NCBI GenBank assembly: GCA_947088345.1
Contig: CAMUGE010000020.1
Span: 1 to 52,333, forward strand
DNA: 52,333 bases
Reading direction: 5' to 3'
From: an uncultured Roseburia sp.
Lineage (GTDB): Bacteria; Bacillota; Clostridia; Lachnospirales; Lachnospiraceae
A model generated the notes under the pieces. The model did no database searches. It was not told the DNA's origin and worked only from the letters and a program-made list of their open reading frames with translations. The translations under genes and the position numbers were made by a program. This document shows, piece by piece, positions 1-52,333 of the stretch (the stretch's first letter is position 1; every line of letters begins with the position of its first letter).

Positions 1-133
1 TCCCCATTTATTATAGCAGATTTTTCAGGACTTGGCCAAAAGACTTATTGAAGTTCTGTAAAAATTTGGTGGCATTTTTCAATGGTATTTGCTATAATAA
101 TAGGAATCATGTTTAGATTAGGAGAATATGCTT

Positions 134-1729
134 ATGCCATCCATTCTGAAAAATAAATATTATCTGTATCTGACCGAGTTTTTTTCCGGTATGGCTGTAA
201 TGGCTGTGGAACTTGGGGCAAGCCGTCTGCTGGCGCCTTATTTTAGTTCCTCTCAGATCGTTTGGACAATTATTATCGGTACGATTATGATTGCTATGGC
301 GCTCGGTAATCTGTGGGGCGGCAGGAGCGCGGACAAAGATCCGAATCCGGACAGGCTTTATGTGCGCCTGATCATTGCGGCGGTATGGATCGGAGCAATT
401 CCGCTTATCGGAAAATATATCATACTTGCGATTTCAGGTATCCTGATACTTACAGTCAGCACAAATTTTTTGGTTATTGCGGCTTTTGCGGCCTGTATGG
501 TGATTTTTGTCTATCCGTTGTTTTTGCTTGGCACGGTAACGCCGTCGCTTGCACGATATACGGTTGACAGTCTGGCGGACAGCGGGAAAACAGTCGGGAC
601 GCTTGGGGCGTTTAACACAATCGGAAGCATTCTGGGCACATTTCTGCCGACCTTTGTGACCATACCGGCTGTCGGAACTTCCGTGACATTCCTGATTTTT
701 TCCGGAATCCTGCTTTTCCTTGCTCTTATCTATTTTATCAGCGCTAAGACCGGCTTCAAAAAATGCGCCCTATCACTGGTATTGTTTGTTTTATGCAGTA
801 TATTTGGTCATTCCAACAGTTTTGCATTCTGGGAGGAAGACCTGATTTGCGAGGATGAATCCATTTATAATTATCTGCAGGTAAAAGAAACCGATACAAG
901 TGTGATTTTGTCTACAAACGTTTTGTTTGGCGTACAGTCTGTGATGAAAAAGAACGGTACGCTGACAGGAATGTACTATGATTATGCAATGGCGGCGCCT
1001 TTTATGGCAGGCATAGGCACAGAGGATCGGGCGGATATTCTGATTCTTGGAATGGGCACCGGCACCTATGCGGGGCAGTGCAGCCGTTATTTTCCGAATA
1101 TCAGCGTATCCGGCGTGGAGATTGACCAGAAGATTACCGATCTTGCCGGCCGGTATTTTGATCTTTTGGATACTGTTCCGGTTGCAACTTATGACGGACG
1201 GGCCTGGCTGCAGGCAGTGGATCAAACATATGATGTGATTATGGTGGATGCGTATCAGGATATCACAATTCCGTTTCAAATGTCTTCCGTTGAGTTTTTT
1301 GCGCTGGTCCGGGAGCATTTAAACGAAAACGGCGTTATGGTTGTAAATATGAATATGAAATCAGACGGGACAGACAGTATCAACGCATGGCTTTCTGACA
1401 CAATCGCAAGCGTATTTCCGTTTGTATATACGGTGGATGTGACGGGAACAACGAACCGGGAGTTATTTGCGTCAAATAACAGTTCCATGCTGCAGGGGTT
1501 CGAACAGAAGACGGCAGAGATAACAAATGATGAATTGTCATTGCTCATGCAGCGCGTAAGCAGCGGGCTTTCGGCCCATGAGGGCGGCAGCCGAATCCTG
1601 ACGGACGATAAAGCGCCGGTGGAACTGCTTGGCATGCGGGTGATTGATGAACTGATACAGGACGAGATCGGATATTATAAAGAATTGTTTCGGCGTGACG
1701 GGATTTCAGGGATTCTGGAGGCAACCTGA
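134..1729 (+). CDS. Membrane protein fused to a spermidine-synthase-like domain
   Basis: The N-terminal ~235 residues are strongly hydrophobic with about seven membrane segments. The C-terminal half is a SAM-binding Rossmann fold of the spermidine synthase type: ILGMGTGTYAG in the cofactor loop, then GVEID, then YDVIMVDAYQD at the catalytic-Asp position. Such fused membrane/SpeE proteins are widespread, but their substrate is mostly unproven. The usual GGGDG cofactor motif is altered and no speD or speA gene is nearby, so polyamine synthesis is only one option. I chose the ATG at 134 because AGGAG (120-124) lies 9 nt before it; the in-frame ATG at 128 is only 3 nt from it. A TATAAT at 93-98 is a plausible -10 box. 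A strong terminator follows. Confidence 0.8.
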   Translation: MPSILKNKYYLYLTEFFSGMAVMAVELGASRLLAPYFSSSQIVWTIIIGTIMIAMALGNLWGGRSADKDPNPDRLYVRLIIAAVWIGAIPLIGKYIILAISGILILTVSTNFLVIAAFAACMVIFVYPLFLLGTVTPSLARYTVDSLADSGKTVGTLGAFNTIGSILGTFLPTFVTIPAVGTSVTFLIFSGILLFLALIYFISAKTGFKKCALSLVLFVLCSIFGHSNSFAFWEEDLICEDESIYNYLQVKETDTSVILSTNVLFGVQSVMKKNGTLTGMYYDYAMAAPFMAGIGTEDRADILILGMGTGTYAGQCSRYFPNISVSGVEIDQKITDLAGRYFDLLDTVPVATYDGRAWLQAVDQTYDVIMVDAYQDITIPFQMSSVEFFALVREHLNENGVMVVNMNMKSDGTDSINAWLSDTIASVFPFVYTVDVTGTTNRELFASNNSSMLQGFEQKTAEITNDELSLLMQRVSSGLSAHEGGSRILTDDKAPVELLGMRVIDELIQDEIGYYKELFRRDGISGILEAT

Positions 1730-1744
1730 CGGGAGCGGCTTTTA

Positions 1745-1779
1745 ATCGTGTGAATGTTAATTCACACGATAACTTTTTT
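1745..1779 (+). terminator. Rho-independent terminator after the SpeE-like gene
   Basis: A perfect 11-bp stem (1745-1755 with 1760-1770) encloses a GTTA loop and is followed by a six-T run at 1774-1779. It separates the SpeE-like gene from lepB. Confidence 0.9.
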
Positions 1780-1866
1780 ATAATTGTCTGGAAAATCAGG
1801 GCACAGTCGTGTATAATACAAATAGCGTCTCTCAGGCGCCGAATTAAATTGCTTTGGAGGAACTAT

Positions 1867-2439
1867 ATGAAAAACCAGAATGATCAGGAACCACAGGAGG
1901 AAAAGAAGCCGTCGCTGGCAAAAGAAGTATTTAGCTGGCTGCTCTGTTTTACGCTTGCATTTCTCGCCGCATTTTTTCTGAAAAATTATATCATTATCAA
2001 TGCGGATGTCCCGACGGGCTCCATGGAAAATACGATTATGCCGGGGAACCGGCTGATTGGCAACCGGCTTGCCTACTGGAAAAGTGATCCGAACCGCGGT
2101 GATATCGTAATTTTTCGCTATCCGGACAATGAATCCGAATTGTATGTTAAGCGTGTTATCGGCCTGCCGGGGGAAAAGGTCGTGATTGAAGACGCAAAGG
2201 TTTACCTGAATGACAGCGATACGCCGCTTGCGGAGCCGTATCTGAAAGAGGAGTGGACCGTTGCCACAGGCCCGTTTGAGTTCCAGGTTCCCGAAAATAG
2301 CTACCTTGTGATGGGCGACAACCGAAATGATTCGTGGGACGCTCGCTACTGGTCCAATACGTATGTCAAAAAAGATAAAATATTGGGGGAAGCGGAGCTT
2401 GTTTACTGGCCGTTTTCTGATTTTGGGAAATTAAATTAA
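1867..2439 (+). CDS. lepB: Signal peptidase I
   Basis: Type I signal peptidase of 190 residues, which cleaves signal peptides from exported proteins at the outer face of the membrane. It has a short charged N-terminus, one membrane anchor (about residues 19-37), the serine box DVPTGSMENT (Ser52) and the lysine box ELYVKRVIGLPGEK (Lys95). The conserved box VMGDNRNDSWDARYW follows. Length matches the short SipS-type enzymes of Firmicutes. The frame is open upstream to 1750, but that part runs through the preceding terminator. The ATG at 1867 follows GGAGG (1856-1860) at normal spacing, so it is taken as the start. It may serve the secreted proteins found elsewhere in this window. Confidence 0.95.
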   Translation: MKNQNDQEPQEEKKPSLAKEVFSWLLCFTLAFLAAFFLKNYIIINADVPTGSMENTIMPGNRLIGNRLAYWKSDPNRGDIVIFRYPDNESELYVKRVIGLPGEKVVIEDAKVYLNDSDTPLAEPYLKEEWTVATGPFEFQVPENSYLVMGDNRNDSWDARYWSNTYVKKDKILGEAELVYWPFSDFGKLN

Positions 2440-2451
2440 ACAGGAAAAAAT

Positions 2452-2485
2452 AATCGAGCAGGGAATAATTTCCCTGCTTGATTTT
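2452..2485. terminator. Bidirectional terminator between convergent genes
   Basis: A 14-bp stem with one G-T pair (2452-2465 with 2470-2483) has a four-base loop and A/T runs on both sides. It can end lepB on the + strand and the LTA-synthase-like gene on the - strand. Confidence 0.85.
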
Positions 2486-2496
2486 ATAGAACGTCG

Positions 2497-4530
2497 TTAC
2501 GGTGTGATAACTGCAGCCTTGGGATCGCGGTATACCATTTCTGAAATACCTTCCCGCAGGATAATCCCACGCGATCCCGTCACATTTACGCGGATCATAT
2601 CGAGATCCGTAACATAGTCAAGGCTGACGGCAACCAGTGAGGAATTTAAGTAAATAGTGGATACTTTTTCGTCGTTGACAAATACTTTTGTATTTTTTGT
2701 AAAATTTTTGCCTGAGATATACAGCAGATGATCTTCCTCATCTTTTCGCAGTGCTGTAATGGAGACATCCTCCACATCCATCACAAGGTCTGTGGCAGGG
2801 TATGGATTTTTGCCCTGGTATGCGTACCGCTTTCCATATAACAGGTCATACTGGAGTGTTTCAAGGCCCTCGCTGTAGTCGGCGTCATCTGCTTTTGTCT
2901 GATGGTAGTTAAAAATAGTGCCCTCATGTATGCCGGCCTGATTCATGGCAGCGGCAAGAAGCTGATACGACGTCAGATCCGCGTCTTCTTTCGGAAGTCC
3001 CATATTATTCCAGGTGACATATTTTGTCTTGAAGATATCGCCTGATTTCATATCGGAATCAGTAAGATCCATAGTCGGGAGGTGGTCGCCAAAAAATACG
3101 ATAATGGTGTCTTCCCCGCGTTTCTCTGTGGCAGCAATCAGATCGCCGATAAAATCGTCAACTTCATGCATCATATTGACATAATACTCCCAACGGTTAT
3201 CGGAAGCTTCATCTCCTGCGCCGGATACGGCGATGGCCGGGTTTTCGAGAATTTTTTCACTCGGATAATCGCCGTGTCCCTCCACTGTGATGGTATAGAC
3301 AAAATCAGGTAAATCCGGAGTGGAATCCATGGATTTCATTGTCTCCTGTATCAGAATATCGTCAGTCGGCCAGCTTCCGCTCGGCGTGTACTGTGTGATA
3401 TTCATCAGCTCTTTGCTCGTAAATGTGTCAAATCCCATCATAGAGAACGCATTGTTGCGGCTGTAAAAGGTGGCCGTGTTATTGTGGACGACATGCGTTC
3501 CGTAGCCGAGATCCGACAGGTCGGAGGCAACGCTCTCGCAGTCAGTATGTTTTAAAATTGTTTTGTAAGGGTACTCCCCTGTACCGAAATATTGCATGCT
3601 CATACCCGTAAGTATTTCAAACTCAGTATTTGCAGTGCCGGCGCCCACAACCGGGACAGTCAGATAACCGGTCGAGAAGTGTTCTTCCAGCTTATGAAAA
3701 TTCGGCGTCGGATCTTGTGATAATGACAGAAAATTTACTTCATAAGGATCGCAGAACGATTCCAGCAGCACGCAGATGATATTTGGCGCCGTCTCTTTCG
3801 TAACCGTCGTCTCCTGCCGCAATGTGTTTACTTCTGCCAGAATCCCGGTTACTGTCTCATCGGAATAATTGTCCGGTTTGCTCATTCCGCGTCCGACAAC
3901 ACTTGTAGAAAATCCGTAAACAAATCCGTAATCTGAATATCCTTCGGCAATATTGGAAAAATAAGAAGCAAGGATATTGGTATACTGGGCAGCCTGCGTC
4001 GTCACCGGGATGCCGATAAAGCACAGAGCTGCAATTGAAACCAATGTTAAAAGGCTGTGGCGTTCTCCGCGGTATTTGGGCCCTTTGACAAAGAAAAATA
4101 TCATAAATGCAACAAAAAATGCGATTACTGTCACAATCACGGCAGCTTCGCGCGCCGTAAAATAATTGGTATTCTGCATGGCAAACAGGTCGGAAAGACA
4201 TTTTAAATCAGTATAGCTAAACGGAGTAACACGGTTAGAGAGGATCAGTCCGTTGATCGTTCCGAGAAAAATCCATGCGCCGCTGATTAAGATGCGCAGC
4301 TGTGCACGGTAGCGCGACAGGTACACAAGAGACAGGGAAGCAAAAATAATCAGCGCATTGTAAAGAAATGCAAACGTATGGTGCCGGATAAAGGTTACGG
4401 CGCTGATAAAATTACGTCTGGATATCAGCTCAATCACAAAAATAAGCAGACATGCCAGCAGAAAATGAAAGGCAAGTGAATATTTATTAAAAACAGCGAC
4501 AACCCTGTCATATTTGGTTTTGTGTTCCAC
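2497..4530 (-). CDS. LTA synthase family phosphoglycerol transferase
   Basis: A 677-residue membrane enzyme of the alkaline-phosphatase/sulfatase superfamily. Family members move glycerol-phosphate units from phosphatidylglycerol to lipoteichoic acid or other glycans at the outer face of the membrane. Five hydrophobic segments occupy residues ~20-180 and the extracellular sulfatase-like domain starts near 248 (NIICVLLESF). GAGTANTEFEILTG places Thr299 at the nucleophile position of LtaS, and FFGDHLPTMD is the metal-binding Asp-His motif. The last ~80 residues form a small beta domain (LLYISGKNFTKNTKVFVND) of the IPT/Ig type, which is not standard in LtaS. The start is GTG with GGGGGAA just upstream. 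The exact acceptor cannot be read from sequence. Confidence 0.87.
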   Translation of the reverse strand: MEHKTKYDRVVAVFNKYSLAFHFLLACLLIFVIELISRRNFISAVTFIRHHTFAFLYNALIIFASLSLVYLSRYRAQLRILISGAWIFLGTINGLILSNRVTPFSYTDLKCLSDLFAMQNTNYFTAREAAVIVTVIAFFVAFMIFFFVKGPKYRGERHSLLTLVSIAALCFIGIPVTTQAAQYTNILASYFSNIAEGYSDYGFVYGFSTSVVGRGMSKPDNYSDETVTGILAEVNTLRQETTVTKETAPNIICVLLESFCDPYEVNFLSLSQDPTPNFHKLEEHFSTGYLTVPVVGAGTANTEFEILTGMSMQYFGTGEYPYKTILKHTDCESVASDLSDLGYGTHVVHNNTATFYSRNNAFSMMGFDTFTSKELMNITQYTPSGSWPTDDILIQETMKSMDSTPDLPDFVYTITVEGHGDYPSEKILENPAIAVSGAGDEASDNRWEYYVNMMHEVDDFIGDLIAATEKRGEDTIIVFFGDHLPTMDLTDSDMKSGDIFKTKYVTWNNMGLPKEDADLTSYQLLAAAMNQAGIHEGTIFNYHQTKADDADYSEGLETLQYDLLYGKRYAYQGKNPYPATDLVMDVEDVSITALRKDEEDHLLYISGKNFTKNTKVFVNDEKVSTIYLNSSLVAVSLDYVTDLDMIRVNVTGSRGIILREGISEMVYRDPKAAVITP

Positions 4531-4935
4531 GTTGATTCCCCCGTTTCATAAAAATTTCGTCCCCCAAATAATATCTTATGAAACTATAGCGTTATTTTGC
4601 GTCAAAATCAATCGGAAAGATGAATAAAATATCGTTCTATTTGCTCCAATTTTAAGAAAATATAGACAATTTGTGAATAAAACGTGGATAAAATATGGAA
4701 TTATTGTAAAAGATCACGGCTTCTGAAGACGCAGACAATGGAAAGAAGAAATCCGAAGAGAGTTTGGACTGAAAAGATCGGCGGAATGTAAAGGCGGCTG
4801 CAGACAGGCTTGACCGTTTGCAAGAGCACGGGGCTGCCGCACGAAGCAGAATACACACTATATAAAATATATGTGAAAGTCTTGAAGCAATCTATTTTGA
4901 GACATTCTTTTTTAGTGCGACAGCCTTAAATTCAT
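4531..4935. other. Intergenic region without a recognisable gene
   Basis: About 400 nt between two leftward genes. Apart from the promoter for the LTA-synthase-like gene at its left end I see no convincing coding sequence. Short frames lack ribosome binding sites and show no familiar motif. The stretch 4730-4860 has coding-like composition and could be the worn remnant of a gene, but nothing identifies it. Confidence 0.5.
4583..4611 (-). promoter_or_regulatory. Sigma-A type promoter of the LTA-synthase-like gene
   Basis: Read on the - strand, TTGATT (4611-4606) is separated by 17 nt from TATAGT (4588-4583). It lies 53 nt upstream of the GTG start. Confidence 0.6.
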
Positions 4936-6276
4936 TTATTTATTGCTCTTTCTCCAGATATGCATTTTTTCAGCTTCTTTAATTAAATCATCGCGGAAAT
5001 CCGGATGTGCGACGGAGATGATCGCCTCTGTTTTTTGCCAGGTAGAAAGTCCTTTTAAATTTACTTTACCAAATTCTGTGACAAGATAGTGGATGTTCGC
5101 GCGTGTATCGGTGACAATAGAGCCGGGGTTTAATGTGGGCAGTATACGCGATTTTAACTCGCCGTCCTTTGTCTTAAATGTTGAGGAGCAGCAGATAAAG
5201 CTTTTTCCTCCGTTTGAGAGGTATGCGCCGAGTACAAAATCAAGCTGTCCGCCTGCGCCGCTGATATGCTTTGTGCCCGCGGACTCGGCATTTACCTGGC
5301 CGAACAGGTCGATATCTACGGCATTGTTGATGGAAATAAAATGATCCAGCGCAGCGATTGAACGGATATCGTTGGTGTAATCGACCGGAGCGCTTAAAAG
5401 TTCGGGGTTATCGTCCAGATAATCATACATTTTTTTCGTTCCCGCGCCGAATGCATAAGTCTGGCGGAAACGGTCGATATTCTTTTTGGAACCGTTGATC
5501 TTTCCGGCCTTTGCAATATCGACAAATGCGTCGACATACATTTCGGTATGTACGCCAAGGTCCTTTAAATCGGACTCTGCAATCAGTGAACCGACGGCAT
5601 TGGGCATCCCGCCGATACCGAGCTGCAGACATGCGCCGTTTGGAATTTCTTCTACAATTAATTTTGCTACTGCTTTGTCTACATCGGAAGCGGGCCCGCC
5701 TGCTCCAAGCTCTCCGATCGGCGGATTTTCGCCCTCTACGATATGTGTTACTTTTGAAATATGTATGCCGTTTTCGGTACCGCCAAGGCAGCGCGGCATG
5801 TTTTCGTTGACTTCTACGATAATATGTTTTGCCCTCTCGCACATTGCGCCAAGGTGAGATGCGCTCGGCCCGAAATTAAAGTAACCATGCGCGTCCATCG
5901 GGGCTACCTGGAACATTGCGACATCGTCCGGGCAGTCGATTTCCCGGTAATAGCGCGGCAGCTCCGAGTAGCGGATCGGCGCATAGAAAGCGCAGCCGCG
6001 TGCGATCAGCTTTCTCTCAATACCTCCCATATGCCAGGAATTCCAGGTAAAATGTTCTCCGGCGTCTTCACGCTCAAATACGGTAAGCGGTTTTAAGATA
6101 ATTCCGCCGCGCAGCTTAACGTCGGTAAGTTCGTCCGTCCGCCTGGCAAGCGCTTTGTCAAGTGCATCTACCGTATTGGTACACCAGCCGAAATCAACCC
6201 AGTCTCCGGACTTGATCAGTTTGACCGCTTCGTCGGCAGATACAAGTTTGTCTTTGTATTCCTGTGAAAAATCCAT
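4936..6276 (-). CDS. but: Butyryl-CoA:acetate CoA-transferase type enzyme
   Basis: A 446-residue acetyl-CoA hydrolase/transferase family protein. It closely follows what I know of the butyryl-CoA:acetate CoA-transferase of Roseburia-type butyrate producers, which moves CoA from butyryl-CoA to acetate and releases butyrate. Shared features include [13 protein letters not shown] near the N-terminus, [30 protein letters not shown], and HTEMYVDAF, whose Glu is the likely CoA-accepting residue. [15 protein letters not shown] is also present. The relative 4-hydroxybutyrate CoA-transferase is the main alternative. The frame opens at 6291, but that ATG lies within the GGGAGGT ribosome binding site, so the start is the ATG at 6276. 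It is a single gene with its own promoter; no other butyrate-pathway genes are in the window. Confidence 0.88.
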
Positions 6277-6316
6277 CACAATACCTCCCATATTTCAGTA
6301 ATTTTCCTTATTTCTA

Positions 6317-6362
6317 ATCCTATCACGTTCCGGACGGTTTTACAAGAAAAATGACCGTCCGG
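6317..6362 (-). promoter_or_regulatory. Promoter of the CoA-transferase gene overlapping an inverted repeat
   Basis: On the - strand TTGTAA (6345-6340) and TAGGAT (6322-6317) are spaced 17 nt apart. The -35 box lies in the loop of a perfect 9-bp inverted repeat, CCGGACGGT (6330-6338) and ACCGTCCGG (6354-6362), with one arm in the spacer. The repeat could be an operator or the 3' hairpin of the upstream MATE transcript; no T-run follows it on the - strand. Confidence 0.5.
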
Positions 6363-6413
6363 GCAGCTGTTTTTTGTGCGGCGCAGAGCAGATTAGCGGC
6401 AGGCCGGCAATGA

Positions 6414-7775
6414 TTACTCCAGGGATCGTTCCATTTTTTTAAAATATTTCTTAAATGTAATAAAAAATAATACTGCAGAAAGCGCTGCGGCAAGGTAGTC
6501 AGTCACCGGCTGCGCCATGGCGATCATGCGTGCGGAGTCAAAAACACGGGAAAAGACCGCCAGGATTGGGATATACAAAAGCCCCTGTCTGCTCACCGAG
6601 AGGATCAGCGACGGGATCGCCGCGCCGGTTGACTGGATCGCGTTGATAAAGACAAATAAGATGCCGATTATTGGACCGGACAGGATATAGGTTCTGGAAA
6701 AAGACATCCCAAACCCGAACGCGTCTGCATTATCCAAAAACGCGGTGACAAGCGGCCCGGCGAACACATAGCACACAACGGTCATTATCAGGCTTAAGCC
6801 AAATGCAAGCGCAAGTGAAAATTTCAGCACGGCCAGATACCGTTTTTTGTTGCCTGCGCCGTAACAGAATCCGAGCAGAGGCTGAATCCCGCTTCCAAGG
6901 CCGATTAACAGCATTACGACAATCATATTCACTTTCATTGCAACGCCTAGCCCGGCGACTGCCATATCGCCGTAACGCGTCATAACATTGTTGATCAGGA
7001 TATTGGAAACGCTCATTAAGATACTGTTGAGTGATGCCGGGATGCCGATGGCGCAGACACCTGAAGCAATCTTGTTTTTTGCCTGATAATCACCGGGGCG
7101 TATGGAGAGGATGGTGCCCTTTGAGAGCAGGTGGCGCAGATAAAACGCGGCTGATGCGATATTCCCGATTACGGTTGCGACTGCAGCGCCCGCCACATTC
7201 CAGTTCAGCAGCAGGATCATGATAGGATCTAACACAATATTCATCAGGTTTCCGATGATCATACCCGACATTGCTGTTTTTGCTTTTCCCTCCGCGCGTA
7301 TAATGTTACTGAATGCGTTGCTGACAATTAGAAACGGGATGCCGATGGCCACAATATTCAGATACTGGCAGGTGTATTCCATGGTATCAGCGCTTGCGCC
7401 GACAAGACGCGCGACCGGTTCCACGAAAATCCAGATCAGCGCCATTGCAATGACTCCAATGACAAGGCCGGTCCAAAAGCAGAACGAGGACGTGTTTTTT
7501 GCCTTATCCCCTTTGCCCTCCCCCAGCATACGGGAGATCAGTGATGTCCCGCCGATTCCGAATAACATGCCGACTGCCATAAAGATTAAAAAAACAGGCG
7601 TCGCAATGGAAACAGCGGCCACCATATAAGCATTTTTCGTCTGCCCGATAAAAAACGTATCAGCCAGATTATACAAAAGTACCATAATCATACTTATAAT
7701 AGAAGGTATGATATTGCTGATGACTGCCTTTGGGACAGGCGCGTTTTCAAATAGTTCGGTTGTCTTATTTTGCAT
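6414..7775 (-). CDS. MATE family efflux transporter
   Basis: A 453-residue protein with about twelve membrane helices and the multidrug-and-toxin-extrusion fold, which exports cationic compounds using a Na+ or H+ gradient. PSIISMIMVLLYNLADTFFI in the first helix and GIGGTSLISRMLGEG in the second are hallmarks of this family (NorM/DinF branch, common in Clostridia), and IGLGSGIQPLLGFCYGAGN marks the second half. The start ATG follows AAGGAGG closely. It sits alone between the CoA-transferase gene and the divergent oxidoreductase operon. The substrate cannot be predicted. Confidence 0.92.
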   Translation of the reverse strand: MQNKTTELFENAPVPKAVISNIIPSIISMIMVLLYNLADTFFIGQTKNAYMVAAVSIATPVFLIFMAVGMLFGIGGTSLISRMLGEGKGDKAKNTSSFCFWTGLVIGVIAMALIWIFVEPVARLVGASADTMEYTCQYLNIVAIGIPFLIVSNAFSNIIRAEGKAKTAMSGMIIGNLMNIVLDPIMILLLNWNVAGAAVATVIGNIASAAFYLRHLLSKGTILSIRPGDYQAKNKIASGVCAIGIPASLNSILMSVSNILINNVMTRYGDMAVAGLGVAMKVNMIVVMLLIGLGSGIQPLLGFCYGAGNKKRYLAVLKFSLALAFGLSLIMTVVCYVFAGPLVTAFLDNADAFGFGMSFSRTYILSGPIIGILFVFINAIQSTGAAIPSLILSVSRQGLLYIPILAVFSRVFDSARMIAMAQPVTDYLAAALSAVLFFITFKKYFKKMERSLE

Positions 7776-7806
7776 TATTTTCCTCCTTTTCGTCCGTGTG
7801 ATATGT

Positions 7807-7835
7807 TTGTAAAATGCATGTTTTCCTATTATAAT
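7807..7835 (+). promoter_or_regulatory. Sigma-A type promoter of the oxidoreductase operon
   Basis: TTGTAA (7807-7812) is separated by 17 nt from a perfect TATAAT (7830-7835), leaving a leader of about 130 nt before the first gene. Confidence 0.75.
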
Positions 7836-7970
7836 ACACTTTCAGAAAAAATCAAATTAAAATTTTCATTAAATTGATTTCGTTTTGTAATGGCATCTTA
7901 TATTTTTTGGCCGCCATACATTTTTTTGGGAGAAACCGGCAATACTTTTAAAAACGGAATGGAGGTAACT

Positions 7971-9071
7971 ATGGAACAATATACACTTCCCGCTACAAAC
8001 GAAAACGGATATTTTGAAATACGTCTGGAAAGCATAGGCGGTCTTGGCGCGAACCTCTCCGGAAAAATGTTAGGAGAACTTGGCGCAAACGTACTCGATT
8101 TCAATTCACTTAGTTTCTCAAGCTATGGCTCGGAAAAGCGCGGTTCACCTGTGAAAGCATATGTCAGGTGGTGTCCGAAAGAAAAACCGCTGCGAATCAA
8201 CAGTCCGGTCACACATCCCCATATCTTAGGGATTTTCCACGCCGGACTGATCGGAACATATCCTGTCTTAGACGGGGTGTCTTCTGATACGAAGATAATA
8301 TTGAATACGCCGCTTGCGGCGGACGAGGCCGCAGAGAAATACTCGATTTCACTCGGCGAACTTTACTGTCTGGACGCGCTGTCCATTGCAATGGAATGCA
8401 AGTCCCGCGTTAATATGGTTATGCTGGGCGCGATTGCAAAGGCGTCCGGATTTATTCCGCTTGCGGCGGTACAGAATATCTGCCGCGAGACGCTGGGAAA
8501 AAAATATCCGGCTCTGCTGGAAGCCAATTTAAACGGAATGAAAAACGGATACGATGCTGTTGTTTTAGCAGCGGCGGATCGTGATTTTGCTCCGATGCCG
8601 TCCGGAAAAAACGAGACTTTTATCTGGGGATACAAAAACGCGCCGATTGGCGGCATTAACACGCGTCCCGGAAGTACGGTATCAAATGATCTGTCCGCGT
8701 CGCGCGAGGGCTATATTCCGCTGTTTCTCCCCGAGAAATGTATCAACTGCGGGCTCTGTGATTCAACTTGTCCAGATATGGTATTTCAATTTGGAAAAGG
8801 AGTCTATAAAGGGAAAGAAGGAATGGTTAACAACGGGCTTGACTATTACCATTGTAAGGGGTGTCTGCGCTGCGTAGCGGTATGTCCTACCGGTGCGCTC
8901 GTATCCGCGCTGGAACGCGATTATCCTGAAAAGCCGCATTTTATGCCGAATAAAGATCTGCTGCCGGATGCGATCTCCTATCAGGAAACCGGAGCAAATT
9001 CATGGGTGACAAGCGATTCTCCGTCGACGATCGCGCGTCCTGACACTGGCAGTATGGAGGTACAAGAATAA
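7971..9071 (+). CDS. 2-oxoacid:ferredoxin oxidoreductase, gamma-delta fusion subunit
   Basis: A 366-residue fusion. The N-terminal ~190 residues are the gamma domain of 2-oxoacid oxidoreductases (IRLESIGGLGANLSGKML-type start, LDFNSLSFSSYGSEKRGSPV, which contacts CoA and the alpha subunit). The C-terminal part is a delta-type ferredoxin domain with two 4Fe-4S motifs: CINCGLCDSTCPD, and CKGCLRCVAVCPTGA, which carry electrons to external ferredoxin. The frame is open from 7890, but GGAGG directly precedes the ATG at 7971, so the first 27 codons are left out. Its TAA overlaps the next ATG by one base, implying translational coupling. The substrate (pyruvate, 2-oxoglutarate, branched or aromatic oxoacids) is not evident. 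Confidence 0.88.
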   Translation: MEQYTLPATNENGYFEIRLESIGGLGANLSGKMLGELGANVLDFNSLSFSSYGSEKRGSPVKAYVRWCPKEKPLRINSPVTHPHILGIFHAGLIGTYPVLDGVSSDTKIILNTPLAADEAAEKYSISLGELYCLDALSIAMECKSRVNMVMLGAIAKASGFIPLAAVQNICRETLGKKYPALLEANLNGMKNGYDAVVLAAADRDFAPMPSGKNETFIWGYKNAPIGGINTRPGSTVSNDLSASREGYIPLFLPEKCINCGLCDSTCPDMVFQFGKGVYKGKEGMVNNGLDYYHCKGCLRCVAVCPTGALVSALERDYPEKPHFMPNKDLLPDAISYQETGANSWVTSDSPSTIARPDTGSMEVQE

Positions 9072-11368
9072 TGTTAGAACAGAAAATGTTTTACGACAGC
9101 GGAAACGAACTTGCTGCCTACGCGGCAAAGCAGATAAATTATCATGTGATGGGCTATTATCCGATCACGCCGTCAACGCAAATTGCAGAAAATCTGGATC
9201 TGATGGGCGCCAAAGGGGAGCATGACATTAAACTGATTGCGGCCGAGGGCGAGCACAGCGCAGCGGGCATTTGCTACGGGGCTTCTGCAGGAGGGGGCAG
9301 GGTGTTTAACGCGACCAGTGCAAATGGACTTATGTACGCGTTAGAGCAGTTCCCGGTGCAGTCCGGAACACGTATGCCGATGGTGATGAATGTGGCCTGC
9401 CGCACTATATCGGGGCCGCTTTGTATTAAGGGCGATCACAGCGACATTATGTATCTTTTAAATACAGGGTGGATTATTTTATTTGCAGATGAGCCGCAGA
9501 TGGTCTATGATATGAACCTTCTTGGCCTAAAACTTGCGGAGGCGGTAAACCTTCCGGTTGCGATTGCGTTTGACGGTTTCTTTACAAGCCACCAGAAGCG
9601 CCGCTGCCTTGTTTTTGCAAATGATGAGGATGTACAAAAGTATATCGGGCCAAAGATGGCATCCGATAATCAGAATATCTCTTCTCTTGCAAAAGACTCT
9701 GCAACCGGAGAAAACTGTTTTTACAGCGTTCTTGATCTGGCTCATCCGATTTCGGTCGGTTCCTATATGAATGAGCCGGATGTCATTAACAACCGTTATC
9801 AGATGCATCTGGCTATGGAAGAAGCAAGAAAGAAACTGCCCGGGCTTTTTGAAGAATATGAATCCATTTCCGGCCGTTCTCTGCATTTGTGCAGTGGTTA
9901 CTGCCATGAGGACGCCGAGATTCTTCTGTTTATACTCGGTTCCTCCTATCATACGGCAATGGAAGCAGTCGATCTTATGCGCAAGGAGGGGATTAAGGCC
10001 GGCGTGGTTACGCTCTATGTGCTTCGCCCGTTCCCTGCCGAAGAACTGCGCGAGTTGTGTCAGAATGCGGAAGTGATCATTGCCGCCGACAGACAGGACA
10101 GCTATGGCGCGGGAGGCGGAAATATGTCGCTGGAGCTGAAAGCAGCGCTGCAGAGCTGCAGTCATGCTCAATGTAAGAAGAAAAAAGTACTGACGCGTAT
10201 TTACGGGCTTGGCGGACGGGATTTTTATGTGGAAGACGCCGTTGCCATGTTAAAAGAGGGACTTTCGGAGAATGCCAGGGAGTTTGATTATTACGGCGTC
10301 ACGGAGGGTGTGGACGGGAAAAAACAGCCGCAGTATTTTAAACCGCTGACAAAAGAAGATACCACACTGGGATTAACCACCTGTATTTTTGATGAAAAGA
10401 CGAAAAAAATGAATGTCACAGGGGGAAATCTTCGCGACTTAACCGCAATGCCAAAACGTATTGCGCCGGGTCATGGCGCGTGTCCTGGCTGCGGAATTTT
10501 CGTCAATTTAAATCTTCTGTTAAAAGGAATTGAGGGGAATGTTGTGTTTTTGTTCCACACCGGCTGCGGCATGGTTGTCTCAACCGGATATCCGAAAACG
10601 GCGTTTCGCGTGCCCTATGTCCACAACCTGTTTCAGAACGGGCCTGCGACATTGAGCGGACTTGTGGAAGTATTTCATCAGCGTCAGAAACGCGGCGAGT
10701 ATCCGCAGGGTGAGATTACGTTTATTATGGTGAGCGGTGACGGCGGGATGGACATCGGTATGGGGTCTGCGATCGGAACGGCATTGCGCGGACACCGCAT
10801 GATTATTTTTGAATATGACAACGGCGGTTATATGAACACCGGATACCAGCTGTCCTATTCTACGCCCAAAGGCGCCAAGAGTTCCACATCGCATGTTGGA
10901 ACCGCGCAGTATGGCAAGACATTTTTTCACAAAGATACGCCGGAGATTATGTCCGCTACGCATATTCCTTATATTGCCACCGTCTCCGAGTCAAACCCGA
11001 CAGATTTTATCAAGAAAGCTGCGAAAGCAGGGGCCTATGCAAAAGAGTTTGGCACGGTCTATGTAAAAGCGCTGTCCGCCTGCCCGCTGAACTGGAATGA
11101 TAAACCTAATTTAGAGCGCAGCGTAATCGGCGGGGCAGTGGATTGCTGTTATTTTCCGCTCTATGAAATTGAAAACGGAATCACAACGCTCTCTTACGAT
11201 CCGGAGAAAAACGGCAAGAAAATTCCGGTGACAGAATGGTTTGCTATGATGGGAAGGACAAAGCATCTGGTCAAAGAGGAGTATAAAGAGGTGACAGAGA
11301 GTATTCAGAATGAAATTGACCGCAGATTTGCGCGGTTAAAGGCGCGTGCAGAAAATCCATTATTATGA
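9071..11368 (+). CDS. 2-oxoacid:ferredoxin oxidoreductase, alpha-beta fusion subunit
   Basis: A 765-residue catalytic subunit. Residues ~1-410 form the alpha part (pyrimidine-binding domain with GYYPITPSTQIAE, then the domain II region ending near GGRDFYVEDA). From ~465 comes the thiamine-diphosphate beta part: GHGACPGCGIFVNLN, FHTGCGMVVSTGYPKTAF and the cofactor motif SGDGGMDIGMGSA with NGGYMNTG. With the preceding gene it makes the four-domain complex that oxidatively decarboxylates a 2-oxoacid to an acyl-CoA and reduces ferredoxin. It is shorter than the single-chain pyruvate:ferredoxin oxidoreductase of ~1170 residues because the gamma and delta domains are encoded separately. The start overlaps the upstream stop (TAATG), with GGAGG 10 nt upstream. 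Substrate unknown. Confidence 0.88.
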   Translation: MLEQKMFYDSGNELAAYAAKQINYHVMGYYPITPSTQIAENLDLMGAKGEHDIKLIAAEGEHSAAGICYGASAGGGRVFNATSANGLMYALEQFPVQSGTRMPMVMNVACRTISGPLCIKGDHSDIMYLLNTGWIILFADEPQMVYDMNLLGLKLAEAVNLPVAIAFDGFFTSHQKRRCLVFANDEDVQKYIGPKMASDNQNISSLAKDSATGENCFYSVLDLAHPISVGSYMNEPDVINNRYQMHLAMEEARKKLPGLFEEYESISGRSLHLCSGYCHEDAEILLFILGSSYHTAMEAVDLMRKEGIKAGVVTLYVLRPFPAEELRELCQNAEVIIAADRQDSYGAGGGNMSLELKAALQSCSHAQCKKKKVLTRIYGLGGRDFYVEDAVAMLKEGLSENAREFDYYGVTEGVDGKKQPQYFKPLTKEDTTLGLTTCIFDEKTKKMNVTGGNLRDLTAMPKRIAPGHGACPGCGIFVNLNLLLKGIEGNVVFLFHTGCGMVVSTGYPKTAFRVPYVHNLFQNGPATLSGLVEVFHQRQKRGEYPQGEITFIMVSGDGGMDIGMGSAIGTALRGHRMIIFEYDNGGYMNTGYQLSYSTPKGAKSSTSHVGTAQYGKTFFHKDTPEIMSATHIPYIATVSESNPTDFIKKAAKAGAYAKEFGTVYVKALSACPLNWNDKPNLERSVIGGAVDCCYFPLYEIENGITTLSYDPEKNGKKIPVTEWFAMMGRTKHLVKEEYKEVTESIQNEIDRRFARLKARAENPLL

Positions 11369-11404
11369 GAAAGGGTTCGTCAAATTACCGGTTTAACCGC
11401 AGCG

Positions 11405-11444
11405 AAAGACGAGTGAAAAGCATCTGCTTTTTGCCCGTCTTTTT
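11405..11444 (+). terminator. Terminator of the oxidoreductase operon
   Basis: AAAGACG (11405-11411) and AAAAGCA pair with TGCTTTT and CGTCTTT (ending 11442) in an interrupted stem that ends in a T-rich run. It lies 36 nt after the stop codon. Confidence 0.75.
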
Positions 11445-11445
11445 G

Positions 11446-11620
11446 TTTGCGCGCCATGGGCGCGCTCTAACGGGTGAAAGTCCCGAACACGCCCAGGCAA
11501 CGAGGAAGTGTATAGCCGAACAGCAAGGGTGTGAAATGTGAAAGCTTATGACTTTCCTATGCGATAACATATGATGCGCGCTGCATGAAAAAGGAAAGTG
11601 GAAGCATAAGCAGCCGCGCT
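11446..11620 (+). mobile_element. Truncated group II intron, 5' domain I remnant
   Basis: The run from the GCGCGCC/GGCGCGC hairpin (11449-11465) through AACGGGTGAAAGTCCCG (11470-11486), CAGGCAACGAGGAAGTGTA and AGCCGAACAGCAAGGGTGT (to ~11533) matches the conserved 5' end and domain I of bacterial group II introns. The canonical GTGCG 5' end is degraded, there is no reverse transcriptase frame, and no domain V hairpin is recognisable before the next gene starts at 11751. This is therefore a dead fragment. The right limit is uncertain. Confidence 0.75.
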
Positions 11621-11658
11621 CCACTGCAAATTTTTCCCAGGGCGCATAATTTTGCGGA

Positions 11659-11672
11659 TGTGAAATTTCACA
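11659..11672. promoter_or_regulatory. Perfect palindrome upstream of the response regulator
   Basis: TGTGAAATTTCACA is a perfect 14-nt palindrome 78 nt before the regulator start. It resembles half-sites of CRP/FNR-family proteins (TGTGA...TCACA) but with a 4-nt rather than 6-nt centre. It could be the operator of this two-component operon; binding factor unknown. Confidence 0.4.
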
Positions 11673-11750
11673 GACTTTTCATGGATTCTTCAAGCGAATT
11701 TAAATATTTTGGGTTATCTTAGTTTCATTAACAAAAAAGGAAGGGAAACG

Positions 11751-12422
11751 ATGAGACTTTTATTAGCGGAAGACGAACGCTCGCTGTCGCGGGCCGTTGT
11801 GAAGATATTACAGTCGTATCACTATGAGGTAGACGCTGTGGACAACGGAAGCGACGCGCTGGAGCGCCTTGGGTCCGGCAACTATGATGCTGCCGTGTTA
11901 GATATTATGATGCCCAAAAAGGACGGGATTACCGTGCTCAAAGAGATACGCAGTTCCGGCAGCAGGCTGCCGATTCTGCTTCTGACAGCAAAAACAGAGA
12001 TTGACGAGAGAGTATTGGGACTTGACTGCGGAGCAAATGATTATCTGACGAAACCGTTTGACACAAGGGAGCTGTTGGCCAGAATTCGTGCGATGACAAG
12101 AAATCAGACGGCGGACGCATCCAAACTTTACTGCGGCAATATCTGTCTGGACCGCGGTACGTTTGAGCTGTCCTCGCCGAGCGCATGCTTTCGTCTGACA
12201 AACAAAGAGTTTCAAATGCTCGAACTTATGATCACAAACACAGGGCATCCGATTTCATCGGAGCGTTTTTTCGAAAAGATCTGGGGGAATGAACAGGATG
12301 CCGAATCCGGGATTGTCTGGGTCTACATATCATATCTGCGCAAAAAGCTGGAGGCGCTGCATGCCGATCTTAAAATCAGCGCTGATGCAAAACGTAATTA
12401 TACACTGCAAAATAAAGGATGA
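11751..12422 (+). CDS. OmpR-family response regulator
   Basis: A 223-residue two-component regulator. The receiver domain (residues 1-~115) has the acidic pair LLAEDE, the phospho-acceptor AAVLDIMMPKKDG, LLLTAK and the KPF lysine. The C-terminal winged-helix DNA-binding domain (LTNKEFQMLELMI, WVYISYLRKKLEAL) is of the OmpR/PhoB type. The open frame begins at 11709, but AAGGAAGGGAAACG just before the ATG at 11751 marks the start. The partner kinase follows 36 nt downstream. The target genes are not evident. Confidence 0.92.
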   Translation: MRLLLAEDERSLSRAVVKILQSYHYEVDAVDNGSDALERLGSGNYDAAVLDIMMPKKDGITVLKEIRSSGSRLPILLLTAKTEIDERVLGLDCGANDYLTKPFDTRELLARIRAMTRNQTADASKLYCGNICLDRGTFELSSPSACFRLTNKEFQMLELMITNTGHPISSERFFEKIWGNEQDAESGIVWVYISYLRKKLEALHADLKISADAKRNYTLQNKG

Positions 12423-12458
12423 ACCGGTGAGAGGCGACAGAAAGGTGTGGTATTGGAT

Positions 12459-13691
12459 ATGATAAGAAAACTGCAGATCAGATTTATCGTATTGTCAATG
12501 TCAGCGCTGTTGTTTGTACTGGTTATCATTATTTCCGGGATCAATATTGCAAATTACAGAATTGTTCTTTCCAATGCAGATAAAATTCTGGAACTGCTCG
12601 CTGACAATAACGGAGATTTTCCGATGGATCAGGAAAATTTACATTTCGATCTTCCGGAGGATATGTCGCCGGAAGTTCCATACGAATCCCGATATTTTTA
12701 TGTTACGTTAAACAACGAAACCGTATCCGCAATCCAGACAGAAATCAACCATATCGCATCCGTGGACTCTCTGGGCGCAGTTAACTATGCCGTGACGGCG
12801 ATCAAAAACAACAGGCCGACAGGGTTTGTTTCCACCTATCGCTATATTTTGCGCAAAAGGGCCGATACGACGTTGATTATCTTTCTGGACTGCGGAAGAA
12901 AGCTGCTTTCTTTTGAGTATTTCCTGTTTGCCAGTATTATAATTTCACTGGCCGGTTATTTTTTGGTGTTTCTGATTATCGCCTTTTTTTCCAATCGTAT
13001 TGTCCGTCCAATCTCGGAAGCATATGAGAAACAGAAACGTTTTATTACAGACGCCGGACACGAGATTAAAACCCCCCTTACCATTATCACGGCGGATGCG
13101 GATATTATAGAAATGGAGCATGGGGAAAGCGAGTGGGTTTCCGATATCAAAAAACAGGCAAAACACCTGACGGATCTGACAAACGACCTGATTTATCTGG
13201 CTCGTCTGGAGGAATCCCAAAAGACCATGCTGATGGTAGTTTTTCCTGTCTCGGATGTGGTAGAGGAAGCGGCCTTGTCGTTTCAGTCGATTGCGCAGAC
13301 GCAGGGAAAAAAATTTGAGTGCGTCGTTTTTCCGATGCTCTCCATGTGCGGTAATGCAAAAGCTGTTGCGCAGCTGATCAATATTCTGCTGGACAATGCG
13401 CTCAAATATTCTCCCAGTGGGGGCAGCGTTTTTGTGCGTTTAGAAAAACTAAATAAGTCGATACGCTTATCGGTTTACAATACCGTAAAAGAGCCGTTAA
13501 AAAAAGAAGACTTAAGCAGACTGTTTGAGCGCTTTTACCGACCGGATGCCTCTCGTAACTCAGGCGCCGGCGGGTACGGGATCGGCCTGTCTGTTGCACA
13601 GGCGATTGTTTTTTCTCATAGTGGAAAAATACAGGCCGTGGCGCCGGACAGTAAGTCGCTTATGATAACAGTGACATTTCCGGCAGCATAG
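12459..13691 (+). CDS. Membrane sensor histidine kinase
   Basis: A ~410-residue sensor kinase pairing with the preceding regulator. One membrane segment lies at residues ~10-32 and a second at ~148-170, enclosing an extracellular sensor part of ~115 residues with no recognisable fold. The cytoplasmic part has the H-box FITDAGHEIKTPLTIITADA, N-box LINILLDNALKYSP, and a Gly-rich ATP lid (SGAGGYGIGLSVAQAI). I see no clear HAMP domain between the second membrane helix and the H-box. Start choice is open: ATG at 12459, TTG at 12453 (better spaced from AAAGG at 12441-12445) or GTG at 12447 all share the frame and differ by at most four residues. Confidence 0.9.
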   Translation: MIRKLQIRFIVLSMSALLFVLVIIISGINIANYRIVLSNADKILELLADNNGDFPMDQENLHFDLPEDMSPEVPYESRYFYVTLNNETVSAIQTEINHIASVDSLGAVNYAVTAIKNNRPTGFVSTYRYILRKRADTTLIIFLDCGRKLLSFEYFLFASIIISLAGYFLVFLIIAFFSNRIVRPISEAYEKQKRFITDAGHEIKTPLTIITADADIIEMEHGESEWVSDIKKQAKHLTDLTNDLIYLARLEESQKTMLMVVFPVSDVVEEAALSFQSIAQTQGKKFECVVFPMLSMCGNAKAVAQLINILLDNALKYSPSGGSVFVRLEKLNKSIRLSVYNTVKEPLKKEDLSRLFERFYRPDASRNSGAGGYGIGLSVAQAIVFSHSGKIQAVAPDSKSLMITVTFPAA

Positions 13692-13794
13692 GGAGAACGG
13701 CGGGATATGCAGTAGAGATGCATTTCTTTCATATGAAAATGTAAATTTGTCAAAAAGTGGGGAGCAAATGATTTAAATTGCGGAGGTATTTGAT

Positions 13795-14391
13795 TTGACA
13801 TATGAAGATTTTTATGGACCTGCTCTGACGGGCCTGACAAAAACCAAACAGCAGATCTGCGATCTGATTTCATTATATTCCAGCGAGAACCCGGATCATG
13901 CAAAATCCGTGATCTATTGTTGTTCCCGTTTGAAAACGCCGGAAAGTATGATACAGAAACTTAAGAAGCGCGGTCTGCCGGTGAATAAACAGGCCGCACT
14001 TTCACAGGTATATGACGCGGTCGGTATCAGGGTTGTCTGTTCGTTTGCGGAGGATGTATATCAGATAGCTGCATGGCTGAAAAACAGGGCGGAGTTTCGC
14101 ATCCTCGAAGAGAAAGATTATATCGCATATCCAAAGCCAAACGGGTATCGAAGTCTGCATCTGCTGCTTCAAATGACAGAGGGGGAAGGGAGCGGACTTT
14201 TTGCGGAGATTCAAATCCGTACGATTGCCATTGACTTCTGGGCGGCTCTCGAACACCAGCTTAAGTATAAGAAAAATCTTCCGCATGAAGCAATGATACG
14301 GGAGGAATTAAAGCGCTGCGCGGATGAAATTGCGTCGGTGGATCTTTCAATGCAGACGATACGGGATATTCTAAGAGAAAGCAGCCCCTGA
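13795..14391 (+). CDS. Small alarmone synthetase, RelA/SpoT domain
   Basis: A 198-residue stand-alone (p)ppGpp synthetase domain. It has YDAVGIRVVCSFAEDVY (synthetase core with the metal-binding Asp), the nucleotide-binding DYIAYPKPNGYRSLHLLL, and EIQIRTIAIDFWAALEHQLKY. The hydrolase, TGS and ACT domains of long Rel proteins are absent, so it belongs with the RelP/RelQ-type small synthetases that transfer pyrophosphate from ATP to GDP or GTP during stress. Start is TTG at 13795 with GGAGGT 7 nt before it, and the next in-frame ATG is internal to the domain. It follows the sensor kinase by 104 nt on the same strand and may share its transcript. Confidence 0.87.
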   Translation: MTYEDFYGPALTGLTKTKQQICDLISLYSSENPDHAKSVIYCCSRLKTPESMIQKLKKRGLPVNKQAALSQVYDAVGIRVVCSFAEDVYQIAAWLKNRAEFRILEEKDYIAYPKPNGYRSLHLLLQMTEGEGSGLFAEIQIRTIAIDFWAALEHQLKYKKNLPHEAMIREELKRCADEIASVDLSMQTIRDILRESSP

Positions 14392-14411
14392 AGTTTTATG
14401 GGCTGCTTCTC
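14375..14411. terminator. Bidirectional terminator overlapping the alarmone synthetase stop
   Basis: GAGAAAGCAGCCC (14375-14387) pairs with GGGCTGCTTCTC (14400-14411), with one bulged A. The left arm lies inside the last codons of the synthetase gene. It also lies just past the stop of the convergent SIR2 gene. Confidence 0.8.
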
Positions 14412-14418
14412 CTTAGGA

Positions 14419-16953
14419 TTAATAAAAGGATTCTTCTTCCAGTTCTTCCCGATTACCCAGACTGTTTTTAATCATTTCCAAGTACGGATCGGTAAGGTTC
14501 ATTCTAAGCAGTGAAAGTTTTTCTTTTTTCTCCAGTAAATGGTAAAATTTTTGCATAGCGTCTAAAATATAGGGATCTGTTTCTGAATAGACGCTTTTTA
14601 GCATATCGCGCATCTCGTTTAATTCTTTGTTGGTGATATTAACCGCAAAAAGCTCAATATATCTTACCTTTTCCGAAACATAGGAACTCACAGAAAAGGA
14701 TTTCGCTTTTTCAATATAGTATTCGTTGCTGTATATTAACTGTTTCATCAGGTTTTCGCCTTTGCGAAACAGCGGTTCCGCAAGAGAAAGCGTCCCCTGT
14801 GAATTGGCAAATTTCAAAAAATTTCGTGCAATTGCATGTTGGATTTTAAACGATCTGGGCTGAATGGACTGCGATTTTTTCAGATAAGAAAAAGCTTTCG
14901 GATAATCTCGTTTGCTTTGTTCATGCAGGCCACGCTGTAACCAGTAATAACTGATATTTTTGTATGCCTCGCTTAAATCATTCAATAAACTGTCAAGGTC
15001 GCGATTCGTAAATTTGAAAGCTTTTTTCAGGTTTTCCTGATTGCACAGGCTTTGAAAAATGATTGTCCAGATATCGCGTCTTCCTTCGTATACATGCGGC
15101 GCGATTCGCTCCAGAAGGTCGTAGACAAGCGTATACAGTTCGTTATTATGGGTCTTTATTATTTCGTTTTGAAAAAGCGAGTTTCTTAATGCAATTCCCT
15201 GTCCGTCATATTTAATATAGTCAGCAATTCTTAAGTTGTTAATGTCCGGTTTTTGAGATTTGGAAAGTATGATCGATTTTCCGTATTTTTCAACATACAA
15301 CTCAATCGGATAATATGCGATATCTGCATAATTAAAAACCGCAATTTCTAACAGCAGCTTTTCTTCTGCAGATGATAACTTTTGCAGGATACGCATTTCC
15401 TTTTGAATTTTTTTTCGTATTCCGTTTCCATATGTCAATTCAAGCAGCAGATTAAGAATTGTTTTTTTTCTTGCAATTTCTCTTATGCGCTCTTCCTCTT
15501 GCTTATAATCATATAAATATCCAAGAGCGTTTTTGGCGTCTAATCTTGGATATATTTTTTCTGCATCCGGATATTTGATGGAATCTTCGCAGTTATATTC
15601 CTGAAAGTAATTGCCGTTTAAATAGTATTTCTTTTTGCCATGGTAATAGGTTCTGGATGCGCATAAGATCACCAATTCTTTATGCGCGTAATTAATTTTT
15701 AGCAGCTGTTCAATTACAGGGTAATAAAATGCGGCATTGTCGATCAGCAATGCATATTTTTCAAAGCTGCTTTCATTGATGTAATCAGTAATTACTTTAC
15801 GGTTTAAATATACGCCATTATATTCGAGCACTTCATATTCACGCTGGAAAAGGTAATATCCCAATTGTTTTAATAACGTGCTTTTTCCGGAAAACGAACT
15901 TCCATAGACACAAAAACATTTTGTCTTTGAGTTTTCTTCCAATAGCCTTTCCAATTCATTGCGTGCGTTCAAATATACATTATGCTCAAACGTCCAGTGT
16001 TCGAAAACGTCCTGCCATTTACAGGAAAATCCCTGGTAGATATTACTGTCATAGGAGGGGTCGAACATATGTATATCATCTCTGAGACGGTAAATCATAT
16101 TTCGGTTTAATATAAGTCTTGCAAGTTCCTTTTTTTCCGGATTATAATTCAGATCAGAGACAAATGTTAAAAATTGTTCCGTATTCCATTTAATAACGGT
16201 TGCGCCTAATCTTTGTTCCCATTGCTTTAACGTTGGGCCTGGAGAGGGTTCGATAAAAAAGATTTTACTCTGTTTACGCTTAATTTCCATATCTTCGTAT
16301 AATTGAAGGTAGTATTCTAAATCCGGTTCATCCATGGATGCGCCAATAAAAATGATGTCATTGGATGAGAACAGCTCATTCGTAAATTCAGTTAACCCTA
16401 AATGTAATTTCTGGTTGATCAGAGTATTATATTCTTTTTTACTGAAAATATAACCCTCGTCTGCATTTCTGACACAGCCGTGAAGCTTAATTAATTCCAT
16501 TCCTTCTCGATGTTCCGGCACATCTTTTTTGGCGGAGATACTTCGGTATTCTTTGTTGGCGCTTTCATAAATATTTTCTACGAGATCATCAATATTAACG
16601 GTATAGATTCTTTTCCAGGGATATTTCAGTAAGAGTTTATGGTAGCCTTTTCTGTTAGGACGGACTCCTTTTAGCCTTTCGGTTAGAAAGGTTTCCCGTT
16701 CTGCTTTCCCATTTTCAATAAAGGCGTCAATGTAATCGCATATTTCCCGGAGATTATACTTTTGAATTATTTCTTTTTCTTCGTCAGGCGTGTTAGCAGC
16801 CAAAAATATCTGAAACAGTTCATCTTTTAATTCAGAGCCGGTGGGCATAATGCCTCGACGGCAAACGGCTTCTCTTGAGAATCCGGCGCCCAAAAATAAA
16901 GTCGGCATATTATTAAGCAAAGAATTTTTTAAATTTTCTATATTTTTTTCCAT
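14419..16953 (-). CDS. SIR2-like/P-loop NTPase/helical-repeat protein, probable defence effector
   Basis: An 844-residue protein in three parts. Residues ~14-260 are a SIR2-like NAD-binding domain: LFLGAGFSR (21-27), TVNIDDLVE with Asn120, KLHG with catalytic-position His158, and FIGASMDEPDLE near 203-213. Residues ~320-600 are a P-loop NTPase with Walker A GSSFSGKS (351-358) and hydrophobic-acidic YALLIDNA as Walker B candidate. The remainder is helical and TPR-like (SKRDYPKAFSYLKKSQSIQP). SIR2-STAND proteins such as Avs5 and the Dsr proteins are antiphage effectors that deplete NAD on infection; the architecture here matches in outline, but antiphage function is inferred. The gene stands alone, is AT-rich compared with its neighbours, lies between terminator and intergenic DNA, and has no partner gene. 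ATG start with AGGA upstream. Confidence 0.8.
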   Translation of the reverse strand: MEKNIENLKNSLLNNMPTLFLGAGFSREAVCRRGIMPTGSELKDELFQIFLAANTPDEEKEIIQKYNLREICDYIDAFIENGKAERETFLTERLKGVRPNRKGYHKLLLKYPWKRIYTVNIDDLVENIYESANKEYRSISAKKDVPEHREGMELIKLHGCVRNADEGYIFSKKEYNTLINQKLHLGLTEFTNELFSSNDIIFIGASMDEPDLEYYLQLYEDMEIKRKQSKIFFIEPSPGPTLKQWEQRLGATVIKWNTEQFLTFVSDLNYNPEKKELARLILNRNMIYRLRDDIHMFDPSYDSNIYQGFSCKWQDVFEHWTFEHNVYLNARNELERLLEENSKTKCFCVYGSSFSGKSTLLKQLGYYLFQREYEVLEYNGVYLNRKVITDYINESSFEKYALLIDNAAFYYPVIEQLLKINYAHKELVILCASRTYYHGKKKYYLNGNYFQEYNCEDSIKYPDAEKIYPRLDAKNALGYLYDYKQEEERIREIARKKTILNLLLELTYGNGIRKKIQKEMRILQKLSSAEEKLLLEIAVFNYADIAYYPIELYVEKYGKSIILSKSQKPDINNLRIADYIKYDGQGIALRNSLFQNEIIKTHNNELYTLVYDLLERIAPHVYEGRRDIWTIIFQSLCNQENLKKAFKFTNRDLDSLLNDLSEAYKNISYYWLQRGLHEQSKRDYPKAFSYLKKSQSIQPRSFKIQHAIARNFLKFANSQGTLSLAEPLFRKGENLMKQLIYSNEYYIEKAKSFSVSSYVSEKVRYIELFAVNITNKELNEMRDMLKSVYSETDPYILDAMQKFYHLLEKKEKLSLLRMNLTDPYLEMIKNSLGNREELEEESFY

Positions 16954-17179
16954 AGTATCCTCGTATTTTCCTTTCTAATATATAATTCCAGAACTATTTT
17001 TTTAAAATATTGTTGTGTATATGATACCTTATCTCGCTTGTCGTTTCAACTACAAAATACAATAGAATTGAAAGATTTAATATAAATAAAAATATTTTTT
17101 ATTATTTGCAATAAAACGATTCCCCTTTGCATTATCTAAGTAACAAACAACAACAAAGTTAGTGTGAAGCGAGTAGTGT
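16954..17179. other. AT-rich divergent intergenic region
   Basis: About 225 nt between the leftward SIR2 gene and the leader RNA on the + strand. It is very AT-rich, with no gene. A weak candidate promoter for the rightward gene is TTGCAA (17106-17111), 18 nt, CATTAT (17130-17135). No recombinase site or direct repeat bounding the SIR2 gene was seen. Confidence 0.4.
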
Positions 17180-17274
17180 TGGCGCGCTTCAAAGCCATAA
17201 ATGGCTTGCCACAAAGTCGCTTATGTGCATAAAGCTAATGCGAACTGTGCTCGCAATCAGAAATGGAGGTTATT
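17180..17274 (+). ncRNA. Candidate structured 5' leader RNA, copy A
   Basis: The 93 nt ending at the start codon of the secreted-protein gene align over the same length with the 93 nt ending at the start codon at 40853, roughly four-fifths identical by eye. Predicted hairpins are AAGCCA-TAAA-TGGCTT (17192-17207), inside a possible TGGC/GCCA clamp (17180-17183 with 17208-17211), and TGCGA...TCGCA (17239-17255). A conserved single-stranded stretch AAAGTCGCT lies between them. The ribosome binding site ATGGAGG forms the 3' end. It does not match any riboswitch class I can recall. Confidence 0.6.
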
Positions 17275-18024
17275 ATGAGAAGAAAAATGAACGGATTTGC
17301 AGCGGGATTAATGGCAATGAGTTTGGCAGCGGCAGCGCCTCTTACGGCGTCGGCGGGAGCGGTTTCTGAGACGCAGACGACAGCGATCACGGCGGAGACA
17401 AGAGCAAAGAAGCCGGATGCAGGCAAGCAGGATAAGACAGACACAACAAAGCCAAATAAAGCGCAGAGCCAGAAAGCAGGCAAAGTAACCTGTACGGCGG
17501 CAGGTAAGGTAAACGTTTCATTCAAGAACAAGGTGGTATACACAGACAATGTAAGAGCAGTCATTACAGACGCGCAGGGAAATGAGATTGCATGCAAGAT
17601 TTCCAAGAAGAACAAAAATTTGCTGACAGTATCCGTGTCCGGACTGGTAGCGGGCCAGACGTATACGATTACGATCGACGGTATTGTGGGAAAAGATACT
17701 GCGGAAGCTGTAACGATTACACAGAGTTTTGTGGCAAAGGGAATGAAAACAAGCTGCAAAACATCCAAACCGGTCGTTTCAAACAACAAATTTGTGACAA
17801 TTAAAATGAACGGTTCTGCATACTACAAGGATGCGGCGGTTGTCGTTACGGATTCCGACGGCAACACCTGCGATGCAAAGATTGTGAAGAAAGCAAAAGG
17901 AAACATCAAGATTCAGATTACAGGGATGCAGAAAGGGAAAACGTACACGATTACAATCAATGGAGTGAAAACGAAAAAAGAGAAGAATTTTGGTTCCATT
18001 ACAAAGACTGTTACGGTAAAATAG
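17275..18024 (+). CDS. Secreted protein with two Ig-like beta repeats
   Basis: A 249-residue exported protein of unknown function. Residues 1-~27 form a signal peptide ending in a TASA-type cleavage site. A Lys/Asp/Thr-rich linker follows (to ~68), then two tandem beta-rich repeats of ~85 residues. Each repeat ends with the same signature (GQTYTITIDG and GKTYTITING) and contains AVITDAQGNEIACKI or AVVVTDSDGNTCDAKI, with two Cys per repeat. No sortase motif or C-terminal membrane segment is present, so it is released or bound non-covalently. The ATG at 17263 lies inside the ribosome binding site ATGGAGG, so the start is taken at 17275. The gene is preceded by leader copy A and followed 48 nt later by the sigma factor gene, so the three may form one unit. 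Confidence 0.75.
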   Translation: MRRKMNGFAAGLMAMSLAAAAPLTASAGAVSETQTTAITAETRAKKPDAGKQDKTDTTKPNKAQSQKAGKVTCTAAGKVNVSFKNKVVYTDNVRAVITDAQGNEIACKISKKNKNLLTVSVSGLVAGQTYTITIDGIVGKDTAEAVTITQSFVAKGMKTSCKTSKPVVSNNKFVTIKMNGSAYYKDAAVVVTDSDGNTCDAKIVKKAKGNIKIQITGMQKGKTYTITINGVKTKKEKNFGSITKTVTVK

Positions 18025-18072
18025 TTTAAGGCAGTCTTTCCGTATAACAAAAGTTGAAAGGGGTAAATCCGA

Positions 18073-18621
18073 ATGTGGGAAAGCGCTCCAAAACGAAAAG
18101 TCAAAATTGACGAGCAATTATTTGAACGTATTTGTCAGGGAGAAGCGGATGCATTCCGGGAACTGTATGAAATTACATACAGACCGCTCTATGCATTCCT
18201 GCTTTCCCATACCCAAAATTCGGAAGACGCACAGGATTTATTACAGGATACATATATACAGATTTATAAAAACAGCCATTTATATCAAAAACAGGGAAAT
18301 CCGATGGCATGGATCATGAAAATCGCAAAAAATCTATTCCTGATGAAATGCAGAAAAGACAGGGAATCGATGGTTAACTATGAAGATGTGGAAAATGAAC
18401 TGGGGTTTGCGGACATTTCAGATGCGGATAATCGCATGATACTTGAAGCTATGTTCCAAATACTTTCCGAAGAGGACAGGGATCTGATCATTCTGCATAA
18501 TGTAGGCGGGATGAAGCACAGGGAAATCGCAAAACTGTTAAATATGCCTCTTGGAACAGTGATCGCCCGATATAACAGAGGAATCCGGAAATTGCAGAAA
18601 GAATTTGGTGAAAAGCTATGA
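18073..18621 (+). CDS. ECF-type RNA polymerase sigma factor
   Basis: A 182-residue sigma-70 family protein with only regions 2 and 4. Region 2 reads DAFRELYEITYRPLYAFLL followed by SEDAQDLLQDTYIQIYKN, the -10 recognition helix and core-binding part. Region 4 is the helix-turn-helix GGMKHREIAKLLNMPLGTVIARYNRG, which contacts the -35 box. GAAAGGGG lies upstream of the ATG. Its stop overlaps the next start by 4 nt (ATGA), the usual arrangement for a sigma factor and its cognate anti-sigma factor. The target promoters are unknown; autoregulation and control of the upstream secreted protein are natural guesses. Confidence 0.93.
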   Translation: MWESAPKRKVKIDEQLFERICQGEADAFRELYEITYRPLYAFLLSHTQNSEDAQDLLQDTYIQIYKNSHLYQKQGNPMAWIMKIAKNLFLMKCRKDRESMVNYEDVENELGFADISDADNRMILEAMFQILSEEDRDLIILHNVGGMKHREIAKLLNMPLGTVIARYNRGIRKLQKEFGEKL

Positions 18622-20345
18622 AAAAAAGGGAATTAAAGAAAAGAATAGAGAAAGGCTTTAATGAGCTGGCGCCAGATGTATTTGATGCAGTAATGGAAAA
18701 AGCACAGGAGCAGAAACTGTTCGCGTCCATAACGAATGCTGAACAACAGTCGGTAGATTCAAGGTCAGAGAAAAAAATAATGAAACCGGAAAAAATGTTT
18801 GTGAAAAAATTTACCGGATACGCAGTTTCTGCCTGCGCAAGCCTTGCGTTAATCTTTTTGTGTATATATGCCGGCCTTGGAGTTAATCAAAACGCTGTAT
18901 ACATGACGTTGGATATCAATCCAAGCATTCAGATAAAAATGGATGAGTCTTTTCAGGTAAAGCAGTTGATAGGACTGAATCAGGATGGAAAAGATGTGGT
19001 CAGCGAATTAAGCTGGAAAAAAAGAGAACCGATTCAGCGGCTATTGGACGGATTGATTCAAAAGATAGCGGAAAAAGCGTATCTTACGGAAGACGGCAGT
19101 ATACTGGTGACGTTGTCTGCTTCGCGCGAAGAAGTCTGCGACGAACTGGAGAATGTCTTTACACAGCAGGTAGACGCAAAATTAAACGAACTTGAAATTT
19201 CCGGTATCATGATAGCATATCAGAAATCAGATGATCGGTCGGCGGGCCGCGGACAGCTGGAAGAAGAGCTGGTAAGAATGTGCGGCCTGTCGGAGGATAC
19301 GGTAAGTAAAATGACAGTAACCGAATTGATCCGTTATTGTCAGGAACACACCTCGCTCAATTTAAAAACGTCAAAAGTTTCCGCTTCTAAACATACGGAA
19401 TCTTTCGAGAAGGATAAACAGAAAGATATTTCTCTTCAGAAGGAGACGGATGATACAGGCCGTTTACCGGAGGAAGAAAATATAAAAGAAATACCCTACC
19501 CATACGAGCAGCAGGAGGTTTTGGATACGACGTCAGAAAGCCCGGCAGAGGACGAAACCGGGGGAGATGAATCGAAAGAGAAAGAGCCGGAGAAAACAAA
19601 AACTCCTAATGACCATGTGCTTCCTCCCAAAAATAATGGTCAGAAACCAACAGATAGTTCCCAAAACCAGACGGCAACAGAGAGTTTGCCAGCACAAAAT
19701 ACAGATGCTCCGGCACAAACAAACCCTCCTGCCCAGCCGCAAAATCCTGTGCAGTCGGAACAACCGCTTCCGCCTGCGCAGAATCCGGCTGAATCCACAG
19801 AAAATACGGGTTCAGACAGCGGAAATAAAGATAAAGACAAAAATAAGGACAAAGACAAGAATAAGGATAAAGAAAACAACAAGGATAAAGACAAAGAAAA
19901 CAATAAGGATAAAGACAAAGACAAAAATAAAGACAAAGAAAACAACAAAGATAAAGACAAGAATAAGGATAAAAATAATAAGGATAAAGACAAAGAAAAC
20001 AACAAAGATAAAAACGAAGACAAAGAAAACAACAAGGATAAAGACAAAGACAAAAATAAAGACAAAGATAAAAACGAAGACAAAGAAAACAACAAAGATA
20101 AAGATAAGAACAATAATAGCGATAAAGAGCAGGATAGCAATAACGATGAGAATCCGAACCAAAATACGCAGGATTCTTCAGATAAGGTTTCCGGCGCGGA
20201 TCATGCACAGAATAATGTTCCTGATAAAGACAGCAACAGGAATCAGATTCCCGGTAAAGGAAACGGTCAGGCACAGCAATCTGCAAAAGCCTGCAGTGAA
20301 AATCGGCTTTCTGCCCGGGCCGACAGCGGGAGTGACTGTCACTGA
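18618..20345 (+). CDS. RsgI-like membrane anti-sigma factor with Lys/Asp/Asn-rich tail
   Basis: A 575-residue single-pass protein. Residues 1-60 form a charged cytoplasmic part expected to bind the sigma factor. A membrane helix lies at 67-88. The outer segment begins YMTLDINPSIQIKMDESF and runs to ~200, matching the conserved middle domain of RsgI-type anti-sigma factors, which in Clostridium thermocellum sense extracellular polysaccharide. Then follows a Pro/Gln/Thr-rich stretch and a ~100-residue low-complexity run built of KDKN, KDKD and ENNKDK units (about 403-504). No carbohydrate-binding module is recognisable at the C-terminus, so the sensed signal is unclear. RsgI proteins usually pair with SigI; here the partner is an ECF-type factor, overlapping by 4 nt. 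Confidence 0.83.
   Translation: MKKRELKKRIEKGFNELAPDVFDAVMEKAQEQKLFASITNAEQQSVDSRSEKKIMKPEKMFVKKFTGYAVSACASLALIFLCIYAGLGVNQNAVYMTLDINPSIQIKMDESFQVKQLIGLNQDGKDVVSELSWKKREPIQRLLDGLIQKIAEKAYLTEDGSILVTLSASREEVCDELENVFTQQVDAKLNELEISGIMIAYQKSDDRSAGRGQLEEELVRMCGLSEDTVSKMTVTELIRYCQEHTSLNLKTSKVSASKHTESFEKDKQKDISLQKETDDTGRLPEEENIKEIPYPYEQQEVLDTTSESPAEDETGGDESKEKEPEKTKTPNDHVLPPKNNGQKPTDSSQNQTATESLPAQNTDAPAQTNPPAQPQNPVQSEQPLPPAQNPAESTENTGSDSGNKDKDKNKDKDKNKDKENNKDKDKENNKDKDKDKNKDKENNKDKDKNKDKNNKDKDKENNKDKNEDKENNKDKDKDKNKDKDKNEDKENNKDKDKNNNSDKEQDSNNDENPNQNTQDSSDKVSGADHAQNNVPDKDSNRNQIPGKGNGQAQQSAKACSENRLSARADSGSDCH
19825..20128 (+). repeat. Low-complexity GATAAAGACAAA-type repeat inside the anti-sigma gene
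   Basis: Imperfect tandem units of 6-18 nt (aaagacaaa, aataaagac, gaaaacaac) encode alternating Lys, Asp, Asn and Glu. All six frames stay open or nearly so, which creates spurious antisense frames. Slippage between strains would be expected. Confidence 0.85.
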
Positions 20346-20359
20346 TTCAAAAGTCAGGC

Positions 20360-20389
20360 TTCACTTTACGTGCTGTTTTGTGTTATAAT
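20360..20389 (+). promoter_or_regulatory. Promoter of the DUF4253 gene
   Basis: TTCACT (20360-20365), 18 nt, TATAAT (20384-20389), placed 45 nt before the start codon and just downstream of the anti-sigma gene. A 13-nt palindrome AGTGAC-T-GTCACT (20331-20343) sits immediately upstream. Confidence 0.55.
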
Positions 20390-20433
20390 ACCCGTATAGC
20401 AGTAACCGTACAAATTGGGAAAGGGTGATGGAA

Positions 20434-21156
20434 ATGGACGAGACGACAAAGCAGATTGCAGAAAAATTTCAGTGCAGATACAGGGTATTTGAGCGGGGAA
20501 CCGATCCAAAACAGGTTGAGGAGGCATATAGGGAAGCATATGCAGCGGGACAGAAAGAAGGATTCTTCCCGGCGATTGTCTCGCTGGATGAATATGTGGT
20601 GGAATGGCTGAATGAAGTGGCTGCGAGCGAATATGACAGAGATCAGATTATTGCAAACTGCGGCAATAACGGCAAAGAGATTTTAGAAGAACGTTTTGCA
20701 GAGTATACGGAGGATTTTGACGAAGAGGCGCTTGCGGAGTTTATCGGAAATGAGACAAAAGGAGACACGCTGGATCAGTTTATTGGATATATGTCTTTTA
20801 ACGACGGAATGCTGGAAGCAGACACGCTGCTGCTGTTTATTCCGGTCAAAAACCCATGGGAAATTGTCGCATACGTGCCGCTGGGAGGATGGAATGAATG
20901 CCCTGCAGCGGACGATATGATCGCGATCTGCAAATACTGGTATGACAAATATAAAGCCGTTCCTGCGTCATTTACGCATGATGTCATGGAGTTCTACGCA
21001 CCATGCGGTATTAACGGTGTTGACAGTCTCGAGGCTGCAAAGGAACATTATGCATTTTGTATGGACCGGGTTGATCAGGGGACAAGGACATACAAACTTT
21101 CTGAACTGGCAATGGGACTTGTGGAGTCGGACGTTTGGTATTTCTGGTGGGATTGA
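20434..21156 (+). CDS. DUF4253 domain protein
   Basis: A 240-residue soluble acidic protein. The C-terminal ~100 residues (ICKYWYDKYKAVPASFTHDVMEFYAP to the very end, AKEHYAFCMDRVDQG) match the DUF4253 pattern: Trp/Tyr-rich, with a conserved HDV-type motif and AFC near the end. Members occur singly in many bacteria, sometimes linked to toxin immunity, but no function is established. There is no signal peptide or membrane segment. The frame opens at 20425 with GTG and 20428 with ATG, but AAAGGG (20420-20425) is best spaced for the ATG at 20434. No toxin gene is adjacent. Confidence 0.75.
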   Translation: MDETTKQIAEKFQCRYRVFERGTDPKQVEEAYREAYAAGQKEGFFPAIVSLDEYVVEWLNEVAASEYDRDQIIANCGNNGKEILEERFAEYTEDFDEEALAEFIGNETKGDTLDQFIGYMSFNDGMLEADTLLLFIPVKNPWEIVAYVPLGGWNECPAADDMIAICKYWYDKYKAVPASFTHDVMEFYAPCGINGVDSLEAAKEHYAFCMDRVDQGTRTYKLSELAMGLVESDVWYFWWD

Positions 21157-21178
21157 CGCAGGCAGACGCCTGCCTGCG
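21157..21178 (+). other. Hairpin directly after the DUF4253 stop codon
   Basis: CGCAGGCAG-ACGC-CTGCCTGCG is a perfect 9-bp GC-rich stem that begins one base after the stop codon. There is no T-run, so it is more likely an mRNA stabiliser or attenuating hairpin between this gene and the regulator at 21224 than a full terminator. Confidence 0.6.
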
Positions 21179-21223
21179 GCCATGAACCGGATTAAGGAAA
21201 AATTTGGGTTAGGGGAATAAAAA

Positions 21224-21949
21224 ATGCGTATCGGAGTATGTGACGACCTGCAGGAGGCAAGGGAGCTGATTGCAGAAAAAATAAAACAGCTGTGTCCAAC
21301 GGAAACAGTTACCTGTTATAGTTCCGGAACGGCGCTTTTGGACGAGGCGACGCTGCCCGATGTTTTGTTCCTTGATATCCGGATGCCAAAGCCGGACGGA
21401 ATGGCTACAGCAAAACAGCTGCGTGAGAGAGACCGAAATCTTATTCTTATCTTTGTAACTGCTTTTCCGGAATATGTGTTTGAAGCGTTTGATGTCGGCG
21501 CTTTTCACTATCTTGTCAAACCGTTTTCAGAGGATAAATTTGCAGAGGTGCTTTCCAGTGCGCGCAGACAGTACCGTGAGAAAGCTGCTTGTGCCGTTTT
21601 TCTTAAAGAGCCGCTCTCTATTGGTACGCACGGGCAGCATATTACAGTGAACCCGGATGATATTGTTTATGCCGAGGTGTTTAACCGGAAAATAACAATT
21701 CATACAATGGATTCCGATATCGAGTACTACGGTAAAATGAAAGAACTGGCAGCGCGCGTGGGGGACGGATTCTTCCGCCCGCACAGAGCATATCTGATTA
21801 ATTTTGCCTATGTCAGGAAATACGATAGCACAACAATTAGTCTGCAGCGCGGGGAGGCCTTGATTGCACAACAAAACTATGCGGAATTTGTCAAATCTTA
21901 TCTGAAATATAACCAGCGCAGACGGCCTCGCATGTCACGTTCTGATTAA
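21224..21949 (+). CDS. LytTR-type response regulator
   Basis: A 241-residue regulator of the AgrA/LytR group. The N-terminal receiver domain has CDD at the acidic pocket, the phospho-acceptor VLFLDIRMPKPDG and YLVKPF. The C-terminal LytTR DNA-binding domain runs from ~130 (HGQHITVNPDDIVYAEV, FFRPHRAYLINFAYV). No histidine kinase gene lies beside it, so its kinase is encoded elsewhere. AGGGGAATAAAAA precedes the ATG. Its end overlaps the convergent AraC-family gene by 4 nt. It may be co-transcribed with the DUF4253 gene upstream. Confidence 0.9.
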   Translation: MRIGVCDDLQEARELIAEKIKQLCPTETVTCYSSGTALLDEATLPDVLFLDIRMPKPDGMATAKQLRERDRNLILIFVTAFPEYVFEAFDVGAFHYLVKPFSEDKFAEVLSSARRQYREKAACAVFLKEPLSIGTHGQHITVNPDDIVYAEVFNRKITIHTMDSDIEYYGKMKELAARVGDGFFRPHRAYLINFAYVRKYDSTTISLQRGEALIAQQNYAEFVKSYLKYNQRRRPRMSRSD

Positions 21950-22764
21950 TTCATTTTGTTCGGTGAGTCTCCGATTTGATTTACATATGTCTTGTAAAAA
22001 TTTGCATAACTGTTGAAGCCGGCATTCAGGCTGGCCTGCGTTAAAGTCTGACCATTTCGGTGCAGTTCCTGTACCATTAAAATTCTTTTATAGTTGATAT
22101 AATTGCTGATCGTGTAGCCTGTATTGGCTTTGAAAATCCTGCACATTGCATTTTTTGAAAGAAAAAATTTTTTTGCCAGCATGTCCAGACTTAGCTTTTC
22201 AGACAGATGGCTGTTAATAAATAAAATAATATTGCGTACTCTCTCATCTTTTAACACAGCAATTTTTTGTTCCCGAGCCTGTTTGTGTTCATTGAACAGA
22301 TACAGTAATTCATATACGATATGTTTTGCTACATCGTAGGCCTGCTTTTCGCTGTACCAGTACAAACGGTGCATGCAGTCTCTTAAAGTATGCCCGGCGA
22401 TGCTTTTTGAAATACAGTTTCCGGCGCCAAGCGGCCTGTTTTCAAAGACATCGCGAAACGGTTCGCATAGATTATTTTTAAAATAACTGGACTTGATAAA
22501 AAGAACCAGCCTTTCATAAGTTTTTTCAGTTAAACACATCATTGTGTGCATTTCAAACGGACGCGTGAACACAATATCATGAACCTGAAGCTGATAGATG
22601 TTTCCCTCCACGCTAAATTCGCAATCTCCATTGAGAAACAAAATAATTTCATACAAATCATCGTGATTATGAAGCGGCGAGATGATTCGATTTGGGGGAT
22701 CGTCAATGTCATGTACAATTCCAAAATCCTGATCCGAAAAAATCTCGACTGTTTTTCTTCCCAT
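21946..22764 (-). CDS. AraC-family transcriptional regulator
   Basis: A 272-residue regulator. An N-terminal cupin-type ligand domain (SPLHNHDDLYEIILFLNGDCEFSVE, residues ~25-100) resembles sugar-sensing AraC proteins. The C-terminal double helix-turn-helix (DMLAKKFFLSKNAMCRIFKANTG... SLNAGFNSYANFYKTYV, ~190-270) is typical. GGAGGT precedes the ATG at normal spacing. It is divergent from the giant xylan-degrading gene across a 320-nt intergenic region, an arrangement that often marks a local activator, so it probably responds to xylan- or glucuronic-acid-derived sugars. That link is inferred from position only. Confidence 0.9.
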   Translation of the reverse strand: MGRKTVEIFSDQDFGIVHDIDDPPNRIISPLHNHDDLYEIILFLNGDCEFSVEGNIYQLQVHDIVFTRPFEMHTMMCLTEKTYERLVLFIKSSYFKNNLCEPFRDVFENRPLGAGNCISKSIAGHTLRDCMHRLYWYSEKQAYDVAKHIVYELLYLFNEHKQAREQKIAVLKDERVRNIILFINSHLSEKLSLDMLAKKFFLSKNAMCRIFKANTGYTISNYINYKRILMVQELHRNGQTLTQASLNAGFNSYANFYKTYVNQIGDSPNKMN

Positions 22765-23085
22765 TTTTTACCTCCGTTACTTTTCGAAAACGCGCGTCTT
22801 CTGTAGAAATATTTTCATGTATAGTTTGATCTATTTTATCATGTAATGTTAAGATTTGCAATGTTTTAGGTGATATGATAAAGGAATATTTACTATTTTC
22901 ATGATATTCTTAATTTAGATACAGCGCTCTGATCAGAACATTTCAATTGCGGATGCGGCATTGTGGACGGCAGAAATTAATCTGCCGAATATAAAAACGG
23001 GGAGGTGAAAACGAGGCTGTTGTTGACGATAGAATGATTTTGGGCGTTTGAAAAAGCGAAATGAATTACGGGAAAGGAGATTGGT
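22765..23085. promoter_or_regulatory. Divergent control region between the AraC regulator and the GH115 gene
   Basis: About 320 nt without a gene. It is AT-rich in the left half. A 7-bp hairpin CGGCAGA-AATTAA-TCTGCCG lies at 22968-22987 in the presumed leader of the GH115 gene, and GGAAAGGAG (to 23080) is the ribosome binding site. I could not pick a convincing -35/-10 pair for either direction. Confidence 0.5.
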
Positions 23086-26000
23086 ATGGGGAAGCAGGGC
23101 AGAAAAGCAGGGAGACGGGCGTTGGCGATAGGGCTGGCCATAGCGCTTGCAGTTTCATCGGGATTCTCTGCGGCAGAGGTAAAAGCGGCGGAGAAAGCGC
23201 CTGCAAAAATTTCTTTAAATGTGACGAAAAAGACGATTGAGGCAGGAAAAAAATTTACGGTAAAAGCGGCATCCGTAACTCCGAAAACAGCTTCGAAAAA
23301 GGTTGTATTTAAGACAAGCAACCGCAAGGTTGCCACGGTTACAGACAAAGGCGTGGTAACGGGAGTGAAAGCCGGAACGGTAAATATTACGGTGACATCT
23401 GCCGTCAATAAATCGGTAAAAGCAGTATGCAAGGTGAAAGTAACATCGCCAAAGGCGACGAAAATCACTGTAAATGATGCCGTAAAAAAGACGCTGGCAG
23501 TTGATGTAAAGAAAACGATACAGGTGAAGCCGACCGTACTTCCGAAAGGCGCAAAAGTGACGGGATATACATATACGGTCAAAAATAAGAAAATTGCCAC
23601 TGTCACAAAGAACGGAAAGCTGAAAGGGAAAAAAGCAGGCAGGACAACACTGACCATTAAAAATAAAAAGACGGCAGGTACAAAAAATCTTTCCTTAAAA
23701 CTTAATGTGATTGTTCCGTCTGTGCCGGTGAAAGGGGTAACGCTGGACCAGACAAAGCTGAATCTTAAGGTAGGGGAAAGCGTATCTCTGAAAGAAAAAG
23801 TGACACCGGCAAATGCTACGACCAAACTGGCAGGCTGGTCTTCATCCAATGAGACTGTTGCAGCCGTAAGTGCGGACGGTAAAGTAAAAGCATCGTCTGA
23901 GGGTACCGCAGTGATTACGGTGAAAACATTAAATAATGCCAAAAAGGCTGCCTGTGTCGTGACAGTCACAAAAGACGATTCCGAGACACCGGGAGGAAGT
24001 GAGAATCCGGGAGGAAGCGAGACGCCGGGAGGAACGGAGACACCGGGAGGAAGTGAGACGCCGGGAGGAACGGAGACACCGGGAGGAAGTGAGACGCCGG
24101 GCGGAACGGAAAATCCGGGAGGAAGCGAGACGCCGGGAGGAAGCGAGACACCGGGAGGAAGTGAGAATCCGGGAGGAAGCGAGACGCCGGGAGGAACGGA
24201 GACACCGGGAGGAAGTGAGACGCCGGGAGGAACGGAGACACCGGGAGGAAGTGAGACGCCGGGCGGAACGGAAAATCCGGGAGGAAGCGAGACGCCGGGA
24301 GGAAGCGAGACACCGGGAGGAAGCGAGACACCGGGCGGAAGTGAAAACCCGGGCGGAAGCGAGAACCCGGGCGGAACGGAAAATCCGGGAGATACAGAGA
24401 ATCCGGGCGGAGACGAAGAAGATGGTGAAAACAAAACGGTATCCGGTTATGTTTCTGTTGTAAAAGGCGATATTACGCTGGCGGAATCGGGAAAAACGAC
24501 AACGATCTATGTGGACGCCGCCGATGATAAGAGCGTGATACGTGCCGCGGGCGATCTTGCGGAAGATATAGCAGCCGTTACAGGAATTACGCCTGAAATC
24601 AGCAGTGATGAGACTGTTTTAAGCAGCGGCGCCGTTACCGTGATTGCCGGTACAATCGGAAAGAGCAAAGCGTTGGATTCACTGATCGAGAACAAAAAAC
24701 TGGATGTAAGCGCCATTCAGAGTAAATGGGAGAGTTTTACCGTACAAAATGTGGACGGCACGCTTGTAATCGCAGGATCAGATAAGCGGGGGACTATTTT
24801 CGGTATTTATGATCTGTGTGAAAAGATCGGCGTTTCTCCATGGAAATGGTGGGCCGATGTAGATCCGGTTCATGCGGACGCGCTTTATATTAAATTGCCG
24901 CGCGGCGGCTATACGGAGGGAGAGCCATCCGTCAAATACCGCGGAATATTTATTAATGATGAATACAATTTAAGCCAGTGGTCAAAAGAGCTTGGCGGCG
25001 GAACGGCAATGACACATGAGACATACGAGAAAGTGTTTGAACTGCTGCTTAGGCAGAAAGCAAATTTCCTGTGGCCAGCCATGCATGCATACTCTCCGGC
25101 ATTCCATTCGGACGAGGAAAATGCAAAGCTTGCAGACGAGTACGGTATTGTTATGGGGTCTTCGCACTGTGAGCCGCTTTTGCGCAACAATCTTGGCGAA
25201 CTGGATGCATTTCAGGATAAGTGGGAAGCGGAAAATCCGGGTAAGACATTATATAAAGCGTTGAAAAACGAGTCCGGAAAAGCGGTGGCATATTATTGGA
25301 CTGATCATGACAACAATAACAATCCGGTTGACAACAGAGAATTTCTGGAAGCGTACTGGAGGGAAAGCGTTCAAAATTATGGTTCGTATGACAATATCTA
25401 TACGCTTGGCATGCGAGGCGTTCATGACGGATCATTTCAGACCAACATGGATTATGCGACAGCGCTGCAGGAGATTATTGATGTTCAGAGAAAGATTATT
25501 CAGGAAGAGATCTGTGATAAGACAGGACAAAAAATAGAAGATATCCCGCAGGTTTTTATTCCGTACAAAGACATTTTAAAATATTATAACGACGGGTCGA
25601 TTCGTATTCCGTCCGATGTCACAATTATGTGGCCGGATGATAACTTCGGATATGTGCGTCAGAATGCCGACGACACAGAGCGCGCAAATGCAGGGCGGAC
25701 AGGTATTTATTACCATGTTTCCTATTACGGCTATCCGACCAGCTACCTGTGGCTGACAACGACGCAGCCGGGACTGATCCGTGAGGAAATGGGCAAGTCG
25801 TATGATATGGGCGCAGATCGAATGTGGATCGTAAATGTCGGTGATATCAAACCTGCCGAAAACGATATCGAATACTTCTTAAAATTAGCTCACGATATCA
25901 ATATGAGAGACAAGGATATCCATGATGTATTCGCGGAGAAAGCACAGCGCGATTTTAACTTAGGCAAAGAGGATGCTGCGGAATATGCAAGGATTATGGA

Positions 26001-29000
26001 CGAATTTTATGAACTGGCCAACGCAAAACGTCCGGAATTTATCAGAAGCGGCGAGATATCTGTGACAGCATTCGGCGACGAGGGCGCGCGGTTTCTGGAG
26101 CGATGCAAAACGCTGGCGCAGGATGCGCAGGCGCTCTATGAGAAATTGGATGAAAATAAAAAGGATGCCTTTTTTGAGCTGACACTTTACCCGGTTCGTT
26201 CCTTTAAAAATATGATGGTACATTATATCCAGACTGACCGGGCAAATCTTTACAATGAACAGGGGCGCGGGACGTCTCCCTGTCAGTATGCAAAAGAGGC
26301 TCTGGACGCGGCAGCGCAGATTGATGCCGATACGGCGGCTTACAACGCATTGCGCGACGGAAAATGGAACGGAATTATGAATTATAATCCGTCCAAACTG
26401 CAGGGATGCGACGCGCACATTACGACAAATCTTGCCGCAAACAAACCGACTGCGCTGGATTACACGTCTCTTGCAGTTGCCGTTGATTCAGAGACTGTGC
26501 TTACAGACAATGCAGCTTTGAATCTCTCGGTATATGATACATATGAAAAGTTTATTGATGTAATTAATCAGGGCTATGGCTCGTTCGATTATACAATTAC
26601 ATGTGATCAGGATTATGTGATCTTCAGTAAAACAGAGGGAACGGCAAACGGAAGCGACCGTGTTTTTGTCACACTGGATTCGTCGAAAACTCCGTCCGGC
26701 AACGCGGCGGCAAACATTGTTGTTTCGCAAAAACTTGGCGGCCTTACGGTCGATACGAAAGAGATTGCGGTAAATGTTGAAAATCCGGATATCTCAGCAG
26801 CAGAAAAAACATATATAGAAGCCGGCAAAACGGTTTCCATTGAGGCCGAGCATTTTTCGAGCGCCGTTTCAAAAGGCAGTTATGAGTGGAAAACAGAAAA
26901 AGATTTCGGCAGAAGCGGGGATTCGGTCAGAGCATATCCGGATCTGGCAGCGGAGGTTACAACGCCGAACACCTCAAATTCCGCCTATCTGGAATATGAT
27001 GTATACTTTACGGGAAGCGGGACGTATACGTTGGATGTGTACCGGATGCCTACGTTAAATGAGCGCGGCAGCATGAAATTTGCGATCGGAATTGACGATG
27101 GGCAGCCTGTGGTATTTACAGGAAGAAATGCAATCAGCAACGACACCAAAAATAAAAACGATCCCTGGTGCAGAGGCGTTCTTGACAATACGCAGAAATT
27201 AAGCCAAACGGTAAATATTCCGGCGGCAGGCCTGCATAAAGTGAGACTTTACAATATGTCATCCGGCGTTGTCATTGATAAGATGGTTCTCACCAACGGT
27301 ACGGATGTGACACGTTCCTATTTTGGGGCGCCGGAGAGCTACAACACAACATTTTGCACCTCGAAAGAGGAGCCGTATATGTTCGGCGATACTGCTGTTG
27401 ATGAGGAAATCAAAAAAATATATGAACCTGACATTATAATCGGGATGATTGAAAAATCAGGATCACTGATCAGCGGCGTAAAACTGATCAAACGGACGGA
27501 AAATCATAACAGCGCCGTCGCAGCCGTCGCAGCATATGATAAAAACGGAAATCTGGCGGCAGTTGAAATTGCAAAAGCCAATCTGGCGTCTGTCGGCATT
27601 AACAACGAGATAACGGTTCCAATCCGTCTTACCATGCCCGATGCAGCGGTGGCTTACGCTGTGATGGTATTTGACAATTTTACAAATATGAAGCCGATCG
27701 CACAGATGAGAGAATACGGAACAATTGTAACAGAGGCGGACGGCGATTCTATCGGTTTAAAGACGGATCTTGAGAGCTGCGTCGGGAAGAAATCGCTTGT
27801 GCTGGTTTCCGACGCCGAGATTACGGAAGATATTACGGCGGCGCAGATTAAATATCTTCATGGAGAGACCGTTACGGCGGGCTCCTACAGAAAGATTCCG
27901 TTTGAGAGTCAGCCGCAGGGCGCTTATTATATACGAACCGGAATCGACGGGGCTGATACAATTAACGAAAAGAAAAATACGCTCGTGAATATCCTGCCGG
28001 ACAACGATGGTGTGACAGAAACTTTGAATACATGGAGTTTTACAGAGAGTTTAAATGATGACAACGGCAAAGACCCGTTTTCGCTGACAGGAGGGGCATC
28101 CCGCACGGACGACGGACGTATCAGAATGAACACGACTTCAACGGGCGCTGCAGAGATGGCATATGCCAATCCGGTTACAGTATCACAGGGCGGAAAGGTG
28201 ACGGTTGAATTTGACATTTATTACGGCAGGCTTTCCAGTAAGACAATGTCTTATACAATCAGTGATTCTGCAGGCAGCCGCCTTGTGTCCGTATCCTTAA
28301 ACGCATATGATCCTTCCAAAAATGCAAGTGTGACAATTGGCGGCATAGAAAGGCTGACGGATTATACAGAGCTGTCCGGCGCTGTTTCACGTTCCAAAAA
28401 TACAGCGGCGGAGAACGGACCTACACATTATAAAAATGTATTCGATTTCGGAGACGGAAAGGCATATATTACGGTTTCCTCTGTTGCAGGTACGGCGGAG
28501 TTTTCCGGAAAACTGGACAGCGCCACGGCAAATAATATAAAGACAATTAAATTTGAAACGTCTTACAACAATAATGACCGGGCGTGCCTTGTAGATGATG
28601 TAAAAGTAGTTGTCCAGTCGGCGCCGCAATATGCGATAACAATTGGCGCCGTAGATAATGCCGACAATACGGCAATAGACGGGGCAGTCATTACTGTGGC
28701 AGATGCGCACAGCCAGGCAGAAATATCACCGAACGCGCAGGGCGCGTATATGCTCTGCGAAGGAGAGTACAGTATTACGGCTGCAGCAGCAGGTTATCGA
28801 ACCGTGACAATGCCGTTTGAACTTTCACCCGCGGTTGAGTCAAAGCAGATAAAGATACCGATGGTGTCTGATGCGGATCTGACTCCGGCATCAGTGACGA
28901 TAAAATATCTGGACGAAGAGAAAAATTCGATCCGGGAGGACGTTCATATCACACAGGATTTATATGTGGGAGATCAATATACGGTTCCTGACATATATAC

Positions 29001-30420
29001 TGCCGAATTTACGGTGAAGGATTCGCAGGGTAAAATAAATCTGTATCGGTTTAATGCATCGGCATCAGAGACAAACGTGATACTGACAGAAAATACGGAA
29101 CTGATACTCGTATTTCATCTGATGGAACAGTATGATTATTATGAAAATTTTAATGATTATATTGTGGACGAGAGCGCCTGGAAGAAAAACAAGGGAGGTT
29201 ATCCGGTTGTTGCAGACGGTGTGATCAGCTATTCCGCAACATCTACTTCTTTAGGTGCGTATACGACATTTGATGAAATTTCCTGTGAAGGCAAGATGGT
29301 GAAGATAAAGGCCAGATTAAAATTCGCACCCAAAACAATAACCGGAGACAGCCAGTTTTCGATTGGCGATTCAGCGCCTACGTTTAGCAGCAAAAACATT
29401 GACTATGGCGTAGAAAATGCGACAGGCCATATTTTAAGCCTTATCCACAAGAAAAACAATGCGGCATTCCTGGTAAACGGGGAGAGCGTCAGCACGGCTC
29501 ATATCGGCGACTGGGTGGATGTGGAGGCAGATATTAATTTTGCATCAAGGAAAGTTACGGTAACTCTGACAAATGACAACGGATACAATGCTGTTGTAGA
29601 GGATGTCAATTTTTACAGTTCATCAACGGCAGATCATATTGGTTCGTTTTATCTGCGGGCTGCCGGAGGAAACGGCGTGGTAAGTCTGGATGAACTGAGT
29701 GTTTCCGTGACAGGAGATGCACCGCCTGCCGTACCGGAGATAGAGAGCGTTATTAACTATAAGTCTGTCTATGCATTTGGCGACAGCATTGTATATGGCC
29801 ACAATGATCCCGGCAATGCGTTTGTGAACCGTATGGCAGGCAAATACAGTATGAAGTTATCGAAATATGCAAAAAATGGTGCAACAGTGATTGACAGCAG
29901 TAACGACATACTGGCGCAGATCAACAGCGCGCCTGCGGAGTCACCGGATTTTATCATATTTGACGGGTATACAAACGATGCCTACGGTCCGTCGGAAACT
30001 GACAGTTTTAATGCCGCAGGGGATTATGCCGATGTGACAAAAATACTCGGAACGCCGCTTGGCAGCAGCGCGTCGGAATTTGAGAGCACGACATTCTGCG
30101 GCGCTTTTGAAGAGATCCTGTATACAATGAAGCAAAAATGGCCAGGCAGCAAAATTATGTTTGTGACGATTCATAAATCAGGCGCACGTGATTTTGAAGT
30201 ACAGCAGAATCTGCATGATTTGACAGTGCAAATGTGCAGTGCATGGGGGGTAAATGTACTTGATATGTTTTCGGACTGTACACTTGATACAAGAAATGCG
30301 GATGAAATGGCACAATATATCATAGGAGGCAAAGGTTCTCATCCCAATGCGGACTGCTGTGACACTTATTATGTGCCAATGACAGCGGAAAAGCTGATCG
30401 GATTATGTGAGACAGAATAA
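23086..30420 (+). CDS. Giant secreted multidomain GH115 alpha-glucuronidase with SGNH esterase domain
   Basis: A 2444-residue exported protein. In order: signal peptide (1-~35); Ig-like BIG_2-type domains rich in Lys/Val (~38-295); a Gly/Ser/Glu/Thr/Pro repeat linker (~299-446); a GH115 region (~455-1240) with GIYDLCEKIGVSPWKWWADV, KYRGIFINDEYNLSQW and NFLWPAMHAYSPAFH; a GH115 C-terminal type domain (IEAEHFS near 1250 to ~1410); beta-sandwich regions (~1640-1840 and ~2015-2200), likely carbohydrate-binding; a carboxypeptidase-regulatory-like segment (~1860); and an SGNH/GDSL hydrolase (~2225-2444) with FGDSIVYGH and GSHPNADC. GH115 enzymes remove (4-O-methyl-)glucuronic acid from xylan; the SGNH part may be an acetyl-xylan esterase. 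No sortase motif or dockerin is visible. Divergent from an AraC regulator. Confidence 0.9.
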   Translation: MGKQGRKAGRRALAIGLAIALAVSSGFSAAEVKAAEKAPAKISLNVTKKTIEAGKKFTVKAASVTPKTASKKVVFKTSNRKVATVTDKGVVTGVKAGTVNITVTSAVNKSVKAVCKVKVTSPKATKITVNDAVKKTLAVDVKKTIQVKPTVLPKGAKVTGYTYTVKNKKIATVTKNGKLKGKKAGRTTLTIKNKKTAGTKNLSLKLNVIVPSVPVKGVTLDQTKLNLKVGESVSLKEKVTPANATTKLAGWSSSNETVAAVSADGKVKASSEGTAVITVKTLNNAKKAACVVTVTKDDSETPGGSENPGGSETPGGTETPGGSETPGGTETPGGSETPGGTENPGGSETPGGSETPGGSENPGGSETPGGTETPGGSETPGGTETPGGSETPGGTENPGGSETPGGSETPGGSETPGGSENPGGSENPGGTENPGDTENPGGDEEDGENKTVSGYVSVVKGDITLAESGKTTTIYVDAADDKSVIRAAGDLAEDIAAVTGITPEISSDETVLSSGAVTVIAGTIGKSKALDSLIENKKLDVSAIQSKWESFTVQNVDGTLVIAGSDKRGTIFGIYDLCEKIGVSPWKWWADVDPVHADALYIKLPRGGYTEGEPSVKYRGIFINDEYNLSQWSKELGGGTAMTHETYEKVFELLLRQKANFLWPAMHAYSPAFHSDEENAKLADEYGIVMGSSHCEPLLRNNLGELDAFQDKWEAENPGKTLYKALKNESGKAVAYYWTDHDNNNNPVDNREFLEAYWRESVQNYGSYDNIYTLGMRGVHDGSFQTNMDYATALQEIIDVQRKIIQEEICDKTGQKIEDIPQVFIPYKDILKYYNDGSIRIPSDVTIMWPDDNFGYVRQNADDTERANAGRTGIYYHVSYYGYPTSYLWLTTTQPGLIREEMGKSYDMGADRMWIVNVGDIKPAENDIEYFLKLAHDINMRDKDIHDVFAEKAQRDFNLGKEDAAEYARIMDEFYELANAKRPEFIRSGEISVTAFGDEGARFLERCKTLAQDAQALYEKLDENKKDAFFELTLYPVRSFKNMMVHYIQTDRANLYNEQGRGTSPCQYAKEALDAAAQIDADTAAYNALRDGKWNGIMNYNPSKLQGCDAHITTNLAANKPTALDYTSLAVAVDSETVLTDNAALNLSVYDTYEKFIDVINQGYGSFDYTITCDQDYVIFSKTEGTANGSDRVFVTLDSSKTPSGNAAANIVVSQKLGGLTVDTKEIAVNVENPDISAAEKTYIEAGKTVSIEAEHFSSAVSKGSYEWKTEKDFGRSGDSVRAYPDLAAEVTTPNTSNSAYLEYDVYFTGSGTYTLDVYRMPTLNERGSMKFAIGIDDGQPVVFTGRNAISNDTKNKNDPWCRGVLDNTQKLSQTVNIPAAGLHKVRLYNMSSGVVIDKMVLTNGTDVTRSYFGAPESYNTTFCTSKEEPYMFGDTAVDEEIKKIYEPDIIIGMIEKSGSLISGVKLIKRTENHNSAVAAVAAYDKNGNLAAVEIAKANLASVGINNEITVPIRLTMPDAAVAYAVMVFDNFTNMKPIAQMREYGTIVTEADGDSIGLKTDLESCVGKKSLVLVSDAEITEDITAAQIKYLHGETVTAGSYRKIPFESQPQGAYYIRTGIDGADTINEKKNTLVNILPDNDGVTETLNTWSFTESLNDDNGKDPFSLTGGASRTDDGRIRMNTTSTGAAEMAYANPVTVSQGGKVTVEFDIYYGRLSSKTMSYTISDSAGSRLVSVSLNAYDPSKNASVTIGGIERLTDYTELSGAVSRSKNTAAENGPTHYKNVFDFGDGKAYITVSSVAGTAEFSGKLDSATANNIKTIKFETSYNNNDRACLVDDVKVVVQSAPQYAITIGAVDNADNTAIDGAVITVADAHSQAEISPNAQGAYMLCEGEYSITAAAAGYRTVTMPFELSPAVESKQIKIPMVSDADLTPASVTIKYLDEEKNSIREDVHITQDLYVGDQYTVPDIYTAEFTVKDSQGKINLYRFNASASETNVILTENTELILVFHLMEQYDYYENFNDYIVDESAWKKNKGGYPVVADGVISYSATSTSLGAYTTFDEISCEGKMVKIKARLKFAPKTITGDSQFSIGDSAPTFSSKNIDYGVENATGHILSLIHKKNNAAFLVNGESVSTAHIGDWVDVEADINFASRKVTVTLTNDNGYNAVVEDVNFYSSSTADHIGSFYLRAAGGNGVVSLDELSVSVTGDAPPAVPEIESVINYKSVYAFGDSIVYGHNDPGNAFVNRMAGKYSMKLSKYAKNGATVIDSSNDILAQINSAPAESPDFIIFDGYTNDAYGPSETDSFNAAGDYADVTKILGTPLGSSASEFESTTFCGAFEEILYTMKQKWPGSKIMFVTIHKSGARDFEVQQNLHDLTVQMCSAWGVNVLDMFSDCTLDTRNADEMAQYIIGGKGSHPNADCCDTYYVPMTAEKLIGLCETE
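23974..24420 (+). repeat. Hexapeptide-coding tandem repeat (GGSETP/GGTENP) linker
   Basis: Eighteen-nucleotide units encode six-residue repeats GG(S/T)E(T/N)P. Within it a 162-nt block (23998-24159), nine units long, is followed at once by a copy that looks identical base for base (24160-24321). The array codes for a flexible linker between the Ig-like domains and the catalytic region. Confidence 0.93.
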
Positions 30421-30456
30421 GCATATTTTATAAAACATCATATGCCACAGAAAACA

Positions 30457-30488
30457 GAGGGAGAAAGCAGTGTACTGCTTTCTCCCTC
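30457..30488. terminator. Bidirectional terminator between GH115 and chemoreceptor genes
   Basis: A perfect 14-bp stem GAGGGAGAAAGCAG/CTGCTTTCTCCCTC encloses a TGTA loop. A-rich and T-rich flanks serve both converging genes. Confidence 0.9.
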
Positions 30489-30507
30489 TTAACTTTATCT
30501 GCCTGGT

Positions 30508-31875
30508 TTATGTATCTTCCCTGGCGATTTCGAGCAATCGATTCAAATCCCCAATCAGTCCGTTCGAGTATTTTTCCGCTTCCCGGTATATTTGTTCCGC
30601 TTTCTGAAAATTTTCTGCACGTAAGGCTTCCAGCGCCTCCTCGCCAAACTTATGGAAGCGTTTGTGCTTCACATTTAATCCGGTCCAGATCGGCAGTATG
30701 CCGGGTATTTTCGGCGTCAGAGAATGGTAAAAATGCCCAAAGCCGCATTTGGTCGAATCCAGCTGCAGCGGAATCACAGTATGTTCCGTAACCATTTTTT
30801 TAAGATTGTTAAGCCAGGTGGTGTGCGCTGCGATTGCACTGGAGACATATTGCGAAAATTCTTTGTTTTCCATATGGAAAAATGCGTCGTCGCTCATGGA
30901 ACCCATCTGTTTCACCGATTCATCTAAAATACGCTCAATTTCGGCAACCGGTTTTGTCTCCTGCTGAATGTCCGCTCCTACCTGACGCATAAAGACAGTA
31001 CTGTTCATCAGCTGGTTTTCCATCTCGGTCATGGAACTGCTTAGTTCCTCGCTGACAGCTGCGATCGAACTGATCGAATCGTTTACTTTTGATACATGCG
31101 ACTGGCTCTCACTGTTTAATTTCCACACATGATCTATTTTCTGCGCGATGGCGCCGAGGGCGTCGATTGTGCTTGTCGCGCTTTTTACGCTCTTTTCCGA
31201 GGCATTTTTGATGCTCTCAACAAATTCTCCCATATTGCCGGTCAGCTGCTGTGTCTGCTCGGCCAGTTCGCGTATTTCATAAGCCACAACGGCAAAACCT
31301 TTTCCGGCTGCGCCTGCCCTTGCCGCTTCAATTGATGCATTCAGTGCGAGCAGGTTTGTTTGCAGCGAAATGGATTCGATGCCGGAGATCACTTCATTCA
31401 TGCGATCCACCACCGAAAACAGATGATCCATGCTCTTTTGAAGTTCCTTTGAGACGTTAAGCGCCTGTCCGGAAAGTTCTTTAATGTTCGTCAGCTCGTT
31501 TTGGCCTGATTCGATTTTGCGGTAGACTTCTCCTGTTTCAGAAGAAACCTCAATAATGGTGTTTGTCAGTTCCTCGTGCTGATTATTGGAATTGCCCGTG
31601 AGAGCGCCGCCCGCGGATACACCGAAAATCGCTTCCGTTGCTTTTTCCACATTGCGGGAGATTTCCATAATTTTTTCTGTCTGATGCTGCATTGCCAGGT
31701 CGAGGGAGCTGATCTGCATCACAGCCTTGATATTCTTTTCCAAGACCTCGGCAAACTGTTTTCTTCCTTTGACCAGACGCTGGTACATACCGCTTAACTC
31801 CGGAACTTTGGAGTAATCTGCTGCTTTTAATTCTGAAACTGAACGAAGCAGTTTCTTATTCCTTTCCATTGCCAT
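30508..31875 (-). CDS. Soluble methyl-accepting chemotaxis protein with C-terminal CZB domain
   Basis: A 455-residue chemoreceptor without any membrane segment. The long coiled-coil signalling domain contains the conserved tip [20 protein letters not shown] followed by [19 protein letters not shown], which contacts CheA and CheW. The C-terminal ~110 residues are a CZB (chemoreceptor zinc-binding) domain with a His in [10 protein letters not shown], Cys in [13 protein letters not shown] and late His in [10 protein letters not shown], the usual His/Cys zinc ligands. Soluble CZB receptors in other bacteria respond to zinc- or oxidant-related cues. No other chemotaxis or flagellar genes lie nearby. 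ATG at 31875 follows GAGGT; the second ATG two codons in is less well spaced. Confidence 0.9.
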
Positions 31876-31938
31876 TTTTACCTCTTTCGTCGCTGTTTTG
31901 CCTGAAATGTCAGACAGTCAGATTTTCTGTTTATATTC

Positions 31939-31967
31939 ATAATATGAAATTTTAACATATTTTGCAA
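31939..31967 (-). promoter_or_regulatory. Promoter of the chemoreceptor gene
   Basis: On the - strand TTGCAA (31967-31962), 17 nt, TATTAT (31944-31939), about 64 nt before the start codon. Confidence 0.65.
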
Positions 31968-32116
31968 CCTTTTTCTATTTCCTTTTACAGGTATTTTTTC
32001 AAAGTTTCACCTTACGATTTTGCCCGGGATTAAACTGTATTGCATGTGGTTTTTCTGGTTATGAAGGCGCCAAAATGAAAGCGTTGGAGTAGTTTGTGAG
32101 TATCAGGCTGGTTGTA

Positions 32117-32857
32117 TTACTCCTCAAACTGGATTCCGATCATCGTAAGGCCATGCGCCGGTGCGGTCGGTCCGGCGGCGCTGCGGCTGCGCGCTGACAA
32201 AATTTCCGGTATCTGCTTTGGGGAAAGCATACCTCCGCCCACCTGAATCAGAGTTCCGGCAATAATTCTGACCATATTGTACAGAAAGCCGTTACCGGTA
32301 ACGCGGATCGTAACGATATCCTCTTCCCTGAAAACATCACAGGAAAAAAGCGTACGCACTGTGGATTTTACCTGTGAGCCGACTGCGCAGAAGCTTTTAA
32401 AGTCGTGTTCTCCAATCAGATATGAAGCAGCCTGTTTCATTTCCCCAACATCAAGGCGGTGGTGGTAAAAACAGGTATCAAATCGTCTGTTTGGGAGAGG
32501 GAATGTTCTGTTTAAGATACGGTACTCATAAGTTTTTTTGCTTTTCCGGTAACGCGGATGCCAGTCCGCGGGAACCTGAGAAGAGCCGGTGGCGGCGATA
32601 TCCTGCGGAAGACGCCTGTTGAGCGCGAAAGCAATCTTTTCGGCAGGAATCCTTGTTTCTGTGTCAAAAACGGCCACGTTGCCAAGTGAATGGACGCCGG
32701 AGTCTGTCCGGCTTGCGCCTGATACGGTGATTTCTTCGTTCAGGAGCGCCGAGAGCTCCCGATTTAGAACTTCCTCAATGGTAATGCCGTTCGGCTGAAT
32801 CTGCCATCCCCTGTAGTTTGTGCCGTCATAGGCCACAGTTAATTTGATACGTTTCAT
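32117..32857 (-). CDS. truA: tRNA pseudouridine synthase A
   Basis: A 246-residue enzyme that converts uridines 38-40 of tRNA anticodon stems to pseudouridine. KLTVAYDGTNYRGWQIQPN is the start of the family domain; GASRTDSGVHSLGNVAVFDT holds the catalytic Asp; GNGFLYNMVRIIAGTLIQVG is the conserved C-terminal box. The frame is open to 33004, but those codons cover the intergenic repeat and overlap ecfT. The ATG at 32857 has GGGAGG 11 nt upstream and begins the conserved part. Last gene of the leftward operon that includes the Ecf module, a common order in Firmicutes. Confidence 0.95.
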   Translation of the reverse strand: MKRIKLTVAYDGTNYRGWQIQPNGITIEEVLNRELSALLNEEITVSGASRTDSGVHSLGNVAVFDTETRIPAEKIAFALNRRLPQDIAATGSSQVPADWHPRYRKSKKTYEYRILNRTFPLPNRRFDTCFYHHRLDVGEMKQAASYLIGEHDFKSFCAVGSQVKSTVRTLFSCDVFREEDIVTIRVTGNGFLYNMVRIIAGTLIQVGGGMLSPKQIPEILSARSRSAAGPTAPAHGLTMIGIQFEE

Positions 32858-32911
32858 AAAATTGAGATCCTCCCGGTAAAAGGGAATTTTGCCGCGGTAA
32901 AATACGGGGCG

Positions 32912-32947
32912 GCAAACTGCATTGCAGTTTGCTGCATTACAATTTGC
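32912..32947. repeat. Short inverted and direct repeat between ecfT and truA
   Basis: GCAAACTGCA (32912-32921) and TGCAGTTTGC (32923-32932) form a 10-bp inverted repeat around a single T. The 15-mer TGCATTGCAGTTTGC (32918-32932) is followed directly by TGCATTACAATTTGC (32933-32947), which differs at two positions. Confidence 0.75.
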
Positions 32948-32973
32948 CGTCGGAATACTTTCTTTTGTTTTTG

Positions 32974-33786
32974 CTATTGCGGCCATGGCAGGCGTATTCT
33001 GCATAATATAATGACAGCAAAGTACACAAGCAGAAAAAGATAAGAGACTTTGTCCCTTTTTTCATAGTGGAGGGGCTTCATTTTTGTGCGGCCGCTGCCG
33101 CCGTGGTAGCAGCGGGCTTCCATAGCCATTGCAAGATCGTCTGCCCGGCGAAATGCCGAGATAAACAGCGGAACAAGAAGCGGAATCATGTTTTTGACAC
33201 GTTTCAGAAGACTGCCGCTCTCAAAATCAGCGCCCCGCGCCATTTGAGCTTTCATGATCTTGTCTGTCTCCTCAATTAAAATCGGGATAAAACGGAGTGC
33301 AATCGACATCATCATAGCGACCGCATGTACCGGAACGCCGACTTTACTAAGAGGCATCAGTGCTTTTTCCATGCCGTCTGTCAGCTGATTTGGCGTGGTC
33401 GTAAGTGTCATAATGGATGTGCCAAGGATCAGGTAACTTAAACGTATAATCATAATCAATGCATTTTTGATGCCTTCTGCGGTGATTTTAAAGATCCAAA
33501 ACCGTACCAGCGGTTCGCCCGGTGTCAGAAAAAGATTGAACGCTCCGGTGATCAGCATTAAAATAAGTATGGTTCTTAAGCCTTTGATCATAAAACGAAA
33601 CGGTACTTTTGATATTTTTATGACAAGAAATAAAAATGCGGTTGCCACAGCCAGTCCGGCAATTCCATTTACACAAAACAGGCTGATAATGTAGACCAGC
33701 GTACCAGACAGTTTGACACGCGGGTCGAGTTTGTGGATTACGGACTCGGCCTGATAATACTGGCCCAGAGTAATATCCCTAAGCAT
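32974..33786 (-). CDS. ecfT: Energy-coupling factor transporter transmembrane protein EcfT
   Basis: A 270-residue membrane scaffold of group II ECF vitamin/metal importers. It links interchangeable substrate-binding S proteins to the ATPases. It begins LGQYYQAESVIHKLDPRVKL, typical of EcfT, and has about five hydrophobic segments. The coupling helices carry MKAQMARGADFESGS and MAMEARCYHGG, the two Ala-Arg-Gly/Arg-type motifs that sit in the ATPase grooves. The frame opens at 33825, but GGAGGGAAACC precedes the ATG at 33786. It overlaps the end of ecfA2 by 8 nt. No S component is encoded in the window, as expected for the shared type. Confidence 0.95.
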   Translation of the reverse strand: MLRDITLGQYYQAESVIHKLDPRVKLSGTLVYIISLFCVNGIAGLAVATAFLFLVIKISKVPFRFMIKGLRTILILMLITGAFNLFLTPGEPLVRFWIFKITAEGIKNALIMIIRLSYLILGTSIMTLTTTPNQLTDGMEKALMPLSKVGVPVHAVAMMMSIALRFIPILIEETDKIMKAQMARGADFESGSLLKRVKNMIPLLVPLFISAFRRADDLAMAMEARCYHGGSGRTKMKPLHYEKRDKVSYLFLLVYFAVIILCRIRLPWPQ

Positions 33787-34672
33787 GGTTTCCCTCCAAA
33801 TAAATATCGCGCCGGCCGGCGTCAAGTCCCATCAGCGCTTCCAGTAATGTTGCTCTGGCCTCTTCGATTGTTGTTGCCCCTGTGTCGACCATAATGCCGT
33901 GGTCTTTCAGTTCATGCATCAGATATGTCACCTGTGGGGCTGCAAGGCCTGCTACTTCCAGTTCTCTGTAATGGGCAAATACATCCCGCGGGGCGCCATC
34001 CAGCATCACACTGCCCTGATTCATTACAACAATGCGTTCGACATATTTTGCAACATCTTCCATGCTGTGCGAGACAAGTATGACAGTTATGCCCCGCTCT
34101 TTGTGCATACGCGCTACAAGATCTAAAATTTCGTCGCGCCCTGCCGGATCAAGACCCGCGGTCGGTTCGTCGAGAATTAACACTTCAGGCCGCATGGCAA
34201 GTACGCCCGCAATGGCGACGCGTCTTTTTTGTCCGCCCGACAAATCAAATGGCGACTGGTAATAGAGTTCTTCCGCCAAGCCGACGCTGCGCAGAGCCTC
34301 AAATGCGCGAAGTCCTGCTTCTTCTTTGGACAGATTCTGGTTTTTGGGGCCGAAGCTTACATCGTCGAAGATTGTCGTCTCAAACAGCTGGTGTTCCGGA
34401 TATTGAAATACAAGTCCCACTTTGCTGCGCAGTTCCCTTAAATTATAATCTTCCTCATAGATATCGCGGCCGTTAAAATAGATCGTTCCTGACGTCGCTT
34501 TCATTAAGCCGTTCAGGTGCTGTACAAGCGTGGACTTTCCCGAACCGGTGTGTCCGATCACGCCGATAAACTGACCGTCTTTTAGCTCAAGGTTAATGTC
34601 CTTTAACGCCTGGATACGATCGGAAGTGTCTGCGCTGTAGACATAATTGACTTTATCTAAAATAATTGACAT
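33779..34672 (-). CDS. ecfA2: ECF transporter ATPase EcfA2
   Basis: A 297-residue ABC ATPase. Walker A is GHTGSGKST, the signature [17 protein letters not shown] and Walker B VLILDEPTAGLD, with the H-loop HSMEDV. With EcfA1 it forms the heterodimer that powers EcfT. The frame opens at 34702 but GAGG precedes the ATG at 34672, where homology to the family begins. It follows ecfA1 by 72 nt and overlaps ecfT. Confidence 0.94.
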   Translation of the reverse strand: MSIILDKVNYVYSADTSDRIQALKDINLELKDGQFIGVIGHTGSGKSTLVQHLNGLMKATSGTIYFNGRDIYEEDYNLRELRSKVGLVFQYPEHQLFETTIFDDVSFGPKNQNLSKEEAGLRAFEALRSVGLAEELYYQSPFDLSGGQKRRVAIAGVLAMRPEVLILDEPTAGLDPAGRDEILDLVARMHKERGITVILVSHSMEDVAKYVERIVVMNQGSVMLDGAPRDVFAHYRELEVAGLAAPQVTYLMHELKDHGIMVDTGATTIEEARATLLEALMGLDAGRRDIYLEGNHA

Positions 34673-34744
34673 GAATTTCCTCATTTCTCTGCTGAAAAGC
34701 AAACGGGCGGCTTCGCGTAACGGAAGCGGATGTGCAACTGTATT

Positions 34745-35596
34745 TCAGCATATCCTTAAGATGGCTTCCAGCAATTCCTGACGTGTTAAAATCCCCAGCG
34801 GTATCGGGATGCCGGACTGTCGCAGAAGATGCGCGAGGATTGTCATCTGCGGGACGTCCAGCCGGTATTGTTTCAGCTTGTCTACCTGTGAAAAAATTTC
34901 ACGCGGCGTACCGTTTAGCACGATTTTTCCCTTATCCATCACATAGACTTTGTCGGCGTCAACCACCTCTTCCATATAGTGGGTGATCAGAATAATCGTT
35001 ACGCCCTTTTTTTTGTTTAATTCGTGGGCGGTGCGGATTACTTCCCTGCGCCCGTTCGGGTCGAGCATGGCGGTAGGTTCGTCGAGTACGATACATTTCG
35101 GCTGCATGGCCAGAACGCCGGCAATGGCAATTCTCTGCTTTTGTCCACCCGAAAGTTTATTTGGAGAATGATGACGGTATTTTGCCATTCCGACTGCAGT
35201 AAGGCTTTCTCCGACGCGCGTCCAGATCTCGTCTGTTGGCACGCCGATATTTTCGGGACCGAATGCGACGTCTTCTTCGACGACGCTTGCGATGATCTGA
35301 TTGTCCGGATTTTGAAATACCATGCCGGCTGTCTGCCTCACAGGAAAAATATTTTCTTCTTCTGAGATGTCCTTTCCGTCGACCCAGAGCGTTCCCTCAG
35401 AAGGCATAAGGAGCGCGTTGATATGTTTTGCCAGTGTGGATTTTCCGGAGCCGTTGTGCCCTAAGACAGCGATAAACTGTCCTTCGGATACGTCGATGTC
35501 TATGTGGTCAAGAGCCGTATCTATGGATTCGACATTGCCCTCCTCGTCTCGCCTGATATATTCATGCACCAGTTTTCTTGCCTTGATTATACTCAT
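34745..35596 (-). CDS. ecfA1: ECF transporter ATPase EcfA1
   Basis: A 283-residue ABC ATPase with Walker [10 protein letters not shown], signature [17 protein letters not shown], Walker [13 protein letters not shown] and H-loop THYMEEV. The Met after the Asp-Glu-Pro-Thr-Ala segment (rather than Gly) is usual for EcfA1. It is the first gene of the Ecf module; its start overlaps the stop of trmL by 4 nt. GGAGT lies before the ATG. Confidence 0.94.
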
Positions 35597-36099
35597 GTTT
35601 TACTCCATTTCAGACGGTGCAGCCGACCTTCCAGCTTCATATTCGGAAACTGATTTTGCCGCAGCGCTTCGTATAAAACAATCGCTGCAGAGTTGGAGAG
35701 GTTCAGCGAACGCGTCTCGCCAATCATCGGAATGCGAATGCAGGTATCCGGATGACTGACTAACAGTTCCTCCGGGATACCGCCGCTCTCTTTGCCGAAC
35801 AGTAAAAAACAGTCGGGTTCGTAGGAAACATCCGTATAGACACGGCGGCCTTTTGTTGTGGCCATATAAATTCTGGCATCCGGGTTTTTCGCCGTAAAAT
35901 CGTTCCAGTTCATATATGTTGTTACGTCCAGCTCGTTCCAGTAATCCATACCGGCGCGCTTTAATGATTTTTCGTCCAGACGAAATCCGAGCGGTTCAAT
36001 CAGATGCAGTTTTGTGCCGGTTGCGGCGCAGGTTCGTCCGATATTTCCTGTGTTTGCCGGGATCTCCGGTTCGTATAATACAATGTTGAGTGCTGTCAT
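35593..36099 (-). CDS. trmL: tRNA (cytidine/uridine-2'-O-)-methyltransferase TrmL
   Basis: A 168-residue SPOUT-class methyltransferase that modifies the ribose of nucleotide 34 in certain tRNA-Leu species. The start [20 protein letters not shown] is a family hallmark; [17 protein letters not shown] and [20 protein letters not shown] form the knotted SAM-binding end. Length matches the E. coli enzyme closely. It is embedded in the operon with 4-nt overlaps on both sides. Confidence 0.94.
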
Positions 36100-37268
36100 A
36101 GTGATTCCCGCTTCAGGTTTTTTAGAAACAGTTCAATTCGGTCAAGCGCTTTTTTGAGTGCGTCAAGGGAGTAAGCATAGGAAATACGTACAAATCCTTC
36201 GCCGCAGTCGCCGAACGCAGTTCCCGGAACGACTGCGATTTTCTGTTCGTTTAGCAGACGCGTGGCGAACTCGTCCGAAGTCATGCCAAATTCGCGGATG
36301 CATGGAAATACGTAAAATGCTCCGAACGGTTCAAAACAGGGCAGACCCATCTCGCGGAAACGCGTTAAAAGATAGCGTCTTCTGCCGTTGTATTCCTCCC
36401 GCATTTTTGCAACGTCCTCATCGCCGTTTCTGAGCGCATCAACTGCAGCGTACTGGCTTGTGGTAGGGGCGCACATAATGGCGTACTGATGTATTTTTAA
36501 CATCTGTTCCAATATTGTTTTTGGTCCGCATGCATAGCCGAGACGCCACCCTGTCATCGCATATGCTTTGGAAAACCCATTGATTAAAATGGTGCGCTCT
36601 TTCATATCAGGAAGAGATGCGATCGTGGTATGGCAGTCCAGGTATGTAAGTTCGGAGTAGATTTCGTCGCTGATCACATAGAGGTCATATTTTTTTATAA
36701 CTTCGGCAATTGCTTCCAGATCTTTCTTTTCCATAACAGCGCCGGTCGGATTGTTCGGGAACGGCAGAACAAGAAGTTTTGTTTTCGGCGTAATTGCGGC
36801 TTCGATCTGTTCCGCAGTCAGCCGAAAGTCATTCTCTGCTTTCAATTCGATAATCACAGGAACGCCGTTTGCCAGAACGCAGCAGGGCAGATAGGACACA
36901 TAACTGGGCTGAGGAATCAGCACTTCGTCTCCCGGATCTAGCATTGCGCGCATGGCAATATCGATAGCTTCGCTGCCGCCTACCGTCACAATAACTTCTT
37001 TTTCACAGTCATAGCAAACCTGATACCGCCGTTTTAAATAGTGGCAGATTTCTTCTTTTAATTCCTTTAAGCCTGCATTTGAAGTGTAAAAAGTACGACC
37101 GCGTTCCAGCGAATAAATGGCCTCGTCTCTGATATGCCATGGGGTGTCAAAATCCGGCTCGCCCACGCCAAGAGAGATGGCGTCTTTCATTTCGCTTACA
37201 ATGTCAAAAAATTTTCGGATTCCGGAAGGCTCGATGGTCACGATTGTCTTCGATAACGGATTTCTCAT
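36096..37268 (-). CDS. Class I/II pyridoxal-phosphate aminotransferase
   Basis: A 390-residue aminotransferase of the aspartate/aromatic fold type I. LGVGEPDFDTPWHIRDEA near the N-terminus, FPNNPTGAVM, SDEIYSELTY and INGFSKAYAMTGWRLGY with the Schiff-base Lys are clear. The C-terminal substrate Arg lies in GFVRISYAYS. The gene overlaps the Lrp-family regulator upstream by 4 nt, suggesting that the pair acts on an amino acid the regulator senses. The amino donor cannot be decided from sequence. Confidence 0.92.
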   Translation of the reverse strand: MRNPLSKTIVTIEPSGIRKFFDIVSEMKDAISLGVGEPDFDTPWHIRDEAIYSLERGRTFYTSNAGLKELKEEICHYLKRRYQVCYDCEKEVIVTVGGSEAIDIAMRAMLDPGDEVLIPQPSYVSYLPCCVLANGVPVIIELKAENDFRLTAEQIEAAITPKTKLLVLPFPNNPTGAVMEKKDLEAIAEVIKKYDLYVISDEIYSELTYLDCHTTIASLPDMKERTILINGFSKAYAMTGWRLGYACGPKTILEQMLKIHQYAIMCAPTTSQYAAVDALRNGDEDVAKMREEYNGRRRYLLTRFREMGLPCFEPFGAFYVFPCIREFGMTSDEFATRLLNEQKIAVVPGTAFGDCGEGFVRISYAYSLDALKKALDRIELFLKNLKRESL

Positions 37269-37747
37269 GGCGCTACCTGTATCCTTTCATCCTTTTTCTT
37301 TTCGGCAATAACCGTACCGTGGTCTTTGTATTTTTTCAGGATAAAGTTTGTCTTTGTGCTTAAGACGGAATCCAATGTGGATAATTTTTCCGAGACAAAC
37401 TGCGATACCTCTCTTAGTGTCTTTCCTTCCAGAATTACCATAAAATCAAAACCTCCCGAGATCAGATAGACGGAGGTGACTTCCGGATAATTGTATACGC
37501 GCTCCGCTACCTTGTCAAATCCCATACCGCGCTGCGGCGTTACGCGTACTTCAATCAGTGCCGTTACTTTTTCAATGCCGACTTTATCCCAGTCGATAAT
37601 GGTATGATAGCCGCAGATTACATGTTCCGCTTCCATCTGTTCCAGTTCCTGCATCACCGAGGATTCGCTTACACCTAACATAATGGCAAGCTCTTTTAAA
37701 TCAACACGGCTGTTTTTTTCAATAAATGTTAAAATTTTTTCACGCAT
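37265..37747 (-). CDS. Lrp/AsnC family transcriptional regulator
   Basis: A 160-residue regulator. An N-terminal helix-turn-helix (VDLKELAIMLGVSESSVMQELEQME, ~15-40) is followed by the amino-acid-binding RAM domain (KVTALIEVRVTPQRGMGFDKVA, then VTSVYLISGGFDFMVILEG). AAGGAG precedes the ATG. It sits between the AIR-synthase-like gene (2 nt away) and the aminotransferase (4-nt overlap) and likely controls its own operon in response to an amino acid. Confidence 0.92.
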   Translation of the reverse strand: MREKILTFIEKNSRVDLKELAIMLGVSESSVMQELEQMEAEHVICGYHTIIDWDKVGIEKVTALIEVRVTPQRGMGFDKVAERVYNYPEVTSVYLISGGFDFMVILEGKTLREVSQFVSEKLSTLDSVLSTKTNFILKKYKDHGTVIAEKKKDERIQVAP

Positions 37748-37749
37748 TG

Positions 37750-38742
37750 CTATACTCCTTTTTCTGCCTGATATAATTCGTCTATGTCCGGCGGTTCCAA
37801 AAATCTGCGTTCCTCCCCGTTTAACAGGACGCGGTCGTTATCATCGGTCGCCTTTCCGATGATCGCCGCCGGAATTTTTGCCTTTGTCAGTTCGCGAAGA
37901 AGGCCCGTTCCGTCTGAGGATGCCATTAACATACAGCCGCTTGAAATTAATTTATAGGGATTAATGTCAAAAAATTCGCAGATTTCTACAGTTTCCTGTC
38001 GGATTGGGATTTTTTTAAGATCAATTTCAAGACCTGTACCAGAGGCCTCCGCCATCTCCCAGAGCGCGCCGAAAATGCCGCCCTCGGTCACATCGTGCAT
38101 TGCTGCCACCCCGAATTTTACAGCGATTTTTGCCTCTGGCAGCACCGAAATATATGTATCAAAATTTTGGGCTGTCGCAAGAAATGAGGATGAAAAACGC
38201 GTTGACAGTTCGGTTTGCTTATCTTTTGCAAGAATGGATGTGCCTTCGATCCCGATCCATTTCGTGACAAGAAGATCCATACCGGGTTTCGCGCCGCCTG
38301 TTGTGACAACGGCGTTGTCTTTTGCCTTTCCTACGCCGCAGACGGAGATCAGCGGTTGATTGACTGCGGCCGTAACTTCTGTATGTCCGCCCATAACCTG
38401 GATATTCGCTCCGGCGCAGGCGGTTCCCACTTGTTCCATAATCTGTTTTAACTGAGATTCTCTGGCACGTTTCGGCAGCAGTACGGTCAGCATTACGCCA
38501 AACGGTTCTGCTCCGGAGCTTGCCAGATCGTTTAGAGTAATCTGGATCGCAAGTGTTCCGATATCGTTTATGGTACCCGTAATCGGGTCTGTCGACATGA
38601 CGAGCGTCTCATCCGGCGCAAGTTTCAGCGCCGCGCAGTCCTCGCCGATGCCGGCGCCAAGAATTACTTCAGGCCGTTTTGTGCGCAGCTGTTTTAACAC
38701 AGCGCGTTTTAATACGTTCTCCGGAACTTTACCTGTTTTCAT
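37750..38742 (-). CDS. AIR synthase (PurM/HypE/ThiL) family protein
   Basis: A 330-residue ATP-dependent enzyme of the PurM-like superfamily. GAGIGEDCAALKL near residue 30, STDPITGTINDIGTLAIQITLNDLASSGA and MGGHTEV are the phosphate- and metal-binding parts of the first domain; MHDVTEGGIFGALWEMAEAS is the hallmark of the second. It resembles HypE and ThiL-like proteins most, but no hydrogenase-maturation or thiamine genes are near, so its substrate is open. It is the first gene of the leftward operon; GGAGGT precedes the ATG. Confidence 0.85.
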   Translation of the reverse strand: MKTGKVPENVLKRAVLKQLRTKRPEVILGAGIGEDCAALKLAPDETLVMSTDPITGTINDIGTLAIQITLNDLASSGAEPFGVMLTVLLPKRARESQLKQIMEQVGTACAGANIQVMGGHTEVTAAVNQPLISVCGVGKAKDNAVVTTGGAKPGMDLLVTKWIGIEGTSILAKDKQTELSTRFSSSFLATAQNFDTYISVLPEAKIAVKFGVAAMHDVTEGGIFGALWEMAEASGTGLEIDLKKIPIRQETVEICEFFDINPYKLISSGCMLMASSDGTGLLRELTKAKIPAAIIGKATDDNDRVLLNGEERRFLEPPDIDELYQAEKGV

Positions 38743-38781
38743 TTTAAACCTCCGGTATTAGGGTTTTTATGATCTGATAAG

Positions 38782-38823
38782 ACGCCATATAAACCGTACC
38801 GAAAAGCAAGGTCCATATGGCGT
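38782..38823 (-). terminator. Inverted repeat after the VanW gene
   Basis: ACGCCATAT (38782-38790) pairs with ATATGGCGT (38815-38823) around a 24-nt loop. It lies 16 nt past the vanW-type stop and before the operon start at 38742. On the - strand the following stretch is only moderately T-rich, so this is a probable rather than certain terminator. Confidence 0.5.
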
Positions 38824-38839
38824 TCTATAGGAATGGTAA

Positions 38840-40333
38840 TTATTGTGGATTCCATGTTTCCTGCGTCGGCTGCTGATCCGGCGGCGGTGCGACTGCTGCC
38901 TGCGCCTGCGCAACTGCCGCAAGAATCGCCGCCTCGTCGCCTGACTCAAGCGCCGCGCCGATAATTGCAGAAATATTCGGGTCGGGGGAAGCCGTGCCGA
39001 CATTTACGATTTTCGGCGACGCCTTGTAGGTACTCTTGTTAAAGATTTCCCTGCTCTGCTCCACGCCGTCAACCGTGACGATTTTCCAGAGCTGTGCGAC
39101 ATAGCCGGTATGTTTTCCCTGCGCCGTAGCCATTGATCCGGCCGGATCGCCGGTTCCGACATATTTTGTAGGCGGATCGTCCGTTGATACCACCTCGCTC
39201 TCAAAACTGATTTTTCGATTTGAGGGCCTTGTCTCGGCGCCGAATATATTAAAATACAGATCTTTCCCTGCCGTATATCCTTCGATATAAATCGGGGAAT
39301 CCTGATTGTTTTTAAACCTCAGATCTTTGTAATCGCCTGCAATTGCCGCATCCATGGACGGTTTTACATAAGTTACGATCATGGAATGGTTCGAGCGCTG
39401 TGTAATTTCAAGTTCCGAAAGGATTACGGCATTGTACAGCGTGGTAGATACCTGACACACACCGCCGCCGTAAGATTCCACGGTCTGACCGTTTTCATAG
39501 GCTCCGGCCAGTTCATATCCGTTTGCCGCATCCATCGGGCCTATGGTCTCATAGACGGAAAACTCTTCGCCCGGATAGAGCAGCGTTCCGTTTATTTTTC
39601 CGGCTGCCACCGCAATGTTGGTGCACCGGTTGGACGAGGATGTGCTGAAGTTTGTGCTGAATCCGCCGAGCAGGTCTTTGACTTTGGAGAGTTCTTCCTT
39701 TGTCCCGCGCGGTTCGACAACATCCGCCGCCAGTGAGATCGTTCCGGATGTTTCCTGATCCCATTCGGTATCAATATATGCCAGGACCTTTTCGACAGAA
39801 TCATCTATATTAACCTGTATCCCCTGTTTCCCGTCTACAATCTCAAAAACTTCGCCGTTGCGTGCAAGCTCACAGTCTACCGCCTCCTGGTTGAGATCGC
39901 CGGCCTTTTCTTCCAAAAGGGATTTGACAGTCTCTTTGTCTGCGCTTAACGAAAGCTCAAATATTTTGTCGCCGTGTTCCAGATCTTTTTTATCTTTATA
40001 GCGCTTGATCAGACTGCCGGTCTTACATACATCCATGGCTTTCATAACGGTAGTCTGGTCCGGCATACGAAGTCCGAGATCACTGCCGGATACGGTAATG
40101 CTGTTGCTGCCTGCCGCGAGCGTAAACTGTTTTGTTCCCAGCCCGTCGACATAGCTGTTTACGGCATCGACTGCTTCCGCTTCTGTCATTCCGCCGACGT
40201 CTATACTTCCGATATAAACGCCGTCGGCAATGGTATCGGTGTATTCTGTTTCGGCGTGTACAACGACGCCTGCGTATGCGGCGGATGCAACGCACACGGC
40301 GGCAAACAGCGGCAAAAGTTTTTTCTTCTTCAT
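38840..40333 (-). CDS. VanW family cell-wall-associated protein
   Basis: A 497-residue exported protein. Residues 1-~25 form a signal peptide or anchor (KKKKLLPLFAAVCVASAAYA). Two peptidoglycan-binding-4 type repeats follow (GGMTEAEAVDAVNSYVDGL). The VanW domain spans ~210-370, with FSTNFSTSSSNRCTNI, YPGEEFSVYETIGP and SYGGGVCQVSTTLYNAV. The C-terminus is Ala/Gln/Pro-rich. VanW proteins are common in Firmicutes; their biochemical role is not established, though the name comes from an accessory gene of glycopeptide resistance clusters. No vanA/vanH/vanX-type genes are present, so this is not a resistance locus. GGAGG before the ATG at 40333 decides the start over the frame open to 40420. Confidence 0.87.
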   Translation of the reverse strand: MKKKKLLPLFAAVCVASAAYAGVVVHAETEYTDTIADGVYIGSIDVGGMTEAEAVDAVNSYVDGLGTKQFTLAAGSNSITVSGSDLGLRMPDQTTVMKAMDVCKTGSLIKRYKDKKDLEHGDKIFELSLSADKETVKSLLEEKAGDLNQEAVDCELARNGEVFEIVDGKQGIQVNIDDSVEKVLAYIDTEWDQETSGTISLAADVVEPRGTKEELSKVKDLLGGFSTNFSTSSSNRCTNIAVAAGKINGTLLYPGEEFSVYETIGPMDAANGYELAGAYENGQTVESYGGGVCQVSTTLYNAVILSELEITQRSNHSMIVTYVKPSMDAAIAGDYKDLRFKNNQDSPIYIEGYTAGKDLYFNIFGAETRPSNRKISFESEVVSTDDPPTKYVGTGDPAGSMATAQGKHTGYVAQLWKIVTVDGVEQSREIFNKSTYKASPKIVNVGTASPDPNISAIIGAALESGDEAAILAAVAQAQAAVAPPPDQQPTQETWNPQ

Positions 40334-40451
40334 TTTTTTCCTCCATATAATTACGAAAGAGCAAATTTTCTCTAGTGGGAGTATGCCGCAATCACAGGAA
40401 AAATATTCCCAATACGGCATAAATGTCCCGATAATCGAGATCTATAACGGG

Positions 40452-40479
40452 ATTATAGCACAATCCGTCTGTTTTTCAA
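40452..40479 (-). promoter_or_regulatory. Promoter of the VanW gene
   Basis: On the - strand TTGAAA (40479-40474), 16 nt, TATAAT (40457-40452). The ~110-nt leader after it contains a possible hairpin with arms TGCCG and CGGCA (about 40380-40420). Confidence 0.65.
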
Positions 40480-40544
40480 GATGCATAGATACAAATATAT
40501 TTGACTAGTTCCAGAAATTTTAGTATATTTTTAACATGGTGTGT

Positions 40545-40649
40545 TTACAGCAGCGCGGCAAGTATCGTTGTGAGCACCATGGACGCGATCAGGATAATGA
40601 TGATTACCGCTAAAAACTTTTTATTTTTTTTGTTGTTGAAATTATACAT
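40545..40649 (-). CDS. Small membrane protein resembling Prli42/DUF4044
   Basis: A 34-codon gene with GGAGG five bases before its ATG. The product starts with a short polar, Lys/Asn-rich segment (MYNFNNKKNKKF) followed by one hydrophobic helix (LAVIIIILIASMVLTTILAALL). This layout and the ILIASMVLTTILA pattern recall Prli42, the ~31-residue membrane anchor of the Listeria stressosome, and the DUF4044 family it belongs to. Whether this organism has a stressosome cannot be judged here. It lies in what would otherwise be a 500-nt gap. Confidence 0.65.
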   Translation of the reverse strand: MYNFNNKKNKKFLAVIIIILIASMVLTTILAALL

Positions 40650-40721
40650 ATGTTCCTCCGTTCCGAAGCATGACTGCTTCTGTACAATAATTTTGCATGA
40701 AATAAATGAAAACTGCGTAGT

Positions 40722-40740
40722 ATGAAATTAGTAATTTCAT
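40722..40740. promoter_or_regulatory. 19-nt perfect palindrome before leader copy B
   Basis: ATGAAATTA-G-TAATTTCAT, a 9-bp inverted repeat around a single G, lies 15 nt upstream of the leader element. Without a T-run it is more like an operator than a terminator. Confidence 0.4.
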
Positions 40741-40754
40741 GATCCTGGTTTATA

Positions 40755-40852
40755 TGGCTGCGCGCTGCAAAGCCGTAAACGGCACGCCATAAAGTCGCTG
40801 ATACGAAAAAACGAATGCGAACTGTGTTCGCAATGCAGAAATGGAGATTAGT
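40755..40852 (+). ncRNA. Candidate structured 5' leader RNA, copy B
   Basis: The 93 nt before the start codon at 40853 match leader copy A at 17182-17274. The first hairpin is GCCG-TAAA-CGGC (40772-40783), where the loop-closing A-T pair of copy A is replaced by G-C, while the TAAA loop is kept. The last hairpin is TGCGAA-CTGTG-TTCGCA (40816-40832), one pair longer than in copy A. A TGGC/GCCA outer clamp is possible (40755-40758 with 40786-40789). CAGAAATGGAG with the ribosome binding site ends both copies. Confidence 0.6.
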
Positions 40853-41449
40853 ATGAAATTTTTGGGTTTGTTTATCATTGTGGTCTGTATCATTTCCGCG
40901 GCCGGAAAAAAACATGCGCGCAAGCAGCGCGATGTTAACGATGCGTTCTGGGATCGCGAGACGGCCGCCAACTATGTGAGGAAAAAGGATATCAGTAGTC
41001 TTCCCTATATTATCATACCTTTGGAGAAATTTCCAATAGGTATTGAAAAAAATGACGAGCTTCTGGAATATGAATCTGCGTTAAAACAGTTGTCGGAGAA
41101 AAAAATCCTGAATCTGTCCTCGCAGACAAATACAGATTTAAAGCTTGCCTATGGGCCGGCAAACCTCCCGGCGCTGTCGGAATACGACCAGAATTTCTCG
41201 ACATTATGCACAACGCTGTCGGCCTACGGAGAGCGTCTGCTCGCGCTTGGCCATGAGGATGAGGCGCGCGCTGTCTTAGAATATGGCGTCGAGATCGGCT
41301 CTGATATCAGCAAAACTTATCTGACGCTCGCCGGGATCTATCAGAAGCACGGGCTTACGACGGAGCTTGCGCATTTAAAGGAATGCGCCGAAAAACTTGA
41401 TTCCATTATGAAGAGGACAATCTTGACGCGCCTTGCCGAGATTTCGTAG
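40853..41449 (+). CDS. Membrane-anchored helical protein of unknown function
   Basis: A 198-residue protein. One hydrophobic segment at residues 2-17 (KFLGLFIIVVCIISAAG) can act as membrane anchor and is followed by a charged KKHARKQR stretch. The rest is soluble and ends in a TPR-like helical region (ALGHEDEARAVLEYGVEIG, SKTYLTLAGIYQKHG, residues ~130-175), suggesting a scaffold or partner-binding role. I do not recognise a named family. GGAG in the leader precedes the ATG at 40853; another in-frame ATG at 40841 lies inside that site. The stop codon abuts the convergent exonuclease gene. Confidence 0.72.
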   Translation: MKFLGLFIIVVCIISAAGKKHARKQRDVNDAFWDRETAANYVRKKDISSLPYIIIPLEKFPIGIEKNDELLEYESALKQLSEKKILNLSSQTNTDLKLAYGPANLPALSEYDQNFSTLCTTLSAYGERLLALGHEDEARAVLEYGVEIGSDISKTYLTLAGIYQKHGLTTELAHLKECAEKLDSIMKRTILTRLAEIS

Positions 41450-42169
41450 TTACTTCGGCATTTTGCCATAGCGTCCAATCCAGTAATCCAGCTGCCGTGA
41501 CGCTTCGCTTCTTGTCATTGCGGCGAGGTTTTTTGGCAGAGGCAGATCAAAGCAGAGCGCATACCGGGCCAGATATTCTTTCTGGCGTTCGGTCGCGGGC
41601 TGCTGTTTTTTTGCTTTATAAAAAAGCGGCTGCGGTGTAAATGCAGTCATAGTCTCCTCGCTTTGTCCATACATTATTTTCATTTTCTCAAACAACAGCT
41701 GTGTTTCCAGCGAGTCATCCAGCGCGCGGTGCGCATTGCGCCGCGGGATATGAAAGTGGGTACAAAGCGCTCCAAGGTTTTTTTTCTGGCCTTTTGAGAG
41801 AAATTTCTGTGCCAGTTTTAAGGTGTCCACAGCGTTACAGTCAAAATTTTGGTCATGGTTTTGTGCCCATTGTTTGATAAAGCTGAAGTCAAAAACGACA
41901 TTGTGCCCGACAATCACATCATTTCCAAGAAAAGCAATCAGTTCCTGCATCACTTCATCACAGTCTCTGCCGCATGCCGCCATTTCCTGCGTGATACCGG
42001 TCAGTTTGGTGATTTTTTCCGGCAGCGGAAGCGCTGTATAGATCAGGGCCGAGTAAGTTTCAGATATGGCGCCGCCTCTGACGCGCACAGCGCCCGCTTC
42101 CAAAATGCGGTCGTTTTTTGCACTCAGACCTGTCATTTCCAGATCAATCACCGTATAATCGTCTACCAT
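41450..42169 (-). CDS. DnaQ-family 3'-5' exonuclease
   Basis: A 239-residue exonuclease of the DEDDh class. VIDLEMTGL carries the first Asp-Glu pair, HNVVFDFSFIKQ the second Asp and HRALDDSLETQLL the last His-Asp. It corresponds to the proofreading epsilon domain fold, but as a stand-alone enzyme with a ~70-residue extension (GRYGKMPK end) that contains a small helical domain. It is the last gene of the mutS2-regulator-kinase run. AAAGGA precedes the ATG. Confidence 0.9.
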   Translation of the reverse strand: MVDDYTVIDLEMTGLSAKNDRILEAGAVRVRGGAISETYSALIYTALPLPEKITKLTGITQEMAACGRDCDEVMQELIAFLGNDVIVGHNVVFDFSFIKQWAQNHDQNFDCNAVDTLKLAQKFLSKGQKKNLGALCTHFHIPRRNAHRALDDSLETQLLFEKMKIMYGQSEETMTAFTPQPLFYKAKKQQPATERQKEYLARYALCFDLPLPKNLAAMTRSEASRQLDYWIGRYGKMPK

Positions 42170-42183
42170 TTTCTATTCCTTTC

Positions 42184-43596
42184 TCATGCTTTGGCCAGGG
42201 GCAGCGTAAAGATAAATTCTGTTCCGACGCCTTCGGTGCTGATGACGTTGATATTTTCCCCGTGTGCCTGTATGATTTCCTTTACAATGGAGAGTCCAAG
42301 GCCTGTGCCCTTTTTGTCTTTTCCACGGGACAAATCTGTTTTATAAAATCTCTCCCATATTTTTCCAAGGCTTTCCCGCGGGATACCGATGCCGGAATCT
42401 TTAATGGAAATAAAGATCTTTTCATTCTTCTCCGTTGTCTCCACCGCGATCGCCGAATCGGTGTGGCTGAATTTTATCGCATTGTCAATCAGATTGTAGA
42501 GGACCTGCTGAATTTTGCTCAGATCTCCGGACACAAATAATTTTTCGCCGGTCAATATCAGATGAAATGTGATATGTTTTTCTTTACAGATTCCCTCAAA
42601 TGTCTGCACGGTCATGCGAATGGCATAGTTGATATCAAAAGAAGTAATATCGAGCATTACGCCGTGCGAGCCGAATTTGTTTAATTCGAGCAGGCTTTTT
42701 GTAAGCTTATTCAAACGCTCTGTTTCAAAAACAATAATATTTAAATATTTTTCCTGCATCTCGAACGGAATGGTGCCGTCTAACATGGCTTCTGCATAAC
42801 CTTTGATCGAAGTCAGCGGAGAGCGAAAATCATGGGAGACATTTGAGACAAATTTTCGCTGATCTTCTTCCAGCGTGTGCAGTTCGTTTGCCATATAATT
42901 TAACGAAGCGGCAAGATAACCGATCTCGTCTGAGGATGTCACCGGAATCTGCTCGTCAAAATTGCCGGAGGCGTACCCGGCGGCGGCTTTTGTGATTTTT
43001 CGTATCGGAATGTAAACAATATAGGTGAATAAAATCAGAACGACAAAAGCAGCCAGAAATAAAAGTGCGAGCGTTTCATAGGCGATATTGGTCAGACGGT
43101 TTGCCATGGCAACGATCATGCTCGTCGGCTTATGAATGAGCACATAGCCGCGCACTTTGTAATTTACGGTGATCGGAGAAAAAACGCTTAGCATTTCATT
43201 CTGGAAATAGCCGTAAAATGTACCTGTCTGATAGTATTTGCTGCCAAAGTCTGTTACATCAAAATCTATCACTGTCTCCGGCGGCTCGGAAAATGACAGC
43301 GCCGCGGTATTCAGTATAATCTCGCCCTTTGTGTTTACAATCCAGATATCACCGGAGAGGTAGGAGCTTATGGTGTCAAGCTGGAGCTTTACTTCCTCAA
43401 GCGTCATCTCGTCGTCGAAAATGTCTGTCGCATAATTTGCGGAAATCAGGTTGGATTCCCGATAGAGTTTTGAGGCTTCCTGCCGTTCCAGAAAACGGTA
43501 TGTCATGTGGTATGTAAAGGTAGCTATGACAATAAAGCCGATGGTTCCATAGAGCAGGTAGCCTAAAAGCAGTTTCAGGTATAAAGTGCGCTTCAT
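42184..43596 (-). CDS. Membrane sensor histidine kinase with HAMP domain
   Basis: A 470-residue sensor kinase. Membrane helices lie near residues 8-30 and ~165-190, with a ~130-residue extracellular domain of PAS-like size between them. A HAMP linker follows (YIPIRKITKAAAGYASGNFDEQI). H-box FVSNVSHDFRSPLTSIKGYAE, N-box LIDNAIKFS, G-boxes IKDSGIGIPRE and GTGLGLSIVKEI complete the kinase. Similar in build to the WalK/ResE group. Partner is the response regulator 28 nt upstream. The start is ATG at 43596; a TTG at 43617 in frame is less likely. Confidence 0.92.
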   Translation of the reverse strand: MKRTLYLKLLLGYLLYGTIGFIVIATFTYHMTYRFLERQEASKLYRESNLISANYATDIFDDEMTLEEVKLQLDTISSYLSGDIWIVNTKGEIILNTAALSFSEPPETVIDFDVTDFGSKYYQTGTFYGYFQNEMLSVFSPITVNYKVRGYVLIHKPTSMIVAMANRLTNIAYETLALLFLAAFVVLILFTYIVYIPIRKITKAAAGYASGNFDEQIPVTSSDEIGYLAASLNYMANELHTLEEDQRKFVSNVSHDFRSPLTSIKGYAEAMLDGTIPFEMQEKYLNIIVFETERLNKLTKSLLELNKFGSHGVMLDITSFDINYAIRMTVQTFEGICKEKHITFHLILTGEKLFVSGDLSKIQQVLYNLIDNAIKFSHTDSAIAVETTEKNEKIFISIKDSGIGIPRESLGKIWERFYKTDLSRGKDKKGTGLGLSIVKEIIQAHGENINVISTEGVGTEFIFTLPLAKA

Positions 43597-43624
43597 TTTT
43601 TTGCCCTTCTGTTTCAAAATGTCG

Positions 43625-44329
43625 CTATATGTTTTTTACTTCAAATTTGTATCCAATGCCCCAAACGGTTGTAATATTCCATGCTTCATGGTCTTTGATT
43701 TTTTCGCGGAGTCGTTTTACATGGACGTCAACGGTTCGCGTATCGCCAATATATTCATAACCCCAGATATGGTCCAGCAGCTGTTCCCTGGTAAAGACCT
43801 GATTCGGGGATGAAGCCAGAAAATATAACAACTCCAGTTCTTTCGGCGGCATTTCGATCGGCTGCCCCCGGTACAATACCGAATAATTGGACAGGTTTAT
43901 TGTGAGATCGGGATAGCGGACACATTTTAATTCTGCAGATGCTGCCGGCGCTTTTACCGGCTGATATCGTCTTAAGACTGCTTTCACACGTGCGACAAGT
44001 TCTTTGGAATCGAATGGCTTGATCATATAGTCGTCAGCCCCAAGCTCTAAACCGAGCACCTTGTCAAAAATCTCCCCTTTTGCAGAGAGCATTATTATAG
44101 GTACATTTGATTTTGCATGTACTTCCCGGCAAACCTGGTATCCGTCAATGCCTGGGAGCATCAAATCCAGCAAAATCAAATTTGGGCCATACTGGTCAAA
44201 TGCGCGTATGGCTTCTTCCCCGTCGTTGACAATTTTTGTGTCAAAGCACTCTTTGGTCAGGTACAAAGAGATCAGTTCCGCAATGTTATTGTCATCGTCC
44301 ACAATCAATATTTTTTGTTTTGCAGCCAT
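43625..44329 (-). CDS. OmpR-family response regulator
   Basis: A 234-residue regulator. The receiver domain has IVDDDNN, phospho-acceptor LILLDLMLPGIDG, MLSAK and MIKPF. The winged-helix part (MPPKELELLYFLASSPNQVFTREQLLDHIWGYEYIGDTRTVDVHVKRLR-type region) is typical of the PhoB/ResD group. AAAGGA precedes the ATG. It lies between mutS2 and the cognate kinase. Confidence 0.93.
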   Translation of the reverse strand: MAAKQKILIVDDDNNIAELISLYLTKECFDTKIVNDGEEAIRAFDQYGPNLILLDLMLPGIDGYQVCREVHAKSNVPIIMLSAKGEIFDKVLGLELGADDYMIKPFDSKELVARVKAVLRRYQPVKAPAASAELKCVRYPDLTINLSNYSVLYRGQPIEMPPKELELLYFLASSPNQVFTREQLLDHIWGYEYIGDTRTVDVHVKRLREKIKDHEAWNITTVWGIGYKFEVKNI

Positions 44330-44346
44330 AGTCTGTCCTTTCTTTA

Positions 44347-46731
44347 TTAATCGGTAAATTCCGCGATGGTAACGCCGGCATCACCCTCGCCATATTCGCC
44401 CAGATGGTAAGATTTGACATATTTTTGCCGCTTTAAATGTGCATGAACGGCATTTCTCAATGCGCCCGTCCCTTTGCCGTGCACAATACGCACCGACGTG
44501 AGGTGAGAGAGATAGGCGTCATCCAGATATTTATCCAAAAGCGGGAGCGCTTCGTCTACCAGTTTGCCAATCAGATTGATTTCGGCGGAGATATTTGCTG
44601 ATTTGCTCATCTGAATTTTACCGGCGCCTGATTGATTAAACTTCTTTTTGGAGGGGGTGCTTTCTTCCAGCAGGATCAGGTCGTTTATATTTACCAGCGA
44701 ATTAAGGATTCCCATTTGCACAAAGAGGTCCCCTTTTGCATTCGGAAGTGTGTGAACCGTGCCTTTTAAATTCATGCTGATGACTTTTACACTATCGCCG
44801 ATTCGTAAATTTTTCGGTATCTTATGGCTGGCGCTTTCCGTTTTTTTTCTGTCGCTCATTCCGGTTTGGGCCTGGTTCATTTTATCGCGCAGTCTGGCTC
44901 GTTCTTTTTCCATCTCGCTGACAGGCGCGCTGCCCTGTCCGTATTTGTGAAAATTGCGTATTGTTGTATCTGCGACTTCTTTTGCCTCCCGGATAATGCG
45001 GTAAGCCTCCTCGTTTGCCTCGCGCAGAATTTTATCGCGGTTTGCGTCGATGCGCTCCTGTTTTTGTTCCAGCCGATTTTTTAAGGACTGGATTTCATCC
45101 TTCTTTTGCTGTATTTCAAGTTGTTCCCGTTCGATGGTGATACGGCTTTTTTCCAGGTCTGCCAGCAGGTCTTCGAAACTTTTTTCACTTTTGCCGATTC
45201 GCCTGCGCGCATCCTCGATGATGGCTTTCGAGAGGCCGAGTTTTTCGGAAATGGCAAAGGCGTTGCTCTTTCCCGGTATGCCGATGAGCAGACGATAGGT
45301 GGGGCTTAATGTCTCCACATCAAACTCGCAGCATGCGTTTTCGACCTGTAAAGAGGAGAGTGCAAATACTTTCAGTTCACTGTAATGCGTCGTCGCCATG
45401 GCCACAGATCCTTTTTTCTGCAGCGTTGTCAGAATGGAGATCGCAAGCGCAGCGCCCTCTGCAGGGTCTGTACCGGCGCACAATTCGTCAAACAGCACGA
45501 GCGAGCGGTCATCCGCCTTTTTCAAAATGCGGATGATGTTGCTCATATGGGAGGAAAATGTACTCAGCGATTGTTCGATGCTTTGTTCATCCCCGATATC
45601 TGCAAATACATTTTGAAAGATTGCAAGCTCAGAGCGGTCGAGCGCGGGAATATGAAGTCCGGCCTGACCCATCAGCGTCAGCAGGCCAACCGTCTTTAAG
45701 GAGACTGTCTTGCCGCCGGTATTAGGCCCGGTTACAATCAAAAGCTTAAATTCTTCGCCAAGGCGGACATCAATCGGAACGACTTTCTTTTTGTCTAACA
45801 GCGGGTGGCGTCCTTTTCTGATATGAATCCGTCCGTCTGTGTTAAAAAGAGGGGCTGCGCCGCTGTATGTTTTGGCAAATGTGGCTTTTGCAAAGATAAA
45901 GTCAAGTTCAGTCAGAATATGGTAATCAGCAGACAATGCGTCAGCATAATCTGCCGTCCGGCTGCTTAAGTCGGCAAGGATTACTTCGATTTCTTCCTGC
46001 TCTTTTAAGAGCAGTTCTTTCAGCTCGTTATTGAGATTGACTACGGCCATAGGCTCGATAAACAGCGTGGAACCGGAAGAAGACTGGTCGTGTATCATAC
46101 CGGGCACCTGGGCTTTTGCTTCTGCTTTGACCGGCAGGCAGAAGCGTCCGTTTCGCATTGTGATCACGGTATCCTGCAGATAGGAGCGTGTTGTTGTACT
46201 GTTAATCATTGCGTTCATCTGTGCACGGATTTTGTCATTCATGCCGCCCATGGAACGTCGGATCGAACGCAGGCGGCTGCTTGCGTCGTCTGCGATCTCA
46301 TCCTCGGAGATTATGCAGCGGCGAATTTCGTCGTGCAGTGGGGTAAGAGGCTCTATTTGTGCGAAATAGGAGCTCAACGAGTCGTTTGTTTCCTCTCCCA
46401 TGCGTTCGGAGCGGGAAAAAGTTTTTGCGCGTTTTGCCATCTCAAGCAGCGAGCAGATGCGCAGCAGTTCCGTCGTACCGAGCGTGCCGCCGATTTCTAA
46501 GCGCTTGAGAGAATCTGTGACAGTATGGACGCCGGAAAATGTCAGACCGCCGTATTTTAAAATACGTGAAAGCGCGTCCGCGGTCTGCTGCTGGTACAAT
46601 TCGATTTTTGCCCGGTCTGTCAGCGGGCGTATATGCAGACAGCGCCGTTTCGCCTGTTCGCTTGCGGCATATTCGGCAAGCTGTTCCGTAATTTTATCAA
46701 ATTCAAGTGTTTTTAGTGCCTTTTCATTCAT
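44347..46731 (-). CDS. mutS2: Endonuclease/ribosome-rescue factor MutS2
   Basis: A 794-residue MutS-family protein without the mismatch-recognition domain. Clamp/core helices are followed by the ATPase: Walker A TGPNTGGKTVSLKT, LSTFSSHMSNI, Walker B SLVLFDELCAGTDP, and ATTHYSELK. A long charged coiled coil (~510-630) follows, then a C-terminal Smr nuclease domain with IVHGKGTGALRNAV. MutS2 has been implicated in suppressing recombination and, more recently, in handling collided ribosomes. Length matches the Bacillus protein. AGGAAAAATT precedes the ATG. First gene of the leftward run with the two-component system and the exonuclease. Confidence 0.96.
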   Translation of the reverse strand: MNEKALKTLEFDKITEQLAEYAASEQAKRRCLHIRPLTDRAKIELYQQQTADALSRILKYGGLTFSGVHTVTDSLKRLEIGGTLGTTELLRICSLLEMAKRAKTFSRSERMGEETNDSLSSYFAQIEPLTPLHDEIRRCIISEDEIADDASSRLRSIRRSMGGMNDKIRAQMNAMINSTTTRSYLQDTVITMRNGRFCLPVKAEAKAQVPGMIHDQSSSGSTLFIEPMAVVNLNNELKELLLKEQEEIEVILADLSSRTADYADALSADYHILTELDFIFAKATFAKTYSGAAPLFNTDGRIHIRKGRHPLLDKKKVVPIDVRLGEEFKLLIVTGPNTGGKTVSLKTVGLLTLMGQAGLHIPALDRSELAIFQNVFADIGDEQSIEQSLSTFSSHMSNIIRILKKADDRSLVLFDELCAGTDPAEGAALAISILTTLQKKGSVAMATTHYSELKVFALSSLQVENACCEFDVETLSPTYRLLIGIPGKSNAFAISEKLGLSKAIIEDARRRIGKSEKSFEDLLADLEKSRITIEREQLEIQQKKDEIQSLKNRLEQKQERIDANRDKILREANEEAYRIIREAKEVADTTIRNFHKYGQGSAPVSEMEKERARLRDKMNQAQTGMSDRKKTESASHKIPKNLRIGDSVKVISMNLKGTVHTLPNAKGDLFVQMGILNSLVNINDLILLEESTPSKKKFNQSGAGKIQMSKSANISAEINLIGKLVDEALPLLDKYLDDAYLSHLTSVRIVHGKGTGALRNAVHAHLKRQKYVKSYHLGEYGEGDAGVTIAEFTD

Positions 46732-46823
46732 AATTTTTCCTATGCCTTTCCTGATTTGCGCAGACTTTGTTATAGTATATCCTATTTTAATTGTGTTTTA
46801 AAGCTATTTTTAACAAGAAACTA

Positions 46824-46852
46824 TTGCAAGCCTAATTATTTCAATTTATAAT
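46824..46852 (+). promoter_or_regulatory. Promoter of the HtrA-like gene
   Basis: TTGCAA (46824-46829), 17 nt, TATAAT (46847-46852): a near-consensus promoter that leaves a ~125-nt leader. Confidence 0.75.
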
Positions 46853-46886
46853 AGGACTTATATGTGGGAAATAAGTTCTACCCCGG

Positions 46887-46957
46887 TCCGGCGTCTGCGG
46901 TCAAACTGCAGTGCGCCGGAGCGCCTTAAAATTTGTATGTATGGTAGCGATACCATA
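46887..46957 (+). promoter_or_regulatory. Two-hairpin leader of the HtrA-like gene
   Basis: TCCGGCG...CGCCGGA (46887-46893 with 46914-46920), extended inward by CTGC/GCAG, makes a strong hairpin. TATGGTA-GCGA-TACCATA (46940-46957) is a perfect 7-bp stem with a GNRA-type tetraloop, ending just before the ribosome binding site GAGGG. Confidence 0.55.
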
Positions 46958-46981
46958 AAATATAGATAAAGAGGGAAAACT

Positions 46982-48346
46982 ATGCAGGAGAAAGGGAACG
47001 GCAATGAGCAATATTCCTTTATCAACGAAAAGCGGAAAGAAAAGCCGGTCAATAAAAAAAGGCTTGTTTTGTATGCGGGTTTTACTGTGGCCATGGCGGT
47101 TTTGTTCGGCTTGGTCGCAAGTCTCGTATTTGCTTATTTCCGGCCAAAATTTGAAGAAATGCTGTATCCGGAAAAACAGGAATTAATTAAAATCCCCAAA
47201 GATTATCTGGATACCGCACAGACAGAGCGGCAGGAGAGCGCACCGGAGGATACGCAGGAGTCCCTGGGCGGGGATGATCTGTTTCCGACGGAGACGAACC
47301 TGCCGGAAACAGATCATCAACCGGATGAAACTGCGCAGGGGGGTGAAAACAGCGTTGAAACTGTGGTAAAGGAGTTGACGATTCAGGATTACCAGAAGAT
47401 CCAGAATCAGCTCTATGATATCGGGCGGGAGGCCAATCGTTTTGTGGTCACTGTTACTGGTATCAAGAGTGATACGGACTGGTTTCAAAACGATTATGAG
47501 AGAAAAGACCAGATTTCCGGCGCTGTGATTGCAGATAACGGAACGGAGCTTCTGATTTTGACGGAGCGCAAAATGATTGCGGATGCGCAGGAAATTTACG
47601 TCACATTTTCCACCGGCTTTCAGGCCGCGGCCTCTATGAAAAAATATGATGCCAACACAGGTGTCTGCATCCTGTCGGTGCAGATTTCGGAGCTTGACGA
47701 GACGACGAGAGAGTCTACCTGCGCTGCGGTGCTCGGCAATTCCCTGATCACAAAACAGGGGGAGATTGTGATTGCCGTGGGCAGTCCGCTTGGGACAAAC
47801 TATTCGATTCTGACCGGAAACATTACATCGACGACAAACAGTATTTCTACCGTTGATTCAAAATACGGATTGTTTACGACAAATATTGTCGGCAACAGCA
47901 GCGGCAGCGGCGTTTTGTTAAATGTCAGCGGGGAGATCATCGGGCTTGTGATGCAGCAGTACAACAACAGGGATGAGGGAACGCTGACGGCTGTTTCGAT
48001 TTCCGAGCTGAAAGCGCTGATTGAAATGCTCTCCAACAATATGGATATGCCATATCTTGGCGTGGAACTCACGACTGTCACCGATGCGATTGCTGCAGAA
48101 TATGATATCCCCAAAGGAGCATACGTTAAGGACGTCCGAATGGATTCGCCGGCAATGGCCGCAGGGATTCAAAACGGGGACGTGATTGCAGAGATCGACG
48201 GGGACGCTATTTTTACCGTGGACGGATACCGGAACAAACTTTTGGCAATGGTTCCGGGGGAGACGGTTCAGATTATTGTAAAACGCCAGGGGGCTGACGG
48301 GTATGCAAATATTTCCTGTCATGTGGAAGTTGGTGTGATGCATTAA
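46982..48346 (+). CDS. HtrA-like membrane protein with PDZ domain and degenerate protease domain
   Basis: A 454-residue single-pass protein: cytoplasmic N-terminus, membrane helix near 26-47, acidic low-complexity stretch (~75-120), trypsin-like domain (~125-345) and a PDZ domain (~350-450, LGVELTTVTDAIAAEY, PAMAAGIQNGDVIAEIDG). The catalytic triad appears lost. The His-bearing loop reads LLILTERKMI instead of a TNxHV motif; the Asp-bearing strand reads TGVCILSV instead of DLAVLK; the serine loop reads GNSSGSGVLLN instead of GNSGGPL. It therefore probably acts as a binding or chaperone-like scaffold outside the cell. GAGGG precedes the ATG. It heads a rightward run with the YhaM-like and RlmD genes. 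Confidence 0.83.
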   Translation: MQEKGNGNEQYSFINEKRKEKPVNKKRLVLYAGFTVAMAVLFGLVASLVFAYFRPKFEEMLYPEKQELIKIPKDYLDTAQTERQESAPEDTQESLGGDDLFPTETNLPETDHQPDETAQGGENSVETVVKELTIQDYQKIQNQLYDIGREANRFVVTVTGIKSDTDWFQNDYERKDQISGAVIADNGTELLILTERKMIADAQEIYVTFSTGFQAAASMKKYDANTGVCILSVQISELDETTRESTCAAVLGNSLITKQGEIVIAVGSPLGTNYSILTGNITSTTNSISTVDSKYGLFTTNIVGNSSGSGVLLNVSGEIIGLVMQQYNNRDEGTLTAVSISELKALIEMLSNNMDMPYLGVELTTVTDAIAAEYDIPKGAYVKDVRMDSPAMAAGIQNGDVIAEIDGDAIFTVDGYRNKLLAMVPGETVQIIVKRQGADGYANISCHVEVGVMH

Positions 48347-48459
48347 TCGCAGGAATGGAAAGAGACTTTTTCTTTGCGAAAGAGGAAAAATTATTAAAGC
48401 GCCGCTGTCAGTACATATGTTTTATGAGCCTGCAGCGGCAGCGGAATGTGAGGAATAAA

Positions 48460-49410
48460 ATGAAGTATATTGAAAGTCTGCACGAAGGCGAAAGAATCAC
48501 CGAAATTTACATTTGCAAGCAGAAAGTGTCTGCACTGACAAAGGCGGGAAAGCCGTATGAATCTTTGATTTTGCAGGACAAAACAGGAATGTTGGATGCA
48601 AAGATCTGGGAGCCGGGTTCAAGCGGAATTGACGATTTTGACTCGCTCGACTACATTGCGGTCACGGGGGATGTCACCTGCTTTCAGGGAAATCTGCAGT
48701 TAAATGTCAAGCGTGTGCGAAAAGCGCTGGAGAACGAGTACGAGCCGAAAGACTATCTGCCGGTCAGCAAGAAAGACATAGACGAAATGTATGACGAACT
48801 GATCCATTTGATTCAGTCAGTCGCACAGCCTTATTTAAAGAGGCTGCTGGAGTCCTTTTTTGTGGAGGACAGATCGTTTATCGAGCGTTTCCGGTTTCAC
48901 TCGGCGGCCAAGACGGTTCATCACGGATTTGTGGGAGGATTGCTTGAACATACGCTCGGCGTTGCAAAATGTTGTGATTTTTTTGCGGGTGCATATCCAA
49001 TTTTAAATCGGGATTTAATTATTTGTGCCGCGCTTTTTCATGATATCGGCAAGATGGATGAGATTTCGCCGTTTCCGGAAAATGATTATACGGATGCGGG
49101 GCAGCTGCTTGGCCATATTATGATCGGCGCAGAAACGATTACAGAGAGGATTCGCGGGATCGAAGGTTTTCCGGCACGGCTTGAGCGTGAACTGATTCAC
49201 TGTATTCTGGCTCACCACGGCGAACTGGAATTTGGTTCGCCAAAGAAACCGGCGCTGCCGGAGGCGCTCGCGCTTAGTTTTGCCGATAATCTGGATGCAA
49301 AGATGGAGACAATCCGGGAGATTTTTGAGAATGTGCCGGAAAACAATTTGAAATGGCAGGGATACAATCGTTTACTTGAGAGCAATATCCGCCGTTCGGG
49401 CAGGGACTGA
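48460..49410 (+). CDS. YhaM-like 3'-5' exoribonuclease (OB fold plus HD domain)
   Basis: A 316-residue nuclease. An N-terminal OB-fold (TKAGKPYESLILQDKTGMLDAKIWEP) binds nucleic acid. The HD phosphohydrolase domain has HHGFVGGLLEHTLGVAK, ALFHDIGKMDE and LAHHGELEFGSPKKPALPEA, matching YhaM of Bacillus and its relatives, a Mn2+-dependent RNase/DNase. The frame is open from 48355 but GTGAGGAATAAA precedes the ATG at 48460, where homology begins. It ends one base before the start of rlmD. Confidence 0.92.
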   Translation: MKYIESLHEGERITEIYICKQKVSALTKAGKPYESLILQDKTGMLDAKIWEPGSSGIDDFDSLDYIAVTGDVTCFQGNLQLNVKRVRKALENEYEPKDYLPVSKKDIDEMYDELIHLIQSVAQPYLKRLLESFFVEDRSFIERFRFHSAAKTVHHGFVGGLLEHTLGVAKCCDFFAGAYPILNRDLIICAALFHDIGKMDEISPFPENDYTDAGQLLGHIMIGAETITERIRGIEGFPARLERELIHCILAHHGELEFGSPKKPALPEALALSFADNLDAKMETIREIFENVPENNLKWQGYNRLLESNIRRSGRD

Positions 49411-49411
49411 T

Positions 49412-51193
49412 ATGCAGAAAAATGATATTATTACATTGACAATTGAAGATATGGGGATAAACGGAGAGGGCATTGGAAGATATAACGGCATGACTTTTTT
49501 TGTAAAGGATGCGGTGGTCGGAGATGTCCTCTCCGCGCGCATTCTGAAAATAAAAAAGACGTATGGCTATGCAGGGATTATATCTGTGCTGACGCCGTCA
49601 GCAGACCGGGAAAAGCCGCAGTGCGCATTGTACCGAAAATGCGGCGGCTGTCAGATTCAGCCGCTCAGATATGAAAAACAGCTTGATCTGAAACAGAAAA
49701 AAATCTTTGACAGTCTGGTTCGTATCGGGGGTTTTGACAGAGAAGAAATTGCAGGTATTTTTGCGCCGATGGTTGGAATGGACGTACCGTATCGTTACCG
49801 CAATAAAGCACAATTTCCGGTTGGGACGGACAAAAACGGAGATCCGGTTGTCGGATTTTACGCCGCGCATTCGCACAATATTATTCCCGTTTCTGACTGT
49901 TTGCTTGGCGTTGCAGATAACAGGGGTATCGTGGAAGCCGTATTGGCATATATGAAAGAATGCCATGTGCCGGCTTACAATGAGACGACGCGAAGCGGTC
50001 TGATCCGCCATATTTTAATTCGGTATGGATTTTCCACAAAAGAGATTATGGTCTGCCTGATTATAAACGGAACAAAGCTGCCGTTTTCGGACAGTCTGGT
50101 CAGCCGTCTGGCGTTGATTGAGGGGATGAAAAGCATTTCTGTCAATCAAAACAGGGAGAACACAAATGTAATTCTTGGCGACAGAACAGATGTGATCTGG
50201 GGCCAGGCTTATATTACAGACAGGATCCGTCTGTGGAAATGCGGCTCCCGGATTGTTTCGGATTCTTCGGACGAATTTTCGCTGACAGATCAGGCGGTTT
50301 CCTACCATATTTCGCCGCAGTCTTTTTATCAGGTCAATCCCGTCCAGACGGAAAAGCTTTACAGTATTGCGCTTGATTTTGCGGGTCTTACCGGATCAGA
50401 GACAGTCTGGGATCTATACTGCGGGATCGGCACGATCTCGCTGTTTTTGGCCGGACATGCAAGAGAGGTTTACGGTGTGGAAATCGTACCGCAGGCTGTT
50501 GCGGACGCAAGGGAGAATGCCCGGCGAAACGGTATTTCTAACGCCTCTTTTTTTTGCGGAAAAGCTGAGGATATTCTGCCGGCATTTTACGATAGAGTCG
50601 TGCAGTCTTCCGTTCACGGAGAACATGAGGACGCTATGCTGCATCCGGATGTGATTGTCGTAGATCCCCCCAGAAAAGGATGCGACGCGAAATGTCTGGA
50701 TACAATTCTGAAAATGCAGCCGCAGAGAATCGTTTATGTCAGCTGTGACCCGGCCACACTGGCAAGGGATCTGAAAGTGTTGTGTGGCGGCGGGTATCGA
50801 CTGGTAAAAGGACGGGGAGTGGATCAGTTTTGCCATACGGTGCATGTGGAGACGGTTGTAATGCTTTCCCACAAAAAACCTGATAGCATAATCAACGTAA
50901 AAGTCGAGTTTGGCGAGGGTGAGGGCAAAGTGCCGCTTGATAATATTGCCAAGAGAGCCGCAGCATACAAGCCGAAAGAGCGAGTTACATATAAGATGAT
51001 TAAGGAGTACATAGAAGCGAAGTATGGCTTCAAAGTACATACCGCATATATCGCAGAGGTAAAACGGGATTTAGGTTTGCCGATGTATGATGCGCCTAAT
51101 GCGGTAGAGGAATTGAAACAGCCGAGGAAACATCCGACGGCGGAGAAAGTGGAAGCGATAAAGGATGCTTTGAAACACTTTGAGGTAATCTGA
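49412..51193 (+). CDS. rlmD: 23S rRNA (uracil-C5)-methyltransferase RlmD with C-terminal extension
   Basis: A 593-residue methyltransferase. An N-terminal TRAM domain (DMGINGEGIGRYNGMTFFVK) is followed by the iron-sulfur Cys motif CALYRKCGGCQIQP, the SAM site WDLYCGIGTISLFLAG, DPPRKGCD and the catalytic SCDPATLARDL. The usual C-terminus, HVETVVMLSHK, falls near residue 488, yet the frame continues for ~104 residues rich in Lys/Glu (YKPKERVTYKMIKEY, KRDLGLPMYDAPNAVEEL). RlmD/RumA proteins are normally ~450-480 residues. Insertion of integrative elements at this conserved 3' site is known in Firmicutes, and the extension is probably supplied by such an element. The ATG at 49412 follows the YhaM stop directly; the open frame from 49376 is not used. 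Confidence 0.92.
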   Translation: MQKNDIITLTIEDMGINGEGIGRYNGMTFFVKDAVVGDVLSARILKIKKTYGYAGIISVLTPSADREKPQCALYRKCGGCQIQPLRYEKQLDLKQKKIFDSLVRIGGFDREEIAGIFAPMVGMDVPYRYRNKAQFPVGTDKNGDPVVGFYAAHSHNIIPVSDCLLGVADNRGIVEAVLAYMKECHVPAYNETTRSGLIRHILIRYGFSTKEIMVCLIINGTKLPFSDSLVSRLALIEGMKSISVNQNRENTNVILGDRTDVIWGQAYITDRIRLWKCGSRIVSDSSDEFSLTDQAVSYHISPQSFYQVNPVQTEKLYSIALDFAGLTGSETVWDLYCGIGTISLFLAGHAREVYGVEIVPQAVADARENARRNGISNASFFCGKAEDILPAFYDRVVQSSVHGEHEDAMLHPDVIVVDPPRKGCDAKCLDTILKMQPQRIVYVSCDPATLARDLKVLCGGGYRLVKGRGVDQFCHTVHVETVVMLSHKKPDSIINVKVEFGEGEGKVPLDNIAKRAAAYKPKERVTYKMIKEYIEAKYGFKVHTAYIAEVKRDLGLPMYDAPNAVEELKQPRKHPTAEKVEAIKDALKHFEVI

Positions 51194-51197
51194 TGAA

Positions 51198-51230
51198 AGG
51201 GCTACTTGTTTAAAATAAGCAAGTAGCCCT
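51198..51230 (+). terminator. Hairpin after rlmD
   Basis: AGGGCTACTTG (51198-51208) pairs perfectly with CAAGTAGCCCT (51220-51230). It begins five bases past the stop. A T-run is lacking downstream, so termination efficiency is uncertain. Confidence 0.65.
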
Positions 51231-51280
51231 ATAAGAATATATTAAAAAGATATGATGAACAGATGAGGTAGAGGTTTCAT

Positions 51281-52165
51281 ATGGGGAAAAAATTATATAG
51301 ATACAGGACATTTAATTCGGAAATGATAAATGATTACAGCTATATACATAATGGTGTCATTAACATTGAAAAATGGAAATTTGAAGCTTTTGAAGGATTG
51401 GTATTTCCATCTTCACCGCTTTATTTTAATGACCCATATGATTGTGAATTTTGTTTTCAGCCAGAGGTCTTAGACTGTACAATTGAAAGAACAACATATA
51501 TACAGCTTTTGGAAAGAAAATTTTCACTAAAACAGGATGAAAAGAACAGACTTCTTTATTCTGATAATATTGAAAGAGCATTAGATATTGTTTTGCAGGC
51601 ACATGGAGAGAGATTATCTGCTTCGTGGAAAGATATTATATTAGAAGCCTTAAGTAATGGAATGGAGGAGATAAGGGATGCAGTAAGAGTGGTCTGTTTA
51701 TCGGAAGTATTTGATTCTATGCTTATGTGGAGCCATTACGCACAAAATCATACAGGATATTGTTTAGAATATGATTTTAGCGAAGCAGATATGTTTTATA
51801 AACATCTTTATCCAGTGGTATATACAAAAGATAGATATGCAGTTTCAAAAGATGAGATGTCAAACGGAAATACAGAATGGATTTATAGGTCAACTTGTCG
51901 AAAAGCAGATGTATGGTCGTATGAAAAGGAATGGAGAATTGTGACGGCAAATTATGATAAAATTATGGCACAAAAACAGCAATATACTGATAGGAAATAC
52001 GTATTGGATTTAAGAAATAATGTTAAAGCGTTTTATTTGGGGGCAAAAAGTTCAGAAGAATTTAGAGAAGAAATTATAAGATTTGGGAAAACGAAAAGGA
52101 TTCCAGTTTATCAGATGGTATTATCTCATAATAGTTATGAATTGAAAGCTGAGAAAATTGTATAA
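51281..52165 (+). CDS. DUF2971 domain protein
   Basis: A 294-residue soluble protein. KLYRYRTFNSE near the start, PLYFNDPYDCEF (~50), CLSEVFDSMLMWSHYAQNHTGYCLEYDF (~150) and YPVVYT are the hallmarks of DUF2971. The domain has no settled function but is often found on mobile elements and next to phage-defence genes. GAGGTTTCAT precedes the ATG. Base composition is clearly more AT-rich than in the genes before 51 kb, supporting transfer with the putative element. Confidence 0.82.
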   Translation: MGKKLYRYRTFNSEMINDYSYIHNGVINIEKWKFEAFEGLVFPSSPLYFNDPYDCEFCFQPEVLDCTIERTTYIQLLERKFSLKQDEKNRLLYSDNIERALDIVLQAHGERLSASWKDIILEALSNGMEEIRDAVRVVCLSEVFDSMLMWSHYAQNHTGYCLEYDFSEADMFYKHLYPVVYTKDRYAVSKDEMSNGNTEWIYRSTCRKADVWSYEKEWRIVTANYDKIMAQKQQYTDRKYVLDLRNNVKAFYLGAKSSEEFREEIIRFGKTKRIPVYQMVLSHNSYELKAEKIV

Positions 52166-52198
52166 TGTTTGGAAAGTGATTGTATGTATTTTGCACCT

Positions 52199-52228
52199 TT
52201 GAGCATTATCGTCATTTTCTTGTATAAT
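52199..52228 (+). promoter_or_regulatory. Promoter of the last gene
   Basis: TTGAGC (52199-52204), 18 nt, TATAAT (52223-52228), 26 nt before the ATG at 52255. Confidence 0.6.
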
Positions 52229-52254
52229 GAAGCCAAGAAAGGACGGTGAGTTTT

Positions 52255-52333
52255 ATGGGAGAAAAGAAAAACCATTTATATGTAGACAGCCAAGAACGGA
52301 GCATTTTATTACATAGCCTTGTGGAGCTGAAAA
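52255..52333 (+). CDS. Mobile-element-type small protein, 5' part only
   Basis: Only the first 26 codons are in the window (beginning MGEKKNHLYVDSQERS). GGTGAG lies before the ATG and a good promoter precedes it. From memory, the pattern HLYVDSQERSILLHSLVELK recalls short conserved proteins of Tn1549-like conjugative elements. The identification is tentative because the rest is missing. Confidence 0.5.
   Translation, partial: MGEKKNHLYVDSQERSILLHSLVELK

Follow-up and report, generated by a model that had tools for sequence, protein, structure and literature searches.

The window analysed here, a stretch of 52,333 nt from an uncultured Roseburia sp., contains two genes that are each preceded by a leader of related sequence, referred to as copy A and copy B (Table 1). 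Below, the element is the repeat family of these two leaders, G000 is the window's own genome, SD is the Shine-Dalgarno sequence, and R1 is a covariance model built from 18 copies of G000 and G023. A full copy of the element runs from a 5′ hairpin (P0) through an H-type pseudoknot (P2 and P1) to a 3′ end that merges with the SD and start codon.

Table 1. Coordinates of copy A, copy B, and the genes that follow them.
Feature	Position	Strand	Remarks	Basis
Copy A of the element	17162..17264	+	P0 mostly missing; P3 and P4 inserts present	
Copy A, R1 match	17156-17274	+	117.9 bits; A lies within the R1 training set	
Copy A, remnant of P2 5′ strand, GCGA	17169..17172	+	could pair with 17217-17220	P2 covariation in the family
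Copy A, P3 hairpin, AGCCA-TAAA-TGGCT	17193..17206	+	optional insert of the family	sequence
Copy A, P2 3′ strand, CACAAAGTCGC	17210..17220	+		
Copy A, P4 hairpin	17239..17255	+	contains A-C mismatch	sequence
Copy A, SD, GGAGG	17265..17269	+	5 nt 5′ of ATG 17275	sequence
Gene 3′ of copy A	17275..18024	+	249 aa; no Pfam match; in-frame ATG 17263 would give 253 aa	
Copy B, P0 hairpin, ATGAAATT-AGT-AATTTCAT	40722..40740	+		sequence; P0 covariation in other copies
Copy B, R1 match	40734..40852	+	112.2 bits; B lies within the R1 training set	
Copy B, P2, TTTAT..GGC with GCC.ATAAA	40747..40793	+	encloses P3 (40772-40783)	sequence
Copy B, P4 hairpin	40816..40832	+	fully paired	sequence
Copy B, GCAG	40835..40838	+	directly 5′ of AAATGGAG	sequence
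Copy B, SD, GGAG	40843..40846	+	before ATG 40853	sequence
Gene 3′ of copy B	40853..41449	+	198 aa; no Pfam match	

An earlier note on this DNA had described the two leaders as a shared structure of 93 nt, and all items of that observation are present in the sequence. In the MAFFT alignment of the 93 nt, each copy has one gap, A17197-T17202 closes the TAAA loop of copy A and G40775-C40780 that of copy B, and the A-C mismatch in the last hairpin of copy A (17239-17255) becomes an A-T pair in copy B (40816-40832). The copies are 82.7% identical over 98 columns (E 6e-22 in BLAST against a small local database). Their homology reaches further 5′ than the 93 nt, and P0, which also belongs to the full element, is mostly gone in copy A and retained in copy B. 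In both copies, an ATG overlapping the SD region (AAATGGAG) lies in frame 12 nt 5′ of the start codon (17263-17275 and 40841-40853).

Single-sequence folds of A and B are unconvincing, with z values of -1.72 and -0.16, respectively. Since folding of the single copies is not significant, two copies are no proof of structure, and A and B by themselves give weak ground for one. The predicted structure is supported by 33 compact copies from several genomes. The compact element measures about 88 nt, and the form with inserts about 120 nt. P0 is a hairpin of about 10 bp, and comparison of compact copies yields the variants GTGTG..CACAC, GAGTG..CACTC, GATTG..CAATC, and GGTTG..CAACC. P2 comprises about 12 bp, with variants GCAATTTGAGTC/GACTCAAAGTTGC, GCGATTTGTG/CACAAAGTCGC, and CAAGTTTG/CAAACTTG in the same comparison. 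P1 pairs GCGCTGC of the P2 loop with GCAGCGC directly 5′ of AGAAAT and the SD. P3 (in the P2 loop) and P4 (5′ of P1) are optional inserts, both present in A and B, whose subtype has a short P1; the GCAG of copy B could form such a P1 with CTGC at 40758-40761, as judged from P1 covariation in compact copies only.

Across the 33 compact copies, nearly all of which were found by R1, a model that includes P2 and not P1, 89.1% of cells pair in P2 and P1 and 10 of the 19 pairs are changed on both sides. The combined score is 0.265, against 0.149 after shuffling, which leaves the kinship of the copies in place, and at most 0.066 after sliding. For P1 alone, the score is 0.187 against 0.147 (2 of 500 shuffles), there are six both-side-changed cells against 1.5 in shuffles, and both-side change occurs in only two of its seven pairs, a figure reached by 197 of 500 shuffles. 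P0 scores 0.321 against 0.115 in 22 hairpins preselected by a hairpin finder; without preselection, a hairpin of about seven pairs occupies the P0 position in 43 of 93 copies, where shuffles predict 1.9. By sequence comparison, P0 and P2 covary strongly and P1 moderately, and the proposal that the leaders represent a selected RNA structure holds for the family. A plain repeat without RNA selection is not supported, given the covariation of P2+P1 and of P0. A further pairing between the P2 loop and the linker is weaker (0.179 against 0.148, 23 of 500 shuffles). The hairpin favoured by energy folding, between the linker and the 3′ strand of P1, was rejected, as none of its pairs is changed on both sides. 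RNAalifold, applied to 19 copies, draws P0 and P1 and omits P2; as P1 and P2 cross, a single nested drawing cannot contain both.

The structure was compared with known RNA families using Rfam 15. The window contains no match at the gathering score, the matches around A and B all lie far below it (best E 1.6), and ten loci with compact copies give none at E<=1. With nothing above gathering, membership in a known Rfam family is not supported, in line with the initial failure to place the leaders in any riboswitch class.

The position of the element relative to genes is nearly fixed. Among 45 copies fetched from G000, 39 lead into an ORF of at least 60 aa, 32 of them exactly at the model end and seven within -6 to +11 nt; at five of the other six, an ATG at this point opens only a short frame, and L117 lacks one. 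The 3′ end is present in all 45 at no more than three mismatches, although the model that found the copies includes this end. The SD lies 5-6 nt 5′ of the start codon in 51 of 68 copies, and the copies read are all in sense orientation to the gene.

The downstream genes are diverse. Out of 30 G000 proteins scanned, 27 matched Pfam, with no common pathway; they include HPr kinase, YhbY, RsfS, HydF, Hsp33, SpoU methylase, EPSP synthase, LuxS, isocitrate/isopropylmalate dehydrogenase, LD-carboxypeptidase, RpiB, NifU/IscU, a pterin-binding enzyme, regulators, a phosphatidylglycerol lysyltransferase domain, an integrase, and a band-7 protein. The two window proteins and that at L114 had no match at the cut-offs used. 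The phosphatidylglycerol lysyltransferase domain, LD-carboxypeptidase, and band-7 protein could be envelope-related, but families this diverse do not support an envelope regulon, and the suggestion that the leaders serve envelope proteins is not borne out.

The element occurs in many copies and is patchily distributed. A pattern derived from A and B finds 12 places in G000 at three mismatches (none with the reversed control), and BLAST with copy B returns 22 matches there at E<=1e-10, A and B included. At E<=1, R1 has matches in 26 of 60 relatives: at least 60 copies in G000, where every scored candidate matched, 39 places in G023, 19 in G011, 18 in G042, 16 in G015, and 14 each in G006 and G048; at this threshold, R1 finds nothing in 14 of the 36 genomes listed for the same genus. 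A second model, R2, built from compact copies, has matches at E<=1e-4 in 14 of 40 genomes of the genus. Across the order, with 14 candidates per genome scored, it matches four of 295 genomes at E<=1e-6, namely G000 plus a single genome from each of three further genera in the family. One 18-base pattern occurs in at least 111 stretches of named genomes, and many of the 80 titles listed for it are Roseburia, Acetatifactor, Parablautia, Eubacterium, and unclassified Lachnospiraceae. Among the matches listed, those in Proteobacteria and other distant groups have no further part of the element and look like chance. No plasmid matched a query of one compact copy; one viral contig carries the 3′ pattern, and 14 unannotated faecal phage records contain distant matches. 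The covariance-model search proposed at the outset thus returned many copies directly 5′ of start codons in Lachnospiraceae, with covarying pairs, and dispersed copies in such number are a property of small non-autonomous mobile repeats.

Another such property, the existence of both filled and empty orthologous sites, is found at all four genes tested (leuD, iscU, luxS, and mnmA), where relatives without an intact element start from a plain SD. The leuD site is filled in G023 and lacks the element in the 29 other loci read (one with only 16 nt upstream), nearly all of which have an SD just 5′ of the ATG. At luxS, the eight closest of 26 loci were read, and G000 is filled while the other seven are empty. 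At mnmA, 11 of 30 loci were read, the G000 start was excluded, and G022 is filled while all nine resolved others are empty; a GGAATGAGGATTACTATG string also lies about 100 nt upstream of mnmA in G006. At iscU, G000 has a 5′-truncated copy, and 24 of 30 loci, including that of G048, lack an intact element; four further starts were not resolved, and one locus has only 10 nt. The IscU protein of G048 shares 97% aa identity with that of G000, and its upstream sequence reads ..CAAATAGATGGAGGAGTTTTATG where G000 has GGGAG, the insert, and GGGAGAGTTTTATG. The truncated copy thus abuts native DNA directly, with GGGAG on both sides. One of the 24 loci counted as empty, L320, contains a stretch resembling a decayed 5′ part.

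The sequence 5′ of the element also often resembles a ribosome-binding site. Within the 14 nt 5′ of P0, 42 of 68 copies carry an SD-like 4-mer, compared with 5-11 of 68 for 12 other windows; nine of 77 collected rows were dropped for this count, and at least two rows duplicate a copy represented by another row. Direct repeats were assessed by comparing the bases 5′ of P0 with those 3′ of the element, with permutation within P0 classes and 18 of the 77 rows dropped. A perfect anchored repeat of 7-10 nt flanks six of 59 copies against 1.74 expected (15 of 5000 permutations; 31 of 5000 for the mean score). This excess stems mostly from the GAGTG class (10 of 5000). The two larger classes, GATTG and GTGTG, show no increase in mean score (permutations as high number 2770 and 1245 of 5000), and only two copies in each reach a score of 6, with 0.61 and 0.32 expected. 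Most copies have no clean direct repeat. The counts by P0 class thus support an SD duplication in part of the copies; elsewhere it is eroded or lacking.

Loss of the 5′ part is frequent. Substitution-only matching finds no 5′ module in 17 of the 45 G000 copies (for L043 owing solely to a gap), and a search with this module found 22 places (none in the control), 21 of which keep the 3′ end as judged by eye. Such 5′ loss beside an intact 3′ end fits copying that would begin at the 3′ end, and would also fit selection for the SD. Two enzymes were considered as movers. RVT_1 reverse transcriptase has one match each in G006, G011, G015, and G022 and some in 20 of 40 genomes, with none in G000 or G023, whose assemblies are incomplete. 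In REP/RAYT and IS200/IS605-derived repeats, as in the element, hairpins lie near the ends and the target is a short motif. A Y1 transposase would be expected with REP/RAYT, but Y1_Tnp searches found none in the element-rich genomes G000, G006, G011, and G015 and only a 59-aa fragment in G023; the transposase is present in G020 and G022. Neither candidate tracks the element across genomes.

From these comparisons, it is proposed that the element is, probably, a short non-coding mobile structured element of Lachnospiraceae, which would insert between the SD of a host gene and its start codon, always in the same orientation. Leaders A and B belong to a structured, SD-associated family that behaves as mobile; the comparisons show a covarying structure, a preferred position and orientation, absence at the orthologous sites of relatives in four genes, and high copy number with patchy distribution. 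Insertion and site preference are deduced from the comparison of loci. The element RNA would form P0 followed by the H-type pseudoknot, with the P2 loop pairing through P1 with bases just 5′ of the SD, and the 3′ end (GCGCAGAAAT in the compact form) is followed by an SD. Insertion would leave the native SD upstream, while translation could start from the SD adjoining the ATG, and some insertions appear to carry a 7-10 nt direct repeat containing the SD. Insertion may be near-neutral, since an SD remains beside the ATG. The fold may keep the ATG-proximal SD accessible or serve a step of movement, and a trans-acting enzyme presumably moves the element. The earlier note had set a regulatory RNA against a mobile repeat, but the two are not exclusive: the insertion-like behaviour expected of a repeat was found, whereas the lack of position preference and covariation also expected of one was not, both being strong.

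Three other readings were weighed, which overlap with one another and with the mobile element, so that their likelihoods are not shares of one whole. The element may be a cis-regulatory leader of a regulon (a riboswitch, or a protein-binding or stress-responsive leader), with P1 beside the SD acting as the switch and copies kept as useful control. This appears rather unlikely. The covarying pseudoknot does end a few nucleotides 5′ of the SD, with sense orientation and near-fixed spacing, and the weaker pairing of the P2 loop with the linker could give a two-state switch. Yet the 27 Pfam-matched downstream proteins share no pathway, orthologs in relatives lack the element, and 17 copies do without the 5′ module, so that the complete fold is dispensable at their sites. 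In the small H-type pseudoknot riboswitches preQ1 and SAM-II, as in the element, the second stem ends close to the SD; the element differs from them in its lack of an Rfam match, its diverse downstream genes, and its insertional spread.

It is improbable, if conceivable, that the element is RNA-borne and reverse-transcribed, priming occurring where the SD-ATG stretch matches the 3′ end of its own transcript, comparable to the target-primed reverse transcription of eukaryotic SINEs. The frequent lack of 5′ ends beside the kept 3′ end, the sense orientation, the direct repeats of varying length, and the truncated iscU copy joined straight to native DNA would all agree with such copying, but RVT_1 is missing from the incomplete assemblies of the two richest genomes, G000 and G023, and selection for the SD alone can account for intact 3′ ends. 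A broader form of this idea, likewise doubtful, would make the element the bacterial equivalent of a SINE, a very small folded RNA spreading via its own transcript and primed on ribosome-binding sites, with each insertion harmlessly duplicating the SD, at least one sister type of G000 apparently sharing the head hairpin and SD-like tail, and elements stacking before one gene by order of arrival. It also seems unlikely that the element is an ordinary MITE, that is, the non-autonomous remnant of a DNA transposon recognised via terminal repeats. The ends GTGTGAAA.. and ..GCGCAGAAAT are not mutual inverted repeats in the alignments, as judged by eye, a covarying pseudoknot is a property of one strand, and the copies read share one orientation to the gene, even though the element is like small bacterial repeats in its size, copy number, patchy distribution, and direct repeats (PMC2229807).

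Comparison of the element with published repeats and RNA motifs drew on passages of PMC11109978, PMC8632094, PMC2229807, PMC6542083, and PMC3446304. The bcr1-bcr18 repeats of the Bacillus cereus group are 100-400 bp long with mobile features, and bcr1 averages 39 copies per strain; they often lie in UTRs or intergenic regions of operons, and bcr10 and bcr18 have conserved RNA structure (PMC6542083, PMC3446304). Their mobility is tied to a TTTAT motif in the portion of PMC6542083 consulted, whereas the sites of the element are SD-like, a distinction drawn from description and not from sequence. ERIC and YPAL/RU-2 of enterobacteria are small transcribed non-coding repeats, and YPAL is known from filled and empty sites with duplications of 3 to 26 bp (PMC2229807). 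As described in the same partial source, they lack SD-ATG placement and a conserved pseudoknot, unlike the element. Bacterial RNA-motif screens have also recovered multi-copy structured motifs judged to be selfish (MRSC), with 250 candidates in one study (PMC11109978); the example given in the part of that paper available is a single long stem, unlike the element, and overlap with the MRSC motif list is possible. No report of an element between SD and ATG was found in the titles and abstract openings of open-licence literature.

If the proposal of a mobile structured element holds, the family would be mobile and targeted to ribosome-binding sites while preserving an SD next to the start codon, and this would account for dozens of copies upstream of genes, including those encoding HPr kinase, Hsp33, LuxS, and IscU. 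The element would reshape 5′ UTRs in gut bacteria, and comparative RNA searches can mistake a family of this kind for a large regulon. It would also offer a clear test system for the movement of small structured elements that have no gene of their own.

The fold may have been preserved while some insertions were inherited: the element lies at the same gene start in a Eubacterium MAG (L194, minus strand, ~110-270) and a Eubacteriaceae genome (L225:7370-7467:+), and the two P0 sequences differ while both pair.

Other repeats neighbour the element. One combines a similar head hairpin, GTGAAATT..AATTTCAC, with a body unlike that of the element, CCTGATTGGTATGCCCGCCAAAGCGGGC, ends in an SD-like tail, GGGAGTTAG, and sits directly 5′ of the element or of other repeats at L048, L055, L102, L103, L109, and L120, an arrangement that looks as if elements were stacked at one ribosome-binding site. 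Another, with hairpins of its own and the ending GCGGCAGAGCCGCGACATGGAGGTTAG, lies upstream of the element at L046, L048, L050, L054, L058, and L061, its SD-like tail directly 5′ of the next element's head. Tandem copies of the element itself occur at L178:648-767:+ and L144 (minus strand, before 1211), where the sequence before P0 resembles the 3′ end of an earlier element (GCGGAAATGAGG and GCAGAAATGAGG); the second copy thus seems to have been inserted behind the SD of the first. In addition, a repeat core, CTAACGCGAAACAGGTTCGCGCGC, occurs 15 times at no more than four mismatches upstream in 43 G000 loci (L043-L065 and L102-L121).
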